Under the pieces are notes generated by a model. That model did not search any database, had not been told where the DNA came from, and saw only the letters and a program-made list of their open reading frames with translations. The position numbers were made by a program, and so were the translations under genes. This document shows, in pieces, positions 1 to 64,000 of a stretch of DNA of 64,000 bases (position 1 is the stretch's first letter; each line of letters opens with the position of its first letter). Origin of the DNA: Actinomyces sp. ZJ308 (GTDB taxonomy: Bacteria > Actinomycetota > Actinomycetes > Actinomycetales > Actinomycetaceae); the NCBI RefSeq assembly GCF_011752065.1, contig NZ_JAAIJY010000012.1, positions 1 to 64,000 on the forward strand, read 5' to 3'.

Positions 1-1
1 C

Positions 2-139
2 ACCTACACCAGCCAGACCCAGCGCGAGGCCGCCTACCAGACCTGGCTCCACCACTACAATCACCACCGACCCCACACCGCCCTGAACGGCCAAACCCCC
101 GCCAGCCGCGTTCACAACCTCACAGGGAAGTACACCTAG
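2..139 (+). CDS. IS481-like transposase, C-terminal end (cut by window edge)
   Basis: An open frame runs in from the left edge and ends at TAG 137-139, giving 45 residues. It contains HHYNHHRPHTALNGQTPASR, the typical end of the DDE integrase core of IS481-family transposases (YNxxRPHxALxGxxPASR). Only the C-terminus lies in the window, so I cannot say whether the element is intact outside it. No terminal inverted repeat can be defined from one end. The stop codon sits directly against the remnant of the next gene, so this is probably the right end of an insertion that disrupted that gene. IS3-family elements have a similar motif and are the alternative. Confidence 0.7.
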   Translation, partial: TYTSQTQREAAYQTWLHHYNHHRPHTALNGQTPASRVHNLTGKYT

Positions 140-140
140 C

Positions 141-1019
141 GCCACGCCGGCCGACGTCGAGGCCGCCTTCGCGCAGGGGCTCCTTGTGCGCTCCTGGCCC
201 ATGCGCGGCACCGTCCACATCACCACCGCCGCCGACCACCACTGGCTGCGGGCCGCCCTCATGCACCGCACCGACGCCTGGGTGAGGCGCAGCGAGAGCG
301 ACTACGGCGTCGACGACGCCCTGTGCGAGCGCGCCGCCGAGGTGGCCCTCGGCCTCATCGGCGCCCAGGGGCCGATCGCGCGCTCGGTGCTGCTTTCGGC
401 CTGGCAGGAGGCCGGCCTCATGGAGGCCTTCGGCGGCGAGGACGTCTCCTCCTACCGGCGCCGTCACCTCCTGGTGCGTCTTCAGCGCGAGGGAATCCTC
501 GTCCAGGGGCCCAGGTCCGGCAACGAGCACCTGGTGATCGACGCGCGCCCCCTTCCCGACGCCGACTCCGGACCCGCCGGAGCGGGAGTCTCCCACGGCG
601 GGGACGGCCACCGCGCCGCGTGCGCTCACATCGCCCACCGCTACGCCGTCGGCCACGGCCCGGTCAGCGCCGAGGACCTGGCCCGCTGGACCACGCTGCC
701 CAAGACGCAGGCCGCCCGCGCCCTGGCCGACGCCGTCGAGCTGGGGGAGGAGCAGGCCACGCACTTCCTGGGCTCCTTCGACGAGCTGCACGTGGGCTAC
801 AAGGACCGCTCCTGCCTGACCGACGACGACGGCGAGCGGCTCATCTGCCCGGCGAGCAACGGCATGTTCCGCCCGATCCTGGTCGACCGCGGCCAGGTCG
901 TGGCCGTGCGACCCGTCGGTGAGGGGCTGCTGTGGAAGGGCGGGGCGGCGCCGTCGGCCCGCGTGGAGCGCGACGTCAACCGGGCCGTCGCCCGTATGGA
1001 GCGCCGTCTGGCCCAGTAG
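141..1019 (+). pseudogene. Winged-helix DNA-binding (HTH_42/YcaQ-like) protein, 5' end lost
   Basis: Reading begins in frame at the transposase end (ATPADVEAAFAQGLLVRSW...) and runs to the stop at 1017-1019. The retained part matches the HTH_42 family (PF06224 type) with its RGTVH motif (about residue 22) and the C-terminal block around LICPASNGMFRPILVDRGQ. Full-length relatives are roughly 350-400 aa, so about 60-70 N-terminal residues are missing. A GTG at 186 could start a 277-aa product, but it lies inside the conserved domain and has no ribosome binding site. I therefore treat the gene as beheaded, most likely by the IS. Intact relatives include proteins linked to DNA repair. The rest of the frame shows no stop or frameshift, so the event may be recent. 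Confidence 0.7.
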
Positions 1020-1079
1020 ATGAGGACCCGTGAGGGTTGCCGGGGCAGGACGTCGCGATTGATTCTGTCACCCAAATAG

Positions 1080-1133
1080 GTTTGCATTTCAAACAAGAGA
1101 GAGTATCCTGGTCTTACGGTTTGAATTACAAAC
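1080..1133. promoter_or_regulatory. Two palindromic operators in the ABC-exporter promoter
   Basis: GTTTG-CATTT-CAAAC (1080-1094) and GTTTG-AATTA-CAAAC (1119-1133) are two copies of one 15-bp inverted repeat, with centres 39 bp apart. A candidate promoter is TTGCAT (1082-1087), 16 bp, TATCCT (1104-1109). The first copy would cover the -35 box and the second the start of the transcript. This is the geometry of a TetR/PadR-type repressor site. No regulator gene lies next to it in the window. Confidence 0.65.
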
Positions 1134-1168
1134 TGGTTTTCAGTGACGAAGGCATGTGAGGAGCTGCC

Positions 1169-2125
1169 ATGGAAGCCGCTACCGCGCCCCCGCGCAAAGT
1201 TCCTGTCATGGAGTGGCGCCGCGTGGCCAAGCGCTACCCGAAGGCCTCGGGGTGCGCCCTGAGCGACGTCTCCTTCGTGGTGCACCCCGGGGAGATCGTG
1301 GTGCTGGTCGGTCCCAACGGCTCGGGCAAGACCACGGCCATGGAGATGGTCTCCGCCCTGCGTCTGCCGACCTCGGGCGAGGTCCTGGTGAACGGAGAGG
1401 CCGTGCGCCCCTCCACCCCGCAGCGCGCCCTCACCGGCGTCCAGCTCCAGGAGACGGGACTGCCCCAGCGCCTCAAGGTGCGCGAGGCGATCCGCGCGGT
1501 AGCCGGCCTGTACGCCGATCCGGGGCCGGTCGATGAGATTGTCGCCCAGCTCGGCCTCGGCCCCTACATGACCCAGACGGTCGGCTCCCTGTCGGGAGGG
1601 TGGGCCAGGCGCCTGGACGTCGTCCTGGCCTGTATCGGCCGGCCCCGCGCCCTCGTCCTCGACGAGCCGACCAGCGGTATTGACCCCGTGGCGCGCGCCG
1701 AGCTGTGGGAGTTCCTGCGGCGACGCCGCAGCGAGGGTGTGGCGGTCCTGGCCTCCACCCACGATCTGAGCGAGGCCGAGGCCTACGCGGATCGGCTGCT
1801 GGTCCTCGACCACGGGCGCCTGGTTCTCCAGGGGACGGTCGACGACGTCCTCGGCCTGGCCGGCGGCAGGTGGCGGCTGCGGCTGATCGGAGTGGATTCC
1901 TCCGTGAATGCCTGGGCCCGCGCCCACGGCGTCGAGCTGGTGGAGGCCGGGGACACGCGCGTCCTCATCGCCGACAGGCGGACCGTGACCGCCATGGCTG
2001 AGCAGATCGAGGCCGCTCGCGACCGCGGCGACCTGCACTATCAGGACATCCTCAAAGGGCCGATCCGGCTGGAGGACGTTTTCGCCGAGGCGGTTTCCCA
2101 AGCGAATCAGGAGGTAGCCCGATGA
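1169..2125 (+). CDS. ABC transporter ATP-binding protein (drug/export type)
   Basis: This 318-aa nucleotide-binding subunit would power the ABC-2 permease encoded next. It shows Walker A GPNGSGKTT (about 48-56), the variant signature LSGGWARR (about 141-148), Walker B ALVLDEPTSGID (about 160-171) and the switch His in ASTHDLSEAEAYADRLLVLDHG. The C-terminal 80 residues are the extension typical of the CcmA/DrrA exporter class. ATG 1169 is preceded by GAGGAG. The stop overlaps the permease start (ATGA), so the two are translationally coupled. The substrate cannot be told from sequence; a drug or lipid-like compound is an inference from the class. The twin palindromes upstream suggest inducible expression. 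Confidence 0.88.
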   Translation: MEAATAPPRKVPVMEWRRVAKRYPKASGCALSDVSFVVHPGEIVVLVGPNGSGKTTAMEMVSALRLPTSGEVLVNGEAVRPSTPQRALTGVQLQETGLPQRLKVREAIRAVAGLYADPGPVDEIVAQLGLGPYMTQTVGSLSGGWARRLDVVLACIGRPRALVLDEPTSGIDPVARAELWEFLRRRRSEGVAVLASTHDLSEAEAYADRLLVLDHGRLVLQGTVDDVLGLAGGRWRLRLIGVDSSVNAWARAHGVELVEAGDTRVLIADRRTVTAMAEQIEAARDRGDLHYQDILKGPIRLEDVFAEAVSQANQEVAR

Positions 2126-2973
2126 CCGCGCAACCACAGCAGACCCGGCGGGAGCGTCATGCGCGCCCGCAGCCCGACGCCGTCGCGGTCCCGTCCGCCC
2201 CCGGCTCCTCTCGGACCCTGGCGCCGGGGTGGCGGGTGGTGGCGGTGTGGGCCCGTCAGGAGCTCGTCCTGCTGCTGCGCGAGCCCGTCGCCGTGTTCTT
2301 CTCCCTCGCCTTCCCGGTGATCATGTACGTCTTCATCGGCATCCCCTACGCCTCCAACGAGGTCGCCCCCGGCGTGAGATTCATCGACGTCATGTTCCCC
2401 TCGCTCATCCTGTCGGTCATGGCCAACCTGCTGCTCATGGGAATGCCGATATACCTGGCAGAGCTCCGCTCTCGCGGAATCGACCGGCGCTACGCCACGC
2501 TCCCACTGCGGGGCCGGCACTTCGTGATCGCTCTGCTGCTGTCCATGCTCGCGCTCGTCATGGCCGCTTCAATGATCATTGTCCTGGTGGTCGCCGTGCG
2601 CGACGGCGTGAGGCCTGAACTGTGGAACCCGCGCTTCCTGACGGTCATGGCGGGTTCGATCGTCTGGCTCTCGGGGCTGGGGTTTCTCATCGGCGCGCTG
2701 AGGGTCTCCTCGCGCACGACCCAGGCCCTGTCGGCCGCCATCTTCTTCCTCATGTTCTTCGGCTCGGGCGCGGCCATGCCCCTGGACCAGCTGCCCGAGG
2801 CACTCAGGAGGATCCTGGAGTGGAACCCGCTCAAGCAGTGGCTCGACGTGGAGGTGGGCCTCTACACGGGCACCGGGGTCGAACGGGTGGAGTGGCTCAG
2901 GCTTCTCCTGGCGCTGCCGCTGCTCGCCTGCTGCGTCCTGGCGGGGGCGCGGATGTGGAGACGGCGTTCATGA
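2122..2973 (+). CDS. ABC-2 type transporter permease
   Basis: This 283-aa membrane protein has a hydrophilic N-terminus of about 30 residues and then six hydrophobic segments. They include VAVFFSLAFPVIMYVFIG (about 55-72), the FPSLILSVMANLLLMGMP region, two middle helices and the closing LLLALPLLACCVLAGA. The pattern and the C-terminal motif around SGAAMPLDQLPEALRRILEWNPL are those of ABC-2/DrrB permeases. The start overlaps the ATPase stop by 4 bases, so the two form one exporter. Many systems need a homodimer of this subunit. Confidence 0.85.
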   Translation: MTAQPQQTRRERHARPQPDAVAVPSAPGSSRTLAPGWRVVAVWARQELVLLLREPVAVFFSLAFPVIMYVFIGIPYASNEVAPGVRFIDVMFPSLILSVMANLLLMGMPIYLAELRSRGIDRRYATLPLRGRHFVIALLLSMLALVMAASMIIVLVVAVRDGVRPELWNPRFLTVMAGSIVWLSGLGFLIGALRVSSRTTQALSAAIFFLMFFGSGAAMPLDQLPEALRRILEWNPLKQWLDVEVGLYTGTGVERVEWLRLLLALPLLACCVLAGARMWRRRS

Positions 2974-3052
2974 CGACGCGAACAATCGGGCGGCTCCGCC
3001 GTCGGGTCATCGGGGGACTGCTGCTGTGGGGGAGAAGACGCCGAGAACGAGG

Positions 3053-3081
3053 TTGTCTGATGTCTGGAGAAGTGACAGAAT
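3053..3081 (+). promoter_or_regulatory. Promoter of nagA, leaderless type
   Basis: TTGTCT (3053-3058) and CAGAAT (3076-3081) are separated by 17 bp. Seven bases separate the -10 box from ATG 3089, so transcription would begin at or next to the start codon. No Shine-Dalgarno precedes the ATG, which fits a leaderless mRNA. Confidence 0.55.
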
Positions 3082-3088
3082 CCGATTC

Positions 3089-4339
3089 ATGAGCAACGAA
3101 GCCATGCAGGTCCGCGCACTGCGGGGATGCGTCGTCACCCCCGACCACATCATCGATGACGGGGCGGTGGTCCTGTCGGGAACCCACATCGCGTGGGTCG
3201 GAGCCGCTGATGATGCCTCCAGGGCCGGCTTCGCAGACGTCGTCGAGCAGGCGCAGGCGGCTCCCGAGGGCGGCTACCTCCTGCCGGGCCTGGTCGACGT
3301 CCACTGCCACGGCGGCGGCGGCGAGTCCTTCCCCAACGCCGAGACCGCCGAGCAGGCGATGGTCTGCGTGAGTGAGCACCGCCGCTTCGGCACGACCTCC
3401 CTCGTGGCCTCCTGCGTGACGGCCGCCCCCGAGGTCCTCAAGGAGCGCACCCGTGTCCTTGCCGGCCTGTGCGAGGACGGCGAGCTCGCCGGCATCCACT
3501 TCGAGGGCCCCTTCGTCTCGCTCGAGCGCTGCGGCGCCCAGGACCCCACCTACATCATCGACCCCGATGCCGCCCTGACCCGCGAGCTCATCGAGCTCGG
3601 CGGCGGGCACGTCGTCACCATGACGATCGCCCCGGAGAAGCCCGGCATCACCGGCGACGACGGCGTCAACGCGGCCCTCATCGAGGGCGGGGCCCTGCCC
3701 TCCTTCGGGCACACCGACTCCGAGGCGGCCCCCGTGCGCGCCGCCCTGGCCGACGCCGCCGCCCGCATCGCCGCGCGCCTCGAGGCCGGCAAGGCGGTCC
3801 GGGCCCCGCGCACCACCGCCACCCACCTGTTCAACGGCATGCGCCCCATGCACCACCGCAAGCCCGGGCCCGTGCCCGAGTTCCTGGCCGCCGCCCAGCG
3901 CGACGAGTGCGTCCTGGAGATGATCGGCGACGGCGTGCACCTCAACCCCGCCATCGTCCTGGACATGTTCGAGACCCTGGGGCGCGACAACGTCGTCCTG
4001 GTCACCGACGCCATGGCCGCGGCCGGCATGGCCGACGGCGACTACGTGCTCGGCTCCCAGCCGGTCACCGTGGCCGACGGCGTTGCCCGCCTCACCGAGG
4101 GCGGCGCGATCGCCGGGGGCACCGCCCACCTCATCGACGTCGTGCGCACTACCTGGCGCGGGGGAGTCGACCTGGTCGACGCCGTCTACGCCGCGAGCCG
4201 CCAAGGCGCCCGGATCATTGGCGACCCCTACGTGGGCGCCCTGCAGGCGGGCCTGTGGGCCGACGTCGTCGTCACCGACGCCGACCTGAGGCCGGTCACC
4301 GTGCTGCGCCGTGGCGAGGCGGTGGAGCCCGCCGCCTGA
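3089..4339 (+). CDS. nagA: N-acetylglucosamine-6-phosphate deacetylase
   Basis: This 416-aa amidohydrolase would convert GlcNAc-6-P to GlcN-6-P plus acetate, for amino sugar catabolism and cell wall recycling. It shows the metal motif VDVHCHGGGG (about 70-79), HFEGPF with its catalytic-site Glu, FGHTDSEA, the ATHLFNGMRPMHHRKPG block and VLVTDAMAAAGMADG with the catalytic Asp. Length and motif order match the family. I chose ATG 3089 because the -10 box lies 7 nt upstream; an upstream in-frame ATG at 3026 would place the promoter inside the gene. It is monocistronic and ends at a strong terminator shared with the convergent neighbour. No nagB or PTS gene is adjacent. Confidence 0.93.
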   Translation: MSNEAMQVRALRGCVVTPDHIIDDGAVVLSGTHIAWVGAADDASRAGFADVVEQAQAAPEGGYLLPGLVDVHCHGGGGESFPNAETAEQAMVCVSEHRRFGTTSLVASCVTAAPEVLKERTRVLAGLCEDGELAGIHFEGPFVSLERCGAQDPTYIIDPDAALTRELIELGGGHVVTMTIAPEKPGITGDDGVNAALIEGGALPSFGHTDSEAAPVRAALADAAARIAARLEAGKAVRAPRTTATHLFNGMRPMHHRKPGPVPEFLAAAQRDECVLEMIGDGVHLNPAIVLDMFETLGRDNVVLVTDAMAAAGMADGDYVLGSQPVTVADGVARLTEGGAIAGGTAHLIDVVRTTWRGGVDLVDAVYAASRQGARIIGDPYVGALQAGLWADVVVTDADLRPVTVLRRGEAVEPAA

Positions 4340-4395
4340 TCCTCCCGCACCACCGGCCCTCACGGGCCCCAGCAGTCTCTTGTCATGTGGGAGCC

Positions 4396-4430
4396 GTTCG
4401 CCCCGACCTGGTCACCAGGTCGGGGCGAAC
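4396..4430. terminator. Bidirectional terminator between nagA and the DinB-like gene
   Basis: A perfect 16-bp stem (GTTCGCCCCGACCTGG and its complement) with a 3-base TCA loop lies between two convergent genes. There is no long T-run, as is usual in this GC-rich genome. Confidence 0.8.
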
Positions 4431-4491
4431 GTGTGGTGCGGGGCGGGTCGCTCGGCCGAGGCGGGCGGCTGGTGCGGCAGGCCGGAGGGTC

Positions 4492-5016
4492 TCAGCCCGG
4501 TAGGCCCAGGAGGCGGCGGGTGTAGACGGCCTGGCCGGAGTGCTGGGCGGCGTCGTCGATGATCGAGACCAGGCGCATGGCGCGAGTGACGGGCGGGTCC
4601 CAGGAGTCGTCGATGACGTCGTCGAAGGACTCCGGGGTCAGGGAGCGCATGTAGCTGTACGCCATGGCGTAGGAGTCATCGAGGTAGGAGGTCAGGACGG
4701 AGAGGTCGTCGACGACGACCTGGGCCGCCTCCTCGGGTGTGTGGTGCCAGTCCTGGGTGTCGTCGGGCAGGGGCAGGGCGAAGCGCTCCCGGTGGCCTCC
4801 GGTCACCCAGACGAACTCCTGACCTGCCATGAGCGAGATCTGGAGGTCGATCTCGCGGGCCGTGTGCCAGGCCAGCCAGGTCAGGGAGTCGATGCGCGGC
4901 GCCAGCTTCGGGGCGGGCTGCGTGTTGGCCTGCTCCACGGTGACGCCGTCGAAGGCACGGTTGAAGCGCTCGCGGGATCTGGACAGTGCGTCGATGAGTA
5001 TCTCCGGAGTCGTCAT
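4492..5016 (-). CDS. DinB-like four-helix protein (mycothiol-transferase fold)
   Basis: This 174-aa protein has the DinB/DUF664 layout. An N-terminal helix is followed by LTWLAWHTAREID (about 45-57) carrying a metal-ligand His, and a C-terminal helix DDAAQHSGQAVYTRRLLG carries another His. Family members are metal-dependent, and in actinobacteria many act as mycothiol- or bacillithiol-dependent transferases. The substrate is unknown here. The -10 box TAACCT (5023-5028) lies 6 nt before the ATG with no Shine-Dalgarno, so the message is probably leaderless and single-gene. Confidence 0.72.
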   Translation of the reverse strand: MTTPEILIDALSRSRERFNRAFDGVTVEQANTQPAPKLAPRIDSLTWLAWHTAREIDLQISLMAGQEFVWVTGGHRERFALPLPDDTQDWHHTPEEAAQVVVDDLSVLTSYLDDSYAMAYSYMRSLTPESFDDVIDDSWDPPVTRAMRLVSIIDDAAQHSGQAVYTRRLLGLPG

Positions 5017-5063
5017 ACTGCCAGGTTACGCGTCGGACCTGGAGTCATTGGGAGAACCAGGTG

Positions 5064-5882
5064 TCAGTGGCCTTGGGCTTCTTCGGCGTCGTCGGTGAGG
5101 TAGGTGACGATGCGGACGAGGTCGTAGGGGGTGGAGGTTTCGGTGGTGGTGATGGTGCCGTCGATGGTGCGCCAGGTGGTTTCGCCTTGGGGGCGGTATC
5201 GGGTGGTCCAGGTGGTGGTCAGGGTGGTGGCCACGCCGGTGGCGGTGTGCTGGTAGTGGTGGGTGACGGTTTGGTGGGGGTAGGGGTGGCCGGGGTCGGT
5301 GGTGGTTGTGGTGGTGCCGTCTCCCCAGTTCCAGGTGTAGGAGGTGGGGGTGAATTCGACGTCGATGGGGGTGTTCAGGATGGTGGTGGTTTGGTAGCGG
5401 GGGCTGGGGTTGGTGTAGACGATGAAGGCTTTGGAGATGATGACTTTGGGTCCGGGTGGTTGGCGGGTGATGCCTGAGCCTTGGGCGATGAGGGTGGCGG
5501 CTTGGCGGGTGGTGATGGTGATGGTGCGGGGTCCGCCGCCGGTGGTGGGTTCCTGGGGCTGGGTGGGGGAGCGCATCATGTTGTGCACGCAGTTGATGTC
5601 CGGGATCTGGCCCCCGTCGCTGACGCAGTCGTCGTGGGGCTGCTCGTCCCACATCGAGGGATCCGACGCCGTCACGGTCGGGTTCTCCTGGGTCGGGGCC
5701 CCACCGGGGTCCGACGAGCCTTCCTGAGGAACCTGCTCAGTCACTTCACCGGTAAATCCTGTCCTGTCCCCGGAGTTCTTGCCATCGATGTCAGGGAGTG
5801 GATGACGAGGGGTACCTTGACTGGAAATGGCCGGAAGTAACGCTAAAGTGGCAACTGAGATCACCGCAATTAGTTTTCTCAT
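5064..5882 (-). CDS. Secreted PKD-like protein, Thr-rich
   Basis: This 272-aa protein begins MRKLIAVISVATLALLPAISS, a short signal peptide. A disordered Pro/Gly/Thr region follows, then a PKD-like beta domain with YTWNWGDGTTTT (about 190-201), the usual WxxGDG turn, and further Thr-rich strands. Two Cys (CVSDGGQIPDINC, about 87-99) could form a disulfide. I chose ATG 5882 because GGAGAGG precedes it and it overlaps the stop of the upstream lipoprotein gene (ATGA). Codon use is skewed to Thr, giving a long GGT/GTG-rich stretch on the other strand. The function is unknown; a surface or adhesion role with the lipoprotein is inferred from export and coupling. Confidence 0.7.
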   Translation of the reverse strand: MRKLIAVISVATLALLPAISSQGTPRHPLPDIDGKNSGDRTGFTGEVTEQVPQEGSSDPGGAPTQENPTVTASDPSMWDEQPHDDCVSDGGQIPDINCVHNMMRSPTQPQEPTTGGGPRTITITTRQAATLIAQGSGITRQPPGPKVIISKAFIVYTNPSPRYQTTTILNTPIDVEFTPTSYTWNWGDGTTTTTTDPGHPYPHQTVTHHYQHTATGVATTLTTTWTTRYRPQGETTWRTIDGTITTTETSTPYDLVRIVTYLTDDAEEAQGH

Positions 5883-6649
5883 TTCGAGATGACCTCTCCT
5901 TCGCTGATCATCCAGCGTCCGTTGACGTATCGAACACCGAACTTGAGTTCCTGGTCCTCCTTCGGCTCGGTAATGTCGGGGGTGGTACTCTGGTAATACG
6001 ATGTCATTTGTCCGTAGTTGATGTGGACGTGAATAAGGTTGTAATTGTAGCCTTCGAGTTTTTCGTAGTAGCGGATGTTCGTGATCTCCTGCTCCCATTT
6101 GTTGGCCCATCCTCCGCCTTCATGGAGTTCAGTTGCTTGGTCTATGACTGATTTACAGAAGACGCAAACGTCTTCGCTCATGGCGGCGAGCTCGGTGGTG
6201 TCGCCGGTCATGAAGGCGTAGCGGTAGAGCTCGAGGAAGTAATGGACGCTGCCTGCTGCGCCCTCTGAGGTCTCCTCATCCATGTGCAGAGGCTTGACGG
6301 GTGCGGGTTCGGCCAGGGCGGTGTCGCGCTGGGTCTTGAGCTCGGGGGTCAGGGCGGCCTCGCGGGAGGCGGTGGCAGACGCCTTGGCGTCGGCGAGGCC
6401 CTTCTCGGCGCGGGCGATGGCCGCCGAGGCGCTGGCACTGGCGCTCGCACTGGCCTCAGCCTTCGCGTCCTTCAGGGAGCAGGCAGCCGTGCTCAGCGCC
6501 AGCGCGCACACCGCCACCAGGCCGGCCGCTGCACGGCGGCGCCTGCAACGCACCCCAGGCCGGTTGCGCCCAACCGCTGACTTCCGGCCACGGGCGGCCG
6601 CCGACTGCCGTGGGCGCACGGGCGCGGGGGGTCGTAGGGACGTACTCAT
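5879..6649 (-). CDS. DUF6318-type lipoprotein
   Basis: This 256-aa protein has a basic N-terminus, a hydrophobic stretch AGLVAVCALALSTAACS with lipobox STAAC (Cys about 55), then an Ala-Ser repeat (ASASASASASA) and a charged coiled-coil-like stalk. A globular C-terminal domain resembles the DUF6318 family of actinobacterial lipoproteins (HYFLELYRYAFMTGDT..., CVFCKS, and a final YVNGRWMISEG). ATG 6649 follows a GAGGAGG ribosome binding site. Two Cys in VCVFCKS may pair. It is coupled to the downstream PKD-like gene by a 4-base overlap. The molecular role is not known to me. Confidence 0.72.
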   Translation of the reverse strand: MSTSLRPPAPVRPRQSAAARGRKSAVGRNRPGVRCRRRRAAAGLVAVCALALSTAACSLKDAKAEASASASASASAAIARAEKGLADAKASATASREAALTPELKTQRDTALAEPAPVKPLHMDEETSEGAAGSVHYFLELYRYAFMTGDTTELAAMSEDVCVFCKSVIDQATELHEGGGWANKWEQEITNIRYYEKLEGYNYNLIHVHINYGQMTSYYQSTTPDITEPKEDQELKFGVRYVNGRWMISEGEVISK

Positions 6650-7114
6650 CACGGAAGCCTCCTCGCCGCCGAAACAACTCCACATCCCGCCGGGGCGGGC
6701 AACGCTGTCCGTCCGGGCGGTGTATTGACATTACCCGCAACGACGCCGCTGCCGCCAGACTTCGGCGCCGCCCTGTGGAAAACCCCGGACAGAACCTCTT
6801 GCCCGTTGCCGACTTGCGCCGGATCCGTGCTCTCCGGGACCTGTATCCGTAGTGCTTCGGCTCCGGGGGGCCTGGGGGAGCTGTTTCCGCTGCGTGAGGC
6901 CTGCTCGCATCCGGCCATCTGGGCCGGCACGGATCAGCTCCGGCTCAACGCCGCGCCGCATCCGCCCAGGCTGCCGCCGCGCCGTCGACCCCAGGTGGAT
7001 CCGTGCCACCTCATCTCGCGCGATTCCAGCAACCATCACGCAGCCGAAACACGTATCCCATGGGCATATCCGACGTCGTTGGTGCCGGTCACCCTGAGGC
7101 GTCTCCGTCTGGTT
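6650..7114. other. 465-nt stretch with no recognisable gene
   Basis: The region upstream of the lipoprotein gene carries its GAGGAGG ribosome binding site at the left end. TTGACA (6724-6729) is a good -35 match on the plus strand but has no -10 at proper spacing. Open frames exist on both strands, but their products are Arg/Pro-rich with no family motif and no ribosome binding site. It borders the XRE remnant, so it may be decayed sequence. Confidence 0.5.
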
Positions 7115-7360
7115 CTAGAAGTACCGGATCCGGCGCGTCTTCTTGGGCTTCTCCAGCAGATCGGTCACGGGGAAGTTCCGGTACCAGGCGACACGTTCGA
7201 GCTCATCAACGCGCCAGGCGACCTTGCCCGTATACCGCAGCGACACCGCCGGCGAGACATCCCCAGAATCTGCGCCAGATCCGCCTGTGAGACCCCAGCT
7301 CTCGCAGCCTCGAGCCGGACGTTTCCCGCAATGACGCACGCTGGCGTCTCCTCCCAGATC
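7115..7360 (-). pseudogene. XRE-type helix-turn-helix regulator remnant, frameshifted
   Basis: Read leftward, one frame gives VIAGNVRLEAARAGVSQADL then AQILGMS, a clear helix-turn-helix. A different frame continues PAVSLRYTGKVAWRVDELER and ends KKTRRIRYF with TAG at 7115-7117. The two halves join if one base is restored near 7245 (the run CGCCGGCG). Beyond the break neither frame alone makes a sensible protein. The first frame is open back to the purU stop with no start codon or ribosome binding site, so the N-terminus is also doubtful. A sequencing error is possible but does not explain the missing start. Confidence 0.6.
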
Positions 7361-7407
7361 GCCTGGCGGGGCGAGCGAGGCGGCGTCCAGTCCAGGCTCC
7401 GTCCCGC

Positions 7408-8280
7408 TCAGGCGAAGACGACGGTGCGGTGTCCGTTGAGCAGCACCCGGTGCTCGGTGTGCCAGCGCACCGCCTGCGCCAGCACCCGGCGCTCGACGTC
7501 CTGCCCCTTGGCCTGGAGCGTGGCCACCGAGTCCTCGTGGCCGGCCCGCGTCACGTCCTGCTCGATGATCGGGCCCTCGTCCAGGTCCGCCGTCACGTAG
7601 TGCGCCGTCGCCCCGATGAGCTTGACCCCGCGCTCGTGCGCCTGGGCGTAGGGGCGCGCTCCCTTGAAGGAGGGCAGGAAGGAGTGGTGGATGTTGATGA
7701 CGCCCCCGCGCAGCCGCTCGCACAGGGCGGGGGAGAGGATCTGCATGTACCGGGCCAGCACCACCAGCTCCACGTCAAGGGAGTCCACGAGCCCCAGCAG
7801 CTCGGCCTCGGCCGCCTCCTTCGTCTCCTTGGTGACCGGGATGTGGTGGAAGGGCACCCCGTAGAACTCGGCGACGTCCCGCAACGTCTCGTGGTTGCCC
7901 ACCACGCCGACGACATCGACCGGCAGCCCCTGGCTGCGGGCCCTGAAGAGCAGGTCGGTCAGGCAGTGCCCCTCCTTGGAGACCATGATGAGGGTGCGCA
8001 TGGCGCGCCCCACCTCATCGAGGCTCCACTCCATGTCGTACTCGCCGGCCAGCTCGGCCAGGTCCTTCTCCAGCTCCTCACGCGGCACAGTGGTGAGCAC
8101 TTGGACCCGCATGAAGAACAGGCCGGTGGAGGCATCCCCGAACTGCTTGGACTCGGTGATGTTCCCGCCGCGGCGCGCCAGCGTGCCGGTGACCGCGTGG
8201 ACGATGCCCGGGCGGTCGGGGCAGGACAGGGACAGGACCAGGTGGGCGGCGGAGTCGGTGTGCGCCGTGGAATGAGCCAT
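7408..8280 (-). CDS. purU: Formyltetrahydrofolate deformylase
   Basis: This 290-aa enzyme would hydrolyse 10-formyl-THF to THF and formate, balancing one-carbon pools. An N-terminal ACT domain (about 10-90, LSLSCPDRPGIVHAVTGTLA) is followed by a formyltransferase fold. The catalytic region reads NIHHSFLPSFKGARPY (about 208-223), with the Asp in ATAHYVTADLDEGPIIEQ. Length fits PurU. The -10 box TAGGCT (8287-8292) ends 6 nt before the ATG and no Shine-Dalgarno is present, which suggests a leaderless message. The gene lies 3 kb from glyA-folD, another one-carbon unit, but is transcribed separately. Confidence 0.93.
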   Translation of the reverse strand: MAHSTAHTDSAAHLVLSLSCPDRPGIVHAVTGTLARRGGNITESKQFGDASTGLFFMRVQVLTTVPREELEKDLAELAGEYDMEWSLDEVGRAMRTLIMVSKEGHCLTDLLFRARSQGLPVDVVGVVGNHETLRDVAEFYGVPFHHIPVTKETKEAAEAELLGLVDSLDVELVVLARYMQILSPALCERLRGGVINIHHSFLPSFKGARPYAQAHERGVKLIGATAHYVTADLDEGPIIEQDVTRAGHEDSVATLQAKGQDVERRVLAQAVRWHTEHRVLLNGHRTVVFA

Positions 8281-8394
8281 GGCCTCAGCCTAGCCGGGAC
8301 CGGCCCCGGCCGAGGAAACGGCTCGTGCCTTGGCCTCGGCTGTGCGACATCTGTCTCCTGTCCCTCACCGTCTTTCGCGGTCCTCAACCCCGGC

Positions 8395-8517
8395 TCAGCC
8401 CTGACGGGCCTTGAGGCGGGGGTTCTTCTTGTTGATGACGTAGGTGTGACCGCGGCGTCGGACCACCTTGGACCCCGGCTGCTTGGCCAGGGACCGGATC
8501 GAGGCGCGAACCTTCAT
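8395..8517 (-). CDS. rpmJ: 50S ribosomal protein L36 (bL36), Cys-free form
   Basis: This 40-aa protein ([20 protein letters not shown]..., ending NPRLKARQG) is a bL36 paralogue. The usual zinc ligands (three Cys and one His) are absent; there is no Cys at all. It is the last gene of the Zn-independent ribosomal protein cluster, 73 nt after rpmE2, with its own GGAG-type ribosome binding site. Under zinc shortage it would replace the zinc-binding form and free zinc. That role is established for such paralogues and inferred here. Confidence 0.9.
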
Positions 8518-8590
8518 GGACGGCTCCTTCCTTCTCCTGTGTTGTCAGAGGGTGTGAGAAATCGCAGGGACAGGTGTGTTGGTGCCCCGC

Positions 8591-8842
8591 CTACCGCGTG
8601 CGCCTGCCGTAGCGGCGCTCGAACTTCTCCACTCGGCCGGCCGTGTCCAGGATGCGGCCCTGGCCGGTCCAGAACGGGTGGGAGGCGCTGGAGACCTCGA
8701 CGTCGTAGACCGGGTAGGTGTTGCCGTCCTCCCACTCGATGGTCTCCGACGACGTCAGGGTCGAGCGGGTCAGGAAGGCGAAGTCGGCGGACTTGTCCCG
8801 AAAGACGATGGGTTGGTAGCTGGGGTGGATCCCAGGGCGCAT
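8591..8842 (-). CDS. rpmE2: 50S ribosomal protein L31 type B (bL31B)
   Basis: This 83-aa protein begins [16 protein letters not shown] and contains [24 protein letters not shown], the standard bL31 core. It has the type B insert and lacks the CxxC zinc motif of type A. It sits 48 nt after rpsN in the same direction, within the set of Cys-poor ribosomal proteins, which supports a zinc-sparing role. Confidence 0.92.
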
Positions 8843-8890
8843 ACGAGTTCCTTGGTCTGTGCGTGAGTGGTTGAGCGGCGGGCGGGTCGC

Positions 8891-9196
8891 CTACCAGGAG
8901 GACTTGACGATGCCCGGCAGCTCGCCGCGCAGCGCCATCTGACGGAAGCGCACCCGCGAGGTCCCGGTGACGCGCAGGTGCCCGCGCGGGCGCCCGTCGA
9001 CCGCGTCGCGCCGCCGCAGGCGGGTGGGGGAGGCGTCCCGGGGCAGCGCGTGCAGCGCCGCCATCGCCTCATCGCGCTCGGCCCGGCTCAGGTGGGGGTT
9101 GACCGAGGCGCGCTTGAGCTCGGCCCGGCGCTCGGCGTAGCGCGCCACCACCTCCTGGCGCCTCAGCTCGGCGGCGATCTTGGACTTCTTGGCCAT
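8891..9196 (-). CDS. rpsN: 30S ribosomal protein S14 (uS14), Cys-free long form
   Basis: This 101-aa long-form uS14 begins [17 protein letters not shown] and ends [19 protein letters not shown]. The long type lacks the zinc ribbon; no Cys is present. The ATG shares one base with the rpmG stop (TGATG), so the two are coupled. In actinobacteria this form accompanies the Zur-controlled rpmB2/rpmG2 set, as here. Confidence 0.93.
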
Positions 9197-9372
9197 CAGC
9201 GCGACTCCTTGTACTCCACGTGCCGGCGCACCACCGGATCGAACTTGCGCAGCACCAGCCGGTCGGGGGTGTTGCGGCGGTTCTTGCGGGTGACGTAGGT
9301 GTGGCCCGTCCCCGCGGTGGAGACCATCTTGATGATCGGCCGCAGGTCCTTGCCGCCCTTGGCGCCGCTCAT
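9196..9372 (-). CDS. rpmG: 50S ribosomal protein L33 (bL33), Cys-free form
   Basis: This 58-aa protein ([20 protein letters not shown]..., with [19 protein letters not shown]) is a bL33. The four zinc-binding Cys of the other form are missing. The start overlaps the rpmB stop by 4 bases and the stop overlaps the rpsN start by 1 base, so the three are translated as a chain. It is short enough to be missed by simple gene finders. Confidence 0.92.
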
Positions 9373-9608
9373 GACAGCTTCTCCCCTCGGGCGAGCATCT
9401 GGGCCGCGACGACGTCGATGCCCAGCTTGTCGATCGTGCGGATGCCCTTGGCGGACACCGTCAGGCGCACGGTGCGTCCCAGCGACGGCACCCAGTAGCG
9501 CTTGCGCTGCAGGTTGGGGTTCCAGCGCCGGGGGGTGCGCTTGTGCGAGTGGGAGACGGATCGGCCGAAGACCGGCCGGGCTCCCGTGACTTGGCAGTAG
9601 GTGGTCAT
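9369..9608 (-). CDS. rpmB: 50S ribosomal protein L28 (bL28), zinc-free type
   Basis: This 79-aa bL28 begins [20 protein letters not shown], followed by [20 protein letters not shown]. It has a single Cys instead of the CxxC pairs of zinc-binding forms. It is the first gene of the cluster. The -10 box TATCAT (9616-9621) lies 7 nt before the ATG with no Shine-Dalgarno, and the AGAAT-G-ATTCT palindrome overlaps the region just upstream. A much longer in-frame extension upstream would run through that promoter and into the divergent gene, so I reject it. Confidence 0.9.
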
Positions 9609-9615
9609 GACGAGC

Positions 9616-9638
9616 ATGATATAAGAATGATTCTCAAT
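9616..9638. promoter_or_regulatory. Probable Zur box in a divergent promoter
   Basis: AGAAT-G-ATTCT (9624-9634) is an 11-bp perfect inverted repeat, within a wider TATAAGAATGATTCTCAAT. It resembles the known Zur core TGAnAATGATTnTCA. It lies next to the rpmB -10 box and 30 nt before the start of the CobW-like gene, so one site could repress both directions when zinc is plentiful. Confidence 0.72.
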
Positions 9639-9663
9639 CTCGTCAACTCTGCTGGAGGACCAC

Positions 9664-10908
9664 GTGATCGATCCCTCGGATGACCTCGCCGCCGACCTCT
9701 TCGACCGCCCTGACGGCCGGGCCGAAGCCGATGGCCGGCACGTCCTGGCCGTCATCGGCGCCGTCGACCCCGCCCTGCTGGACCTGGTCGACCTCTCCCT
9801 GGCCGGCCAGGACGCCGTCGTCATCCGCGCCGGCCTCCACTTCGGCGACGATGGCGACGATGGCGATGACGGCGATGAGGGTGAGAGCGGCGACCTGGTC
9901 CGCCTCGTCAGCCACAGCTCGGCCGACGGCTTCGACGACGACCCGGTCCGCCTTGACGTCCCCATGCCCTTCACCTGCCCCACCTGCTCCCTGCGTGAGG
10001 TACTGGTCGCCGTCGCCGAGGACCGCGCCGCCCAGGACCCGGGCGGCACCACCGTCATCCTCCTGCCGGCGGCCATCGAGCTCGCCCACCTCCTGCCCAA
10101 CCTGGCCGATGACCTGGCCGGCACCGGGGTGAGACTGGCCGGGGCCGCCCACGTCCTGGACGCCACCGCCGCCTGCGACGAGCTCCTCGAGCACCGCCTG
10201 CTGACCGCCTTCCCCGGCGACTGCCGCTGCGCCGGCGCCGTCCACCTGGCCAACCTCGGCTACGCCGACCTCGTCCTGGCCCTGGGACGCGACGAGGACC
10301 CCGCCGGCGCCGACCTCATCGAGCACCTGCGTCCCCACGACGCGCTGCTGCTCCCCGGGCTCGACGCGCCCCTCCTGGAGACCCTCACCGGCCTCACGCA
10401 CGACGCCCGCGCCTCCCTGAGCCGCATCCACCCCGCCACCACCAGCGCCTGGGGCGGCCCCGACGACCACGGCGTGTGGACCCTCGACCTCAGTGCCTCC
10501 CTGCCCTTCCACCCCGGACGACTGCGCGCCCTCGTCGTCGACCTCGCCGGTCAGGGCCTGTGCGCCCGCGGCTGCTTCTGGCTGCCCAGCCGCCCCGGCC
10601 GGGTCTGCACCTGGGAGGTCGCCGGAGGCGCCGTGAGCGTGGGCGACGCCGGAACCTGGGCGGAGGTCCCGGCCGATCCGTCAGGCGACGTCGTCGGCGT
10701 CGATGGTGGGATCGACGGCGGTGCCTCGGGCGAGCCCCGCTGCCACCTCGTGGTCACCGGCGTCGGAGACGAGGACATGCGCGAGCAGGTGCGGCGCGCC
10801 TTCGCCCGGATCCTCCTGCGCCCCGAGGAGATGGCCCAGGCCCTGGCCTGGATCGGCGTCGACGACGGCCTGGGCGACTGGTTCGGCCAGGGGAGCCCGG
10901 AGCGCTGA
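9664..10908 (+). CDS. CobW/COG0523-like protein without a P-loop (putative zinc chaperone)
   Basis: This 414-aa protein starts at GTG 9664 after GGAGG. The C-terminal third fits the CobW C-terminal domain: [18 protein letters not shown], then [20 protein letters not shown] and a final [14 protein letters not shown]. The middle carries [10 protein letters not shown] (about 101-110), at the place of the CxCC metal motif of COG0523 GTPases, and a late-GTPase-like [15 protein letters not shown]. The N-terminus lacks GxxGxGKT; it reads [20 protein letters not shown]. An acidic repeat [13 protein letters not shown] (about 60-72) is inserted. The divergent Zur-box arrangement with Zn-free ribosomal proteins points to zinc homeostasis. 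GTP use is doubtful. The precise role is inferred. Confidence 0.75.
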
Positions 10909-10972
10909 CCGCCCGTCCCGAGGCGGGAGACTCGCGTGACGCGGCCTCGGCCCGGCGCGATAGGCTATGGCC

Positions 10973-11046
10973 GTCGCGACTGGCGCCGGGTGGATCACCA
11001 CCGGGGAGCGGCACGAACACGACTCCGGGGTCGCCCGCCTGGGCCA
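10973..11046 (+). promoter_or_regulatory. ZTP (pfl) riboswitch upstream of glyA-folD
   Basis: The conserved cores of the pfl/ZTP RNA occur in order: GACTGGCG (10978-10985), CCACCGGGGAGCG (10998-11010) and CCGCCTGGGC (11035-11044). A GGTGGATCACC hairpin lies before the second core and a short linker hairpin before the third. This class senses ZTP/ZMP and controls folate and purine genes such as glyA and folD, which follow. A TAGGCT -10 box (10961-10966) places the transcript start just before the RNA. A possible hairpin GCGCAC...GTGCGC lies downstream, before the ribosome binding site. Confidence 0.88.
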
Positions 11047-11116
11047 CGGATCGCCCACCAGTGCGCGCACCTGAGCCGGCTAGGCCGCAGCGTGCGCCCC
11101 ACACCTGAGGAGAGAC

Positions 11117-12427
11117 ATGACCGCGCAAGCCGTCACCCCGTCCCTGAACCAGCCGCTGGCCGAGCTCGACCCCGACATCGCCGAGGTCCTCACCGGAGAG
11201 CTCGCCCGCCAGCGCGAGACCCTGGAGATGATCGCCTCGGAGAACTTCGTTCCCCGGGCCGTCCTGGAGTGCCAGGGCTCGGTCCTGACCAACAAGTACG
11301 CGGAAGGGTATCCCGGGCGCCGCTACTACGGCGGCTGCGAGGTCGTCGACGTCGCCGAGTCCCTGGCCATCGAGCGCGCCAAGGCCGTCTTCGACGCCGA
11401 GTGGGCCAACGTCCAGCCCCACTCCGGCGCCCAGGCCAACGCCGCCGTCCTCCACGCCCTGGCCACCCCCGGCGACACCCTCCTGGGCCTGTCCCTGGCC
11501 CACGGCGGCCACCTGACCCACGGCATGAAGATCAACTTCTCCGGCAAGAACTACAACGCCACCGCCTACGGCGTGGACGAGACCACCATGCGCATCGAGA
11601 TGGACCAGGTGCGCGAGGCCGCCCTGCGCGAGCGCCCGAAGGTCATCATCGCCGGCTGGTCCGCCTACCCCCGCCACCTCGACTTCGCGGCCTTCCGCGC
11701 CATCGCCGACGAGGTCGGCGCCGCCCTGTGGGTGGACATGGCCCACTTCGCCGGGCTCGTGGCCGCGGGCCTGCACCCCAACCCCGTTCCGCACGCCGAC
11801 GTCGTGTCCACCACCGTCCACAAGACCCTCGGCGGCCCGCGCTCGGGCATGCTCCTGTCCAGCCGCGCCGAGCAGTGGGGCAAGAAGCTCAACTCCGCCG
11901 TCTTCCCCGGCCAGCAGGGCGGCCCCCTCATGCACGTCATCGCCGCCAAGGCCGTGGCCATGAAGATCGCCGGCACCGAGGAGTTCCGCGAGCGCCAGGA
12001 GCGCACCGTGCGCGGCGCCGCCATCATCGCCGAGCGCCTCGGGGCCGACGACGTGCGCGCGGCCGGAGTCAGCCTCGTCACCGGCGGCACCGACGTCCAC
12101 CTCGTGCTGGTCGACCTGCGCGACTCCTCCCTGGACGGCCAGCAGGCCGAGGACCTCCTCCACACCGCCGGCATCACGGTCAACCGCAACGCCGTCCCCT
12201 TCGACCCGCGCCCCCCGCGCGTGACCTCCGGCCTGCGCATCGGCACCCCCGCCCTGGCCACCCGCGGCTTCGGTGACGCCGAGTTCACCGAGGTCGCCGA
12301 CATCATCGCCGCCACCCTCATCCACGGCGCCGCCGGCACCGCCGACGACGAGACCCTGGCGGCCCTGCGCTCTCGCGTGCGCGCCCTGACCGACGCCTTC
12401 CCCCTCTACCCGGGGCTGGCCCAGTGA
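11117..12427 (+). CDS. glyA: Serine hydroxymethyltransferase
   Basis: This 436-aa PLP enzyme interconverts serine plus THF with glycine plus 5,10-methylene-THF. Motifs include [35 protein letters not shown], the PLP-lysine motif [16 protein letters not shown] (about 232-247) and the closing [19 protein letters not shown] 11117 follows GAGGAG. It is first in an operon with folD (GTGA overlap) and is controlled by the ZTP riboswitch, so one-carbon supply would rise when purine synthesis stalls at ZMP. Confidence 0.97.
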
Positions 12428-13320
12428 GGGCCCCCTGGAACGGCCCGGCCCGGGTCCTGGACGGCAAGGCCACGGCCGCCGCGCTCAAGGCCGAGCTCAA
12501 GGGCCGCGTGGCGGCGCTGCGCGAGCGCGGCGTCGTCCCCGGCCTGGGCACCGTCCTGGTGGGGGAGGACCCCGGCAGCGTCAAGTACGTGGCCGGCAAG
12601 CACGCCGACTGCGCCGAGGTCGGCATCGTCTCCATCCGTGAGGACCTGCCGGCCACCGCCACCCAGGCCGAGGTGGCCGCCGCCGTCGACCGCCTCAATG
12701 AGGATCCCGCCTGCACCGGCTACATCGTCCAGCTCCCGCTGCCGGCCGGCGTCGACACCAATGCCATCCTGGAGCGCGTCGACCCGGCCAAGGACGCCGA
12801 CGGCCTGCACCCCACCAACCTGGGGCGCCTGGTGCTGCGGGCCTCGGGCCCCATCGACTCGCCCCTGCCCTGCACGCCGCGCGGCTGCATCGAGCTCATG
12901 GAGCGCCACGGCATCGACCTGGCCGGCCGCAACGTGTGCGTCGTCGGCCGCGGCGTCACGGTGGGCCGCTCCATCGGCCTGCTCCTGGGCCGCAAGGACG
13001 TCAACGCCACTGTGGACGTCTGCCACACCGGCACCACGGACCTGGCCGACCACGTGCGCCGGGCCGACGTCGTCATCTCGGCGGCCGGCAGCCCCGGCAT
13101 CATCACCGCGGAGATGGTGGCCCCCGGGGCGATCGTCCTGGACGTGGGCGTCTCGCGCGTCGTCGACCCCGCCACCGGCAAGGGCCGCATCGCCGGCGAC
13201 GTCGCCGACGGCGTCGACGAGGTCGCCTCCTGGCTCTCACCCAACCCCGGCGGCGTAGGCCCCATGACCCGGGCGCTGCTGCTGGCCAACGTGGTCGAGA
13301 CCGCGGAGCGCTCGCTCTGA
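12424..13320 (+). CDS. folD: Methylene-THF dehydrogenase / cyclohydrolase
   Basis: This 298-aa bifunctional enzyme oxidises 5,10-methylene-THF to 10-formyl-THF with NADP. Motifs are [20 protein letters not shown] (about 40-59) with the catalytic Lys, [26 protein letters not shown] and [14 protein letters not shown] for the nucleotide, then [18 protein letters not shown] at the end. GTG 12424 overlaps the glyA TGA, so translation is coupled. It acts directly after GlyA in the pathway. Confidence 0.96.
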
Positions 13321-13363
13321 GGCTCGTCGCCGCTCGCCTGACCGGCCGATTAACCTTGAGGCC

Positions 13364-15043
13364 ATGACGGACGAGTCCCGCGACGCCCACCCCTCCCAGT
13401 TCCCGCAGTCCACTCATCCGGCTGAGTCGGCCGGTTCCCCGGAGTCCGAACCGACTCAGCCGGGTGCGTCTTCTGACGGCCGGTCCGGCCTGCGGCGTCG
13501 GACCCTGCTGCTGGGCGCGGCCGGCGCCGGTGCCCTCGTCGTGGGAGGGGCCGTCCTGGTGCGCTGCTCAACGCGGCACCGCCCCTCCCCGAGCCCGACG
13601 GCCACGGACTCGGCGGCCTCGGCCGCCTACCGCCCCGCCTACCATTACAGCCCAGCCAGGGGGAACCTCGCCGACCCCAACGGCCTGGTCCTCTACGAGG
13701 GCGAGTACCACCTCTTCCACCAGCAGGACGGCACCTGGGGCCACGCCGTCAGCACGGACATGGTGCACTGGAAGCGCATGGGCACGGCCCTGGAGCACGA
13801 CTCGCAGGGCCTGGCCATGTCCGGCAGCTGCGTCGTCGACGGCGCCGACACCTCCGGCCTGGTCAAGGGCGGCGGCATGGTGGCGGTCTACACCTCCACC
13901 GAGGACGGTGAGGCCCAGTCCCTGGCCTACTCCACCGACCGGGGCCGGACCTGGGAACGCTTCTCCGGAAACCCCGTCATCCCCAACGACGGGCGCAAGG
14001 ACTTCCGCGACCCCAAGGTCTTCTGGCACGAGGACTCGGGCGCCTGGGTCATGATCGTCTCGGCCGGGGACCACCTCTCCCTGTACCGCTCCACGGATCT
14101 CAAGACCTGGAGCCACGCCAGCGACTTCGGCCAGGACATCGGCTCGCACGCCGCCGTGTGGGAGTGCCCCGATCTCTTCCCCCTGACCGACACCAGCGAC
14201 GGCCGGACCCGCTGGGTCATGACCCTCTCGGTGGGCGCCAACGAGGAGACGGCCGGCTCCACCGCCCAGTACTTCATCGGTGACTTCGACGGATCCGTCT
14301 TCTTCCCCGAGGACCGCCAGACCCGCTTCACCGACGCCGGACAGGACTTCTACGCCGCCCAGAGCTTCGAGCACATCGAGGGCCGCCGCGTGTGGATGGC
14401 CTGGCTGGGCAACTGGAACTACCCCTACTCGCTTCCCACCGGCGACTGGCACGGCGAGATGAGCATCCCACGCGAGCTGTCCCTGACCACCGTCGACGGC
14501 AGGCGCACTCTCGTCCAGAAGCCCGTCCCCGAGCTCGACGCGCTGCGCGGCGAGGCGACCGACCTCGGCGGCCTGGCCGCCACAGGCAGCACCGGCTCCG
14601 CGGTGACGGACCTGGGCAAGGGCCGCACGGTCGAGATCGACCTGACCCTGGACGTCTCCAAGGCCTCCGACGCCTGGCTGGGTCTGGCCCGAGGCACCGT
14701 CGACGGCGCGCTCCAGGAGGTGCGCGTCGGCGTCAACGTCTCGGCCGGCACCCTTTACCTGGACCGCACCAACGGCGGGCTGAAGAAGATCGACGGCAAG
14801 GACGAGGGCACCACCACCGACTTCGCCCTGCGCCGCGAGGTCGCCTACCACCCCACCGGCTCCACGGTCCGCCTCCACCTCTATCTCGACCGCTCCAGCC
14901 TCGAGGTCTTCGTCGACGACGGCGCCACGGTCGGCAGCCTCCTGGTCTTCACCGACCCCGGCTGTCAGGAGATCGTCCTGGGCGCCACGGGCACGGCCAC
15001 GATCACCTCGGGCAGCCTCACCCCGCTGTCGGCCGCCGTGTAG
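13364..15043 (+). CDS. GH32 fructan/sucrose hydrolase (levanase-like), exported
   Basis: This 559-aa protein has a long N-terminal tail and then RRRTLLLGAAGAGALVVGG, a twin-arginine-like signal (about 45-64). The GH32 five-blade propeller follows: ADPNGLVLYEGEYHLFHQQD with the nucleophile Asp (about 105), RDPKVFW with the transition-state Asp, and ECPDLF with the acid/base Glu. A C-terminal beta-sandwich ends in SSLEVFVDDGATVGSLLVF. Export is expected. TAACCT (13351-13356) lies 7 nt before the ATG, giving a leaderless start. It converges on the levansucrase gene. A. naeslundii is known to have a levanase (levJ) beside fructosyltransferase activity; identity with levJ is my inference. Confidence 0.88.
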   Translation: MTDESRDAHPSQFPQSTHPAESAGSPESEPTQPGASSDGRSGLRRRTLLLGAAGAGALVVGGAVLVRCSTRHRPSPSPTATDSAASAAYRPAYHYSPARGNLADPNGLVLYEGEYHLFHQQDGTWGHAVSTDMVHWKRMGTALEHDSQGLAMSGSCVVDGADTSGLVKGGGMVAVYTSTEDGEAQSLAYSTDRGRTWERFSGNPVIPNDGRKDFRDPKVFWHEDSGAWVMIVSAGDHLSLYRSTDLKTWSHASDFGQDIGSHAAVWECPDLFPLTDTSDGRTRWVMTLSVGANEETAGSTAQYFIGDFDGSVFFPEDRQTRFTDAGQDFYAAQSFEHIEGRRVWMAWLGNWNYPYSLPTGDWHGEMSIPRELSLTTVDGRRTLVQKPVPELDALRGEATDLGGLAATGSTGSAVTDLGKGRTVEIDLTLDVSKASDAWLGLARGTVDGALQEVRVGVNVSAGTLYLDRTNGGLKKIDGKDEGTTTDFALRREVAYHPTGSTVRLHLYLDRSSLEVFVDDGATVGSLLVFTDPGCQEIVLGATGTATITSGSLTPLSAAV

Positions 15044-15088
15044 GTGCGCAGTCGCGCTGATGCGCGCAGCAGATGGACCCGACGACGG

Positions 15089-15126
15089 GTGGGGGCCGTC
15101 GGAACACATGTTCCGACGGCCCCCAC
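15089..15126. terminator. Bidirectional terminator between GH32 and levansucrase genes
   Basis: A perfect 18-bp stem, GTGGGGGCCGTCGGAACA and its complement, with a 2-base spacer sits between the two convergent fructan genes. Confidence 0.82.
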
Positions 15127-15185
15127 CATCATTTGTGCGGCGTTCGCGGACCGCTCTGAGCAGTGCGCTGCTCGGCCCGCCTGGC

Positions 15186-17063
15186 CTACCTCAGGCGCTG
15201 CGGGCGGGTGTCACCGCCGTTGGTACGGGCCCGGTCCGAGGGGACGTCCCCGAACCCTCCCAGGCCGCCTGTGCCGTAGGTGCGGTCCACCGAGGTGGTG
15301 TCCCCGGAGATGTTGATCTTCACCGTCGGGGCCAGCGACCCTCCGCGCACCGGGTTGCCGTCATGGTTGCCGCCGATGGAGTCGATGAAGGACGTCACCA
15401 GGCCGCCCGGCATCACGTAGTGCGAGTACGACTGGAAGGTGTACGGACTCTGGTTGAAGTCCGGCGAGTAGGGCTTGCCCGGGTTGAAGTTGAGGTTGAT
15501 CGGGTTGCCCAGCGCGATGCCGGTGCCCTGGTTGAGCGGCTTGTAGTCCGATCGCAGCCCGTCGCCCACGAACCCGTAGACGCCCTCGGGGCCCTGGAGG
15601 CCGTCGGCGTAGGTCTCCCGGTGCGAGATCGTGAACAGGTAGTACTTGCCGTCCTGGAAGTAGATCTGAGGCCGCTCGGTCTGGTCATTGACGCAGTTGC
15701 CGCTCAGCAGCGGCGGCAGGTACTCCCACTCGGTCATCGCCTTGTTCTTGGCCCGGGCCAGCCCCACGTTGGCCAGCTGATAGTAGGCGCCGCGCTGGTT
15801 GACCGACTCGACCGTCTCGGCCTTGGGATCGCCCTTCTCATAGCCCAGGTCCTCCTCGGTGCAGGTGGCCAGGGTGGTGTTCTGGCCGGCCTTGGCCGCG
15901 GCGTCGACGTACTGCTGCTCACGCACGTAGGCCGAGTTGCCCTCGAAGACCATGTACTCGGTGGGGTCGGAGGGGTTGTTCTGGTCGCGGAAGGTGAAGG
16001 GGTCGCGGAAGTTCACGCCCGGGTTCTGCTCGCGGGTCTGGTAGTACTTGCCGTCCGGCACGAGCAGCTGGTGCTGGGTGCGGAAACCGGTGAGCCACAC
16101 ACCGTTCTCGTCGGCGTAGATGCGTCCCTCGGACTGCACGATCCGCGGGTCGTAGGGCTTGGAGGTGCCGTTGTTGTTGTCGGCCTGGCCGCCGCCGTCA
16201 CCGCTGCCGCCGGTGGTGGTGTTGTAGAAGGCCACCGAGGTGTAGAACATGCGGATCTTGTTGCCCTCCATGAGGCGGGCCGATCCGGACCACTCGGTCT
16301 GGGCCGTGAAGCTCTGGTCCTCGAAGATCGAGCCGGAGGCGCCGTCGGGGAAGACGTGACCGCCGTAGATCCAGCCGCCGTTGGAGCTGTTGGCGCCGTC
16401 GGCCGACGAGGTCTGCGTGCCCGCCTTGCGGTAGAAGAAGCCCAGGCGCGCGTGAGTGTGACGGTCGTCGAAGGTGTAGCCGGCGTGCCGGTCGGCCACC
16501 AGGGAGAAGGCGATCTCCCAGCCGTTGTAGGAGATCTGGTGGGCGGCGTCATCGGTCAGCGTCCAGGTGTCCCACACCCACACGTCGTCACTCGTGGCCG
16601 GGAAGCCGTTGGAGATCTCCGGCATCGTGGTCTGCTCGGGCATCGAGTTGGCGCCCGAGGCCGCGTTGGGGTCGGAGACCCGCTGGATCTGCATCGCGTC
16701 GGCGCGGGTCCACTTGGCGGTGTAGTCCTCCTCGACCCCGTGGGCCGCGCCGGTGTGCTTGGTGGCGTTGGCCCAGCCGGGGTTGTCGGCCTTGAAGCCG
16801 TTCGCGTCCTGAGCGACGGCGTTCTGGTCGGCCTGCCCGGCCTGAGCCGCCTGCCCCTGGTCGGCCTGTCCGGCCTGGCCCTGATCGGCGGCGTTCTGGT
16901 CGGCGCCCGCCTCGGGAGAGGCCTCGGCGGAGGCACTGGCCTCGGGGGACGGAGTCTCGTCCGCCAGCGCGGTGGTTCCGGTCCCGGCCATCAGGAGCCC
17001 GAACGCCAGCGCCGCGGCCAGTCGTCTGCGACGGGCGCGGAACGAAGTGTGTGTCACGGTCAT
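15186..17063 (-). CDS. Levansucrase (GH68 fructosyltransferase), secreted
   Basis: This 625-aa enzyme would polymerise the fructose of sucrose into extracellular levan. A basic signal peptide (RARRRRLAAALAFGLLMAG, about 8-26) is followed by an Ala/Gln/Asp low-complexity linker (about 35-87). The catalytic domain has DVWVWDTWTL with the nucleophile Asp (about 167), FRDPFTFRDQ with the stabilising Asp and CTEEDLGYEKGDP near the acid/base Glu. There is no LPXTG, so it is probably released or loosely bound. ATG 17063 is preceded by AAGGACAG. Levan formation is a plaque trait of oral Actinomyces (ftf in A. naeslundii). Confidence 0.9.
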   Translation of the reverse strand: MTVTHTSFRARRRRLAAALAFGLLMAGTGTTALADETPSPEASASAEASPEAGADQNAADQGQAGQADQGQAAQAGQADQNAVAQDANGFKADNPGWANATKHTGAAHGVEEDYTAKWTRADAMQIQRVSDPNAASGANSMPEQTTMPEISNGFPATSDDVWVWDTWTLTDDAAHQISYNGWEIAFSLVADRHAGYTFDDRHTHARLGFFYRKAGTQTSSADGANSSNGGWIYGGHVFPDGASGSIFEDQSFTAQTEWSGSARLMEGNKIRMFYTSVAFYNTTTGGSGDGGGQADNNNGTSKPYDPRIVQSEGRIYADENGVWLTGFRTQHQLLVPDGKYYQTREQNPGVNFRDPFTFRDQNNPSDPTEYMVFEGNSAYVREQQYVDAAAKAGQNTTLATCTEEDLGYEKGDPKAETVESVNQRGAYYQLANVGLARAKNKAMTEWEYLPPLLSGNCVNDQTERPQIYFQDGKYYLFTISHRETYADGLQGPEGVYGFVGDGLRSDYKPLNQGTGIALGNPINLNFNPGKPYSPDFNQSPYTFQSYSHYVMPGGLVTSFIDSIGGNHDGNPVRGGSLAPTVKINISGDTTSVDRTYGTGGLGGFGDVPSDRARTNGGDTRPQRLR

Positions 17064-17400
17064 TGTCCGTACTGTCCTTACTCATGAGGGATATAAGGGT
17101 GTCGGTACGCCGTGAGCCGATATTCTTGATCTCCCAGTCTCTACTTTAAGGGAACTCCAAGATCGGGGGACAGGCCTTTGGGCCGTCCAGTCAATTCCGT
17201 GGTCCTCCTACGAAAGACGCATACCCTGCGCTTCCAGGGTTTATTGAGGTTTCAGGCGGTATCGGTGACATACCCCACATGACTGTCTCTTACTGGCCGG
17301 TTAGTCTTGAATACGTTCTCCGTGAGCTGCCTGGTCTCCCGAGCCTGTCGGTTCAGGTGGTCGCCCGATGCCGGGCGGCCCCGTATCTAACGGAGATCCT
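17064..17400. other. 337-nt divergent intergenic region, levansucrase / surface protein
   Basis: No gene was seen. It must hold promoters for both divergent genes. The levansucrase ribosome binding site lies at the left end, and CGGAGAT before GTG 17401 at the right end. A small hairpin CGCCCG-ATGC-CGGGCG (17362-17377) lies 13 nt before that ribosome binding site. The region is less GC-rich than its surroundings. No clear operator palindrome was found. Confidence 0.5.
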
Positions 17401-18624
17401 GTGAGTATCTTTCCCATCCGTCTACGACGGTTAACCGCACCAACAACCGCTTTTCTGGCTGCGCTCGCCCTGGGTGCCGCCGGCACGGCGGCGGCCGCTC
17501 CGACGTCGAACACCGCGGGGCAGTCCACCACCTCCCTGCGTGACGCCTCCACGGTGAGCCCCCAGTCCCTGGCTCAGGCGGTCGCCGGCCCGAACGCGAC
17601 CGTGACCAACGCGACCGTCTCCGGCAAGGACGTCCAGGTGGGCACCGTCAAGGGCCTGCCGGGGGACGGCAACGCCATCACCGAGGGCGTCGCCCTGTCC
17701 ACCGGCTCCCTCATCGACCCCGACCCCACCGCCGACTCCGACGTCGACTTCACCCGTTCCGCGGTCCTGGGCCCCAACGATGCCCTCGACACCACCGGTG
17801 ACTTCGGCGCCATCGAGGATCCGGCGAGTCTGGCGCAGGTGGCCGGCACCGACGTCTACGACGAGGCCGTCCTCGAGTTCGACGTGACCGCCACCAGCTC
17901 CAACGTCGTCCTCTACTACAGCCTGGGCTCCGAGGAGTACGCCGGCGCCACCGAGGGCACCCCGGCCTCCTGGCAGTCCCGCGGCTACAAGGACCCGCTG
18001 AGCATCCAGGTCAACGGCACCGAGTGCGCCTACGTGCCCGGCACCCAGACCGCGGTGAGCGCCGCCACGATCAACGAGTCCTCGAACGCCGACTACTACA
18101 CCGCCAACGTCTCAGGACACACTCCCGGCCAGATCCCGGTGGAGTTCAACGGCTACACCTCGGCGCTTCCCTGCCAGGCCGCGGTCACCCCGGGGCAGAC
18201 GGTGCACGTGCGCGTGGCCATCGCCGACGCCCAGGACGGCCAGCTCGACTCCACCGTCCTGCTGCGCACCCAGGGGCTGGGCTTCACCGACAAGCAGATC
18301 ACCGACCCCTGCACCGCCAAGGCCGGTACCTGCGACATCCCCGGAGCCGACAACGGATCGAACGGCTCCAACGGGTCCAATGGCTCGAACAGCTCGAACG
18401 GTGCCAACAGCAACGGCTCGACTCCTCCCGGCCAGGGCAAGCCCGGCGTCACCGACTACAGCGCCGCCTCACCCACCGCGGGAACCAAGAGTGCCGTGGC
18501 CGGCCTGCCGCTGACCGGAACCCAGGCACTCTTCCTGGGGGTCATCGCCCTGCTGCTCCTGGCCGGAGGCGGGGTCGCGCTCATGCTGCGGCGTCGTCGC
18601 CTGGCCGGCTCCGAGGCCGACTGA
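17401..18624 (+). CDS. Choice-of-anchor L domain surface protein with LPLTG anchor
   Basis: This 407-aa wall-anchored protein has a signal peptide (TTAFLAALALGAAGTAAAAP, about 15-34), then a choice-of-anchor L domain (about 50-310) with the family features ITEGVALSTGSLID, DEAVLEFDVTATSSNVVLYY and GSEEYAG. An Asn-Gly-Ser linker (NGSNGSNGSNGSNSSNG) reaches through the wall. The C-terminus has sortase signal LPLTG (about 375), a hydrophobic helix and the RRRR tail. GTG 17401 follows CGGAGAT and gives a normal signal peptide; an ATG at 17368 has no good ribosome binding site. Adhesion or a matrix role is inferred. It may work with levan made next door, but nothing proves it. Confidence 0.82.
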   Translation: MSIFPIRLRRLTAPTTAFLAALALGAAGTAAAAPTSNTAGQSTTSLRDASTVSPQSLAQAVAGPNATVTNATVSGKDVQVGTVKGLPGDGNAITEGVALSTGSLIDPDPTADSDVDFTRSAVLGPNDALDTTGDFGAIEDPASLAQVAGTDVYDEAVLEFDVTATSSNVVLYYSLGSEEYAGATEGTPASWQSRGYKDPLSIQVNGTECAYVPGTQTAVSAATINESSNADYYTANVSGHTPGQIPVEFNGYTSALPCQAAVTPGQTVHVRVAIADAQDGQLDSTVLLRTQGLGFTDKQITDPCTAKAGTCDIPGADNGSNGSNGSNGSNSSNGANSNGSTPPGQGKPGVTDYSAASPTAGTKSAVAGLPLTGTQALFLGVIALLLLAGGGVALMLRRRRLAGSEAD

Positions 18625-18675
18625 AGGTCCCGGCACTGACAAATCCGGGCCGCGTCCCATCGCGCCCGTACACGC

Positions 18676-18715
18676 CTGACGGGGCGGGTGAAGTTCTCTT
18701 CACCCGCCCCGTCAG
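18676..18715. terminator. Bidirectional terminator
   Basis: An 18-bp perfect stem (CTGACGGGGCGGGTGAAG and complement) with loop TTCT lies between the convergent surface-protein and small membrane-protein genes. Confidence 0.82.
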
Positions 18716-18735
18716 CGTCAGCTGCCGGCGATGGC

Positions 18736-18960
18736 TCAGTCCTGGTTCGCCCTGGAGGACCAGCGCGCGGCCAGCTCCTTGGCCAGCATGGCGAAGCCCA
18801 GGACGCACAGCGGCATGGAGACCAGCCACAGGACGGTGCTGAAACGGTCGAAGGGCCATGTCTGGGCCAGGACGGGGAGGAAGGCTGCGAGGACAGCGAC
18901 GGCCGCCCACCGCGCGGCGTGGCGTCCGTCGCGGGGCTTCGAGGCGTGATCGTCGTTCAT
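18736..18960 (-). CDS. Small membrane protein of unknown function
   Basis: This 74-aa protein has two hydrophobic helices: ARWAAVAVLAAFLPVLAQTW (about 16-35) and STVLWLVSMPLCVLGFAML (about 41-59). The N-terminus is charged (MNDDHASKPRDGRH). I do not recognise the family. It ends near the shared terminator and lies 12 nt downstream of the acylphosphatase gene in the same direction, so the two are probably one operon. Confidence 0.6.
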   Translation of the reverse strand: MNDDHASKPRDGRHAARWAAVAVLAAFLPVLAQTWPFDRFSTVLWLVSMPLCVLGFAMLAKELAARWSSRANQD

Positions 18961-18972
18961 CGCTTGCTCCTC

Positions 18973-19269
18973 TCAACCGCTGATCTCGAACCGACGGTTC
19001 TCCAGGCAGCCGGCGCGCAGGTCGGTGACCGTCACTGAGCGCACCGAGGCCCACCGTGGTCCCTGTTTCAGCCACGATATCAGCCGGTTCACCGCACCCG
19101 GCTCACCCTGGGCCAGGACCTCGACGTCGCCGTCGGGCAGGTTGCGGACCTGGCCCACCACGCCGAGCTCCTGGGCGGTGTAGGCGCAGTGGTAGCGGAA
19201 GCCCACCCCCTGGACGGTGCCGTGGACCAGGACGTGAACGGTTCTCACCTTCGTTCCGGCGTCGCTCAT
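18973..19269 (-). CDS. acyP: Acylphosphatase
   Basis: This 98-aa enzyme hydrolyses acyl phosphates. It shows the phosphate-binding loop VHGTVQGVGFRYHC (about 15-28) with catalytic Arg, and the catalytic Asn in VRNLPDGDVEVLAQGEP. Length matches the family. It is divergent from the exonuclease III gene (46 nt between start codons) and likely co-transcribed with the small membrane protein. Confidence 0.93.
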   Translation of the reverse strand: MSDAGTKVRTVHVLVHGTVQGVGFRYHCAYTAQELGVVGQVRNLPDGDVEVLAQGEPGAVNRLISWLKQGPRWASVRSVTVTDLRAGCLENRRFEISG

Positions 19270-19315
19270 GACCCCATCGTCTCAGGCTCGGGGCCGACCG
19301 CGTAGTCTTGCCGCC

Positions 19316-20149
19316 ATGCGTATCGCCACCGTCAACGTCAACGGCATCCGTGCCGCAGCCCGCAAAGGCATGGGGGAGTGGCTCACCGCCTCCGCCCCCG
19401 ACATCCTCCTGCTCCAGGAGGTCCGCGCCGACGAGCAGATCGCAGCCGACCTCCTGCCCGGCTACGAGGCCGCCATCTGGCCCTGCCGTATCAAGGGACG
19501 CGCCGGCGTGGGCATCGCGGTGCGCGACGGCGGCCCCGCCGCCCTCGGCGAGCTGCGCTACGGCGTGGCGGCCCCCGGGACCGAGGAGCCCGACGTCGAC
19601 TCCGGCCGTTGGCTCGAGGCCGACCTGACGCTGGCCGGGCTCGACGGCGTCGAGCGGCTGACCGTCATCTCCGCCTACCTCCACTCCGGCCAGCTCGGCA
19701 CCGAGAAGATGGACCAGAAGTACGCCCACCTCGAGCTCGTCGACACCCGCATGGCCGACCTCCTGGCCGCCAGCCGCGACGGCGGGCCCCAGGTCCTCAT
19801 GGCCGGGGACCTCAACGTGGTGCGCTCCGAGCGCGACATCAAAAACTGGAAGCCCAACCACAACAAGATCGCCGGTGTCATGGACGAGGAGATCGCCCAC
19901 CTGGAGGGCTGGTTCTCCACCGGCTGGGTGGACGCCTCGCGCCACCTCGTGGGGCCCGAGGAGCAGGGGCCCTACACGTGGTGGTCCCAGCGCGGCAAGG
20001 CCTTCGACAACAACGCCGGCTGGAGGATCGACTACCAGGTCCTCACCCCCGCCCTGGCCGAGCGGGCCCGCAGCATGGCCGTGGACCGGGCCCCCGACTA
20101 CGCCTCGCGCTGGTCCGACCACGCCCCGCTCGTCATCGAGTACAGCTGA
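19316..20149 (+). CDS. xth: Exodeoxyribonuclease III / AP endonuclease
   Basis: This 277-aa Mg-dependent nuclease acts in base excision repair. It shows MRIATVNVNGIRAA, LLQEVRADEQI with catalytic Glu (about 34), the GDLNVV motif (about 164-169), and WSDHAPLVIEYS with the catalytic Asp-His at the end. I chose ATG 19316: TAGTCT (19303-19308) ends 7 nt before it, giving a leaderless start, and the protein then begins as family members do. An ATG at 19268 would add 16 unrelated residues. Confidence 0.93.
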   Translation: MRIATVNVNGIRAAARKGMGEWLTASAPDILLLQEVRADEQIAADLLPGYEAAIWPCRIKGRAGVGIAVRDGGPAALGELRYGVAAPGTEEPDVDSGRWLEADLTLAGLDGVERLTVISAYLHSGQLGTEKMDQKYAHLELVDTRMADLLAASRDGGPQVLMAGDLNVVRSERDIKNWKPNHNKIAGVMDEEIAHLEGWFSTGWVDASRHLVGPEEQGPYTWWSQRGKAFDNNAGWRIDYQVLTPALAERARSMAVDRAPDYASRWSDHAPLVIEYS

Positions 20150-20166
20150 TACGCCTGAGGACGCAC

Positions 20167-20202
20167 GGCGGGGCCGGGAGCACTCGGACTCCCGGCCCCG
20201 CC
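20167..20202. terminator. Bidirectional terminator between xth and the MacB-like gene
   Basis: A 14-bp perfect stem GGCGGGGCCGGGAG and its complement with an 8-base loop sits between convergent genes, 6 nt from the permease stop. Confidence 0.8.
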
Positions 20203-20208
20203 GGTGGC

Positions 20209-21636
20209 TCAGTAGCGGATCGCGTCGATCGGCCGGATGCGGGTGGCCACGATCGCCGGGATGATGCCGGCCAGGGCGCCCACGGCCGTGGCGGCGACAA
20301 GGCCGATAATCGCCGCCATCATGGGGAAGGGCGGGGTCGTGGTCACCGGGATGCCCAGGAAGGCGCCCAGCGGCATGATCCGCATCCCCACGATCGCGAT
20401 CCCGATACCGACGACGCCTGCGACCACCGTGGCCACCACCGACTCCAGCATGATGGAGAAGAAGATGCGCCGGCTCGTGGCCCCGAAGGATCGTCGCACC
20501 CCGATCTCGTGGATGCGCTGGCGCACCGTCACCAGCGAGATGTTGACCAGGCTCAGGGCACCCAGAAGCATGACGAACACGCCGGCGGCCGTGACCGCCT
20601 TGGTGAAGGTGTCCGCGCTGGAGTTCAGGCCGCTGCCCTGAAGGTTGTCCGAGGTCTGGGTCGAGCCCTGGCCGAAGCGGGCGTCCAGGTCCTTCTTGGC
20701 CAGGCTCGCCACCTCCTTGGCGCCGCTCTTGCCGGCCCAGACCTCCAGCGTGGGGGAGGGGCGATCGGCGTCCTTGGGCAGCCAGCTCTCATAGGGAGTG
20801 TTGAGGGCGAAGGCGTTGACGGGTTGGGTGCACGGCAGGCCCTTGTCCTGCTCGGGGTCGCCCGAGCAGCCGATGAGGGAGAGGTTCTCCGGCTCCAGCA
20901 CGCCGACGATCGTGAAGGAGGTCTGCACGGGGGAGAAGGAGGTGATGGTGACCGGCCCCGTGAACTGCTTGATCCCCATCTGGTCGAGGAAGCCCTGGCT
21001 GACCACCAGGCTGGGGGAGAGGTCGTCCTCGTCCTGCGCGGTGAACCAGCGGCCCTGGGCCACGGTCTTGTGGTGCAGGAGCCCGTAGCTCAGGCTCACG
21101 GTCTGGGTGGAGACCGACCGGGACCCGTCGGGGAAGGAGAAGCGGACGTTGGAGGTGTAGGTCGTCGCCCAGGAGGCGACGTCGTAGCGCTCGACGAAGC
21201 TGCTCATCGCCCCCGAGATCCTCGCGGAGGTGGCGGCGCTGGTCGTGGAGCTCGCTCCCTGGCCGCCTGAGCCTCCGACGCCGCCCGCCGAGCCTCCAGG
21301 GGAGCCCGCCCCCGCCGAGCCCCCACTGCCGCCTGCACCGCTGCCGGCGCTCGCGTCCGCGCTCGCCTCGGGGGCGTCGTCGGCCTGGACCGCCTGGCTC
21401 AGCCCCTTGCCGGTGGGGTTGACGTTGATCGTCACCGTGCCCTGCCGACCGGTGTACTTCTCACCCACCTTGTTGATGGCGCTGACCGAGACCTGCCCCA
21501 GGGCGATGACGAAGGTCATGGCGGCCACCGCCGCCGCCACGCCCACCAGGGACAGCAGGACCCGCAGCTTGCCGATGCGCAACTGGGCCCAGGCCTCGAC
21601 GATGGCGCCGAAGAGTCCGGTGAGAATGCCGTTCAT
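20209..21636 (-). CDS. MacB/FtsX-type ABC transporter permease
   Basis: This 475-aa permease has one N-terminal transmembrane helix (LLSLVGVAAAVAAMTFVIALG, about 27-47), a large external domain and three C-terminal helices (AAGVFVMLLGALSLVNISLV, VVATVVAGVVGIGIAIVGM, MMAAIIGLVAATAVGALAGI). The FtsX motif RQRIHEIGVRRSFGATSRRI is clear. The external domain carries a Ser/Gly/Ala-rich low-complexity stretch of about 50 residues (about 80-130), unusual for the family. ATG 21636 overlaps the ATPase stop (ATGA). It is third gene of an adaptor-ATPase-permease export operon. The substrate is unknown. Confidence 0.87.
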   Translation of the reverse strand: MNGILTGLFGAIVEAWAQLRIGKLRVLLSLVGVAAAVAAMTFVIALGQVSVSAINKVGEKYTGRQGTVTINVNPTGKGLSQAVQADDAPEASADASAGSGAGGSGGSAGAGSPGGSAGGVGGSGGQGASSTTSAATSARISGAMSSFVERYDVASWATTYTSNVRFSFPDGSRSVSTQTVSLSYGLLHHKTVAQGRWFTAQDEDDLSPSLVVSQGFLDQMGIKQFTGPVTITSFSPVQTSFTIVGVLEPENLSLIGCSGDPEQDKGLPCTQPVNAFALNTPYESWLPKDADRPSPTLEVWAGKSGAKEVASLAKKDLDARFGQGSTQTSDNLQGSGLNSSADTFTKAVTAAGVFVMLLGALSLVNISLVTVRQRIHEIGVRRSFGATSRRIFFSIMLESVVATVVAGVVGIGIAIVGMRIMPLGAFLGIPVTTTPPFPMMAAIIGLVAATAVGALAGIIPAIVATRIRPIDAIRY

Positions 21637-22421
21637 GAGGTTCCTTCGTGGCTTGTCGGGGCGGTCGGGGAGGGAGAGGCCGGAGGAGCGACCACCTCGC
21701 CGAACTCCTCCAGGCTGCCGACCTGTCGGCGAGTGACCGAGATCGGCGTGAGGGTGCCGTGATCGAGCCGGTACTGCGTGTGGGCGCGGCCGGCCACGGC
21801 CAGGTCGTGGGTGATGATGATGAGGGCGGCGCCGTTCTCGGCGCACTGGCGCTCCAGGAGCGTCATGACCGAGTTGCCGGTGTCGACGTCGAGGGCGCCG
21901 GTGGGCTCGTCGGCCAGGATGACGCTGGGACGGCGGGACAGGGCCCGCGCGATGGCCACCCGCTGCTGCTCACCGCCCGACAGCCGCCCGACGGGTGAGC
22001 CCACCTTGTCTCCCAGACCCACGGCCTCCAGCAGCTCGGCGGCCCGCGCGCTGCGGGTCCAGAAGGCCCTGCCCGTGTCGTACAGGAGCGGGGCGGCCAC
22101 GTTCTCGGTGGTGCTCAGTCCCGGGATGAGGTTGAAGGACTGGAAGACGAAGCCGAAGGTCCGGCCCCGCAGGTGGGCGCGGCGGCTCTCCCCGAGACGG
22201 GAGGTGTCGGTCCCGGTCAGCGTGTAGTGGCCCGACGTCGGCTTGTCGATGAGACCCAGGATGTTGAGCAGCGTGGACTTACCCGTTCCCGAGCGCCCCA
22301 CGATGGCCACGTGCTCGCCGGGGGAGACGCTCAGGTCGACGCCGGTGAGGATCTCTAGAGGGGCGGAGTCGGGGACCGTGAAGGTACGGGTGATCCCCCT
22401 CAGCTCCAGCAGAGCGCTCAC
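21633..22421 (-). CDS. ABC transporter ATP-binding protein (MacB/LolD type)
   Basis: This 262-aa ATPase has Walker A GRSGTGKST (about 40-48), signature LSGGEQQRVAIARAL (about 145-159), Walker B VILADEPTGALD and switch THD. The GALDVDTG and NLIPGLSTTENV features match the LolD/MacB clade. GTG 22421 overlaps the adaptor stop (GTGA), and its stop overlaps the permease start. A C-terminal Pro/Ser/Thr tail of about 25 residues is extra. Confidence 0.9.
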   Translation of the reverse strand: MSALLELRGITRTFTVPDSAPLEILTGVDLSVSPGEHVAIVGRSGTGKSTLLNILGLIDKPTSGHYTLTGTDTSRLGESRRAHLRGRTFGFVFQSFNLIPGLSTTENVAAPLLYDTGRAFWTRSARAAELLEAVGLGDKVGSPVGRLSGGEQQRVAIARALSRRPSVILADEPTGALDVDTGNSVMTLLERQCAENGAALIIITHDLAVAGRAHTQYRLDHGTLTPISVTRRQVGSLEEFGEVVAPPASPSPTAPTSHEGTS

Positions 22422-23485
22422 AGGATTTCCTTGCCGTTGGCGTCGTAGCAGGCGGAGTTGTCCGACTCGCAGGTGTCCGGCGTCCCGGTGCGGCGCGTGT
22501 CCTTGTTGGGCACGAACTGGAGGATCTTCTGGTCCGCCTTGAGCCCGGCGGTCACCTGGATGTTCGTGCCGTCCGTGATGCCCAGGGTCACGGCGGTCTT
22601 GACCGCCTGGGAGGCGTCCCCGGACTCGGGGACCAGCCACACGAATCCCGAGCCGACCTTGCCCTCCACGGCCGTGACCGGCACCATCAGGGTGTCGGAG
22701 GCGCTGCCCGCGTCGACGCTGATGGTGGCGGGCATGCCGGCGAAGACCTTCTGGTCGCCGGGCACCGAGCAGCGCATCTCCACGCTGGTGCCGTCCCCGG
22801 AGGTGGTCGTCGTCGAGCCGTCCCCACCGGTGGTCGTCGAGGTGGTCGCCTTGGTACCGACCTTGAGGTTGTTGCACTGGAAGGGGGCCGGGCCGCCCTC
22901 GAGCGTCAGGGTCGCGGTGGTCGGGGCGTTGGTGAGGCGGTACTGCTGGGAGGCGCTGACGGTGCCGGTGGCCGAGTACGTCGAGGGAGTGATCGTGGCC
23001 ACGACGACGCCGACGCCGGTCTCCTGCTGCCTGATGACCTTGGGAGTCACGGTGCCGCTGACGGGCGCGTAGATCGTGGACCAGGTGACCTTGTCCGCCA
23101 CCGGCGTCTGGGTGACGTTGCCGTCCTCGTCGGTCCTGGTCACCGGGCTCTGGGGCTCGGAGTGCTTGATGGAGAGCAGCGGCTCGCCGGCGTTGACCTG
23201 GGTGTCCTTCTCCACGGCGACCGAGTCCACCACGCCGGCCAGGTCGGCCTGGACGTCGACAGCGGCGTCCTGGACGACACGACCCTTGACCTCGACCGTG
23301 TTGGAAATATTGCCGGTGGTGACGGCAACGGTCTTGACGTCGGCGGCGTAGCCGGGGGAGATGTCGGCGGTCGCGCCGTCGTTCTGCGAGGGGAAGAAGG
23401 CGATCTTCACCAGGGCGACGGCGACGATCACCGCGATGAGGGTCTTGAGGGCGGGCCAGACGAAGCGCTTCACGGCGTCCTCCAT
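22418..23485 (-). CDS. Membrane-fusion-type adaptor (HlyD/MacA-like)
   Basis: This 355-aa protein has one N-terminal membrane helix (ALKTLIAVIVAVALVKIAFF, about 12-31), then a barrel-sandwich hybrid domain split in two halves (VVQDAAVDVQADLAGVVDSVAVEKDTQV... and ...VSGTVTPKVIRQQETGVGV), a beta-barrel, and a C-terminal end with two Cys (CESDNSAC). The usual long coiled-coil hairpin is replaced by a short loop. In Gram-positives such adaptors join MacB-type permeases. First gene of the operon; all three are joined by 4-base overlaps. Confidence 0.82.
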   Translation of the reverse strand: MEDAVKRFVWPALKTLIAVIVAVALVKIAFFPSQNDGATADISPGYAADVKTVAVTTGNISNTVEVKGRVVQDAAVDVQADLAGVVDSVAVEKDTQVNAGEPLLSIKHSEPQSPVTRTDEDGNVTQTPVADKVTWSTIYAPVSGTVTPKVIRQQETGVGVVVATITPSTYSATGTVSASQQYRLTNAPTTATLTLEGGPAPFQCNNLKVGTKATTSTTTGGDGSTTTTSGDGTSVEMRCSVPGDQKVFAGMPATISVDAGSASDTLMVPVTAVEGKVGSGFVWLVPESGDASQAVKTAVTLGITDGTNIQVTAGLKADQKILQFVPNKDTRRTGTPDTCESDNSACYDANGKEIL

Positions 23486-23594
23486 GATGACAACGGAATC
23501 GGAACCGGGTGGGGAGACCGGGATCCGGATTAATACGGTCAGAGATTACGGCAGGGGCGCTCGTCCGACCTCATCCTGGAGGATGATCGCTGAA

Positions 23595-23624
23595 AGCCCT
23601 CTCCAACCGAGGTTGGAGAGGGCT
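23595..23624 (-). terminator. Terminator downstream of galK
   Basis: AGCCCTCTCCAACC-GA-GGTTGGAGAGGGCT forms a perfect 14-bp stem with a very short loop, 38 nt past the galK stop and upstream of the export operon. Confidence 0.78.
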
Positions 23625-23661
23625 GAGTGCCGTCAGGTACGTGCGTGAGCAGCGGTGCGGC

Positions 23662-24942
23662 TCAGGCGAGCCGGCCGGCCGGGGCGGCGGGAACCGCGTC
23701 CAGGAAGGCCGGCGGGTTGAAGCCCTCGCGCTCGTAGGCTCGGGCCACGGCGAGGGCCACGGCGTGGACGGCGTCGGCGTCCACCAGGGCGATCGCCGAG
23801 CCCCCGAACCCGCCACCGGTCATGCGCGCCCCGTGGGCGCCGGCGGCCCGGGCCGCCTCCACGGCCACGTCCAGCTCGGGGCAGGTGCACTCGTAGTCCA
23901 CGCGCAGGGACTCGTGCGAGGCGTCCATGAGCCGACCGGCTTCGGCGAGCTTCTCGCCGCGCAGAGGGCGTCCGTCCTGCAGGAGCTCCACCAGCTTGCG
24001 GGTGCGGTCGATCTCGGTGACCACGTGCCGCGTGCGCTTGACCAGCTCCTCGGCCTCCTCGGGGTCCGCGCTCCCGGCCAGGCGCTCCAGGGCACCCGGC
24101 AGGTCCTCGATCGCGATGTCGGCCAGCAGCTCGACGCCCAGGATCTCGGCTGCGCGCTCGCAGGCGGCTCGCCTGGCGCCGTACTGGCCGTCGTCCAGGG
24201 AGTGCTTGGCCTTGGTGTCGATGACCAGCAGGGCCAGGTCCTCGGCGGCCAGGTCGAAGGGGACATGGGCCACCGAGCCGTCGCGGCAGTCCAGCTCCAG
24301 GGCATGGCCCTCACGGCAGCGCAGGGAGGCCGACTGGTCCATGCCGCCGGTGGGGGCCCCGGCCATCTCGTTCTCGGTGCGCACGCAGTTGGTCACCAGA
24401 CGGGCGCGCCCGGCGTCGTTGGGCTCCTCAGGGGTCCCGGCCAGCCCCAGGCCCGCGACCTCGTCGATGGCGACGGCCGCCGAGCACTCCAGGGCCGCCG
24501 AGGAGGACAGGCCGCCGCCCAGGGGCACGCAGGAGACGAGGGCGGCGTCGAAGCCGGGCAGGTCCTCGAACCCGTCGCGCTCCAGGGCCCAGGCGACGCC
24601 GGCGATGTAGGCCGCCCAGTGCGCCACCTCGCCGGGGGTCCCCTTGGGGCCGATCGTGTCGAGGTTCATGACGTCGACCTCCTCGCGGGTCTGGGGGGAG
24701 ACCAGGCGCACGACGCGGTCGTCGCGACGCCGCAGCGCCAGGTGCGCCCGGTGGGGCAGGGCGATGGGCAGGGCCAGGCCGCCGTTGTAGTCGGTGTGCT
24801 CGCCGATGATGTTGACGCGCCCGGGCGCGTACCAGACGCCGTCGGGCTCGGCCTCGAAGATCTCGCGGAACAGGGCGGTCGCGGCCTCGGCGCCCTCCTT
24901 CGGGCTCATGGCGGGGGCGAAGACGGGAGCATCGTTGGTCAT
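23662..24942 (-). CDS. galK: Galactokinase
   Basis: This 426-aa GHMP kinase phosphorylates galactose at C1 with ATP. It shows the galactokinase signature GRVNIIGEHTDYNGGLALP (about 42-60), the ATP loop PLGGGLSSSAALE (about 142-154), MDQSASL with the catalytic-site Asp region, and C-terminal GARMTGGGFGGSAIALV. No galT or galE is adjacent, so the Leloir pathway is split. A DeoR-type regulator lies 107 nt upstream in the same direction and may control it. Confidence 0.95.
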   Translation of the reverse strand: MTNDAPVFAPAMSPKEGAEAATALFREIFEAEPDGVWYAPGRVNIIGEHTDYNGGLALPIALPHRAHLALRRRDDRVVRLVSPQTREEVDVMNLDTIGPKGTPGEVAHWAAYIAGVAWALERDGFEDLPGFDAALVSCVPLGGGLSSSAALECSAAVAIDEVAGLGLAGTPEEPNDAGRARLVTNCVRTENEMAGAPTGGMDQSASLRCREGHALELDCRDGSVAHVPFDLAAEDLALLVIDTKAKHSLDDGQYGARRAACERAAEILGVELLADIAIEDLPGALERLAGSADPEEAEELVKRTRHVVTEIDRTRKLVELLQDGRPLRGEKLAEAGRLMDASHESLRVDYECTCPELDVAVEAARAAGAHGARMTGGGFGGSAIALVDADAVHAVALAVARAYEREGFNPPAFLDAVPAAPAGRLA

Positions 24943-25049
24943 CGTGGTCTCCTGTGATGGGTTGTTCTGATGTGGTCGGTCGGTGGGCGATCAGTGGGCG
25001 GTTGGCGGGTGCTGGGTGGCCTGGCGTGGATCGGCGGGTGCGGCTGGGG

Positions 25050-25901
25050 TCAGGCGGCGATGGTCAGCCGGGTACCGGTCTGCTGGAGGGCGTCGAGGGT
25101 CTCGGCGTCGGGCTCGGCGTCGGTCACCAGGACCCCGATGTCCCGGGTGGCGCAGAAGGAACGCAGCCCCAGGACCCCCCACTTGGAGGAGTCCAGCGTG
25201 GCCACCACCGTGCGCCCGGCGGCGACGAGCGCCTGGTTGGCGGAGGCCTCCAGGAGGTTGGGGGTCATGAGCCCGGCCTCGGGGGTGAAGCCGTGGGCGC
25301 CCAGGAAGACCCACTCCACGCGCATGGTGCGCAGCGCGTCGACGGCCACCGGCCCCACCAGGGCGTTCGACGGCGTGCGCTCGCCTCCGGTGACCACCAC
25401 CGTGGGGGCGTCGCGGTTCTCGGCGCGGGCGGCGTCGGCGGCGTCGAAGAGCACCTGCGCGGCGGGCAGCGAGTTCGTGATGACGGTCAGGGTGGGGAAG
25501 TGCTCCAGCTCGGTCAGGGCCTGGGCGATCGCCAGGGTGGTGGTCCCGGCCGACAGCGCCAGGGAGTCCCCGGGGCGCACCATGTCGGCCGCGGCCTGGC
25601 CGATGCGGCGCTTGGCGTCCAGGTTGAGGGTGGACTTGGCGGTGAAGCGCGGCTCGAGTGTGGTGGGACCGGCCGCCACCGCGCCGCCGTGAACGCGCTC
25701 GACCAGCCCCTGGGCGACGAGCTCGGTGATGTCGCGGCGCACGGTCATCTCCGAGATCCCCAGCTCCTCGACGACGTCGGCCACACGGATGCCGCCGGTG
25801 GCCGCCACCCGCTCCAGGATGTGCTCCTGGCGCTGACGGGCGAGCATCGGGGCCGGACGGGAGGATCCGACGGCGGAGGAGGCTGTGGGGCCGGGCTGCA
25901 T
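25050..25901 (-). CDS. DeoR-family transcriptional regulator
   Basis: This 283-aa regulator has an N-terminal helix-turn-helix (RQRQEHILERVAATGGIRVA, about 22-41, and ELGISEMTVRRDITEL) and a DeoRC sugar-phosphate sensor domain with SAGTTTLAIAQAL (about 134-146) and the TITNSLPAA-like segment. Family members bind phosphosugars. Its position before galK suggests control of galactose use; this is inferred from neighbourhood only. CAGACT (25908-25913) ends 6 nt before the ATG, so it may be leaderless. The 258-nt divergent region to 26160 holds the promoters. Confidence 0.88.
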   Translation of the reverse strand: MQPGPTASSAVGSSRPAPMLARQRQEHILERVAATGGIRVADVVEELGISEMTVRRDITELVAQGLVERVHGGAVAAGPTTLEPRFTAKSTLNLDAKRRIGQAAADMVRPGDSLALSAGTTTLAIAQALTELEHFPTLTVITNSLPAAQVLFDAADAARAENRDAPTVVVTGGERTPSNALVGPVAVDALRTMRVEWVFLGAHGFTPEAGLMTPNLLEASANQALVAAGRTVVATLDSSKWGVLGLRSFCATRDIGVLVTDAEPDAETLDALQQTGTRLTIAA

Positions 25902-26159
25902 GGGGCCAGTCTGCCAGACCTCGACGATGAAAACACCATGTCCGCACGTTCCCGCACAGAATCGCGCAGGAGGGCTAGTGGTAGTTCACATTTCAGCCAC
26001 TCGGTCGGTCATGGCAGACTTATCCCCGCTCGTGCGGCGCCTCCCGGCTGGGACGTAGGGGGCGCGGCGCGGTAGTGTGTTCAGGTAACCCTCAGGACAT
26101 CCGTCCGTCCTGACCTGCGATCCCGTATCAGCCAACCGTCCCGTAGGAGCCCAGGAGCC

Positions 26160-26816
26160 ATGCAGATCCCCGCACCAGACGCGCACCAGTGCGTCATCGG
26201 TGTGGCCATCGCCCTGCCCTCCCACTACGCCGCTCAGGTGCGGGCGGTGCGGGAGGCCGCAGGGGACCCTTTGGCCGAGGTCGTTCCGCCCCACATCACG
26301 CTGCTGCCGCCCACGGCCGTTGACGTCGACTCGCTCGACGAGGTCATGCGGCACCTGCGCAACGTGGCCGCCGGGACTCAGCCCTTCGACGTGCGCATCG
26401 ACGAGGTCGGCACCTTCCGGCCCGTCAGCCCGGTGGTCTACCTGGGGCTGCGCAGTGGTGCCGAGGAGTGCGACCGCCTCCAGGTGCGGGTCCGAGACCG
26501 CCGCGGCCCCCTGGCCCGGTCACTGAGCTTTCCCTTCCACCCGCACGTGACCCTGGCCCACGAGGTCGCCGACGAGGGCCTCGATACGGCCGCCAGGAAG
26601 GGGGCCGAGCTGACCATGGACTTCACCGTCACCAAGCTTCACCTCTACCGCCATCTCAGTCGGTCCGGCCGTTCGACCCGGCAGGGTCAGGGCTGGGAGG
26701 TGGCGGCCGCCTTCGCCTTCGGGGGCTCGCTGGCATCCGGCGCCACCGGCGTCTCCGCCGAGGGTGAGGCCCCCGCAGCGCCGGCGGCTCCGACCACTCC
26801 GGTGGTATCGGTGTGA
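26160..26816 (+). CDS. 2'-5' RNA ligase-like 2H phosphoesterase
   Basis: This 218-aa protein has the two HxT motifs of the 2H superfamily, PPHITLLPP (about 41-49) and HPHVTLAHE (about 127-135), spaced as in LigT/YjcG-like proteins. The C-terminal 40 residues are Ala/Pro-rich and probably disordered. ATG 26160 follows AGGAG. The real substrate of such proteins is often a cyclic nucleotide or RNA end; none can be named here. The stop overlaps the next start (GTGA), which couples it to the YihY protein. Confidence 0.85.
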   Translation: MQIPAPDAHQCVIGVAIALPSHYAAQVRAVREAAGDPLAEVVPPHITLLPPTAVDVDSLDEVMRHLRNVAAGTQPFDVRIDEVGTFRPVSPVVYLGLRSGAEECDRLQVRVRDRRGPLARSLSFPFHPHVTLAHEVADEGLDTAARKGAELTMDFTVTKLHLYRHLSRSGRSTRQGQGWEVAAAFAFGGSLASGATGVSAEGEAPAAPAAPTTPVVSV

Positions 26817-27835
26817 TCGAGCGTGTCAGGGCCCTGCTCGCTGCCGGGCGGCGCACAAGGGTCGGACGCACCCTGACTCGTTACAGCACGGCGCGCGGTG
26901 CGCTCATGGCCGGAGGAATCGCCTACACCGGCATGTTCTCGATCTTCGCGGTGCTCGTCATCGGCATAAGCCTGCTCATGGCGATGCTCGGTAACCGCCC
27001 CGTCTTCCGCGCGGCCGTCGTCGACTCGATCAATTCCCTGCTGCCCGGCGTCATCGACTCCGGCAACGGCCAGGGGCTGGTCTCCGTCGACCAGCTCACC
27101 CTCACCTCCGCGCTCAACCTGGGCTCCGTGGTGGCGGCGGGAACGTTCATCTACTCGGTCATCAGCCTCATGGGCACCCTCAAGATCGCGCTGCGCGCCA
27201 TGTTCGGCCTGGTCAACCCCACGATGCGGCCGCTCATGGGGCAGCTGGCGAACATCGCCGGGTTCCTGGTCATCGTGGCCGGGGTGCTGGTGACCGCCGT
27301 CGCCTCGGTGGTGACGACGACGCTGTCGGGCAGCGTCGGGCGGGCGCTGGGCCTGCCGGACTCACTGACCGGAACCGGGGCCTGGCTGATCACGCTCCTG
27401 CTCTCCTTCCTCATCGACGCCGGCATCCTGGCGCTCCTGGTCTCCATCTGCGGGATCCGCCCGCCCTGGCGCGACCTGACACTGGGCTGCATGCTCGGGG
27501 CCCTCGCGCTGGGGGCGCTGCGTCAGGTGGGAACCGGTGCGGTCGGTACGGTGACGCGCAACCCGCTGCTGGCCTCCTTCGCCGCCATCGCCGTCCTCGT
27601 CCTGTGGCTGCACCTGACCAGTCGCATCGTGCTGCTCATGGCGGCCTGGATGGCCAACCCGCCGCTGCCCCGCGACGTCGACCACCCCGATGAGGTTCAC
27701 GCCCACGAGCGCCCCAACTACGTGACGCTCTCGGTGCCCGAGACCCTGGCCTGGCCCCGCCAGTCCATCACCGGCAGCCTCGAGGCGGACCCGACGGCGC
27801 ACCCCGACTACGTCCCCCCGGTGCCGATCCCCTGA
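26813..27835 (+). CDS. YihY/BrkB-family inner membrane protein
   Basis: This 340-aa protein has about six hydrophobic helices, for example GMFSIFAVLVIGISLLMAML (about 42-61), AGFLVIVAGVLVTAVASVV and LITLLLSFLIDAGILALLV. The sequence ARGALMAGGIAYTGMFSIFA is the family entry motif. The C-terminal 60 residues are hydrophilic and cytoplasmic. The old RNase BN label for this family is known to be wrong. The role is unknown. GTG 26813 overlaps the previous stop. Confidence 0.87.
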   Translation: MIERVRALLAAGRRTRVGRTLTRYSTARGALMAGGIAYTGMFSIFAVLVIGISLLMAMLGNRPVFRAAVVDSINSLLPGVIDSGNGQGLVSVDQLTLTSALNLGSVVAAGTFIYSVISLMGTLKIALRAMFGLVNPTMRPLMGQLANIAGFLVIVAGVLVTAVASVVTTTLSGSVGRALGLPDSLTGTGAWLITLLLSFLIDAGILALLVSICGIRPPWRDLTLGCMLGALALGALRQVGTGAVGTVTRNPLLASFAAIAVLVLWLHLTSRIVLLMAAWMANPPLPRDVDHPDEVHAHERPNYVTLSVPETLAWPRQSITGSLEADPTAHPDYVPPVPIP

Positions 27836-27903
27836 GGGCGGGTGGGCGTGGGCCTGAGCCCGGCATGTAGAACAGGCTCCAGCGGGGGCGATAGCCTGTG
27901 GCG

Positions 27904-29154
27904 GTGACTGACACTCCTGATATCCCTGCCGAGTCCGCTCACGCCGCGGAATCCGACGGCGCCGGTCCCCCCGGCGGCTCCGCCCCGGCCATCCACGCCA
28001 TCATTCCCGCCGGGGGCGCGGGCACCCGCCTGTGGCCGCTCAGCCGGCGCCACCGCCCCAAGTTCCTCCTCGACCTCACCGGGGCCGGCCACAGCCTCCT
28101 GCAGGACACCGTCGAGCGCCTGGCGCCGCTGACCGCGACGACCACCGTCGTCACCGGGGTCGCCAACCTCGCCGCCGTGGCCGACCAGCTCCCGCAGGTC
28201 CCGCGGGACAACCTCCTGGCCGAGCCCTCCCCGCGCGACTCCATGGCCGCCATCGGCCTGGCCGCCGCCGTCATCGCCCGCCGTCACGGCCGCGACGCCG
28301 TCGTCGGCTCCTTCGCCGCCGACCACACGGTGGCCGACCGGGCCGCCTTCGCCGACGCCGTCCGTCAGGCCGCCCTCCTGGCCGAGCGGGGCTGGGTGGT
28401 CACCATCGGGATCGAGGCCACCGGTCCCTCGACCGCCTTCGGCTACATCCACGCCGGGGAGCCGACCGACGTGCCCGGCGCCCCCGACGGGCGCAGGGTC
28501 GTGGGCTTCACCGAGAAGCCCGACGCCGCCACCGCCGCCGCCTACCTGGCCACCGGCGACTACCGCTGGAACGCCGGCATGTTCGTGGTCCGCGCGGGCG
28601 TGCTCCTGGATCACTTGACCGACCTCAGACCGCAGCTGGCGGCCGGCATCGAGGCCATCGCCGCTGCCTGGGACACCCCCGAGCGCGAGGAGGTCCTGGC
28701 CGAGCGCTGGCCCGCCCTGGAGAGGATCGCCATCGACCACGCCATCGCCGAGCCGGTGGCCGCCGCCGGGGGAGTGGCCACGGTGCCGGCGTCCATGGGG
28801 TGGAACGACGTCGGCGGCTTCGACGCCCTGACCGAGCTCATCGCGCCCCGCACCGAGGGGCCGGCCGCCGGGGCCGGGGTGCTCGACGGCGTCGACAGCA
28901 CAGATGATGCTGGCGGTGCGGGAGACTCTGACGGCTCGGCCTCCGACGCTCCCTGTTCGCAGGCCCGGGCGATCGACTCCGACGGCGCCCTCATCGCCTC
29001 CACGAGCCGACGCACGGTGGTGCTGCTGGGCGTACCGGGCACCGTCGTCGTCGACACCCCCGACGCCCTCCTGGTCACCACGCCCGAGCGCGCCCAGGAC
29101 GTCAAGGGCGTCGTCGACGCCCTCAAGGCGGCCGGGCGCGAGGACCTGCTCTGA
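27904..29154 (+). CDS. manC: Mannose-1-phosphate guanylyltransferase
   Basis: This 416-aa nucleotidyltransferase makes GDP-mannose from mannose-1-P and GTP. It shows the loop PAGGAGTRLWPLSRRHRPKF (about 36-55), EPSPRDSMAAIGLAA, FAADHTV with the metal Asp, GFTEKPDAATA, and WNAGMFV. A Ser/Gly/Asp-rich insert (about 325-360) precedes the C-terminal domain. TAGCCT (27892-27897) ends 6 nt before GTG 27904, so I take that as a leaderless start; GTG 27898 would add two residues and abut the -10 box. The phosphosugar mutase at 43.7 kb could supply its substrate. Confidence 0.87.
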   Translation: MTDTPDIPAESAHAAESDGAGPPGGSAPAIHAIIPAGGAGTRLWPLSRRHRPKFLLDLTGAGHSLLQDTVERLAPLTATTTVVTGVANLAAVADQLPQVPRDNLLAEPSPRDSMAAIGLAAAVIARRHGRDAVVGSFAADHTVADRAAFADAVRQAALLAERGWVVTIGIEATGPSTAFGYIHAGEPTDVPGAPDGRRVVGFTEKPDAATAAAYLATGDYRWNAGMFVVRAGVLLDHLTDLRPQLAAGIEAIAAAWDTPEREEVLAERWPALERIAIDHAIAEPVAAAGGVATVPASMGWNDVGGFDALTELIAPRTEGPAAGAGVLDGVDSTDDAGGAGDSDGSASDAPCSQARAIDSDGALIASTSRRTVVLLGVPGTVVVDTPDALLVTTPERAQDVKGVVDALKAAGREDLL

Positions 29155-29198
29155 CGGGCACTGCCCTGAGAGCCTCCAGTTCGCTGGGACCGCTCAGG

Positions 29199-29240
29199 GG
29201 GCCCGGCGCCGGAAGAAGAGAATCTCCCGGTGCCGGGCCC
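29199..29240 (+). terminator. Terminator after manC
   Basis: GGGCCCGGCGCCGG (29199-29212) pairs with CCGGTGCCGGGCCC (29227-29240), with one G-U pair and a purine-rich loop. The remaining space to 29367 holds the next promoter (TATCCT at 29313-29318 is a candidate -10). Confidence 0.72.
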
Positions 29241-29367
29241 ACACGGTCAAACCATGACGATCGCGAGCCGGACCTGGTGAGTCGCACGGTGTGAGAATCA
29301 TGCGCCGTCGCCTATCCTTGGAAGCCGGGCGTGCCACCTGCCGCACGCGAGAACCACGGAGGTTTCC

Positions 29368-30468
29368 ATGAAGAAGGCCTGCTCCGCGATGACGCTTGCT
29401 GCGGCGACGGCCCTGGTCCTGGCCGCCTGCGGGACGCCGCCGGCGCAGCGCCCCACCCGCAACCTCGAGGGCGCCAAGGACTTCACCGCCTGCATGCTCT
29501 CCGACGAGGGCGGCTTCGACGACCACTCCTTCAACGAGTCCGGCAAGAAGGGCCTGGACCGGGCCGGCAAGGAGCTGGGGGTCAAGACCATCGCCGTGCA
29601 GTCGGAGAACTCGGCCGACTACGCCACCAACATCTACGCGCTCATCCAGCAGAACTGCAAGCTCGTCATCGGCGTCGGCTTCAACATCGCCGCCGACCTG
29701 ACCGAGTCGGCCAAGGCCAACCCCGACATCCAGTTCGCCCTCATCGACGCCTCCTTCATCGGCGCCGACGGCCAGAGCGCCACCCTGCCCAACGCCAAGC
29801 CCCTGCTGTTCAAGACCGCCGAGGCCGCCTACCTGGCCGGCTACGCCGCCGCCGGAACCTCCAGCACCGGGGTGGTGGGCACCTACGGCGGCAAGCCGCT
29901 GCCCACCGTCCAGATCTTCATGGACGGCTTCGCCAAGGGCGTGGCCCGCTACAACGAGGACACCGGCGCATCCGTCCAGGTCAAGGGCTGGGACACCACC
30001 ACCGGCAAGGGCGGCTCCTTCGTCGGCAACTTCTCCGACGCCGCCAAGGGCCAGGCCATCACCGAGCAGTTCATCTCCCAGGGCGCCGACATCATCATGC
30101 CCGTGGCCGGCCCCGTCGGCCAGGGCACCCTGTCCACCGTCAGGCAGAGCAACGACGCCGGCGGCGCCAACGCCGTCATCTGGGTCGACTCCGACGGCTA
30201 CACCTCCACCAGTGACGGCGGCATCATCATGACCTCCGTGGTCAAGGAGATCGGCAACTCGGTGTTCGACACCGTCAAGGACGCCTCCCAGGGCAGATTC
30301 TCCGCCGAGCCCTACATCGGCACCCTGAGGAACCAGGGGGTGGCCGCCGCCCCCTTCCACGACTTCGACTCCCGGGTGCCCGAGCCGGTCAAGGCCCGGA
30401 TCGAGGAGCTGCGCACCCAGATCATCGACGGAACCCTCGACGTCTCGACCCCCTACGACCCCTCATGA
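29368..30468 (+). CDS. BMP-family nucleoside-binding lipoprotein
   Basis: This 366-aa lipoprotein has signal peptide MKKACSAMTLAAATALVLAACG with lipobox LAAC (Cys about 21). The PnrA/BmpA fold shows GGFDDHSFNESGKKGLDRAG (about 50-69), LIIGVGF-like KLVIGVGFNIAADLTE, and DPxxG-type motifs around PVAGPVGQG and VIWVDSDGY. The family binds purine nucleosides. It is followed 90 nt later by matching ATPase and permeases, then cdd and deoA, so nucleoside uptake is strongly supported. GGAGG precedes ATG 29368. Confidence 0.92.
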   Translation: MKKACSAMTLAAATALVLAACGTPPAQRPTRNLEGAKDFTACMLSDEGGFDDHSFNESGKKGLDRAGKELGVKTIAVQSENSADYATNIYALIQQNCKLVIGVGFNIAADLTESAKANPDIQFALIDASFIGADGQSATLPNAKPLLFKTAEAAYLAGYAAAGTSSTGVVGTYGGKPLPTVQIFMDGFAKGVARYNEDTGASVQVKGWDTTTGKGGSFVGNFSDAAKGQAITEQFISQGADIIMPVAGPVGQGTLSTVRQSNDAGGANAVIWVDSDGYTSTSDGGIIMTSVVKEIGNSVFDTVKDASQGRFSAEPYIGTLRNQGVAAAPFHDFDSRVPEPVKARIEELRTQIIDGTLDVSTPYDPS

Positions 30469-30558
30469 GCACCCCAGTCGGTTCCCGGCGCCGAGCGGCC
30501 ACCGCCCTCCGTGCCCTCTGGAACGTCCCCCGGAACGCCCCCTGGAAGCGAGCCTGTT

Positions 30559-32084
<1,526 letters not shown>

Positions 32085-32088
<4 letters not shown>

Positions 32089-33413
32089 GCACCCCCACCC
32101 CCGGCTCCGGCACTGCACCGACGCCGACCGAGCAGTCCGAGGAGCATTCCGAGCGCAGCCCGAGCGGTCAGACGGACAGTCAGTCGACCGGTCAGGCCGC
32201 CTTGCTGCGACAGGTGGCCTCCTCGCCGGCCGTCGTCGGGCTGCTCGCGATCTTCTCCGCCCTCGTCCTGTCCTCGATCCTCATCCTCGCGGCCGACCCC
32301 GAGGTGCGCTACACCGCCGGCTACCTCCTGAACCGCCCCGCAGACTTCCTCCACGCCGCCGGATCCACCCTGAGCGAGGCCTACAGCTCGCTGCTGCGCG
32401 GCTCGGTCCTCGACTGGCGGGCCACCACCACCGTGCGCATGATCCGCCCCATCACCGACACCCTGACCAACGCCACCCCGCTCATCATCGCCGGGCTCGG
32501 CATGGCCGTGGCCTTCCGTGCCGGCCTGTTCAACATCGGCGGCCAGGGCCAGATGATCCTCGGGGCGATCACGGCCTGCTACGTGGGCATCGCCTGGAAC
32601 CTGCCGCCGGTGGCCCACCTGCTGCTGGCCGTCGTCGGCGCGGCCCTGGGAGGCCTGGTCTGGGGCGGCATCGCCGGCGTCCTCAAGGCCCGCACCGGGG
32701 CCAATGAGGTCATCGTGACGATCATGCTCAACTCCATCGCCGCCCACCTGCTCTCCCAGGTGCTCAGCCTCAAGGCCTTCAACGGGGAGGGGGAGACCGG
32801 CAATCGCAAGTCGCTGGCCGTGGCCGACACCGCCCAGTACCCCTCGCTGGCCGGCGGCTCCTTCCGCCTCCACGCCGGATTCCTCCTGGCCCTGCTGGTC
32901 GCCGTGGCCGTCTGGTGGCTCATGGAGCGCTCCCGCCTCGGCTTCCAGCTGCGGGCCACGGGCCTGAACGCCGACGCCGCCCGCACCGCCGGAATGAGCG
33001 TCCCCTGGGTGACGAGCCTGGTCATGATGATCTCCGGCGCCCTGTGCGGGCTGGCCGCCACCGCGCCGGTCCTGGGCACCCAGAAGAGCATGGACGAGTC
33101 CGTCGTCGGGACCATCGGCTTCGACGCCATCACGGTGGCGCTGCTGGGACGTTCCCGACCGCTGGGAACCGTGCTGGCCGGGCTGCTCTTCGGGGCCCTG
33201 CGCGCCGGCGGCACCGCCATGCAGGCAGCCCCGGGCACCCACATCAAGATCGTCCTGGTCCTGCAGTCCACGATCGTGCTGTTCATCGCCGCACCGCCCC
33301 TGGTCCGGGCCGTCTTCCGGCTGCCGGAGCCCCAGGCGCGCCGCGGCGCCGACTCCTCTCCCGCCTCCGTCCCGGCCGCACCCTTGGCCGCTCCCACCGC
33401 GAAGGAGGCCTGA
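32085..33413 (+). CDS. Nucleoside ABC transporter permease, subunit 1
   Basis: This 442-aa BPD_transp_2 permease has a 45-residue hydrophilic Ser/Thr/Gln-rich N-terminus. About eight to nine helices follow, with motifs TPLIIAGLGMAVAFRAGLFN and NIGGQGQMILGAI, and KARTGANEVIVTIMLNSIA, the EAA-like loop of NupP/YufP. A C-terminal Ala-rich tail of about 25 residues is extra. It is translationally coupled to the ATPase. Confidence 0.92.
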
Positions 33414-33416
33414 GCC

Positions 33417-34709
33417 ATGACCGTCTCAACCGCTTCCGCCGCTGCCGGCGCTCCCACCGCGACGACCGACTCCGTGCCCGCGGCCGTCGAGCCCATGAGC
33501 CTCAAGATCCCGCTCACCGGCGTCGTCGTGCTCCTCCTCCAGGGGCTCATGGCACTGGGCGCCCACGGCACCACCACCTTCAGGTTCGCCGTCGCCTCCG
33601 ACTTCCTCCGGCTCGGGGACGCCACGCTCAGCGCACGGCTGGTCATCATCGTCGCCGCCGGGGCCGTCGCCGCGGCCACCGCCCTCGCCCTCGTGCGGGC
33701 CAGAGGCCGCCGCCGGGTCCCGACCTGGGCCACTGCCGTCATCGGCGTCGGATTCGTCATCGCCTTCCTGGCCTGGGTCGGCGCCGGGCGCAGCGGCGTC
33801 ATCCCCCTGGTGACCATCCTGTCCTCCGCGCTGGGACTGAGCGTGCCCCTCGTCTACGGGTCACTCGCCGGAATCATCGGGGAGCGCTCGGGCACCATCA
33901 ACATCGCCATCGAGGGCCAGCTCCTGGGCGGGGCCTTCCTGGGCGCCGTCGTCGCCTCGGCCAGCTCCAACCCGTGGATGGGACTCGTGGCCGCGCCCGT
34001 GGCCGGGGTCCTCGTGGCACTCCTGCTGGCCCTGTTCGGCCTGCGCTACCGGGTCAACCAGATCGTCGTCGGCGTCGTCCTCAACGTGCTGGTCTCGGGA
34101 CTGACCGGTTTCCTGTTCTCCACCTTCCTGTCCTCCAGCCCCAGCCTCAACCGGGCCCTGCGCCTTCCCACCCTGGCGGTGCCGGTTCTGTCCCGGATCC
34201 CGGTCATCGGGCCGGTCCTCTTCCGGCAGACGATCCTCGTCTACCTCATGTACGCGGTGGTGGCGGTCCTGTCCTACATGCTCTTCCGCTCCCGCTGGGG
34301 GCTGCGGCTGCGGGCCTGCGGGGAGCACCCCAAGGCCGCCGACACGGTGGGCATCAAGGTCATGCGCACCCGGGTGGCCAACCTCGCCCTGGCCGGGGCG
34401 CTGGCGGGACTGGGCGGAGCCTTCTTCACCGTCGGCTCGGGCCTGTCCTTCGACAACGACATGACCGCCGGCAACGGCTACATCGCCCTGGCCGCCATGA
34501 TCCTGGGAGCCTGGCGGCCCCTGGGGTCCCTGGGGGCGGCGCTGCTCTTCGGCTTCGCCACCTCCGTGGCCCAGACCCTGCCGGTCATCGGCAGCTCGGT
34601 GTCCCCGGACATCATCTCCATGATCCCCTACATCGTCACGATCCTGGCGGTGGCCGGATTCGTGGGCAGGGTGCGCGCGCCCGCCGCCGAGGGGGTCCCC
34701 TACCCGTGA
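33417..34709 (+). CDS. Nucleoside ABC transporter permease, subunit 2
   Basis: This 430-aa BPD_transp_2 permease (NupQ/YufQ-like) starts 3 nt after subunit 1. Motifs are PLVYGSLAGIIGERSGTINI and AIEGQLLGGAFLGAV, then RYRVNQIVVGVVLNVLVSGL and a GEHPKAADTVGIKV loop. About ten helices are seen, two more at the N-terminus than in short family members. A GTG at its last codon opens the possible upstream start of cdd. Confidence 0.92.
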   Translation: MTVSTASAAAGAPTATTDSVPAAVEPMSLKIPLTGVVVLLLQGLMALGAHGTTTFRFAVASDFLRLGDATLSARLVIIVAAGAVAAATALALVRARGRRRVPTWATAVIGVGFVIAFLAWVGAGRSGVIPLVTILSSALGLSVPLVYGSLAGIIGERSGTINIAIEGQLLGGAFLGAVVASASSNPWMGLVAAPVAGVLVALLLALFGLRYRVNQIVVGVVLNVLVSGLTGFLFSTFLSSSPSLNRALRLPTLAVPVLSRIPVIGPVLFRQTILVYLMYAVVAVLSYMLFRSRWGLRLRACGEHPKAADTVGIKVMRTRVANLALAGALAGLGGAFFTVGSGLSFDNDMTAGNGYIALAAMILGAWRPLGSLGAALLFGFATSVAQTLPVIGSSVSPDIISMIPYIVTILAVAGFVGRVRAPAAEGVPYP

Positions 34710-34744
34710 CCGGCCCCGCCGAAACCCGGAGAGCAGACCAAGTG

Positions 34745-35173
34745 ATGAGGACCGCCGCAGACCTGACCGACACCGACTGGCGGGCGCTGCACACGCTTGC
34801 CGTCGAGGCCATGACCCACGCCTACGCCCCCTACTCCCGCTTCAAGGTCGGGGCCGCCGCCCTGGTCGACGACGGCCGCCTCGTCTCGGGCTGCAATGTG
34901 GAGAACGCCGGCTACGGCGTCACCCTGTGCGCCGAGTGCGGGCTCGTCTCCGAGCTCATCCGCACCGGCGGCGGGCGCCTCGTCGCCTTCGCCTGCGTGG
35001 ACGCCGACGGCCGGGCCTGCGCACCGTGCGGGCGCTGCCGCCAGCTCCTGAGCGAGCACGCCGCCGACGGTATGGTGCTGGCCATGCCCTCGGGGATGAT
35101 GACCATCGACGAGGCGCTGCCCGACCGCTTCAGCGCCGCCGACGTCGAACGCGTCGTCGGCCGGCAGGGCTGA
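34745..35173 (+). CDS. cdd: Cytidine deaminase
   Basis: This 142-aa zinc enzyme deaminates cytidine and deoxycytidine. It shows YAPYSRFKVGAAALVDDG (about 21-38), the zinc and catalytic motif NVENAGYGVTLCAECGLVSE (Cys and Glu, about 46-65) and PCGRCRQLL with the other two Cys. ATG 34745 and the adjacent GTG 34742 both fit; GGAGAG lies 8-11 nt upstream. GTG 34706 overlaps the permease stop and would give 155 aa in the coupled style common here, so the start is open. Confidence 0.94.
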   Translation: MRTAADLTDTDWRALHTLAVEAMTHAYAPYSRFKVGAAALVDDGRLVSGCNVENAGYGVTLCAECGLVSELIRTGGGRLVAFACVDADGRACAPCGRCRQLLSEHAADGMVLAMPSGMMTIDEALPDRFSAADVERVVGRQG

Positions 35174-35229
35174 CGTACCCCCGACGCGCAGACGATGAGC
35201 ATCCGAGGAGTCGAGATGAGGAGAACCCC

Positions 35230-36576
35230 GTGACCGCCCCCGCCGCCCCACAGCTCGTTGAGCCCTTCGACGCCGTCGACGTCATCGCCGCCAAGCGTGA
35301 CGGTACCGCCCTGAGCGACGCCCAGATCGACTGGGTCGTGGACGCCTACACCCGCGGCGTCGTCGCCGAGGAGCAGATGAGCGCCCTGGCCATGGCCATC
35401 TACCTGCGCGGCATGAGCCGACCCGAGATCGCCCGCTGGACCGGCGCCATGATCGCCTCCGGGCAGCGCATGGACTTCTCCGGCCTCGCCCGCCCGACGG
35501 CGGACAAGCACTCCACCGGGGGCGTGGGGGACAAGATCACCCTGCCGCTGGCGCCGCTCGTGGCCGTCTTCGGCGTGAGCGTCCCTCAGCTTTCCGGGCG
35601 CGGGCTCGGGCACACCGGCGGCACCCTGGACAAGATGGAGTCCATCCCCGGCTGGCGGGCCGATCTCAGCAACGAGGAGATCCTGGCCATGCTCGACGCC
35701 GGCGGCCCCGGCGCCGTCATCTGCGCCGCCGGAGCGGGCCTGGCCCCCGCCGACAAGCGCCTCTACGCCCTGCGCGACACCACCGCCACCGTCTCCTGCG
35801 TCCCCCTCATCGCCTCCTCGATCATGTCCAAGAAGATCGCCGAGGGCACCGGCGCCCTCGTCCTGGACGTCAAGGTCGGCTCGGGCGCCTTCATGAAGGA
35901 GCTCGACCAGGCCCGCGAGCTCGCCTCCACCATGGTGGCCCTGGGCACCGACGCCGGCGTGACCACCCGCGCCCTGCTCACCGACATGTCCACCCCGCTC
36001 GGGCTCACCGCCGGCAACGCCCTCGAGGTCGCCGAGTCCCTCGAGGTGCTCGCCGGAGGGGGACCGGCCGACGTCGTCGACCTCACCGTCGCCCTGGCCC
36101 TGGAGATGTGCGCCGCCGCAGGCAGACCCGTGGAGGAGGACCAGGCCCGCGCCGCCCTGGCCGACGGACGCGCCATGGACGTCTGGCGAGACATGGTCCG
36201 CCGCCAGGGAGGGGACCCGGAGGCGCCCCTGCCCCAGGCTCCCGAGACCGAGACCGTCACCGCCCCGGACGACGGCGTCCTGACCACCCTGGACGCCCTC
36301 GCCGTCGGGGTCGCCGCCTGGCGCCTGGGAGCCGGACGCGCCCGCAAGGAGGACCCGGTCCAGGCCGTCGCCGGCGTCACCATGCACGCCAAGCCCGGGG
36401 ACCCGGTGCGCGCCGGGCAGCCGCTGCTCACCCTGCACACCGCCACCCCCGAGCGCTTCGCCCGCGCCCGGGAGGCGCTCGCGGGCGGCATCGTCATCTC
36501 CCAGGCCGGTTCCCCTCAGGCGGCCGACGCCGTCGCCCGCCGTGAGCGCGGCGTCGTCCTGGAGCGGATCGGGTGA
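35230..36576 (+). CDS. deoA: Thymidine / pyrimidine-nucleoside phosphorylase
   Basis: This 448-aa enzyme phosphorolyses thymidine or deoxyuridine to base and deoxyribose-1-P. The substrate signature is DKHSTGGVGDKITLPLAPLV (about 87-106), then SGRGLGHTGGTLDKMESIPG (about 122-141), and KVGSGAFMKELDQA (about 215-228). GTG 35230 has GAGGAG upstream. Upstream open reading in the same frame overlaps cdd and is not coding. The stop overlaps the C39-like gene (GTGA). Confidence 0.95.
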   Translation: MTAPAAPQLVEPFDAVDVIAAKRDGTALSDAQIDWVVDAYTRGVVAEEQMSALAMAIYLRGMSRPEIARWTGAMIASGQRMDFSGLARPTADKHSTGGVGDKITLPLAPLVAVFGVSVPQLSGRGLGHTGGTLDKMESIPGWRADLSNEEILAMLDAGGPGAVICAAGAGLAPADKRLYALRDTTATVSCVPLIASSIMSKKIAEGTGALVLDVKVGSGAFMKELDQARELASTMVALGTDAGVTTRALLTDMSTPLGLTAGNALEVAESLEVLAGGGPADVVDLTVALALEMCAAAGRPVEEDQARAALADGRAMDVWRDMVRRQGGDPEAPLPQAPETETVTAPDDGVLTTLDALAVGVAAWRLGAGRARKEDPVQAVAGVTMHAKPGDPVRAGQPLLTLHTATPERFARAREALAGGIVISQAGSPQAADAVARRERGVVLERIG

Positions 36577-37379
36577 CCGCGCCTCAGCCGGTGCGGCCGG
36601 CCATCGTCGCCAGGGCCGTCAACTCCCGGCTGCGCGTGGGACGTCTGACCCGGGCGGGCCAGGCCGTCACCCTGACCCAGACCGACGCCACCACCTGCGG
36701 CGCCACCTGTCTCCTGGCCGCTCGTCTGCTCCTGGCCCCCGGCGATCGCCGGGCCCTGACCGATGAGCTCACCTGGGAGGAGGCCGTGTCCTCGGAGCCC
36801 AGCCGGGAGGGCCGGCGCCTGGCCCGTCTCCTGTCCCGTCATCAGCTGCGGATCCAGCGGGTCATGAACCGCAGCGGCCTGGGCCCCGTGCCCTGGCCGA
36901 AGGCGCTCGGGTCCACACCCTGGGCCGTGGCCCGGCAGATGACCGAGATCGTGAGCACCTGCGCTCCGGGCCGGGAGCGCCGCGTCTACGCCGTGAGGTG
37001 GGTGAGCGACCACGGCCCCGCCTGGGAGTGGGAGGTCGCCTCGATCCGCGAGGTGCTGGCCGGCGGGCTCCCGGTCATCCTGGTCACCGGCGGCCCGCTC
37101 GCCCTCGATCACGGCGCCGAGATGGATCGCACTGTGGGGGCGCGGCTGCGCTCCGCCCTGGCCCGGACCCCGGCCGTGCCCCGCCACTACGTCCTGGCCC
37201 TGCCCTGGCGGATCATCGAGCAGGACGACCCCGGTGAGGCAAGCGTGCACATCTACGAGCCCTCCAGCGGATCCGTGCGGGCCCTCGACCTGACTGTCCC
37301 GCGCAGCCCGCACCGCCCCGGCCCCCGCGAGCTCGGCGGATGGCCCCGCGTCCTGGCCGTCATCGCACCCGAGAACTGA
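36573..37379 (+). CDS. Putative C39-like cysteine peptidase in the nucleoside operon
   Basis: This 268-aa protein has no close family I recognise with certainty. The segment LTQTDATTCGATCLLAARLL (about 33-52) looks like the Gln and catalytic Cys of papain/C39-type folds (Q-x5-C-G). RHYVLALPWR (about 204-213) would supply the His and VHIYEPSSGSV the acidic residue, here Glu in place of the common Asp. No signal peptide or transmembrane segment is seen, so it is cytosolic. GTG 36573 overlaps the deoA stop, so it is translated with it. The assignment rests on residue order only; a transglutaminase-like or inactive homologue is possible. Confidence 0.55.
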   Translation: MTAPQPVRPAIVARAVNSRLRVGRLTRAGQAVTLTQTDATTCGATCLLAARLLLAPGDRRALTDELTWEEAVSSEPSREGRRLARLLSRHQLRIQRVMNRSGLGPVPWPKALGSTPWAVARQMTEIVSTCAPGRERRVYAVRWVSDHGPAWEWEVASIREVLAGGLPVILVTGGPLALDHGAEMDRTVGARLRSALARTPAVPRHYVLALPWRIIEQDDPGEASVHIYEPSSGSVRALDLTVPRSPHRPGPRELGGWPRVLAVIAPEN

Positions 37380-37450
37380 TCACCCCGACTTTGCCCCGAT
37401 GAGGGCGGCCGGGCCATGATGTCGTGACTGCTCCATCAGGAAGGAAGCCC

Positions 37451-38104
37451 ATGACCACGCGCGCCCGGACCGCAGCCCTCATCGACCACACCCTCCTCAA
37501 GCCCGAGGCCACCGCCGCCCAGGTCGAGGTGCTCATCGCCGAGGCCGCCGCCCTGGGCACCTACAGCGTCTGCGTCTCCCCGAGCCTGCTCCCGCTGGAC
37601 CTGCCTGCCGGCCTGCACCTGGCCACCGTCTGCGGCTTCCCCTCCGGCGCCCACGCCACCGCCGTCAAGGCCGCCGAGGCCGCCGACGCCGTCGCCAAGG
37701 GAGCCGAGGAGATCGATATGGTCGTCAACCTCCGCCTCGTCAAGGAGGGCGACCTCGACGGCGTCGAGGCCGATATCCGAGGTGTGCGCGAGGCCTGCCC
37801 GGGCGCCGTCCTCAAGGTCATCATTGAGTCCGCCGCCCTCACTGATGAGGAGATCGTCGCCACCTGCCGCGCTGCCGAGGCCGCCGGCGCCGACTTCGTC
37901 AAGACCTCCACCGGCTTCCACCCCGCCGGCGGCGCCTCCATCCACGCCGTCGCCCTCATGCGCGCCACCGTGGGCGACCGCCTCGGCGTCAAGGCCTCCG
38001 GTGGTATCCGCACCGCCGCAGACGCCCTCGCCATGGTCGAGGCCGGCGCCAACCGCCTGGGCCTGTCCGCCTCCGCCGCCGTTCTGGAGGGACTGGACGA
38101 CTGA
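37451..38104 (+). CDS. deoC: Deoxyribose-phosphate aldolase
   Basis: This 217-aa class I aldolase cleaves deoxyribose-5-P to glyceraldehyde-3-P and acetaldehyde. It shows [32 protein letters not shown], the Schiff-base motif [15 protein letters not shown] (about 151-165) and [16 protein letters not shown] 37451 follows GGAAGGAAG; a GTG at 37424 is in frame but lacks a ribosome binding site. It completes the pathway begun by deoA, although no phosphopentomutase lies in this cluster (the mutase at 43.7 kb is of the hexose type). Confidence 0.95.
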
Positions 38105-38133
38105 GCGGCTCCTGCGCGACTGAGAACCCCTGA

Positions 38134-38169
38134 CGGGCCCGGCATCTGGCGACAGCACTGCCGGGCCCG
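38134..38169 (+). terminator. Terminator after deoC
   Basis: CGGGCCCGGCA (38134-38144) pairs perfectly with TGCCGGGCCCG (38159-38169) around a 14-base loop. It closes the nucleoside operon. Confidence 0.72.
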
Positions 38170-38201
38170 CACTCGTGCGTGCGAGGAAGGATCGCCTCGA
38201 C

Positions 38202-38232
38202 TTGCAAAGTTTCGGGTACCCGAAACTATACT
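38202..38232 (+). promoter_or_regulatory. Promoter with a palindromic operator for the metal ABC transporter
   Basis: TTGCAA (38202-38207) and TATACT (38227-38232) flank a perfect 20-bp palindrome AGTTTCGGGTACCCGAAACT (38208-38227) that fills the spacer. ATG 38240 is 7 nt after the -10 box, so the mRNA is leaderless. A repressor bound here would block RNA polymerase. The palindrome differs from the Zur-like site at 9.6 kb; a DtxR/MntR-type regulator is my guess. Confidence 0.75.
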
Positions 38233-38239
38233 CGGCGCC

Positions 38240-39442
38240 ATGAGAACCATCCCCACTATGAGCCGCCGCAGCGTCGCGGCACTCGCCTGCCTCACCCTGT
38301 CCCTCCCGACCCTGGCGGCCTGCGGTCGTAGCTCGACCTCCGCCGACGCGTCGGGAACGGTCAAGGCGGTGGCCTCCACCACCCAGATCTGCGACTACAT
38401 CACCCAGCTCGCTTCTGGAGACGCCTCCAGTGATCTCTCCTTCGACCGCACCGGTGCGGACGGCAAGACCCAGCACTTCGGCGCCGACGCCGCCAAGGCC
38501 AAGTCGCGTCTCAAGCTCACTTGCCTGCTGGCACCCAACGCCTCCGCGCACGAGCACGACATGACCACCGCCCAGTCCAAGGCCCTGTCCGAGGCGGACC
38601 TCTTCTTCATCTCCGGGGTCGACCTGGAGCACTTCCTGGACTCCGCCGTCGACTCCACCGGCTTCAAGGGAACCATGGTGGTGACCTCCGGCGTCGCCGG
38701 AGCGGCCGACGTCGACGACCTCGCCGCCCAGCAGAAGGAGGAGGAGGGCAAGCCCTACAAGGTCGACCGGGGCAGTGCCAAGGTCGAGGTCGCCAAGTGG
38801 CCCTTCCCGGCGGAGGAGGGGGAGAGTGAGCCCGAGTTCCGCTTCGACCCGCACGTGTGGACCTCGCCGAAGAACGCCATCGTCCAGGTCACCAACATCG
38901 GTGCCGCCCTGGAGAAGGCCGCCCCCGACCAGGCCAGTGTGTTCCGCAGTCACGTGGACGCCTACGTCGCCAGGCTCAAGAAGCTCGACGAGTGGGCGGC
39001 CAGCTCCCTGAGCTCGGTGCCCCAGGACAAGCGCGTCCTGTTCACCAGCCACGACGCCTTCGGCTACTTCAGCAACGAGTTCGGCGTGAAGTTCGAGGGT
39101 GCGGCCCTGTCCGACTTCAACGCCCAGCAGGACGCCACCGCCGACAAGATCCAGGAGACCGCGGACAAGGTCAAGGCCTCCGGCGCCGTGGCCATCTTCG
39201 CCGAGAACTCCAACAACCCCAAGTCCGTCCAGAAGGTCGCCGAGGTCGCCGGGGTCAAGGCGGTCATCGGCGACGAGGCCCTCTACGGCGACTCCCTGGG
39301 CACCCCCGGATCCGACGGAGAGACCTACATCGGCTCCATCCTCCACAACGTCTCCAACCTCACCAAGGCCTGGGGCGGCACGGTCACCGAGATCCCCGCC
39401 GACCTCGCCCAGTGGACGCCCAAGGCATCCGACGTCAAGTGA
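38240..39442 (+). CDS. Zn/Mn ABC transporter substrate-binding lipoprotein
   Basis: This 400-aa cluster A-I binding protein has a signal with lipobox LAAC (MSRRSVAALACLTLSLPTLAAC). Likely metal ligands are His in NASAHEHDMT (about 104), His in RFDPHVWTSPKN (about 206), His in SHDAFGYFSNEFG (about 271) and Asp in GDEALYGDSLG. The third His is as in ZnuA, which favours zinc, while the manganese type usually has Glu there. An Asp/Glu/Lys-rich insert (about 165-200) lies where ZnuA has its His-rich loop, but it contains no His. It heads an operon with an ATPase and two permeases. Confidence 0.87.
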   Translation: MRTIPTMSRRSVAALACLTLSLPTLAACGRSSTSADASGTVKAVASTTQICDYITQLASGDASSDLSFDRTGADGKTQHFGADAAKAKSRLKLTCLLAPNASAHEHDMTTAQSKALSEADLFFISGVDLEHFLDSAVDSTGFKGTMVVTSGVAGAADVDDLAAQQKEEEGKPYKVDRGSAKVEVAKWPFPAEEGESEPEFRFDPHVWTSPKNAIVQVTNIGAALEKAAPDQASVFRSHVDAYVARLKKLDEWAASSLSSVPQDKRVLFTSHDAFGYFSNEFGVKFEGAALSDFNAQQDATADKIQETADKVKASGAVAIFAENSNNPKSVQKVAEVAGVKAVIGDEALYGDSLGTPGSDGETYIGSILHNVSNLTKAWGGTVTEIPADLAQWTPKASDVK

Positions 39443-39450
39443 GGCACCGC

Positions 39451-40251
39451 ATGACAGACCCCCGTGATCACGCACCCGTCTCGGCCGAGCCGGTCGTCAC
39501 CCTGGAGGACGCCTCCTTCTCCTACGGCTCCTCCACCGTGCTCACCGGCGTCGACGGCCGGGTCCCGGCCGGGCAGGCCCTCGCCCTCGTCGGCCCCAAC
39601 GGCTCGGGCAAGACCACCCTCATGCGGGCCCTGCTCGGCATGGTGAGCGTCACTGCCGGACGGGTGCGGGTCAACGGGGCGGCTCCGGGGCGCGCCCCGC
39701 GAGGGTCTGTCGGATACGTCCCCCAGGTCAGCGACCTCGACCCCACCTTCCCCGTCACCGTGCGGGAGGTGGTCCAGATGGGCATGTACTCCCAGCTCGG
39801 TATCCTGCGGCGCCCCGGCGCCGAGACCCGTCGTCGGGCCCTGGAGGCTCTTGAGAGCGTCGGCCTGGCCGACCGCGCCGAACGCCGCTTCGGCACCCTG
39901 TCCGGCGGCCAGCAGCAGCGCGTCCTCGTGGCGCGCTGCGTGGCCGCCAGGCCCCGCCTCATCCTCCTGGACGAGCCCTTCAACGGCCTGGACCAGCCCA
40001 ACCGCGAGGCCCTGCTGTCCATCATCACTGATCTCAAGGCTCAGGGCATCTCCCTGATCATCTCCACCCACGACCTGGTCCTGGCCCAGGAGACCTGCGA
40101 GCAGGCGGCGCTCCTGGCCGGGCGTCAGGTCGCCTTCGGGCCCCGCGACGAGGTCCTCGTGGCCCGCTACATCGACGAGGCCTACGGCGGCCACGGCACC
40201 ACCCGACTGCTGGGCCTGCGCTCGGCGGCCGACGCGGGGGAGTCCCAGTGA
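39451..40251 (+). CDS. Metal ABC transporter ATP-binding protein
   Basis: This 266-aa ATPase has GPNGSGKTTLMRALLG (about 46-61), LSGGQQQRVLVARCVA (about 149-164), Walker B LILLDEPFNGLD and switch STHD. The sequence VGYVPQVSDLDPTFPVTVREV is typical of ZnuC/MntB-type ATPases. It starts 8 nt after the binding-protein gene. Its TGA overlaps the permease GTG. Confidence 0.92.
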   Translation: MTDPRDHAPVSAEPVVTLEDASFSYGSSTVLTGVDGRVPAGQALALVGPNGSGKTTLMRALLGMVSVTAGRVRVNGAAPGRAPRGSVGYVPQVSDLDPTFPVTVREVVQMGMYSQLGILRRPGAETRRRALEALESVGLADRAERRFGTLSGGQQQRVLVARCVAARPRLILLDEPFNGLDQPNREALLSIITDLKAQGISLIISTHDLVLAQETCEQAALLAGRQVAFGPRDEVLVARYIDEAYGGHGTTRLLGLRSAADAGESQ

Positions 40252-41294
40252 ACGGCTTCATGACGCTCTTCAGTCAGGCCCTCGAGCAGTTGCGCCTGGC
40301 GGCCGTGAACGTCCCGGGCCTGACGTCCCTGGCCGATGCCCCCTTCCTCTTCCGGCCCCTGATCATGGTGGTGCTCCTGGGCGTCGTCGCCGGCGTCATC
40401 GGCGTCATCATCAACCTGCGCAGCGCCGAGTTCAGCGCCGAGGCCATGGTCCACGCCGTCTTCCCCGGGATCGTCGCCGGCGCCGTCTACTGGGGGATCA
40501 ACGCGATCATCCCGGCCGCCTCCGTGGTGGCCGTCGCCGCGGCCCTGGTCCTGACGATCGTCTCCCACCGGGCGCGTCGGGGTGAGGCCTCCGAGGCCGG
40601 CACCGCCGTCGTGCTGACTAGCTTCTTCTCGATCGGGCTCATCCTCTCCCTGGCCAAAGGCGACATGTCCGGCCAGCTCGAGGCCCTCATGTTCGGTCGC
40701 CTCCTGGAGGTCACCGATGAGCGCCTGGCCCAGGCGCTCATCGTGTGCGTCGTCGCGCTCGTGCTCATTGCGGCCACCTGGAAGGAGCAGGTCGCCTACG
40801 CCTTCGACCGCACCGGCGCCCGCGCCTCGGGGCTGAGGCTCCTCGCACTCGACCTGGTCCTCAACACCGCCATCGCGGCGGCGGTCGTCTCGGCCTCGAC
40901 GGCGGTGGGCACCCTCCTCGTCATCGGCTACCTCGTCATCCCCGGAGCGACGGCGCGCATCCTCGCCTCGCGGGTGCGCACCATGGTGCTCGTCGCCATC
41001 GCCGTCGGGGTGGGTGGCGGCTATCTCGGAATGCTGCTCATGGCCCTGCCTGAGACCCTCGACAAACCGGTCTCCCCGCAGGCCGCCGTGGCCCTGGTCA
41101 TGACCGCGATCCTCCTCCTCGCCGTCGGCATCGCCGCCGCACGCGAGCGGCTGCGCGGGGCGCTGCGGCGAGCCCGGTCGGTACAGGCGGCGGTCCCGAC
41201 GACGGCGTCTCGCGCGGGCGCGGACGACGCCTCGCACGATGCTGCGGCCGTACGGGACGCCGAGGCCTCGCTCGCCGAAGGGAGCCGGGTATGA
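40248..41294 (+). CDS. Metal ABC transporter permease, subunit 1
   Basis: This 348-aa ABC-3 permease has about eight helices, with the family block RSAEFSAEAMVHAVFPGIVA (about 63-82) and TAVGTLLVIGYLVIPGATAR. A hydrophilic C-terminal tail of about 50 residues is longer than usual. GTG 40248 overlaps the ATPase stop; an in-frame ATG follows at 40260. The stop overlaps the second permease start (ATGA). Confidence 0.9.
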   Translation: MNGFMTLFSQALEQLRLAAVNVPGLTSLADAPFLFRPLIMVVLLGVVAGVIGVIINLRSAEFSAEAMVHAVFPGIVAGAVYWGINAIIPAASVVAVAAALVLTIVSHRARRGEASEAGTAVVLTSFFSIGLILSLAKGDMSGQLEALMFGRLLEVTDERLAQALIVCVVALVLIAATWKEQVAYAFDRTGARASGLRLLALDLVLNTAIAAAVVSASTAVGTLLVIGYLVIPGATARILASRVRTMVLVAIAVGVGGGYLGMLLMALPETLDKPVSPQAAVALVMTAILLLAVGIAAARERLRGALRRARSVQAAVPTTASRAGADDASHDAAAVRDAEASLAEGSRV

Positions 41295-42175
41295 GCATCG
41301 GGCTCGACATCCTCCTGCTGCCCATCATCGAGGTCGTCCTCATGGGGCTGCTGGCCGGCCTGGTGGGGGCGATCGCGCTGGTCCACCGCAGGATCTTCTT
41401 CACCGAGTCACTCACCCACGCGACCTTCCCCGGCGCGATCGTCGGCGTCGTCGTGGCCGCATGGATCTCGCAGGCGCTGCTTGGCCAGCGCGCCGACTTC
41501 ACCCTCCTGTCCAGCCTGGTGCTGGTGGGGGCGGGTCTCATGTGCCTGCCGATGATCTGGCTCATGCGACGGCTCTCGCAGGTACCGGGCATGACGTCCC
41601 AGTCGGCGGCCGGCGTCGTCCTCACCTTCGGGTTCGCCCTGGGCTACTTCCTCTCCAAGTGGTTCTCGCCGCTGCCCCTCAAGGTGGACTCCTTCCTGGC
41701 CGGATCCGTCCTCAATGTCAGCCGCGTGGACGTCATCGCCGTCGGCGTCGTCCTGGTGCTCACGGTGCTCGTGCTCCTCGTGGCCGGGCGATTCCTCACC
41801 TTCTACAGCTTCGACCCGCTGGGCTACCGCGCCAGCGGCCTGCGCCCCGCCTGGGCCGAGGCCACCGTCATGCTCATGATCACGCTGACCATCGTCATGC
41901 TGGTCCCGGCCGTCGGCACGATCCTGCCCATCGCACTCATCGCCGCACCTGCGGCCGCGCTGGCGCCGTGGACCTCCACCATGCGCCGGCTGCTCGTGGC
42001 GGCCCCGATCCTCGGGGCCGCCACGGCCCTGGCGGGGCTGCTGGTCGCCGTGCGCTTGAGCCTGTCAGCGGGCGGTGTCATCGCCGTGGCCTCGGGGCTG
42101 GTGTACGTCATCTCCGCCGCCGCCCACTGGGTTGCGATGAGCAGGATCCGGGCCAGGATCCCGGTCCGGCACTGA
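41291..42175 (+). CDS. Metal ABC transporter permease, subunit 2
   Basis: This 294-aa ABC-3 permease has about eight helices, with VHRRIFFTESLTHATFPGAI (about 31-50) and VPAVGTILPIALIAAPAAAL. The pairing of two different ABC-3 permeases in one operon recalls TroC/TroD systems for Mn/Zn. It is the last gene of the unit; no terminator is obvious before the convergent gene 29 nt away. Confidence 0.9.
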   Translation: MSIGLDILLLPIIEVVLMGLLAGLVGAIALVHRRIFFTESLTHATFPGAIVGVVVAAWISQALLGQRADFTLLSSLVLVGAGLMCLPMIWLMRRLSQVPGMTSQSAAGVVLTFGFALGYFLSKWFSPLPLKVDSFLAGSVLNVSRVDVIAVGVVLVLTVLVLLVAGRFLTFYSFDPLGYRASGLRPAWAEATVMLMITLTIVMLVPAVGTILPIALIAAPAAALAPWTSTMRRLLVAAPILGAATALAGLLVAVRLSLSAGGVIAVASGLVYVISAAAHWVAMSRIRARIPVRH

Positions 42176-42204
42176 CATCAAGCCCGGAACGGTTCAGTCA
42201 CATG

Positions 42205-42624
42205 TCAGGAGGCGCGGCGCGAGCGCATGGCTCTGAGCTGGGTGAGTGAGGAGTCCTCCGAAAGCTCCTGGTAGCGCGTCGAGCCGAGAGGGACCAGCGC
42301 CACCCGGCCCTGGCCATCATGGTGGAAGCCCCAGCCGTAGCGCTTGGCCAGCGGTGAGGAGCGCAGGCAGGCCTGAGGCTTGGCGAAGAAGGCCTCCCGC
42401 CGGGCGGCCCGCTCCGGGGGCTCGATGCCCTGACGGATGGCGTGCACCTCGAACAGCAGGTCGTCGGAGGTCAGCTCGTAGGGGCGCTCACTGAGGAGCC
42501 GGTACTGGAGGAGGGCGATCGTCGGGGGCCTGCCCGCCGGGCCGGCAGGAGGCTCCTGCGCGCCCTGCGCCGGGCAGTCCTCGGCAACCCGGATGAATGT
42601 CTCGGTGTAGTTGGTGCTGCTCAT
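42205..42624 (-). CDS. DUF6157-like protein
   Basis: This 139-aa protein begins MSSTNYTETFIRVAEDCPA and contains TIALLQYRLLSERPYELTSD, then KRYGWGFHHDGQGRVALVPL, matching the DUF6157 family. No membrane segment is seen. TAGCGT (42632-42637) ends 7 nt before the ATG (leaderless). It is divergent from the AraC-type regulator with 110 nt between, so it may be its target. The function is unknown. Confidence 0.72.
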   Translation of the reverse strand: MSSTNYTETFIRVAEDCPAQGAQEPPAGPAGRPPTIALLQYRLLSERPYELTSDDLLFEVHAIRQGIEPPERAARREAFFAKPQACLRSSPLAKRYGWGFHHDGQGRVALVPLGSTRYQELSEDSSLTQLRAMRSRRAS

Positions 42625-42734
42625 GGCCAGAACGCTAAGGGGACCGGCAGGGGCGGCATAGGAGAAAGGCGACAGGTGGCGGTGGATGGCACGACGGCGG
42701 CTGCGAGGCACGGGTGCGTGCCACACTAGAGGCC

Positions 42735-43595
42735 ATGTCAGCCGATCTGGACTGTGGCCCACGGGAGTCCCCGATCCGTCCGCGGGAGCGCACCGGGGTG
42801 CTGGCACCGGACAACCTCACCCGTTACCGCGCGCACTGGGTGGCACCCGATCCCGCGGTGGCCGACGTCGTCGACCAGTACTGGCACGTCTCATGGAACC
42901 TGGGCGACCAGAGCGTGGACCAGCGGATCATCGACGCCCCGGCCGTGACCCTGACGGTGGAGGAGGGTGATGTGCCCGCGCCCCTGGTCATCACCGGAGT
43001 CCAGGCCCGCGCCTGGCACCGCACGATCCACGGCCATGGAAGGGTCTTCGCCATACGGCTGCGACCCGCGGGACTCGCCGTCCTCAGCGCCCTGTCGCCC
43101 CAGCGCCTGGCCAACGCCACGCTTCCCCTGACCGAGGAGCTGGACGCTGGACTGCACGCACTCATGCGCAGGATCGCAGCCCACCCCACGCCCCGGGCCC
43201 GCGCCCGGGCCGCCGATGAGGCGATCCGGGCACGGCTGGCCGACCACCCGCCCTCGGAGGGCGGCCTCCTGGCCAACCGGGTGGTCGATGAGCTGCGCTC
43301 CCGGCTTCACCGGCGCACAGGCGACTCCCTGCCTGCGGCCCTGCACGTCAGCGAGCGCACGATCCAGCGCTGCCTGCGCGCCACCCTGGCACGCGGTCCG
43401 AGATGGGTGGGGCACCGCATCAGGCTCCAAGAGGTGGTTCTGGCGCTCACAACGCGCCCTGACGCCGACCTGGCCACGATCGCCGCCGATCTCGGCTTCG
43501 CCGACCAGTCCCACCTGGCGGGCGCCTTCAGGGCCGCCTGCGGACTGAGCCCCAGCGCCTACCGACGCAGCCTTGAGGTCCTCATCAACGGATGA
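42735..43595 (+). CDS. AraC-family transcriptional regulator
   Basis: This 286-aa regulator has an N-terminal sensor domain of the DUF6597 kind (PDNLTRYRAHWVAPDPAVAD..., YWHVSWNL) and a C-terminal AraC domain: RRTGDSLPAALHVSERTIQR (about 197-216) and IAADLGFADQSHLAGAFRAA (about 253-272), then GLSPSAYRR. ATG 42735 is chosen because CACACT (42722-42727) lies 7 nt upstream. The inducer is unknown; the divergent DUF6157 gene is the nearest candidate target. Confidence 0.85.
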   Translation: MSADLDCGPRESPIRPRERTGVLAPDNLTRYRAHWVAPDPAVADVVDQYWHVSWNLGDQSVDQRIIDAPAVTLTVEEGDVPAPLVITGVQARAWHRTIHGHGRVFAIRLRPAGLAVLSALSPQRLANATLPLTEELDAGLHALMRRIAAHPTPRARARAADEAIRARLADHPPSEGGLLANRVVDELRSRLHRRTGDSLPAALHVSERTIQRCLRATLARGPRWVGHRIRLQEVVLALTTRPDADLATIAADLGFADQSHLAGAFRAACGLSPSAYRRSLEVLING

Positions 43596-43710
43596 TCAAC
43601 GAGATGATGCGCATGCCACCCACACCCTAGGACTCGCACCTCTCATCGACGAGGCCCCACCCTTCTGAGAAAGCCGGTGTCGAAGAGCGACGTGAGAGAC
43701 CGGGGCCGGC

Positions 43711-45450
43711 TCAGGCGGCGATCCCCAGGACACCGCGCAGGTCGGCCTTGATGGCCTCCAGACGCTCAGCCGCCGCCTCGCGAACCTCGGCCACCGGTGC
43801 GTCACCCACCGGCAGGATCACCTCGCAGTAGCACTTGAGCTTGGGCTCAGTCCCGGAAGGACGCACGACGACCCGGTCGTCCGAGGCCGTCACCCACACC
43901 AGCCCGTTCGTGGGAGGCAGTGTGCCGCCATTGCCGTCCGAGACGCCGTCGAGCAGGTCCACCGTCGTGGTGACCGGGGAGCCGGCGAGCTTGGCCGGGG
44001 CCCCGCCCGAACGCAGGCGCTCCATGGTCGCGGTGATGATGCCGAGGTCCTCGACCCGCATACTCAACGGACTCGTGGCGTGCAGGCCGTGCTCACGAGC
44101 CAGCCGGTCGAGCAGGTCCTGCAGTGTTCGCCCCTGCTGCTTGAGCACGGAGGTCAGTACCGCCAGCCTCACCGAGGCGGAGATGCCGTCCTTGTCCCGC
44201 ACCGCGGCAGGATCCACGCAGTAACCCAGCGCCTCCTCGTAGCCGAAGACCAGACCCGGCTCCCGGCTGATCCACTTGAATCCCGTCAGCGTGCGGCGGA
44301 ACCCCAGTCCGTGGGACTGGGCGATCCGGCGCAGCAGCCGCGAGGAGACCACGGAGCAGGCCAGGACCCCGTTGCCGGCGAACGCGGCCAGCTCGGCGGC
44401 CTGCTCACCCAGGAGCGCACCGACCTCGTCTCCGGTCAGCTGGCGCCAGCCGCTGGGAGCGTCCTCGTCCGGGACGGCGGCCGAGCAGCGGTCAGCATCA
44501 GGGTCGTTGGCGATCACCAGGTCCGCCTCGACCTCTCGCGCCTTGTCCAGCGCCAGGTCCAGGGCCCCGGGCTCCTCCGGGTTGGGGAATGCCACCGTCG
44601 GGAAGTCGGGATCGGGATCGAACTGCTCGGCCACCTCGACGACGTCGGTGAACCCGACCCGGGCAAGCACCTCACGGCAGGTGGCTCCGCCCACGCCGTG
44701 CATCGCCGTCAGTACGATCCGCACCGGGGCGGGGGCCTTCATCCGGGCCGCCTGCGCGGCCCGCTCGACGTACTCCTCGCGGATGGCCGGATCGGCCGTC
44801 TCCCAGCCCGACTGCGGGCGGGGCACGGACGTCACCGGCCCGACGGCGTCGATCGCCGACGCGATCTGAGCATCATAGGGAGGGACGATCTGAGCGCCCT
44901 GGCCCCAGTCGGTCACTGCCCGTCCACCCAGGTAGACCTTGTATCCGTTGTCCTGGGGAGGGTTGTGCGAGGCGGTCACCATGACGCCGGCGTCGGCCTC
45001 CAGGCGCCGCAGCGCGAAGGCGAGGACCGGAGTGGGACAGTGCGACTCGAAGAGGATGGCCCGCCCACCCGCACCCGTGACCACCGCGGCCGTGTCGCGG
45101 GCGAACTGCTCGGAGTTGTGACGGGCGTCGTAACCGATGACGACGCTGAAACCCTCGCCAAGACGGTCCCTGAGATAAGCGGACAGACCCGCGGCGGCCC
45201 GAATGACGACGACCCGGTTCATCCGGTTGGGGCCGCCGCCCAGGCGGCCGCGCAAGCCGGCCGTACCGAAGGCCAGCGTGCCGCTGAAGGCGTCACCGAG
45301 GGCCGCCCGAGCGACCTCAGCCCGCTCGCCCTGAGAGCGGGCAGCAGCCAGGAGCTCAGTGAGCTCGGCGCGGGTGACAGGATCCGGATCGTCCTGTATC
45401 CAGGCGTTCACGGCAGCGTCGTCGTATACGTCTACGGGGCCTCGGGTCAT
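43711..45450 (-). CDS. Phosphoglucomutase/phosphomannomutase family protein
   Basis: This 579-aa alpha-D-phosphohexomutase shows GTAGLRGRLGGGPNRMN (about 56-72), the phosphoserine loop VMVTASHNPPQDNGYKVY (about 148-165), the metal loop VIANDPDADRCSAAV (about 305-319), a sugar loop GYEEALGYCVD (about 398-408) and the phosphate loop VRPSGTEPKLKCY. Length and GYEEALGY suggest the PgcA-like subclass acting on glucose-1-P, with mannose-1-P also possible. I chose ATG 45450: TACCGT (45458-45463) ends 7 nt before it; an upstream ATG at 45522 would cross that promoter. Confidence 0.88.
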   Translation of the reverse strand: MTRGPVDVYDDAAVNAWIQDDPDPVTRAELTELLAAARSQGERAEVARAALGDAFSGTLAFGTAGLRGRLGGGPNRMNRVVVIRAAAGLSAYLRDRLGEGFSVVIGYDARHNSEQFARDTAAVVTGAGGRAILFESHCPTPVLAFALRRLEADAGVMVTASHNPPQDNGYKVYLGGRAVTDWGQGAQIVPPYDAQIASAIDAVGPVTSVPRPQSGWETADPAIREEYVERAAQAARMKAPAPVRIVLTAMHGVGGATCREVLARVGFTDVVEVAEQFDPDPDFPTVAFPNPEEPGALDLALDKAREVEADLVIANDPDADRCSAAVPDEDAPSGWRQLTGDEVGALLGEQAAELAAFAGNGVLACSVVSSRLLRRIAQSHGLGFRRTLTGFKWISREPGLVFGYEEALGYCVDPAAVRDKDGISASVRLAVLTSVLKQQGRTLQDLLDRLAREHGLHATSPLSMRVEDLGIITATMERLRSGGAPAKLAGSPVTTTVDLLDGVSDGNGGTLPPTNGLVWVTASDDRVVVRPSGTEPKLKCYCEVILPVGDAPVAEVREAAAERLEAIKADLRGVLGIAA

Positions 45451-45532
45451 ATCCGTGACGGTACCGCGACAAAAGTGCCGAAAGCGTTCATAATGACTCT
45501 CCTCACGGGTGTTTCCAGACACAAGGAGAATC

Positions 45533-45610
45533 GTGTCAACGAAGCCTCAGGTCACACGTAGAATAAGTGTTTCCAAACTAAATTCAGTTTATAATTCGAT
45601 TCTTTTCTAG
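45533..45610 (+). CDS. Possible 25-aa reading frame, perhaps a gene remnant
   Basis: GTG 45533 has a strong AAGGAG 7 nt upstream and encodes MSTKPQVTRRISVSKLNSVY plus five residues. The first ten residues look like the start of LacI-family regulators (MxxKPxVTRRDVA), after which the match stops in AT-rich sequence. GTGTTTCCA occurs at 45509-45517 and again at 45567-45575. It could be the stub of a lost regulator, or a leader peptide. Low confidence. Confidence 0.25.
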   Translation: MSTKPQVTRRISVSKLNSVYNSILF

Positions 45611-45710
45611 ACGTCCAGGACATCTGATGACACGGCGGAATTTAACGGTGGAATCGGTTGGACCGCAACGAGACGTCATTGGAGCACCTCGCCTCCAGTA
45701 GCCTCGGATC

Positions 45711-46958
45711 ATGACCTCCTCGACGACGTCCTCGGCCTCGCCGGATCCTGCTCCGAGTCGCTCCTCCACCGTCACCCTGCCCCCGCTGACGGGGCCGGGT
45801 GCAGCGAGCCCCGCCGAGCTGACCCTGGCCCTGGTGAGCACCCGCAGCGTCTCCGGCACCGAGGCCCCGCTGGCCGACGCCGTCGAGGCGGCTCTGGACG
45901 AGCTGGAGCACCTGGAGGTCCTGCGCCACGGCAACACCATCGTCGCCCGCACCCACCTGGGTCGCCCCGAGCGGGTCGTCATCGCCGGTCACCTCGACAC
46001 GGTCCCCGTCTCCCTGCGCACCGACAACGTTCCCGGGCGCCTCGAGCGCCGCGAGGGCGCCGAGGTCATCTGGGGGCGCGGCAGCGTCGACATGAAGGGC
46101 GGGGCGGCCGTCGCCCTCCACCTGGCCGCCACGCTGAGCGCGCCGCGCCGCGACGTCACCTGGGTCTTCTACGACAACGAGGAGGTCACCAGCGACCTCA
46201 ACGGCCTGGGGCTGACGCTCCAGGCGCACCCCGACTGGCTGGAGGCCGACTTCGCCGTCCTGGGTGAGCCCACCGGCGCCCAGATCGAGGGCGGCTGCAA
46301 CGGCACCCTGCGCGTCTACCTCACCGTCCACGGCACGGCCGCCCACTCCGGGCGCGCCTGGCGCGGCGTCAACGCCGTCCACGCCGCCGCCCCCATCATC
46401 GATCGCGCCGCCAGCGCGCCGGTGCGCGAGGTCGAGGTCGAGGGGCTGACCTACCGGGAGAGCCTCTCGGTGGTGACCATCGAGGCCGGCGTCGCCACCA
46501 ACACGGTCCCCGACCGCTGCCGCATCGGTGTCAACTACCGCTTCGCCCCCGACCTGAGCGCCGAGCAGGCCCTCGCCCGTGCCCTGCGCATCCTGGCCGG
46601 GCTGCCCGCCGACGGCGTCGACCCGGCCGGCGAGACGGGCCGCACGGGTGACACGGGGCTGCCCGTCATCACCGCGGGGACCGGGAGGGTCGACGTCGTC
46701 GTCGACGATCTCTCACCTGCGGCCCGTCCCGGCCTGGACTCGCCGCTGGCCGCCGAGCTCGTCGCAGCCGTGCGGGCCCGTGGGGGAGGGGTCGGCCCCA
46801 AGTACGGGTGGACCGACGTCGCCCGCTTCTCCGCGGCCGGGGTCCCCGCGGTCAACCTCGGCCCCGGTGACCCGATGCTCTGCCACACCGACGACGAGCA
46901 CTGCCCGGTCGAGCAGATCGACGCCGTCACCTCCATCCTGCGCGACTGGCTGGCCTGA
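45711..46958 (+). CDS. dapE: Succinyl-diaminopimelate desuccinylase
   Basis: This 415-aa M20 zinc hydrolase makes LL-diaminopimelate for lysine and peptidoglycan. It shows VIAGHLDTVPV with the metal His (about 89-99), GRGSVDMKGG (about 123-132) with the bridging Asp, FYDNEEV with the catalytic Glu pair, and HTAAHSGRAWRG-like dimer-domain sequence. The C-terminal metal His is in MLCHTDDEHCPVEQID. The N-terminal 30 residues are Ser/Thr/Pro-rich. TAGCCT (45699-45704) is 6 nt before the ATG (leaderless). Confidence 0.93.
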   Translation: MTSSTTSSASPDPAPSRSSTVTLPPLTGPGAASPAELTLALVSTRSVSGTEAPLADAVEAALDELEHLEVLRHGNTIVARTHLGRPERVVIAGHLDTVPVSLRTDNVPGRLERREGAEVIWGRGSVDMKGGAAVALHLAATLSAPRRDVTWVFYDNEEVTSDLNGLGLTLQAHPDWLEADFAVLGEPTGAQIEGGCNGTLRVYLTVHGTAAHSGRAWRGVNAVHAAAPIIDRAASAPVREVEVEGLTYRESLSVVTIEAGVATNTVPDRCRIGVNYRFAPDLSAEQALARALRILAGLPADGVDPAGETGRTGDTGLPVITAGTGRVDVVVDDLSPAARPGLDSPLAAELVAAVRARGGGVGPKYGWTDVARFSAAGVPAVNLGPGDPMLCHTDDEHCPVEQIDAVTSILRDWLA

Positions 46959-47068
46959 GCCGGCTCCTGCTCGCACTCACCTCACACTCACCGCCCCGTA
47001 CTCACCGCCCGCCACTCCCGCGGGCCGGTCTCTTCTCCCTCACGGCCGGTTTAAGGGATCATGGCCGC

Positions 47069-47824
47069 ATGAGTACACGCGAGTCCTACCGCAAGGGACC
47101 AGTGGTGCTGCGCGGCACCCAGATCCCCACCCAGACCACCGACGCGCGCCTGCTGAGCAGCGCCGCCGACGCCGACTGGCTCCACGCCGACCCGTGGCGA
47201 GTCATGCGCATCCAGGCCGAGTTCGTTGAGGGCTTCGGCGCCCTGGCCGAGCTGGGACCGGCCATCAGCGTCTTCGGCTCGGCCCGTACCCGGCCCGAGG
47301 ACCCCACCTACCAGGTGGCGCAGGAGGTCGGGGCCGGGCTGGCCCGCGCCGGCTACGCCGTCATCACCGGCGGCGGCCCGGGCATGATGGAGGCCGCCAA
47401 CCGCGGCTGCCACGAGGCCGGCGGAACCTCGGTGGGGCTCGGCATCGAGCTGCCCCACGAGCAGGGCATGAACGACTACGTCGACCTCGGGGTCAACTTC
47501 CGCTACTTCTTCGCCCGCAAGACCATGTTCGTCAAGTACTCCGACGGCTTCGTCGTCATGCCCGGCGGCATGGGCACCCTCGACGAGCTCTTCGAGGCCC
47601 TCACCCTGGTCCAGACCCAGAAGATCTCCTCCTTCCCCATCGCGCTGGTGGACGGCGGATACTGGGGCGGGCTGCTCGAGTGGGTGCGCACCACCATGAT
47701 CGAGCGGGGCATGATCTCGCCAAGGGACCCTGACCTGCTGCACGTCGTCGACGGCGCCGAGGAGGCCGTGAGCTACGTGGTGGGCGCCGCCCGCCGACTG
47801 CGTAACGGGCAGGACAGGGCGTGA
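47069..47824 (+). CDS. LOG-family protein (TIGR00730 type)
   Basis: This 251-aa Rossmann protein shows VFGSARTRPEDPTY (about 70-83), ITGGGPGMMEAANRG (about 108-122) and the phosphoribohydrolase motif PGGMGTLDELFE (about 169-180). The family includes cytokinin-activating phosphoribohydrolases (LOG) once called lysine decarboxylases; nucleotide hydrolysis is likely, the true substrate unknown. Its place after dapE is conserved in actinobacteria as I recall it. Confidence 0.88.
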   Translation: MSTRESYRKGPVVLRGTQIPTQTTDARLLSSAADADWLHADPWRVMRIQAEFVEGFGALAELGPAISVFGSARTRPEDPTYQVAQEVGAGLARAGYAVITGGGPGMMEAANRGCHEAGGTSVGLGIELPHEQGMNDYVDLGVNFRYFFARKTMFVKYSDGFVVMPGGMGTLDELFEALTLVQTQKISSFPIALVDGGYWGGLLEWVRTTMIERGMISPRDPDLLHVVDGAEEAVSYVVGAARRLRNGQDRA

Positions 47825-47929
47825 ATCGCGTCATGGCAGACGCATCCTCGAACGTTGCACCTTGAATGTCGTAGAATATGACAGGTCGCGCGGCGATGTG
47901 CCCGCGCAGCACTGACGAAAGGTGAGCAC

Positions 47930-48097
47930 ATGGCTGCCATGAAGCCCCGGACCGGAGACGGCCCTCTCGAAGTCGTCAAGGAAGGCCGCGCCATCATCAT
48001 GCGGGTTCCGCTTGAAGGCGGCGGTCGGCTCGTCCTCGAGATCACGGCCGACGAGGTCAAGGAGCTTGGAGAGGCCCTGGCCAACGCCAAGATCTGA
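47930..48097 (+). CDS. DUF3117 small conserved actinobacterial protein
   Basis: This 55-aa protein (MAAMKPRTGDGPLEVVKEGR..., then LVLEITADEVKELGEALANA) matches DUF3117, nearly invariant across actinobacteria. GTGAG/AAAGG precedes ATG 47930, and TAGAAT (47872-47877) is a candidate -10. It ends before a strong terminator. The function is unknown; mycobacteria hold it in the same neighbourhood (Rv1211, from memory). Confidence 0.9.
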   Translation: MAAMKPRTGDGPLEVVKEGRAIIMRVPLEGGGRLVLEITADEVKELGEALANAKI

Positions 48098-48183
48098 TCG
48101 ATCCAGGCGGTCTGGGTACGAATCGGCCCACTCGGTCCTCGGCGTCGAGGAACCAGCGGCCGGGCCATCCAGCCTACGAAGAG

Positions 48184-48212
48184 AGGGTCGGACCCACGAC
48201 GGGTCCGACCCT
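48184..48212. terminator. Terminator between DUF3117 and the O-methyltransferase gene
   Basis: AGGGTCGGACCC-ACGAC-GGGTCCGACCCT is a perfect 12-bp stem with a 5-base loop, followed on the plus strand by TCTTCTCT. The genes are convergent. Confidence 0.85.
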
Positions 48213-48256
48213 TCTTCTCTGCGCTGCCCTCCCTGTCCGGTCTGATGGTGCGCGAC

Positions 48257-48892
48257 TCAGGTCTGGCGCACGGAGACGAGCAGGCCGTCGCCGACCGGCA
48301 GCAGCGTCGTCAGCAGTGCCCGGGAGGCGCGCAGCGCCTTGCCGAGCTCGCGAGCGGCCACCGTGGTGACGTCGCGGCGGGCCGGGTCGGCCACATGGTC
48401 GTTCCACAGGGCCCGAGTGACGGCCAGCACCCCGCCGCGACGCAGCATCCGCAACGCGTTGGAGGCCAGGAGGATCGCCTCCTCCGGGGCGACGTCGAGC
48501 ACCACCATGTCGTAGGAGCGCGCGGCCATCCGGGGCATGACGTCGGAGGCCCGACCCTGGATGATGCGGGTGCGCGACGAGGGGTAGCCGGCGCCGTCGA
48601 AGGCGCGGCGGGCCTCGCGCTGGAGCTCGGGCTCGACGTCGATCGTCGTGAGGACCCCGTCGGAACCCATACCGCCGAGCAGCCACAGGCCCGAGACGCC
48701 GGTGCCGGTGCCCACCTCGGCCACGGACTTGGCGCCCACCGAGGCGGCCAGCATCCGCAGCGCCGCACCGGTCCCCGAGGACACCGGGGTGATGCCGAGC
48801 TCAAGGCCGCGTATACGGGCCTGGGCGGTGGCCTCGTCCTCCGCGGTGAAGTCCTCCGTGTAGGACCAGCTCAGCGTCTTGTCCGCACTCAC
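48257..48892 (-). CDS. Class I SAM-dependent O-methyltransferase
   Basis: This 211-aa O-methyltransferase (family 3, catechol/caffeoyl-CoA type) shows the SAM loop VAEVGTGTGVSGLWLLGG (about 58-75), LTTIDVEPE with the acidic ribose-binding Asp, and YDMVVLDVAPEE near the metal site. GTG 48892 follows GAAAGG and gives the start MSADKTLSW; longer readings upstream are not family-like. The methyl acceptor is unknown. The location before tatB is conserved in actinobacteria, where sigE usually lies between. Confidence 0.88.
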   Translation of the reverse strand: MSADKTLSWSYTEDFTAEDEATAQARIRGLELGITPVSSGTGAALRMLAASVGAKSVAEVGTGTGVSGLWLLGGMGSDGVLTTIDVEPELQREARRAFDGAGYPSSRTRIIQGRASDVMPRMAARSYDMVVLDVAPEEAILLASNALRMLRRGGVLAVTRALWNDHVADPARRDVTTVAARELGKALRASRALLTTLLPVGDGLLVSVRQT

Positions 48893-49052
48893 TGTGAGCC
48901 TTTCTTCTGCTGCGGGGCGCCAGGCGCGGCCCCTCGATCCACATTGTTCCAGGTGTTCGGCCAGATGGGGGGAAGGGCGGGCACCCGGGTGAGTCCGCCG
49001 GTAGGCGAACTGAGACGCAGCCGGTACGGGGGGACTCCCTATACTGAGCGAC

Positions 49053-50042
49053 GTGTTCGGCATTTCTGGATCTGAGTTCCTCGTCATCGTCCTGGTGGCG
49101 GTGATCGTGGTCGGGCCGCAGCGCTTGCCCGAGTACACCCGCAAGCTCACGCAGCTGGTGCGTCAGCTCAGGGTGTTCCTGGACAACGCGCGCAGCCAGA
49201 TCGCCGAGGAGGTCGGCCCCGAGATGGCCGACCTGGACCTGTCCAGCCTCGACCCGCGCCAGTACGACCCGCGCAAGATCGTGCGCGACGCCCTGGGTGA
49301 GGACATCGACGCCATCCGGGACGACCTCGCTCACCCCTTCCGGTCCGTCGGCTCGGCCGCCAAGGAGATCTCCGACGACGCCGCCAAGGCCGTCAACGAC
49401 GTCGTCAAGCAGGACCGGGCCAACTCACTGAGCAAGCAGATCGAGGCCAAGCGGGCCGAGCAGCTCGCTGAGAGGGACACCGCGAAGGACACGTCCGACG
49501 ACGCTGAGAGGGATGGCAGGGAGACGGTGCAGGCGGGAACGCCTGAGGACAGCGCCTCTGCCGAGCCTCAGGACGTACCGGAGGGCGGCCACGTCGATGA
49601 CGTGACCGAGGCCGTTGAGAGCACTGAGACGTCTGGGAGCGAAGACTCCGAAGACTCTGCCCCGCCGCAGGGCGTGCTCGAAAAGACGGACAGCGCCGAG
49701 ACCGAGGCTGAGCCCGAGCCGGCTGAGCCCGCAGATCAGGCAGGGGCTCAGACTGAGCCGGAGGCCGTCGAGGATGAGCAGCCGGAGCCGGCCGAGCAGT
49801 CACACCCCGGTGAGCAACCGGCCGAGCCGGAGACCGCACCCGAGTCCGTGGACGTCCCGGTGAAGGTCCCGGCGAGCCTCGCCGAGCCGAGTACCGATCC
49901 CGAGCAGCCGGAGGAGGCCCCCGAGGCGGCCGACGATCACGCCGACCGGGTGCGTCCGCTCTCCCCGCGTGACATCGTGCGCGCCGCCAACGCCGCCGCT
50001 CGCACCCGTGCCGAGGCCGCGCGCGTCGCCGTCGACTTCTAA
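49053..50042 (+). CDS. tatB: Sec-independent translocase subunit TatB
   Basis: This 329-aa protein starts MFGISGSEFLVIVLVAVIVV with the short membrane helix, then GPQRLPEYTRKL, the TatA/B hinge and amphipathic helix. The family region ends by about residue 110. The rest is a long Glu/Pro/Ala-rich disordered tail that makes it about twice normal length. TATACT (49040-49045) ends 7 nt before GTG 49053 (leaderless). The Tat-like signal on the GH32 enzyme suggests the pathway has work to do in this organism. tatA and tatC are not in the window. Confidence 0.87.
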   Translation: MFGISGSEFLVIVLVAVIVVGPQRLPEYTRKLTQLVRQLRVFLDNARSQIAEEVGPEMADLDLSSLDPRQYDPRKIVRDALGEDIDAIRDDLAHPFRSVGSAAKEISDDAAKAVNDVVKQDRANSLSKQIEAKRAEQLAERDTAKDTSDDAERDGRETVQAGTPEDSASAEPQDVPEGGHVDDVTEAVESTETSGSEDSEDSAPPQGVLEKTDSAETEAEPEPAEPADQAGAQTEPEAVEDEQPEPAEQSHPGEQPAEPETAPESVDVPVKVPASLAEPSTDPEQPEEAPEAADDHADRVRPLSPRDIVRAANAAARTRAEAARVAVDF

Positions 50043-50062
50043 CCCACCGAGCCGGTCAGAAT

Positions 50063-50099
50063 TCGCGTAGCCGGACGGAAAAACAGTCCGGCTACGCGA
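50063..50099. terminator. Bidirectional terminator between tatB and mrp
   Basis: TCGCGTAGCCGGAC (50063-50076) pairs perfectly with GTCCGGCTACGCGA (50086-50099); the loop is GGAAAAACA. The genes are convergent. Confidence 0.85.
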
Positions 50100-50127
50100 G
50101 GAATGTCGGTCTCGACGAGAAATCAGA

Positions 50128-51270
50128 TCACGCCGGGGTGACTCCCAGGCTCTTGCCGGCCAGGCCGCGGGCGCGGTGCGTCAGGCGCTGGGCGACGGCG
50201 GACAGCTCCAGGGCCGCGGGGGCGTCGGCGGCGGGCCTGCCGTCATCGGCGACGGTGGCGGGGTGCCCGGTGTCGGAGCCCTCACGCAGGCGGATGTCCA
50301 GGGGGAGCTGGGCCAGCAGCGGCACTTCGTAGCCGAGGGTCTCGCTCAGGGAGGCGCTGACGATCGTGCCCCCGCCGGAGCCGAAGATCTCCAGGCGCGA
50401 GCCGTCGGGCTGGGTCATGTAGGACATGTTCTCGATGACACCGACCACCCTCTGGTGGGTCTGGGCGGCGATGAGGCCGGTGCGCTCGGCCACCTCGGCG
50501 GCGGCCGTCTGCGGGGTGGTGACCACGAGGATCTCCGCATTGGGCAGCAGCTGGGCCACCGAGATGGTCACGTCACCGGTCCCGGGCGGCAGGTCCAGCA
50601 GGAGAACGTCCAGATCGCCCCAGAAGACGTCGGAGAGGAACTGCTGGACGGCACGGTGCAGCATGGGGCCGCGCCAGACCACCGGCTGCTTGTCCTCGAC
50701 GAACATGCCGATCGAGATGACCTTCACCCCGTGGGCCACGGGCGGCACGATCATGCCGTCGAGCTGGGTGGGGACCCGGTCCACGCCCAGCATGCGCGGG
50801 ATGGAGAAGCCGTAGATGTCGGCGTCGACGACGCCCACGCTCAGGCCCTGGGCGGCCATGGCGGCCGCCAGGTTCGCCGTCACCGAGGACTTGCCGACCC
50901 CGCCCTTGCCGGAGGTGACGGCGTAGACCCGAGTGAGGTTGCCCGGCTGGGTGAAGGGGACCACCGGCTCGGCGGCCCCTCCGCGCAGGCGGCGGCGCAG
51001 CTCGGCCTTCTGCTCGTCGTTCATGACCCCCAGGCTCACCTCGACCCCGGTGACGCCCTCGACGGAGCCGACCTCCCGCTGGGTGTCGGCGGTGATCGTG
51101 TCCTTCAGGGGACACCCGGCCACGGTCAGCAGCACCTCGACGCTGACCACGCCGTCCTCGGCGATGTCAACGGAGGAGACCATTCCCAGGTCGGTGACGG
51201 GGCGGCGCAGCTCGGGGTCGATGACCCTGTCCAGCGCCTCCATGACGGCGTCATGAGTCGGTAGCGGCAT
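50128..51270 (-). CDS. mrp: Mrp/ApbC-type ATPase, Fe-S cluster carrier
   Basis: This 380-aa protein has an N-terminal MIP18 (DUF59) domain (about 5-85, DPELRRPVTDLGMV, VSVEVLLTVAGCPLKDTI). A P-loop ATPase domain follows with YAVTSGKGGVGKSSVTANLA (about 117-136, deviant Walker A), DADIYGFSIPRMLG and DLPPGTGD. The C-terminal CxxC of many Mrp proteins is not seen. It probably loads Fe-S clusters onto apoproteins. It is followed downstream by nothing in the same direction; DUF1003 and MgtE-N genes lie upstream on the same strand. Confidence 0.9.
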   Translation of the reverse strand: MPLPTHDAVMEALDRVIDPELRRPVTDLGMVSSVDIAEDGVVSVEVLLTVAGCPLKDTITADTQREVGSVEGVTGVEVSLGVMNDEQKAELRRRLRGGAAEPVVPFTQPGNLTRVYAVTSGKGGVGKSSVTANLAAAMAAQGLSVGVVDADIYGFSIPRMLGVDRVPTQLDGMIVPPVAHGVKVISIGMFVEDKQPVVWRGPMLHRAVQQFLSDVFWGDLDVLLLDLPPGTGDVTISVAQLLPNAEILVVTTPQTAAAEVAERTGLIAAQTHQRVVGVIENMSYMTQPDGSRLEIFGSGGGTIVSASLSETLGYEVPLLAQLPLDIRLREGSDTGHPATVADDGRPAADAPAALELSAVAQRLTHRARGLAGKSLGVTPA

Positions 51271-51342
51271 GGCCCCATCCTAGAGGCGGCGCTTGGCGCC
51301 TCAACAGGTGGCACGTCCCACGTGAGGCCGGGCGGGCCGCGC

Positions 51343-51933
51343 TCAGTGCGAGGCGTGCTGACCGGGCTGGGCACCGGGATCGTCGTCGGCGCCCTCCTGG
51401 AACTCCGCGATCTCGGTGATCTCCTCGCGGGTGAGGCGCTCCTCGGCGAGGATCTCGCTGAGCATGTCGCGCAGTTCGCTGCGCACGAAGTCGCGGGTGG
51501 CGACGTCGTTCATGGCCAGGCGCAGGGCGGCGATCTCCCGGGTGAGGAACTCGGTGTCCTCCAGGTTGCGCTGGGCGCGCTGGCGGTCTTGCTCGGCGGT
51601 GACGCGGTCGCGGTCGTCCTGGCGGTTCTGGGCCAGCATGATGAGGGGGGCCGAGTAGGAGGCCTGGGTGGAGAAGGCCAGGTTGAGCAGGATGAAGGGG
51701 TAGGGGTCCCAGGCGGCCTTCTCGCCCTGCGTCTTGGCCAGCAGGAGGTTCGCGACGATCCACACGAAGACGAAGATCGACATGTAGAGCACGAACTGGG
51801 GCGATCCCATGAAGCGGGCGGTCGCCTCGGCGAAGCGCCCGAATCCGTCCGAGCGGGAGGCCCGTGCCGGATGGGTTCTGCGCAGCCACCGCAAGCGGTT
51901 GTCGGGCAAGGGCTGGTCGAGCTGGTCAGGCAT
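51343..51933 (-). CDS. DUF1003 membrane protein
   Basis: This 196-aa protein has two helices (FVLYMSIFVFVWIVANLLL, about 47-65, and PYPFILLNLAFSTQASYSA, about 78-96) with the DUF1003 signature WDPYPFILLNL, then QNRQDDRDR. A charged coiled-coil tail (about 105-175) follows. The start overlaps the end of the MgtE-N/CBS gene by 8 bases, so the two are coupled. The function is unknown. Confidence 0.86.
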   Translation of the reverse strand: MPDQLDQPLPDNRLRWLRRTHPARASRSDGFGRFAEATARFMGSPQFVLYMSIFVFVWIVANLLLAKTQGEKAAWDPYPFILLNLAFSTQASYSAPLIMLAQNRQDDRDRVTAEQDRQRAQRNLEDTEFLTREIAALRLAMNDVATRDFVRSELRDMLSEILAEERLTREEITEIAEFQEGADDDPGAQPGQHASH

Positions 51934-53218
51934 TGGCGCCCCTCTCGATCGTCTCGTCGGTGACGGCCTCGTCGGCCACGCGCCAGTCGTCGGGCATGAG
52001 GTGGTCCAGGACGTCGTCGACGCTGACGGCGCCCAGGAGGCGCCCGGCGTCGTCGAGGACCGGCAGGGCGGTCAGGTTGTAGGTGGCCAGCAGGCGGGTG
52101 ACGGTGCCGATGGAGTCCTCGGCGCGCACGGAGTCGACGTCGGTGTCCACGATCGAGCCGACCAGCCGCTGCGGGCGCTCGCGCAGCGCCCGCTGGAAGT
52201 GGACCACGCCCACGAACTTGCCGGTGGGCGACTCCAGGGGCGGGCGGCACACGAAGCCGATGGCGGCCAGGGCCGGGGGGATCTCGGCCTTGCGGGACTG
52301 GGCCAGGAAGGTCGCCACCGTCGCCTCGGGGGGCAGGATGATCGGCTCGGTGGTCATGAGGCCGCCGGCGGTGTAGTCGTCGTAGGCCATGAGGCGGCGC
52401 ACGTCCTCGGCCTCCTCGGGCTCCATGAGGCCCAGGAGCTCGGTGGCCTTGAGCTGGGGGAGGTCGGCGACCAGGTCGGCCGCGTCGTCGGGCTGCATGG
52501 CGTCCAGGACGTCGGCGGCGCGTCCGGCCTCCAGGCGGGACAGGAGCGCGACGGCGTCCTCGTTGCCGAGCTCCTCCAGGACATCGGCCAGGCGCTCATC
52601 GGTCAGCTCGGCGGCCACACGCATCTGGCTGTCCTGGGGAAGGTCGCGCATGACGTCGGCCAGGTCGGCGGCCTTGAGGTCCTCCAGGGTGGCCAGCAGC
52701 GCGGTGGCGCCCTGCTGATCGGCGCTGGCGGCCAGGCCCGTGACCTCGTCGGGGCGCACGGTGAAGGTCTCCCCGCGGCGCAGGCCCAGCGGCCCGGTGG
52801 CGGCCCGCTGGACGAACAGGCGGGTCACCTTCCAGTCCATGCCGCGGTCGCGCTCGATGGCCACGTCCCGCACGGTGACGTTGCCGGAGCCGTCGCGCAT
52901 CGTGACCACGCGGTCCAGCAGCTCGCCGACCACAAGGGTCTCGACGTGCCGCTGGGTGAAGCGGCGGATGTTCATCAGGCCCGTGGTGATGACGGCGCCG
53001 GGCTCGATCGCGGTGATCCGGGACAGGGGCAGGAAGACGCGGCGCCGGCTGGAGACCTCGATGACGAAGCCGACCGCCCGCGGCTCGCCTCGCATCTGCA
53101 GCAGGACGACGACGTCATGGACCTTGCCCACCGCGTCGCCCAGAGGGTCGAAGACGGAGGTGCCGATGAGGCGGGCCACAAAGACCCTGCTGGTCGTGCG
53201 CGTCCTGGTGTTCTCCAC
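51926..53218 (-). CDS. MgtE-N and CBS domain protein without membrane part
   Basis: This 430-aa soluble protein has a PRC-barrel-like N-terminal half (about 10-150, GDAVGKVHDVVVLL, LPLSRITAIEPG), an MgtE N-terminal superhelical domain (about 170-280, with repeated LADVMRDLP / LADVLEEL / AADVLDAMQPDDAADLV) and two CBS motifs (about 285-415, YTAGGLMTTEPI and GAVSVDDVLDHLMPDDW). The five-helix Mg channel of MgtE is absent. It may sense Mg2+ or nucleotides and regulate a partner, perhaps the coupled DUF1003 protein. This is inference. Confidence 0.82.
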   Translation of the reverse strand: MENTRTRTTSRVFVARLIGTSVFDPLGDAVGKVHDVVVLLQMRGEPRAVGFVIEVSSRRRVFLPLSRITAIEPGAVITTGLMNIRRFTQRHVETLVVGELLDRVVTMRDGSGNVTVRDVAIERDRGMDWKVTRLFVQRAATGPLGLRRGETFTVRPDEVTGLAASADQQGATALLATLEDLKAADLADVMRDLPQDSQMRVAAELTDERLADVLEELGNEDAVALLSRLEAGRAADVLDAMQPDDAADLVADLPQLKATELLGLMEPEEAEDVRRLMAYDDYTAGGLMTTEPIILPPEATVATFLAQSRKAEIPPALAAIGFVCRPPLESPTGKFVGVVHFQRALRERPQRLVGSIVDTDVDSVRAEDSIGTVTRLLATYNLTALPVLDDAGRLLGAVSVDDVLDHLMPDDWRVADEAVTDETIERGANA

Positions 53219-53298
53219 AAGCCAAGCCTATGCGCCTGAGGCGTGAATGCCTGCCGATGGGTCTGTACCGCGTGCCCGCGCGTGCGACGATAGCCCCC

Positions 53299-54117
53299 AT
53301 GAGTGCCAATCCGAGCCCGCTGTCCTCCCTGTCCTCGTCCAGTGGCGGTGTCATGCCCCAGGGCGAGGAGGTGGCCTCCTTCGCGACCTACCCCGAGGCG
53401 CAGAGGGCCGTCGACGCCCTGTCCGACCAGGGCTTCCCGGTCCAGCACCTGGCGATCATCGGCACCGACCTGCGCCAGGTCGAGCGCATCACCGGGCGCA
53501 TGAGCTGGGGGCGCGCGGCGATGTCGGGCGCCATGAGCGGTCTGTGGATCGGGGTGTTCTTCGGCCTCATCATGTCGGTGGCCGGCAACAGCGGGCCCCG
53601 GCTCAGCTTCTGGGCCTGCGTGCTGCTGGGGGTGCTGTGGGGCATCGTCTTCCAGCTCTTCAGCTACGCCCTGACGCGCGGGCGACGCGACTTCACCTCG
53701 ATCAGCCAGGTCGTGGCCTCTCGCTACTCGATCATCGCCGCCCGTGAGGCCCGTGAGGCGTCCCAGGCGCTGGCCGATGTCCCGGGCAACCTCTCGCGCG
53801 GGGGAGAGGCCCTGCGCCGGTCCCAGGAGCGCCGTCGGGCCCGGGAGGCGACCTCCGGGCCGACGGCCTTCGGCTCCCGCCCCGACGAGCAGCCCCGCTT
53901 CGGGGTGCGACTGCCGCAGCCCGACAGCACCACTCCCGACCTGACTGCCGGCACGGCTCCCGGTACGACCTCGGAGCAACCGCCCAGCACGCCCGCCGTC
54001 CCGGACGACTACGACCCGTTCCGGCGCCCCTCGCGCCGGAAGGACCAGGAGGGGCCCGGCGACTCGACGACGTCGCAGGGCCCCGGTGGCGACGCCGGTT
54101 CCAGCCACAACGACTGA
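53299..54117 (+). CDS. General stress protein-like membrane protein
   Basis: This 272-aa protein has an N-terminal domain like YflT/GSP17M (EVASFATYPEAQRAVDALSD, about 22-41, and FPVQHLAIIGTDL). Two helices follow (MSGAMSGLWIGVFFGLIMSV and FWACVLLGVLWGIVFQLF, about 77-130), then a hydrophilic Pro/Ser/Arg tail of about 110 residues. ATG 53299 is chosen since GACGAT (53286-53291) lies 7 nt upstream. It is divergent from the MgtE-N gene, a pairing I recall from other actinobacteria. The role is unknown. Confidence 0.72.
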   Translation: MSANPSPLSSLSSSSGGVMPQGEEVASFATYPEAQRAVDALSDQGFPVQHLAIIGTDLRQVERITGRMSWGRAAMSGAMSGLWIGVFFGLIMSVAGNSGPRLSFWACVLLGVLWGIVFQLFSYALTRGRRDFTSISQVVASRYSIIAAREAREASQALADVPGNLSRGGEALRRSQERRRAREATSGPTAFGSRPDEQPRFGVRLPQPDSTTPDLTAGTAPGTTSEQPPSTPAVPDDYDPFRRPSRRKDQEGPGDSTTSQGPGGDAGSSHND

Positions 54118-54143
54118 GGACTGAGGGACAAGGTAATTCAGCG

Positions 54144-54992
54144 ATGAGTATTCCGGTGGGACTGTCGACCGCCTGCGTGGTTCCCGGCAGCGTTCCCGAC
54201 ACCTTCGCGATCGCCCAGGAGCTGGGCTACGACGGCGTCGAGGTCATGGTCTGGAGTGAGAAGGCCTCCCAGGACGCCACCCGCCTGGCGGGCCTGGTGG
54301 AGAAGTTCGACCAGCCGGTGCTGGCGGTCCACGCCCCCACGCTGCTGGTGACCCGCGGGGTCTTCGGGGTGGATCCGTGGGACAAGGTGGACCGCTCCAT
54401 CGAGCTGGCCCACTACCTCGAGGCGCCCACGGTGGTGCTTCACCCGCCCTTCTTCTGGCAGACCCGCTACGCGCGCTCCTTCATCGCCGGGGTCGCTCAG
54501 CGTGAGGCCACCACGGGCATCCACCTGGCGGTGGAGAACATGTTCACCTGGAGACCCCGCCACGCCCACTCCACGCGCGACTTCCAGGCCTACTCGCCCA
54601 CGTGGGACCCGGTGGGGCAGGGATACAAGTCGGTGACACTGGACATCTCCCACGCGGCGACCTCCGGCTCCGACGCCCTGGCCATGGCCCGCTCCCTGGG
54701 GCCCACCCTGCGCCACCTGCACCTGACCGACGGCGTGCCCGGGCCCTTGGACGACCACCTGCTGCCCGGCCAGGGCAACCAGGACTGCGTCGGGGTCCTC
54801 AAGCACCTGGTGGCCACCGGCTTCGAGGCCGGTGGGGGACAGGTGGTCGTCGAGGTGACCACCAGGTCCATGACGGCCGCCCAGCGCCTGGAGGGGCTCG
54901 CCAGCGCGCTCGCCTTCGCCCGTGAGCACCTGGAGGGCGGGGAGCCGGCGCACATCCCCGAGCCGACCCGCAGGCGCTACCGCCGCGGCTGA
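54144..54992 (+). CDS. Sugar phosphate isomerase/epimerase (AP endonuclease 2 fold)
   Basis: This 282-aa TIM-barrel protein shows IAQELGYDGVEVMVWSE (about 24-40), TVVLHPPFFWQ, VENMFTWRP with a metal Glu (about 132), VTLDISHAATSGSD with Asp-His (about 165-178), LRHLHLTDG and VVEVTTR. These are xylose isomerase-like metal ligands. The substrate is unknown. It starts 26 nt after the stress-protein gene and is probably co-transcribed. The stop is 8 nt from the convergent CDF stop. Confidence 0.82.
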   Translation: MSIPVGLSTACVVPGSVPDTFAIAQELGYDGVEVMVWSEKASQDATRLAGLVEKFDQPVLAVHAPTLLVTRGVFGVDPWDKVDRSIELAHYLEAPTVVLHPPFFWQTRYARSFIAGVAQREATTGIHLAVENMFTWRPRHAHSTRDFQAYSPTWDPVGQGYKSVTLDISHAATSGSDALAMARSLGPTLRHLHLTDGVPGPLDDHLLPGQGNQDCVGVLKHLVATGFEAGGGQVVVEVTTRSMTAAQRLEGLASALAFAREHLEGGEPAHIPEPTRRRYRRG

Positions 54993-55000
54993 GCCGCGCT

Positions 55001-55993
55001 CTAGCAGTAGGCGGCCTCGTGCTCGAGGTGCGAGACGGGCTCGAGCTGGAGGGTCGCGTGCTGGATCTTGACCGGGAAGTGCTCGGCCACGCAGCCCTGG
55101 AGGTGGTCGAGGATCTCCTCGGTGTGACCGTCGCGCAGGCACTCGTCGCGCACGACGACGTGCGCGGTCAGTACCGGCATCCCTGAGGCGACCGTCCAGG
55201 CGTGCAGGTCGTGAACCTCCTCGACGTGGTCGACGCCGAGCATGTGGGTGCGCACCTGCGCCAGATCCAGCTCCTTGGGCGTGAAGTCCATGAGGACGAC
55301 CAGGGCCGAACGCAGCAGCGCCACCGCCCGGGGCAGGATGAGGACGGCGATGAGGAGGGAGGCCACGGCGTCGGCCCGGGTCCACCCGGTGCGGGCCACC
55401 ACCGCGGCCGCGATGATGACGCCCACCGATCCCAGGGCGTCGTTGAGGACCTCCAGGAAGGCGGCTTTCATATTGAGGTTCTCGCCGTGCCCGTCGCCAC
55501 CACGCCCGCCGGAGAGGACCAGCAGGGCGATGACGTTGGCGGCCAGTCCGATGACGCCCATGACGAGCATGCCGGAGGCCTCGACCCGTGGGGCCACCAG
55601 CAGGTTGTGAACCGCCTTGAAGGCCACGAAGACGCCGACGACGGCGAGCATGCCCGCCTGGAGCGCGGCCCCGATGACCTCGGCCCGGCGCATGCCCCAG
55701 GTGGAGCGGTCCGTGGCCGGCCGCGCGGACAGGTGCGCGGCCGTCAGGGCCATGACCAGGCCGGCGACGTCGGTGAGCATGTGCCCGGCATCGGCCAGCA
55801 GCGCCAGTGATCCGGTCAGCAGTGCCGTGACGATCTCGGCCACCAGGACGGTGGCCGACAGGCACAGGGCGACCAACAGCCGGCCCCGCGAGGCCCCCGC
55901 GCCGTGGTTGTGCGAGTGTCCGTGGGTGTGCTCGTGGGCGTGCTCAGAGGTGGGGGAGTGGTCGTCGTGCTCGTGGCTGTCCGAGGCGCTCAC
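55001..55993 (-). CDS. Cation diffusion facilitator (CzcD-like metal efflux)
   Basis: This 330-aa protein has a His-rich N-terminus (HEHDDHS, EHAHEHTHGHSHNHG, about 7-31), six helices, and the CDF metal sites DAGHMLTDVAGLV (about 68-80) and LEVLNDALGSVGV (about 182-194), both with the HxxxD / DxxxD pattern for Zn. A cytoplasmic C-terminal domain has VHDLHAWTVASGMPVLTAHV. GTG 55993 overlaps the ArsR-type repressor stop. Zn or Cd export is likely. Confidence 0.93.
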   Translation of the reverse strand: MSASDSHEHDDHSPTSEHAHEHTHGHSHNHGAGASRGRLLVALCLSATVLVAEIVTALLTGSLALLADAGHMLTDVAGLVMALTAAHLSARPATDRSTWGMRRAEVIGAALQAGMLAVVGVFVAFKAVHNLLVAPRVEASGMLVMGVIGLAANVIALLVLSGGRGGDGHGENLNMKAAFLEVLNDALGSVGVIIAAAVVARTGWTRADAVASLLIAVLILPRAVALLRSALVVLMDFTPKELDLAQVRTHMLGVDHVEEVHDLHAWTVASGMPVLTAHVVVRDECLRDGHTEEILDHLQGCVAEHFPVKIQHATLQLEPVSHLEHEAAYC

Positions 55994-56388
55994 AGCGGCT
56001 CCTTGTCCCGGCCGTCCCGGCCGTCCTGGCCCGAGGGGCCTGAGGAGTCGGAGGCGATGATGGCGGACAGTGACTCGGCCGCGGCCAGGACCTGCTCAAT
56101 GGCCTCGGGATTCTCGATCCGGCTGACGTTGGCCCGCCCGTGGGAGTGGCTGGAGATGAGACCGGCGCTGCGCAGGATCGCCAGGTGCTGGGAGACGGTC
56201 GACTGGGCCAGGCCCAGGTGCTCGGTCAGCTCCACCACCCGGTGCTCGCCGCCGTGAAGGTGGCGCAGGATCGCCAGACGGGTGGCGTCCCCCAGGACAT
56301 CGAGCAGGGAGGCCACGGTGGAGGCCTCGTGCACGGCGCCATGATCCTGGGATCGGTCCTCGGGGAGCAGTCCATGTTTCATCGTCAT
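55990..56388 (-). CDS. ArsR/SmtB-family metal-responsive repressor
   Basis: This 132-aa regulator has a winged helix: LGDATRLAILRHLHGGEHRV (about 30-49), ELTEHLGLAQSTVSQHLAIL (about 53-72), RSAGLISSHSHGRANVSRI. The C-terminal helix lacks a clear DxHxxxxH pair, and the N-terminus has few Cys, so the metal site type is unclear. TAGCAT (56395-56400) ends 6 nt before ATG 56388 (leaderless); a second ATG at 56382 is possible. It is coupled to the CDF exporter it presumably represses. Confidence 0.88.
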   Translation of the reverse strand: MTMKHGLLPEDRSQDHGAVHEASTVASLLDVLGDATRLAILRHLHGGEHRVVELTEHLGLAQSTVSQHLAILRSAGLISSHSHGRANVSRIENPEAIEQVLAAAESLSAIIASDSSGPSGQDGRDGRDKEPL

Positions 56389-56463
56389 GCGACGATGCTA
56401 TTCGCAAATGCCGATGATGTGCAAGGGAGAGCTGATCCACCGACCTGAGGGCCGCCCCATGTG

Positions 56464-56506
56464 ACGGGCCGGGTCGGCTGCCACCGCGGCAGCCGACCCG
56501 GCCCGT
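56464..56506 (-). terminator. Terminator downstream of the M24 peptidase gene
   Basis: ACGGGCCGGGTCGGCTGCC (56464-56482) and its exact complement (56488-56506) form a 19-bp stem with a 5-base loop, 28 nt past the peptidase stop. Confidence 0.82.
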
Positions 56507-56533
56507 GCGAGCACGTCCCAGGGGCGGGCAGGC

Positions 56534-58168
56534 TCAGGCGATGAGGCCGCTCACCCAGGCCTCGACCTCCTCCACGGTGCGGGGCACGTCCTGGGTCAGC
56601 CGCTCCACACCGCCGTCCTCGCGCACGACGACGTCGTCCTCGATGCGTACGCCGGTGCCGCGCATCTCGGCGGGCACGAGCAGGTCGTCCTCACGGAAGT
56701 ACAGGCCCGGCTCGATGGTGAAGCACATGCCGGGCCTGAGCTCGGCGTCCATGTACATCTCGCGGCGCGCCTGGGCGCAGTCGTGGACGTCCAGGCCCAG
56801 GTGGTGACTGGTGCCGTGGACCATCCAGCGCCGGTGGAACTGGCCCTCGGGCGCCAGCGAGTCGGCGGCGCTCACCCCCTCGGGCAGCATCCCCCACTCC
56901 TCCAGGCGGGCGGCGATCACCTCCATGGCGGCCGCGTGGACGTCCTTGAAGCGGCATCCCGGCGTACCCGCCCGGGCGAAGGCGGCGTCGGCGGCATCGA
57001 GCACCGCCTGGTAGATCCTGCGCTGGGCCTCGGTGAAGCGGCCGTCGACCGGAATCGTGCGGGTGACGTCGGCGGTGTAGAGGGAGTCGACCTCCACACC
57101 GGCGTCGACCAGGACCAGCTGGCCGGGCTCGACGGCGCCGTCGTTGTTGATCCAGTGCAGGGTGTTGGCGTGGTCGCCGGCCGCGGCGATCGTGTCGTAG
57201 CCCAGGCCGTTGCCCTCCTCCCGGGCCTTGGCCCCGAAGGCCCCCTCCAGGACCCGCTCGCCGCGCCAGTGGCCGCGGGCCCGCGGGATGGAGCGGATGA
57301 GGTCGTCGAAGCCCTCCTTGGTGGCGGCCACGGCGGCGCGCAGCTGGTCGATCTCCCAGGGGTCCTTGATCAGGCGCAGCTCGCTGGTGGCCTCGGCCAG
57401 GCCGGCATCGACCTCGGCGGCGGCCTCGCCGGTCTCCAGCCCGACCTTCTGGCGGGTGCTGGTCACCAGCGCGGTGACCGCCTCATCGGCCTCGGCGACG
57501 ACGCGCAGCCGGACCGCGCCGGGACCGGCGTCCTTGGCCAGGGCATCGGACAGGGAGTCGATATGGACGCAGCGCATACCGGTGGCCGACTCGACCTCCT
57601 CCAAGGACGGGCGCACCCCCACCCACAGCTCACCGTAGCGGGGGTCCCCGTAGAACTCCCGGCTGGAGCGCGAGGCTCGGGGGCGGAAGTAGAGGACCGC
57701 CTCATGGGTCGGGGCGGCATCGCCCGGGTCCGCCGAGGAGTCCGGGGCGCCCGTCTCCGGGACGGGTGGGGTGAGGGGCTCCAGGACGAGGACGGCGTCG
57801 GGCTCGAAGTCCGTACCGGTCCCCGCCAGGTGGGCGAAGGCGCTGTGCGGCCGGAAGCGGTAGTCGCAGTCGTTGTTGCGCACCTTGAGCGCCCCTGCGG
57901 GCAGCACCAGGCGCTCGCCGGGGAAGAGCCGCCCGAGGGCCTCCCGACGGGCCGCCGCCCACGGAGCCGCCTCGCTGCGGGAGGGCAGAGCCTCGGGGCG
58001 AGGCCCCCAGCCCGAGCCGATGAAGTCCCTGAAGGCCTGGTTGTCGGGTTGGCGGGACCGGTTGGACCCGCGCGCCGCCAGGGACTGGGGGGCCTCCTGC
58101 GCGGGGTCTGACGCGGACGAGGAGGCGTGGTCTGACGGGGCGCCGTCTGCGGGGGAAGTCGATGTCAT
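56534..58168 (-). CDS. pepP: Xaa-Pro aminopeptidase (M24B, PepP-like)
   Basis: This 544-aa metallopeptidase removes N-terminal residues before proline. An N-terminal AMP_N domain (about 70-250) with NNDCDYRFRPHSAFAHLAG is followed by the pita-bread domain with ligands in LVLVDAGVEVDSLYTADVTRT (two Asp, about 351-371), GTSHHLGLDVHD (His, about 445), FTIEPGLYF (Glu) and GVRIEDDVVV (Glu). The first 40 residues are Ser/Ala-rich and likely disordered. GATGAT (58175-58180) could be a leaderless -10 box. Confidence 0.92.
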   Translation of the reverse strand: MTSTSPADGAPSDHASSSASDPAQEAPQSLAARGSNRSRQPDNQAFRDFIGSGWGPRPEALPSRSEAAPWAAARREALGRLFPGERLVLPAGALKVRNNDCDYRFRPHSAFAHLAGTGTDFEPDAVLVLEPLTPPVPETGAPDSSADPGDAAPTHEAVLYFRPRASRSSREFYGDPRYGELWVGVRPSLEEVESATGMRCVHIDSLSDALAKDAGPGAVRLRVVAEADEAVTALVTSTRQKVGLETGEAAAEVDAGLAEATSELRLIKDPWEIDQLRAAVAATKEGFDDLIRSIPRARGHWRGERVLEGAFGAKAREEGNGLGYDTIAAAGDHANTLHWINNDGAVEPGQLVLVDAGVEVDSLYTADVTRTIPVDGRFTEAQRRIYQAVLDAADAAFARAGTPGCRFKDVHAAAMEVIAARLEEWGMLPEGVSAADSLAPEGQFHRRWMVHGTSHHLGLDVHDCAQARREMYMDAELRPGMCFTIEPGLYFREDDLLVPAEMRGTGVRIEDDVVVREDGGVERLTQDVPRTVEEVEAWVSGLIA

Positions 58169-58251
58169 AGGGGCATCATCTCACCGTCGAGCCGTCGTCG
58201 GGGTGCTGCAGCAACGGCTGAGGGACCTCGGCCCGCGGCGGTCCAGGGGCC

Positions 58252-59373
58252 TCAGCCCCGTTCGTCGGCCGGGAAGCGCACCCCCACCTGGCGGCGGGCC
58301 TCCTCCAGGACCCTGACCGCGGCCACCGAGTGCTCCAGGGGGTGCAGCTCGGACTCCCTCGCTCCGGCGCGCACCAGGCGGCACACCTCGGCCAGCTCGT
58401 AGGCGAGCTGATGGCCGGGCAGCTGAGCGCCGCGCTCGACCGACAGGTCCTCGCGCGCTCCCTCGTCCGAGCTCCTGCTCGCGGCCGGACCGCGCAGCTC
58501 GATGCGCCGGGGCCACTGGCAGTCGTCAATACTCAGCACGTCCTGGTCCGAGGCGAAGGTCGACTCCGTCCCCGGAGAGGTCTTGGAGTGCAGGCAGATG
58601 ACCTCCAGCCCGGCGTGCTCGCCGGAGTCGTAGGACAGGATGACCGTGCCCCGTACGTCGGCGCCGGAGTCCAGCAGCTCCCCCGTGGCCGTCACCCGGT
58701 CCGGCTCCCCGAAGAGGCGGATGGCCAGGCTGACCGGGTAGATGCCCAGGTCCATGAGGGAGCCTCCGCCCAGGGCCGGGTCGAAGGCCGGAGGCAGGGA
58801 CCCGGCCCGGTAGGCCTCCATCCGGGAGGAGAACTGCTCCTTGGACAGCAGTGCCCGGTGCAGCCGCCCCAGCCTCGGCAGCGTCTCGCGCACCCGTGCC
58901 ACACCCGGCTCGAAGGCGGACAGCCACCCCTCCATGAGGAAGCGGTCGGCCCTCCCGGCCGCCTCCACCATCGCCTCGGCCTGCGCGAGGGTCAGGGCGA
59001 AGGGCTTCTCCACCAGCACGTGGAAACCGGCCTCCAGCGCCGCGATCGCCTGGCTCGCGTGCAAGGAGTTGGGGGAGCCCACGTAGACGACGTCGATCGG
59101 CGCCTCGGAGCCGGATCCGTGGGCCGCGAGCATCTCCTCCAAGGAGGCGTAGGCGTGAGGGACCGCGTGCCCCTCGGCGAAGGCGGCGGCGCGCTCGCGG
59201 CGTGCGGAGGTGACAGCGACGATCCGTGCGGCCGGCTCCCGGGAGACCGCCTCGGCGAACCATCCGGCGATGAAACCGGCCCCGATCAGCCCGAAGCGGA
59301 CCGGTGCGTCGTCGGCGTCCTCGGTATGCGGTGCGGTACTCGTGCTGCGGATACTGCGGCTCGGTTCACTCAT
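58252..59373 (-). CDS. Gfo/Idh/MocA-family oxidoreductase
   Basis: This 373-aa protein has the Rossmann entry RFGLIGAGFIAGWFAEAVSR (about 26-45), then VDVVYVGSPNSLHASQAIAA (about 92-111) and VLVEKPFALTLAQAEAMVEA, with the catalytic-site Lys of EKP. A C-terminal Gfo/Idh beta domain follows (GGGSLMDLGIYPVSLAI). The sugar or polyol substrate is unknown. I chose ATG 59373: CAGACT (59381-59386) ends 7 nt before it. It is divergent from the PHP gene; their starts are 50 nt apart. Confidence 0.88.
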   Translation of the reverse strand: MSEPSRSIRSTSTAPHTEDADDAPVRFGLIGAGFIAGWFAEAVSREPAARIVAVTSARRERAAAFAEGHAVPHAYASLEEMLAAHGSGSEAPIDVVYVGSPNSLHASQAIAALEAGFHVLVEKPFALTLAQAEAMVEAAGRADRFLMEGWLSAFEPGVARVRETLPRLGRLHRALLSKEQFSSRMEAYRAGSLPPAFDPALGGGSLMDLGIYPVSLAIRLFGEPDRVTATGELLDSGADVRGTVILSYDSGEHAGLEVICLHSKTSPGTESTFASDQDVLSIDDCQWPRRIELRGPAASRSSDEGAREDLSVERGAQLPGHQLAYELAEVCRLVRAGARESELHPLEHSVAAVRVLEEARRQVGVRFPADERG

Positions 59374-59423
59374 GCCGTCCAGTCTGTCACGCCTCCCTTC
59401 TCGCGCATCCCTACACTGTCCCG

Positions 59424-60269
59424 GTGCGTATCGACCCCCACACCCACTCGTCCTGCTCCGACGGCACGGACTCACCCGCCGGGCTCATGGCCCAGGCGGC
59501 CGGAGCCGGACTCGACGTCGTCGGACTGACCGATCACGACACGACTGCCGGCTGGGACGAGGCGGCCTCGGCCGTACCGGTCACCGGCGTCGCCCTCCTG
59601 CGCGGCACCGAGATCTCCTGCGCCGCCGGCGGCATCACCCTCCACCTGCTGTCCTACCTGCACCGTGGCGACGACCCCGCCCTGAACGAGGCCTTCGCCC
59701 GTGCCCGCTCCTCCCGGGACACCCGCGCCCAGCGGATGGTCGAACGCCTCAGCGAGGACTACCCGATCACCTGGGAGGACGTCGTCGCCCACTCCTCCGG
59801 CTCCCACACGATCGGCAGGCCCCACATCGCCGACGCCCTCGTTGCGGCCGGGTCCTTCCCCGACCGCAACGAGGCCTTCGCCGGACCGCTGGCCACCGAC
59901 TCCCCCTACTACGTCATTCACTGGGCGCTGGACCCGGTCGAGGCCTGTCTGCTGGTGCGGGAAGCCGGCGGGGTTCCGGTGGCGGCCCACCCGCGCGCCT
60001 CCTCGCGCCAGCGCTACCTCGTGCCCGACGAGGTCTTCGCCGAGATGGCCGAGGCCGGGCTGGCCGCCCTGGAGGTCGACCACCGCGACCAGGGCCCCGA
60101 GCAGCGCGAGCAGGTCCGCCTCCTGGCTCAGCGCCTGGGCCTGGGGCTGTCGGGGGCCTCGGACTACCACGGCGCCGGCAAGCCCAACCGCCTGGGGGAG
60201 AACCTCATGTCACCGGAGCTTCTGGAGCGGATCGTCGACGAGGGCGCCCTCGGCCTCGTCACGCCCTGA
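59424..60269 (+). CDS. PHP-domain phosphoesterase
   Basis: This 281-aa protein starts MRIDPHTHSSCSDGTDSPAG, the first PHP metal motif (HxH). It continues with VVGLTDHDTTAGWDEA (about 36-51), LLRGTEISC (Glu), HTIGRPHIADAL, VAAHPRASSR (His) and GASDYHGAGKPN (Asp-His) in normal order. Relatives include TrpH/YciV-type nucleotide phosphatases or 3'-5' exonucleases. GTG 59424 is chosen from TACACT (59412-59417), 6 nt upstream, and from homology to the start. It runs 31 nt ahead of marC. Confidence 0.9.
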   Translation: MRIDPHTHSSCSDGTDSPAGLMAQAAGAGLDVVGLTDHDTTAGWDEAASAVPVTGVALLRGTEISCAAGGITLHLLSYLHRGDDPALNEAFARARSSRDTRAQRMVERLSEDYPITWEDVVAHSSGSHTIGRPHIADALVAAGSFPDRNEAFAGPLATDSPYYVIHWALDPVEACLLVREAGGVPVAAHPRASSRQRYLVPDEVFAEMAEAGLAALEVDHRDQGPEQREQVRLLAQRLGLGLSGASDYHGAGKPNRLGENLMSPELLERIVDEGALGLVTP

Positions 60270-60300
60270 CTCCTGGCGACTCCGGTGATAGAAAGCCATC

Positions 60301-60939
60301 ATGCTGCAGTCCGTCTTCGAGCCCACGGTCTTCGCCACGACCTTCATGACGCTCCTGGTCATCCAGGACCCTCTGGGGGCCATCCCGATCTTCCTATCGC
60401 TGACCTCGCGGCAGAACCGGGCTGAGCGCGCCGCCTCCGCCCGCCAGGCCACGGTCGTCTCCTTCGGCGTCATCCTGCTCTTCGCGGTCTTCGGCCGCTA
60501 CATCCTGAAGTTCCTGGGCATCTCGGTGCCGGCTCTCCAGGTGGCCGGCGGACTGCTCCTGCTCCTGGTGGCCCTTGAGCTGCTGACCGACAAGGCCGAT
60601 GAGAGCCCCGACCCCGACGCCGTCACCTCCAACGCCGCCCTCGTCCCCCTGGGCACGCCTCTGCTGGCCGGCCCCGGGGCGATCGTGGCGGCGATGGTCG
60701 CCGTGGACGCCACCGGTGGCGGCCTGGCCGGATGGGTCTCCGTGACGGCGGCGATCATCGGCACGCACGTCGTCGTCTGGATCGCGCTGCGCTTCTCCCT
60801 GGGCCTCAACCGGGTGCTGGGTACCTCCGGCATCCGGATCCTCACCCGGGTCATGGGGCTGCTCCTGGCGGCGATCGCCGTCCAGATCATGGCCGACGGC
60901 GTCTTCGCCTTCCTGGAGACCCGCCTCCAGCCCGAGTGA
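60301..60939 (+). CDS. MarC-family membrane protein
   Basis: This 212-aa protein has six helices, including FATTFMTLLVIQDPLGAIPI (about 11-30), VVSFGVILLFAVFGRYILKF and VAGGLLLLLVALELL, with the MarC motif DPLGAIPIFLSLT. A link to multiple antibiotic resistance, implied by the name, is not supported for the family. The start is ATG 60301 without a clear ribosome binding site. Function unknown. It converges on the helicase gene 38 nt away. Confidence 0.88.
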   Translation: MLQSVFEPTVFATTFMTLLVIQDPLGAIPIFLSLTSRQNRAERAASARQATVVSFGVILLFAVFGRYILKFLGISVPALQVAGGLLLLLVALELLTDKADESPDPDAVTSNAALVPLGTPLLAGPGAIVAAMVAVDATGGGLAGWVSVTAAIIGTHVVVWIALRFSLGLNRVLGTSGIRILTRVMGLLLAAIAVQIMADGVFAFLETRLQPE

Positions 60940-60977
60940 GACCCGGGTCGGTCAGGTGAGTTCCGGGTGAGTAGAGA

Positions 60978-62666
60978 TCACTCGCCGGCGGCCCCGTCAG
61001 TCGGCCCGCCAATGGGACGGCCGCCGCGAGTGCGCTTGCGGGTGCGCTTGCGCCGGGGCTTCGCCTCGCCGTCGGCCGAGCGCCGGGAGCGCGAGCGCTC
61101 GCCGCGCTTGGTGTCCCTGCCGCCGTGGCCCCGTCGGCCGCGGTCGTCGCGTCCACCGCGACCGTCCTGCCGGCCGGACTGCTTGCGACCGCGCCTGCCG
61201 GTCTCGCCCAGGTCCTCGATCTCCTCGGCGTCCAGGCCCTCCAGGGTGCGCTTGTGGCGGGGAAGGCGGCCGGTGACCTTCTCGGGGATCGACAGGTCGG
61301 TGAAGAGGTGCTCGCTGGTGTGGTAGGTCTCCACCGGCTCCTCGATGGGCAGGCCCAGGGCCTTGGCGATGATCCGCCAGCGCTGCACGTCGTCCCAGTC
61401 CACGAAGGTGACCGCTGTGCCGGAGTTGCCGGCGCGACCGGTGCGTCCGATGCGGTGGACGTAGATCTTCTCGTCCTCAGGGCACTGGTAGTTGATGACA
61501 TGGGTGACGTCGTCGACGTCGATTCCGCGGGCGGCCACGTCGGTGGCCACGAGTACGTCCACCTTGCCGTTGCGGAAGGCGCGCAGGGCCTGCTCCCGCG
61601 CCCCCTGACCGAGGTCGCCGTGGAGGGCGGCGGTGGCGAAGCCGCGCGCGCGCAGGTCGTCGGCCACCCGGGCCGCCGTGCGCTTGGTGCGCGCGAAGAT
61701 GATGGTGCGTCCGCGTCCCTCGGCCTGCAGGATCCGGGCGACGACCTCCACCTTGTTCATCGAGTGGGTGCGGTAGACGACCTGCTGAACGGTCTGCACG
61801 GTCATGCCCTCATCACCCGGGTCCTGGGCACGGATGTGGGTGGGGCGGGTCATGTAACGGCGTGCCAGGGCGACCACGGCGCCGGGCATCGTGGCGCTGA
61901 ACAGCATCGTGTGCCGGTCGGCGCGGGTGCGGGACAGGATCTTCTCCACGTCAGGCAGGAAGCCCAGGTCCAGCATCTCGTCGGCCTCGTCCAGGACGAC
62001 GGTGGTCACGTGGGCCAGGTCCAGCACGCCGCGGTCCATGAGGTCGATGAGACGACCGGGTGTTCCCACCACGACCTCGGCGCCCCGCTCGAGGTCCTCG
62101 ATCTGGGGCTCGTAGGCGCGCCCGCCGTAGACCTGGACGATGCGCACGGTGCGCTTGGCGGCGGCGGTTGCCAGCTCCTCGGCGACCTGCTTGGCGAGCT
62201 CTCGGGTGGGCAGGATGACCAGGCCCTGCGGGCTGCCGGAGGCGGGGTCCTCGTCCCATCCCTCCTCCCCGGGACCCAGGGTGTCCATGAGCAGGGGGAT
62301 GCCGAAGCCCAGGGTCTTGCCGGTGCCGGTCTTGGCCTGGCCGATGATGTCCTGGCCCTCCAGGGCCACCGGCAGGGTGAGGGCCTGGATGGGGAAGGGG
62401 TGGGTGATGCCCTTGGCGGCCAGGGCCTCGCAGATCTCCGGCTCGACGCCGAAGTCGGCGAAGGTTCTGCGGGTCAGGTCGACCTGGTCGCCCTCGTCGG
62501 TGATGTCGGGAGTGGCCTCGTCCAGGACGGGGGCGTGGGCGCCGGCCGTCTCGATGATCCCTGAGGTGGAGGCGTCGGTGGAGTCGGTGGCGTTGGTGGT
62601 GGTCTGCTCGTCTGTGGAGTTGTTGGCGGGCTCGACGGCGTCGGCCCCGTGCTGCTCGTTGCTCAC
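60978..62666 (-). CDS. DEAD-box RNA helicase
   Basis: This 562-aa ATP-dependent RNA helicase has an N-terminal acidic Thr/Asp tail (about 1-65), the Q motif FADFGVEPEICEALAAKGIT and FPIQ, motif I AKTGTGKT (about 110-117), Ia PTRELAKQ, II VLDEADEM, III SATMPG, and in the C-terminal core VLVATDVAARGIDV and VI HRIGRTGRAG. A basic Arg/Gly/Asp tail (about 495-562) should bind RNA. GTG 62666 follows AAGGAACC; an ATG at 62726 lacks a ribosome binding site. Such proteins aid ribosome assembly and cold adaptation. Confidence 0.93.
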   Translation of the reverse strand: MSNEQHGADAVEPANNSTDEQTTTNATDSTDASTSGIIETAGAHAPVLDEATPDITDEGDQVDLTRRTFADFGVEPEICEALAAKGITHPFPIQALTLPVALEGQDIIGQAKTGTGKTLGFGIPLLMDTLGPGEEGWDEDPASGSPQGLVILPTRELAKQVAEELATAAAKRTVRIVQVYGGRAYEPQIEDLERGAEVVVGTPGRLIDLMDRGVLDLAHVTTVVLDEADEMLDLGFLPDVEKILSRTRADRHTMLFSATMPGAVVALARRYMTRPTHIRAQDPGDEGMTVQTVQQVVYRTHSMNKVEVVARILQAEGRGRTIIFARTKRTAARVADDLRARGFATAALHGDLGQGAREQALRAFRNGKVDVLVATDVAARGIDVDDVTHVINYQCPEDEKIYVHRIGRTGRAGNSGTAVTFVDWDDVQRWRIIAKALGLPIEEPVETYHTSEHLFTDLSIPEKVTGRLPRHKRTLEGLDAEEIEDLGETGRRGRKQSGRQDGRGGRDDRGRRGHGGRDTKRGERSRSRRSADGEAKPRRKRTRKRTRGGRPIGGPTDGAAGE

Positions 62667-62971
62667 GAGGTTCCTTGTCTTCTGGTCAGGTTGATCCGGT
62701 CCGGCGCGGCTGTCGCTCGCGCGCACGGCTCATGTGCGCTGCGTGGGCGGTGGCGCCGTCGGGTGTGGCAGCCGATCGCGAGTCATATCTGAGTCCATCT
62801 GACGACCGGGCAACCGTGGACGCCGTCAGCGTAGCGGGAAAACGTCGCGATGGCGCCCCCCGGTGAGGAAACGTGCCGCGGCGTGTCTGATGTCACTGTG
62901 TCGGTCAGTGGCTTGTGCGCGGATGGTTCGTGGTTGGTTCGTGCGTGCAAGGACCCGGCTACGATGGGGCC
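62667..62971. other. 305-nt divergent region, helicase / ferritin-like gene
   Basis: No gene is supported. On the minus strand TACGCT (62829-62834) is a candidate -10 box for the helicase, which would give a long leader of about 160 nt; long structured leaders are common for cold-response helicases. On the plus strand TACGAT (62960-62965) lies 6 nt before the ferritin-like gene. TTCGTG-type direct repeats occur at 62925-62943. Confidence 0.45.
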
Positions 62972-63640
62972 ATGACTCAGGAGCCGACGTCGTCACCGCA
63001 GCCCAGCGCCTCCACCCCGATGCGGGTCGGCCCCCATGAGCTGTCGGTCGTCGGTGTCGTCGCCATCTCCAGGACGGCTGCCTGCACTCGCTACGCCAAG
63101 GACGCCGACCGGGCTCCTCGGATGGGTGCCCGAGTCGACCTGCTGCGCATGAGTGCCTGGGAGGTCGGGTCCTTCGATCGGGTCGTGGCGCTGGCCTCGG
63201 CGCACGGCATCGACGCCGCCGGGGCTGCCGAGCGCTTCACGGACGTCCTGGGGGACTTCGACGAGCGCCTGCGCCCCCTGGACTGGGCCGAGCGACTTCT
63301 CAAGACCTATATCGCCTTCGGCCTGCTCATCGACTTCGGTATGGCGCTGAGTGACTCGCTGACCGAGCCTCTGCGCAGCGGGCTCATTGATGAGCTCAGC
63401 CAGGACCCGATCGGCTCCTACGCCGTCGCCGAGCTGGAGGCCGTCATCGCCGTCGACCCCCAGCTGGCCGCACGCCTGGGGCTGTGGGGCAGGCGCGTCG
63501 TCGGCGAGGAGATCGGAACCTTCCAGAGGCTGCTCGGGCAGTTCCCCGAGCTGCTCGGATCCTTGGCTCCCGAGCAGCTCCACACGGTGCTGTCGCAGGG
63601 GGCCGTCTCTCGGATGAGGGGGTTGGGGCTGAGGGTCTGA
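62972..63640 (+). CDS. Ferritin-like fold protein (MiaE-like)
   Basis: This 222-aa helical protein fits the actinobacterial ferritin-like family related to tRNA hydroxylase MiaE. LSVVGVVAISRTAACTRYAK (about 24-43), MSAWEVGSFDRVVAL (about 63-77) with Glu, YIAFGLLIDFGMAL and VGEEIGTFQRLLGQFP with Glu could supply metal ligands, but no complete ExxH pair is seen, so a metal site is uncertain. TACGAT 6 nt before ATG 62972 makes it leaderless. Its place beside a DEAD-box helicase is conserved in actinobacteria as I recall. Confidence 0.75.
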   Translation: MTQEPTSSPQPSASTPMRVGPHELSVVGVVAISRTAACTRYAKDADRAPRMGARVDLLRMSAWEVGSFDRVVALASAHGIDAAGAAERFTDVLGDFDERLRPLDWAERLLKTYIAFGLLIDFGMALSDSLTEPLRSGLIDELSQDPIGSYAVAELEAVIAVDPQLAARLGLWGRRVVGEEIGTFQRLLGQFPELLGSLAPEQLHTVLSQGAVSRMRGLGLRV

Positions 63641-63792
63641 TGATGCACCACCATAATGTGGGGTATCTAACAGTGGAAGTGGTGCCCGTGTCGGCAACGT
63701 GACATGACCGGGGTGCTGCTGGGTAAAGTGTCGGCATCCAAGCCCTATGACCAGCCTTGAGAACCGCGATTCTCGGCGCTGAAGGAGTTCCC

Positions 63793-64000
63793 ATGAAGCG
63801 AAGTGTGTGGATGGCCGCGTCCGCGGCCGTTGCCCTGTCCGTCGTCCCGGTCGGTGCGGCCGCTGCCGAGTCGGATCCTGCTCCGGCGGCCGAGCAGGCT
63901 GCGCCGCAGGCCGACTCTCCTGCTAACCCTGAGCCCAAGACGCCCGCCCCCGCTGTCCCCGATCCCGAGGGCGGTAAGCCTGCGCCTGCTCCGGAGCCCG
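63793..64000 (+). CDS. Secreted protein, N-terminal part (cut by window edge)
   Basis: ATG 63793 follows GAAGGAG. The 69 residues visible begin with signal peptide MKRSVWMAASAAVALSVVPV and then GAAAAE, with likely cleavage after AAA. A Pro/Ala/Glu-rich region (KTPAPAVPDPEGGKPAPAP) follows, like the wall-spanning or linker regions of Actinomyces surface proteins. The rest lies outside the window, so no function can be given. Confidence 0.8.
   Translation, partial: MKRSVWMAASAAVALSVVPVGAAAAESDPAPAAEQAAPQADSPANPEPKTPAPAVPDPEGGKPAPAPEP

Follow-up and report, generated by a model that had tools for sequence, protein, structure and literature searches.

A distant Mrf-like COG0523 protein without GTPase motifs, encoded beside zinc-free ribosomal protein genes in Actinomyces

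Introduction

The locus described here raises the question of what a COG0523-like protein may do when the GTPase motifs of its family are missing. COG0523 GTPases of the YjiA, ZigA and YciC type combine a G3E fold and a CobW_C domain with a GxxGxGKT P-loop, an NKxD guanine motif and a CxCC metal motif; the Actinomyces protein resembles them in fold and CobW_C domain and has none of the three motifs. Its gene lies in the window, the whole stretch of 64,000 nucleotides analysed from Actinomyces sp. ZJ308 (assembly GCF_011752065.1, contig NZ_JAAIJY010000012.1, positions 1 to 64,000).

A mycobacterial protein provides the closest point of comparison. According to the portion of the study available, Rv0106 lacks both GTPase motifs and has a CXSC motif (Haas et al., 2009, PMC2770081). 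Rv0106 and its counterpart MSMEG_6069 were later named Mpy recruitment factor, or Mrf, in excerpts of two further sources (PMC7174638, PMC13418864). A study of Zur in M. smegmatis, as excerpted, places MSMEG_6069 (MRF) next to rpmB-rpmG-rpsN-rpsR and a Zur motif, divergent from the genes for zinc-free L28, L33 and S14 and with L31 nearby (PMC7174638). Mrf facilitates binding of Mpy to zinc-free ribosomes, and has a zinc-binding CXXC motif and a zinc-dependent turnover by Clp, in the extracts of a 2026 review (PMC13418864). Among the matches listed, no experiments on the Actinomyces lineage were found, the word Actinomyces appearing once, in one review. The comparisons below make it probable that the Actinomyces gene encodes a Mrf-like, zinc-gated and nucleotide-independent factor for zinc-free ribosomes, a pseudo-GTPase.

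A COG0523-like protein without a P-loop

A ribosome-binding site (GGAGGA) precedes the GTG start of the open reading frame (Table 1), and the 5' limit of that start is set by the divergent rpmB paralogue at a distance of 55 bp. CobW_C is the sole Pfam domain of the 414-residue product, which gives no match to the Pfam cobW GTPase domain. The Walker A motif GxxGxGK[ST] (G....GK[ST]) is absent throughout the open frame, as is the [NST]KxD guanine motif, and LGRD aligns at the NKCD of P-loop relatives. An initial annotation of this DNA had proposed that CobW_C was kept while the P-loop was gone, and in this it was correct. In an alignment including 51 P-loop-less rows, the GFLGAGKT columns of P-loop COG0523 proteins align with AVDPALLD, and a strand (residues 26-33), a loop and a helix (residues 36-46) are modelled there in blocks with pLDDT of 86-98, so that the P-loop segment is best described as replaced and not as missing. 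That a P-loop lies upstream, concealed by an error in the sequence, is ruled out, since the segment is present, confidently modelled and equally free of the motif in relatives. A pseudogene is likewise ruled out by the reading frame, which is conserved at 84% identity in Actinomyces naeslundii, the top named relative.

Table 1. Features of the Mrf-like locus, with positions in the window.
Feature	Position	Strand	Basis
rpmE paralogue (L31), Cys-free	8591..8842	-	profile match, sequence; Cys-containing L31 elsewhere in genome
rpsN paralogue (S14, 101 aa), Cys-free	8891..9196	-	profile match, sequence
rpmG paralogue (L33), Cys-free; shares 4 bases with rpmB and 1 with rpsN	9196..9372	-	sequence; Cys-containing L33 elsewhere in genome
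rpmB paralogue (L28), only one Cys	9369..9608	-	profile match, sequence
Zur-like palindrome TGAGAATCATTCTTA between divergent Mrf-like gene and rpmB	9622..9636	.	pattern match to sequence
Mrf-like P-loop-less COG0523-like protein, 414 aa	9664..10908	+	ORF, GTG start, profile match to MRF-type proteins
First strand and first helix (residues 26-46), including the degenerate P-loop site AVDPALLD (residues 33-40)	9739..9801	+	alignment to GFLGAGKT; model
Acidic repeat, residues 61-73; 9-nt tandem repeat	9844..9882	+	repeat search, model, alignment
CPTC (in place of CxCC), residues 105-108	9976..9987	+	both Cys invariant in 70-row alignment (rows pre-selected for a CxxC)
CobW_C domain, residues 274-383	10483..10812	+	Pfam, 33.2 bits (cut-off 22)

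The single CxxC of the open frame is CPTC, and the protein contains no CxCC metal motif. The earlier description of CPTC as kept is right as to its presence and wrong as to its history: P-loop relatives have C-x-C-C, and the cysteine at the third position is here a threonine, which makes CPTC a degraded form of CxCC.

The structure prediction called for at the outset returned a G3E fold. The AlphaFold2 model, built on the 70-row alignment, has a pLDDT of 89.1 and a pTM of 0.88 and gives the 414-residue protein a predicted G3E/YjiA-like fold. Its top Foldseek match is YjiA (E 1.8e-10). Structural alignment with VIA-align yields Z 11.4 and an rmsd of 8.9 over 263 residues for YjiA, the high rmsd perhaps reflecting a different domain setting, and Z 10.3 with an rmsd of 3.6 over 168 residues for HypB. 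By sequence, phmmer found no solved structure up to E 1, and a profile search of solved structures recovered YjiA only (E 0.0049). The Z scores against YjiA and HypB indicate that the fold around the site is retained, as would be expected if the AVDPALLD loop bound a nucleotide in a non-standard manner. Such cryptic binding is nevertheless very improbable given that none of the 51 P-loop-less rows has GxxGxGK[ST] or an NKxD at the aligned position (L126 being cut short there). The first glycine of the P-loop is retained in the MRF-type and Streptomyces-type rows described below. Judged by these motifs, the Actinomyces protein would be inactive as a GTPase.

The acidic repeat was described at first as a gain of this protein. 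The repeat is real, with 3.6 copies of the 9-nt unit GGCGACGAT at 9844-9875 encoding an acidic stretch, which by profile alignment falls at the VNDMSEVNID position of P-loop relatives and lies in a poorly modelled loop, the block of residues 61-70 having a mean pLDDT of 62. It is not a family trait, however: among the 70 aligned rows the acid-rich loop (16-23 residues, 6-13 of them acidic) is confined to the naeslundii/oris/johnsonii group (7 rows, the window included); the GDD repeat in its exact form occurs in the window protein alone. Three more rows have a long loop of 16-33 residues with 3-5 acidic residues, and in the other 60 the loop has 3-8 residues.

Ribosomal neighbours and a Zur-like box

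The Mrf-like gene stands back to back with paralogues of the genes for L28, L33, S14 and L31, all of them without CxxC zinc motifs. Between the divergent genes lies a Zur-like palindrome, identified as a sequence match to a pattern that was itself partly derived from this site. In the window the pattern occurs at 9622-9636 alone (0.00 expected by shuffling), and genome-wide it has six forward and five reverse matches against none and none for the reversed control. Across homologous loci a box within one mismatch lies near the start in 39 of 81, compared with about 0.2% of 2,430 shuffles. The remaining 42 have no such box near the start; in several of them the gene is preceded by a co-oriented L31 gene, which perhaps accounts for the lack of a box.

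Other Zur-like boxes of this genome lie at the start of a gene on contig 34 (near 128311, L063) that by eye resembles a ZnuA-type zinc-binding lipoprotein with a His-rich loop, and on contig 76 (41509 and 41545, L064/L065), where two boxes 36 bp apart adjoin genes that by eye resemble a dihydroxy-acid dehydratase and ABC transporter ATPases. Just downstream of the Mrf-like gene is a ZMP/ZTP riboswitch (RF01750, 10966-11051, forward strand, 51.3 bits, gathering threshold 39), which precedes a glyA-like ORF at 11117; folD-like and purU-like ORFs are nearby (names by inspection).

The Zur-like box, the CobW-type ancestry of the protein, its conserved CxxC and the acidic loop of the naeslundii/oris/johnsonii group could all be accommodated by the role first proposed for this gene, that of a GTP-independent zinc carrier or buffer in which zinc would be held by the CxxC and the acidic loop for delivery or storage. 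Several observations make this unlikely. The adjoining genes are ribosomal and do not include a client enzyme; in the 70 rows, selected for a CxxC, the cysteine pair of that motif alone is invariant; outside the naeslundii/oris/johnsonii group, 60 of 63 rows have a loop of 3-8 residues; and a buffer made only under zinc lack would presumably compete with its clients. Gene layout and likely regulation favor a role at the ribosome over one as a free carrier or buffer of zinc. The GTP-independence proposed along with that role remains a sensible reading, as the GTPase motifs have been lost across the whole clade examined.

A role as partner of a functional COG0523 GTPase within the same cell is disfavored, because a six-frame search of the genome at E <= 0.001, done twice, gave no hit to the cobW GTPase domain. 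Negative results of this six-frame type carry some doubt, since a CobW_C search of the same kind failed to recover the window's own gene. The genome does contain a gene for a long HPF and one for ClpS.

Distribution of the Mrf-like gene

The named relatives come from a scan of genome contigs and are those 80 of 195 that resemble the query most, a selection biased to the query's own clade. Start codons in these loci were assigned by a simple rule and are possibly some residues off. None of the 80 has a P-loop, 78 of them being informative: L122, whose Cys site contains masked bases, and L129 show no CxxC, and their N-terminal part is incomplete in frame. A CxxC is present in the 78, and L117 has an NKND somewhere in frame. 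The 70-row alignment dropped L122 and L129 for want of a CxxC and also omitted nine of the remaining 78. This survey, which had been suggested as a check, shows P-loop loss to be common to the whole clade examined. Homologues of the window's four ribosomal proteins lie within 2.5 kb in 77 of the 80 loci, and a CxxC was found in none of the neighbouring L28, L33 and S14 proteins (0/76 each) or L31 proteins (0/64).

Within the family Actinomycetaceae the Mrf-like gene was found in 34 of 151 genomes, including 10 of the 12 in the genus Actinomyces. A long S14, defined as one above the NF006477 cut-off, is present in all 34 genomes with the gene compared with 9 of the 117 without it, a co-occurrence for which Fisher's exact test, ignoring shared ancestry, gives 8e-26. 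Both members of the genus without the Mrf-like gene are also without a long S14. One or more members of the set of four ribosomal genes flank 29 of the 30 loci from the family search, the exception being L023, a fragment with neither Cys motif nor ribosomal neighbours. Three family genomes (G004, G063 and G120) have two S14 matches, one of them long, and no Mrf-like match; these either carry a long S14 without the factor or have a factor too distant to see.

Linkage to ribosomal genes is also compatible with an assembly or a zinc-handling role. Tight linkage and co-occurrence with zinc-free ribosomal proteins would suit a factor that, apart from hibernation, loads such proteins onto the ribosome or removes the zinc-bound ones. 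The studied relative works via Mpy, however, and ribosome remodelling is described, in the portions of the review available, as taking place at zinc levels that still permit little recruitment of Mpy (PMC13418864). An assembly or exchange factor of this type is unlikely.

Kinship with Mrf and origin of the P-loop-less form

Profile comparison supports a kinship with Mrf well. The 414-residue protein matches a profile of MRF-type proteins over 339 columns (E 3.6e-40, 21% identity over the profile alignment), somewhat better than a profile of P-loop relatives (E 1.2e-35). The NCBIfam model for MRF (NF047431) gives 56 bits over residues 160-407 against a cut-off of 375, which marks the protein as a distant relative and not as the filed MRF equivalog; the NCBIfam ZigA model matches weakly (36.9 bits). 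The MRF model has matches in 70 of 396 genomes of the phylum, in 11 of them above the cut-off. These 11 proteins, referred to here as MRF-type, stand in for MSMEG_6069 and Rv0106 in the sequence comparisons. All 11 are without a P-loop, have a CxxC and adjoin genes for L28 and L33 (10 also S14), and no CxxC was found in the ribosomal proteins encoded beside them. Motif loss, CxxC and ribosomal neighbours are thus shared with the Actinomyces protein. NF047431 bears the name 'ribosome hibernation factor-recruiting GTPase', yet its 11 members above cut-off have no P-loop, and the database label 'GTPase MRF' is misleading.

Among the other 19 loci, six (L044, L049, L052, L053, L054 and L060) encode what are here called Streptomyces-type proteins, the genus label being inferred. 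Like the Actinomyces protein they have neither P-loop nor NKxD and all six lie beside zinc-free ribosomal genes; unlike it they keep a full CACC and form a branch of their own. A CACC without a P-loop is possibly an intermediate state. The other 13 encode ordinary COG0523 proteins that carry both a P-loop and CICC; six of these lie near one or more such ribosomal genes, and one has both L28 and S14 nearby. P-loop proteins can thus be linked to ribosomal genes as well, but the L28-L33-S14 set is largely peculiar to the P-loop-less form.

Quick trees with SH-aLRT support and without bootstrap were built from 35 Actinomycetales-type, 10 MRF-type (of the 11) and 6 Streptomyces-type rows against 16, then 30, P-loop COG0523 rows; 14 of 15 extra P-loop rows tried entered the trees, several of them long-branched. 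All P-loop rows fall on one side of a single branch (SH-aLRT 99-100%, with and without the motif columns), and the P-loop-less grouping holds provided that the root falls among P-loop proteins. The P-loop is the ancestral state in G3E proteins. The split is for this reason consistent with one loss of the P-loop, the tree itself showing only that a single origin is not contradicted. The Actinomycetales-, MRF- and Streptomyces-type proteins each occupy a long branch of their own, without a settled order among the three, so that CxCC may have given way to CxxC once or twice and the function of the Actinomycetales-type may have drifted.

A possible role at zinc-free ribosomes

The Actinomyces locus resembles that of Mrf in several respects. 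Motif loss is common to both, with CXSC/CXXC in the excerpted descriptions of Rv0106 and MSMEG_6069 and CPTC here, and so is the divergent layout, across a Zur motif in the account of MSMEG_6069 and across a Zur-like box in Actinomyces. The differences are that L31 belongs to the opposite operon in the Actinomyces locus, and that the protein sits on a separate long branch, at 21% identity to the MRF-type profile and below the NCBIfam cut-off. The initial annotation held that a GTP-independent zinc carrier or buffer would be a new mode for the family; Haas et al. (2009, PMC2770081) already describe Rv0106 as lacking both GTPase motifs. Motif loss is thus in print for Rv0106, and the Actinomyces gene belongs, as a distant member, with Rv0106/Mrf.

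In the mechanism proposed for the Mrf-like protein, Zur would shut the shared divergent promoter region when zinc is replete. As zinc falls Zur would release, zinc-free ribosomal proteins would replace the zinc-binding ones, and the Mrf-like protein would be made alongside them. Its G3E-fold domain would serve as a scaffold without GTP, with the CxxC site reading zinc directly. By analogy with the mycobacterial relative, the zinc-free form would bring the long HPF (HPF/Mpy type) to zinc-free ribosomes, while the zinc-bound form would be destroyed by Clp, for which the adaptor gene ClpS is present. Recruitment of HPF/Mpy by the Actinomyces protein is thus inferred from this relative.

A broader and more tentative proposal, possible though somewhat less than evenly favored, is that zinc-gated ribosome parking by a Mrf-type pseudo-GTPase is an old actinobacterial device and not a mycobacterial one. 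The P-loop would have been lost once in an ancestor, with the Streptomyces-type CACC proteins as an intermediate and the others passing to CxxC, turning a GTP-driven zinc inserter into a direct ribosomal zinc sensor. The acidic loop at the Switch-I position would be an addition of the naeslundii/oris/johnsonii group that may tune contact with zinc or with the ribosome.

The Mrf-like, GTPase-dead branch of COG0523 is here extended to Actinomyces, Schaalia, Arcanobacterium, Cellulomonas, Nocardioides and others, which shows how widely the GTPase-dead form accompanies zinc-free ribosomal proteins. Its natural variants (CACC, CxTC, CxSC and the acidic loop) provide material for testing how zinc might be read without GTP.
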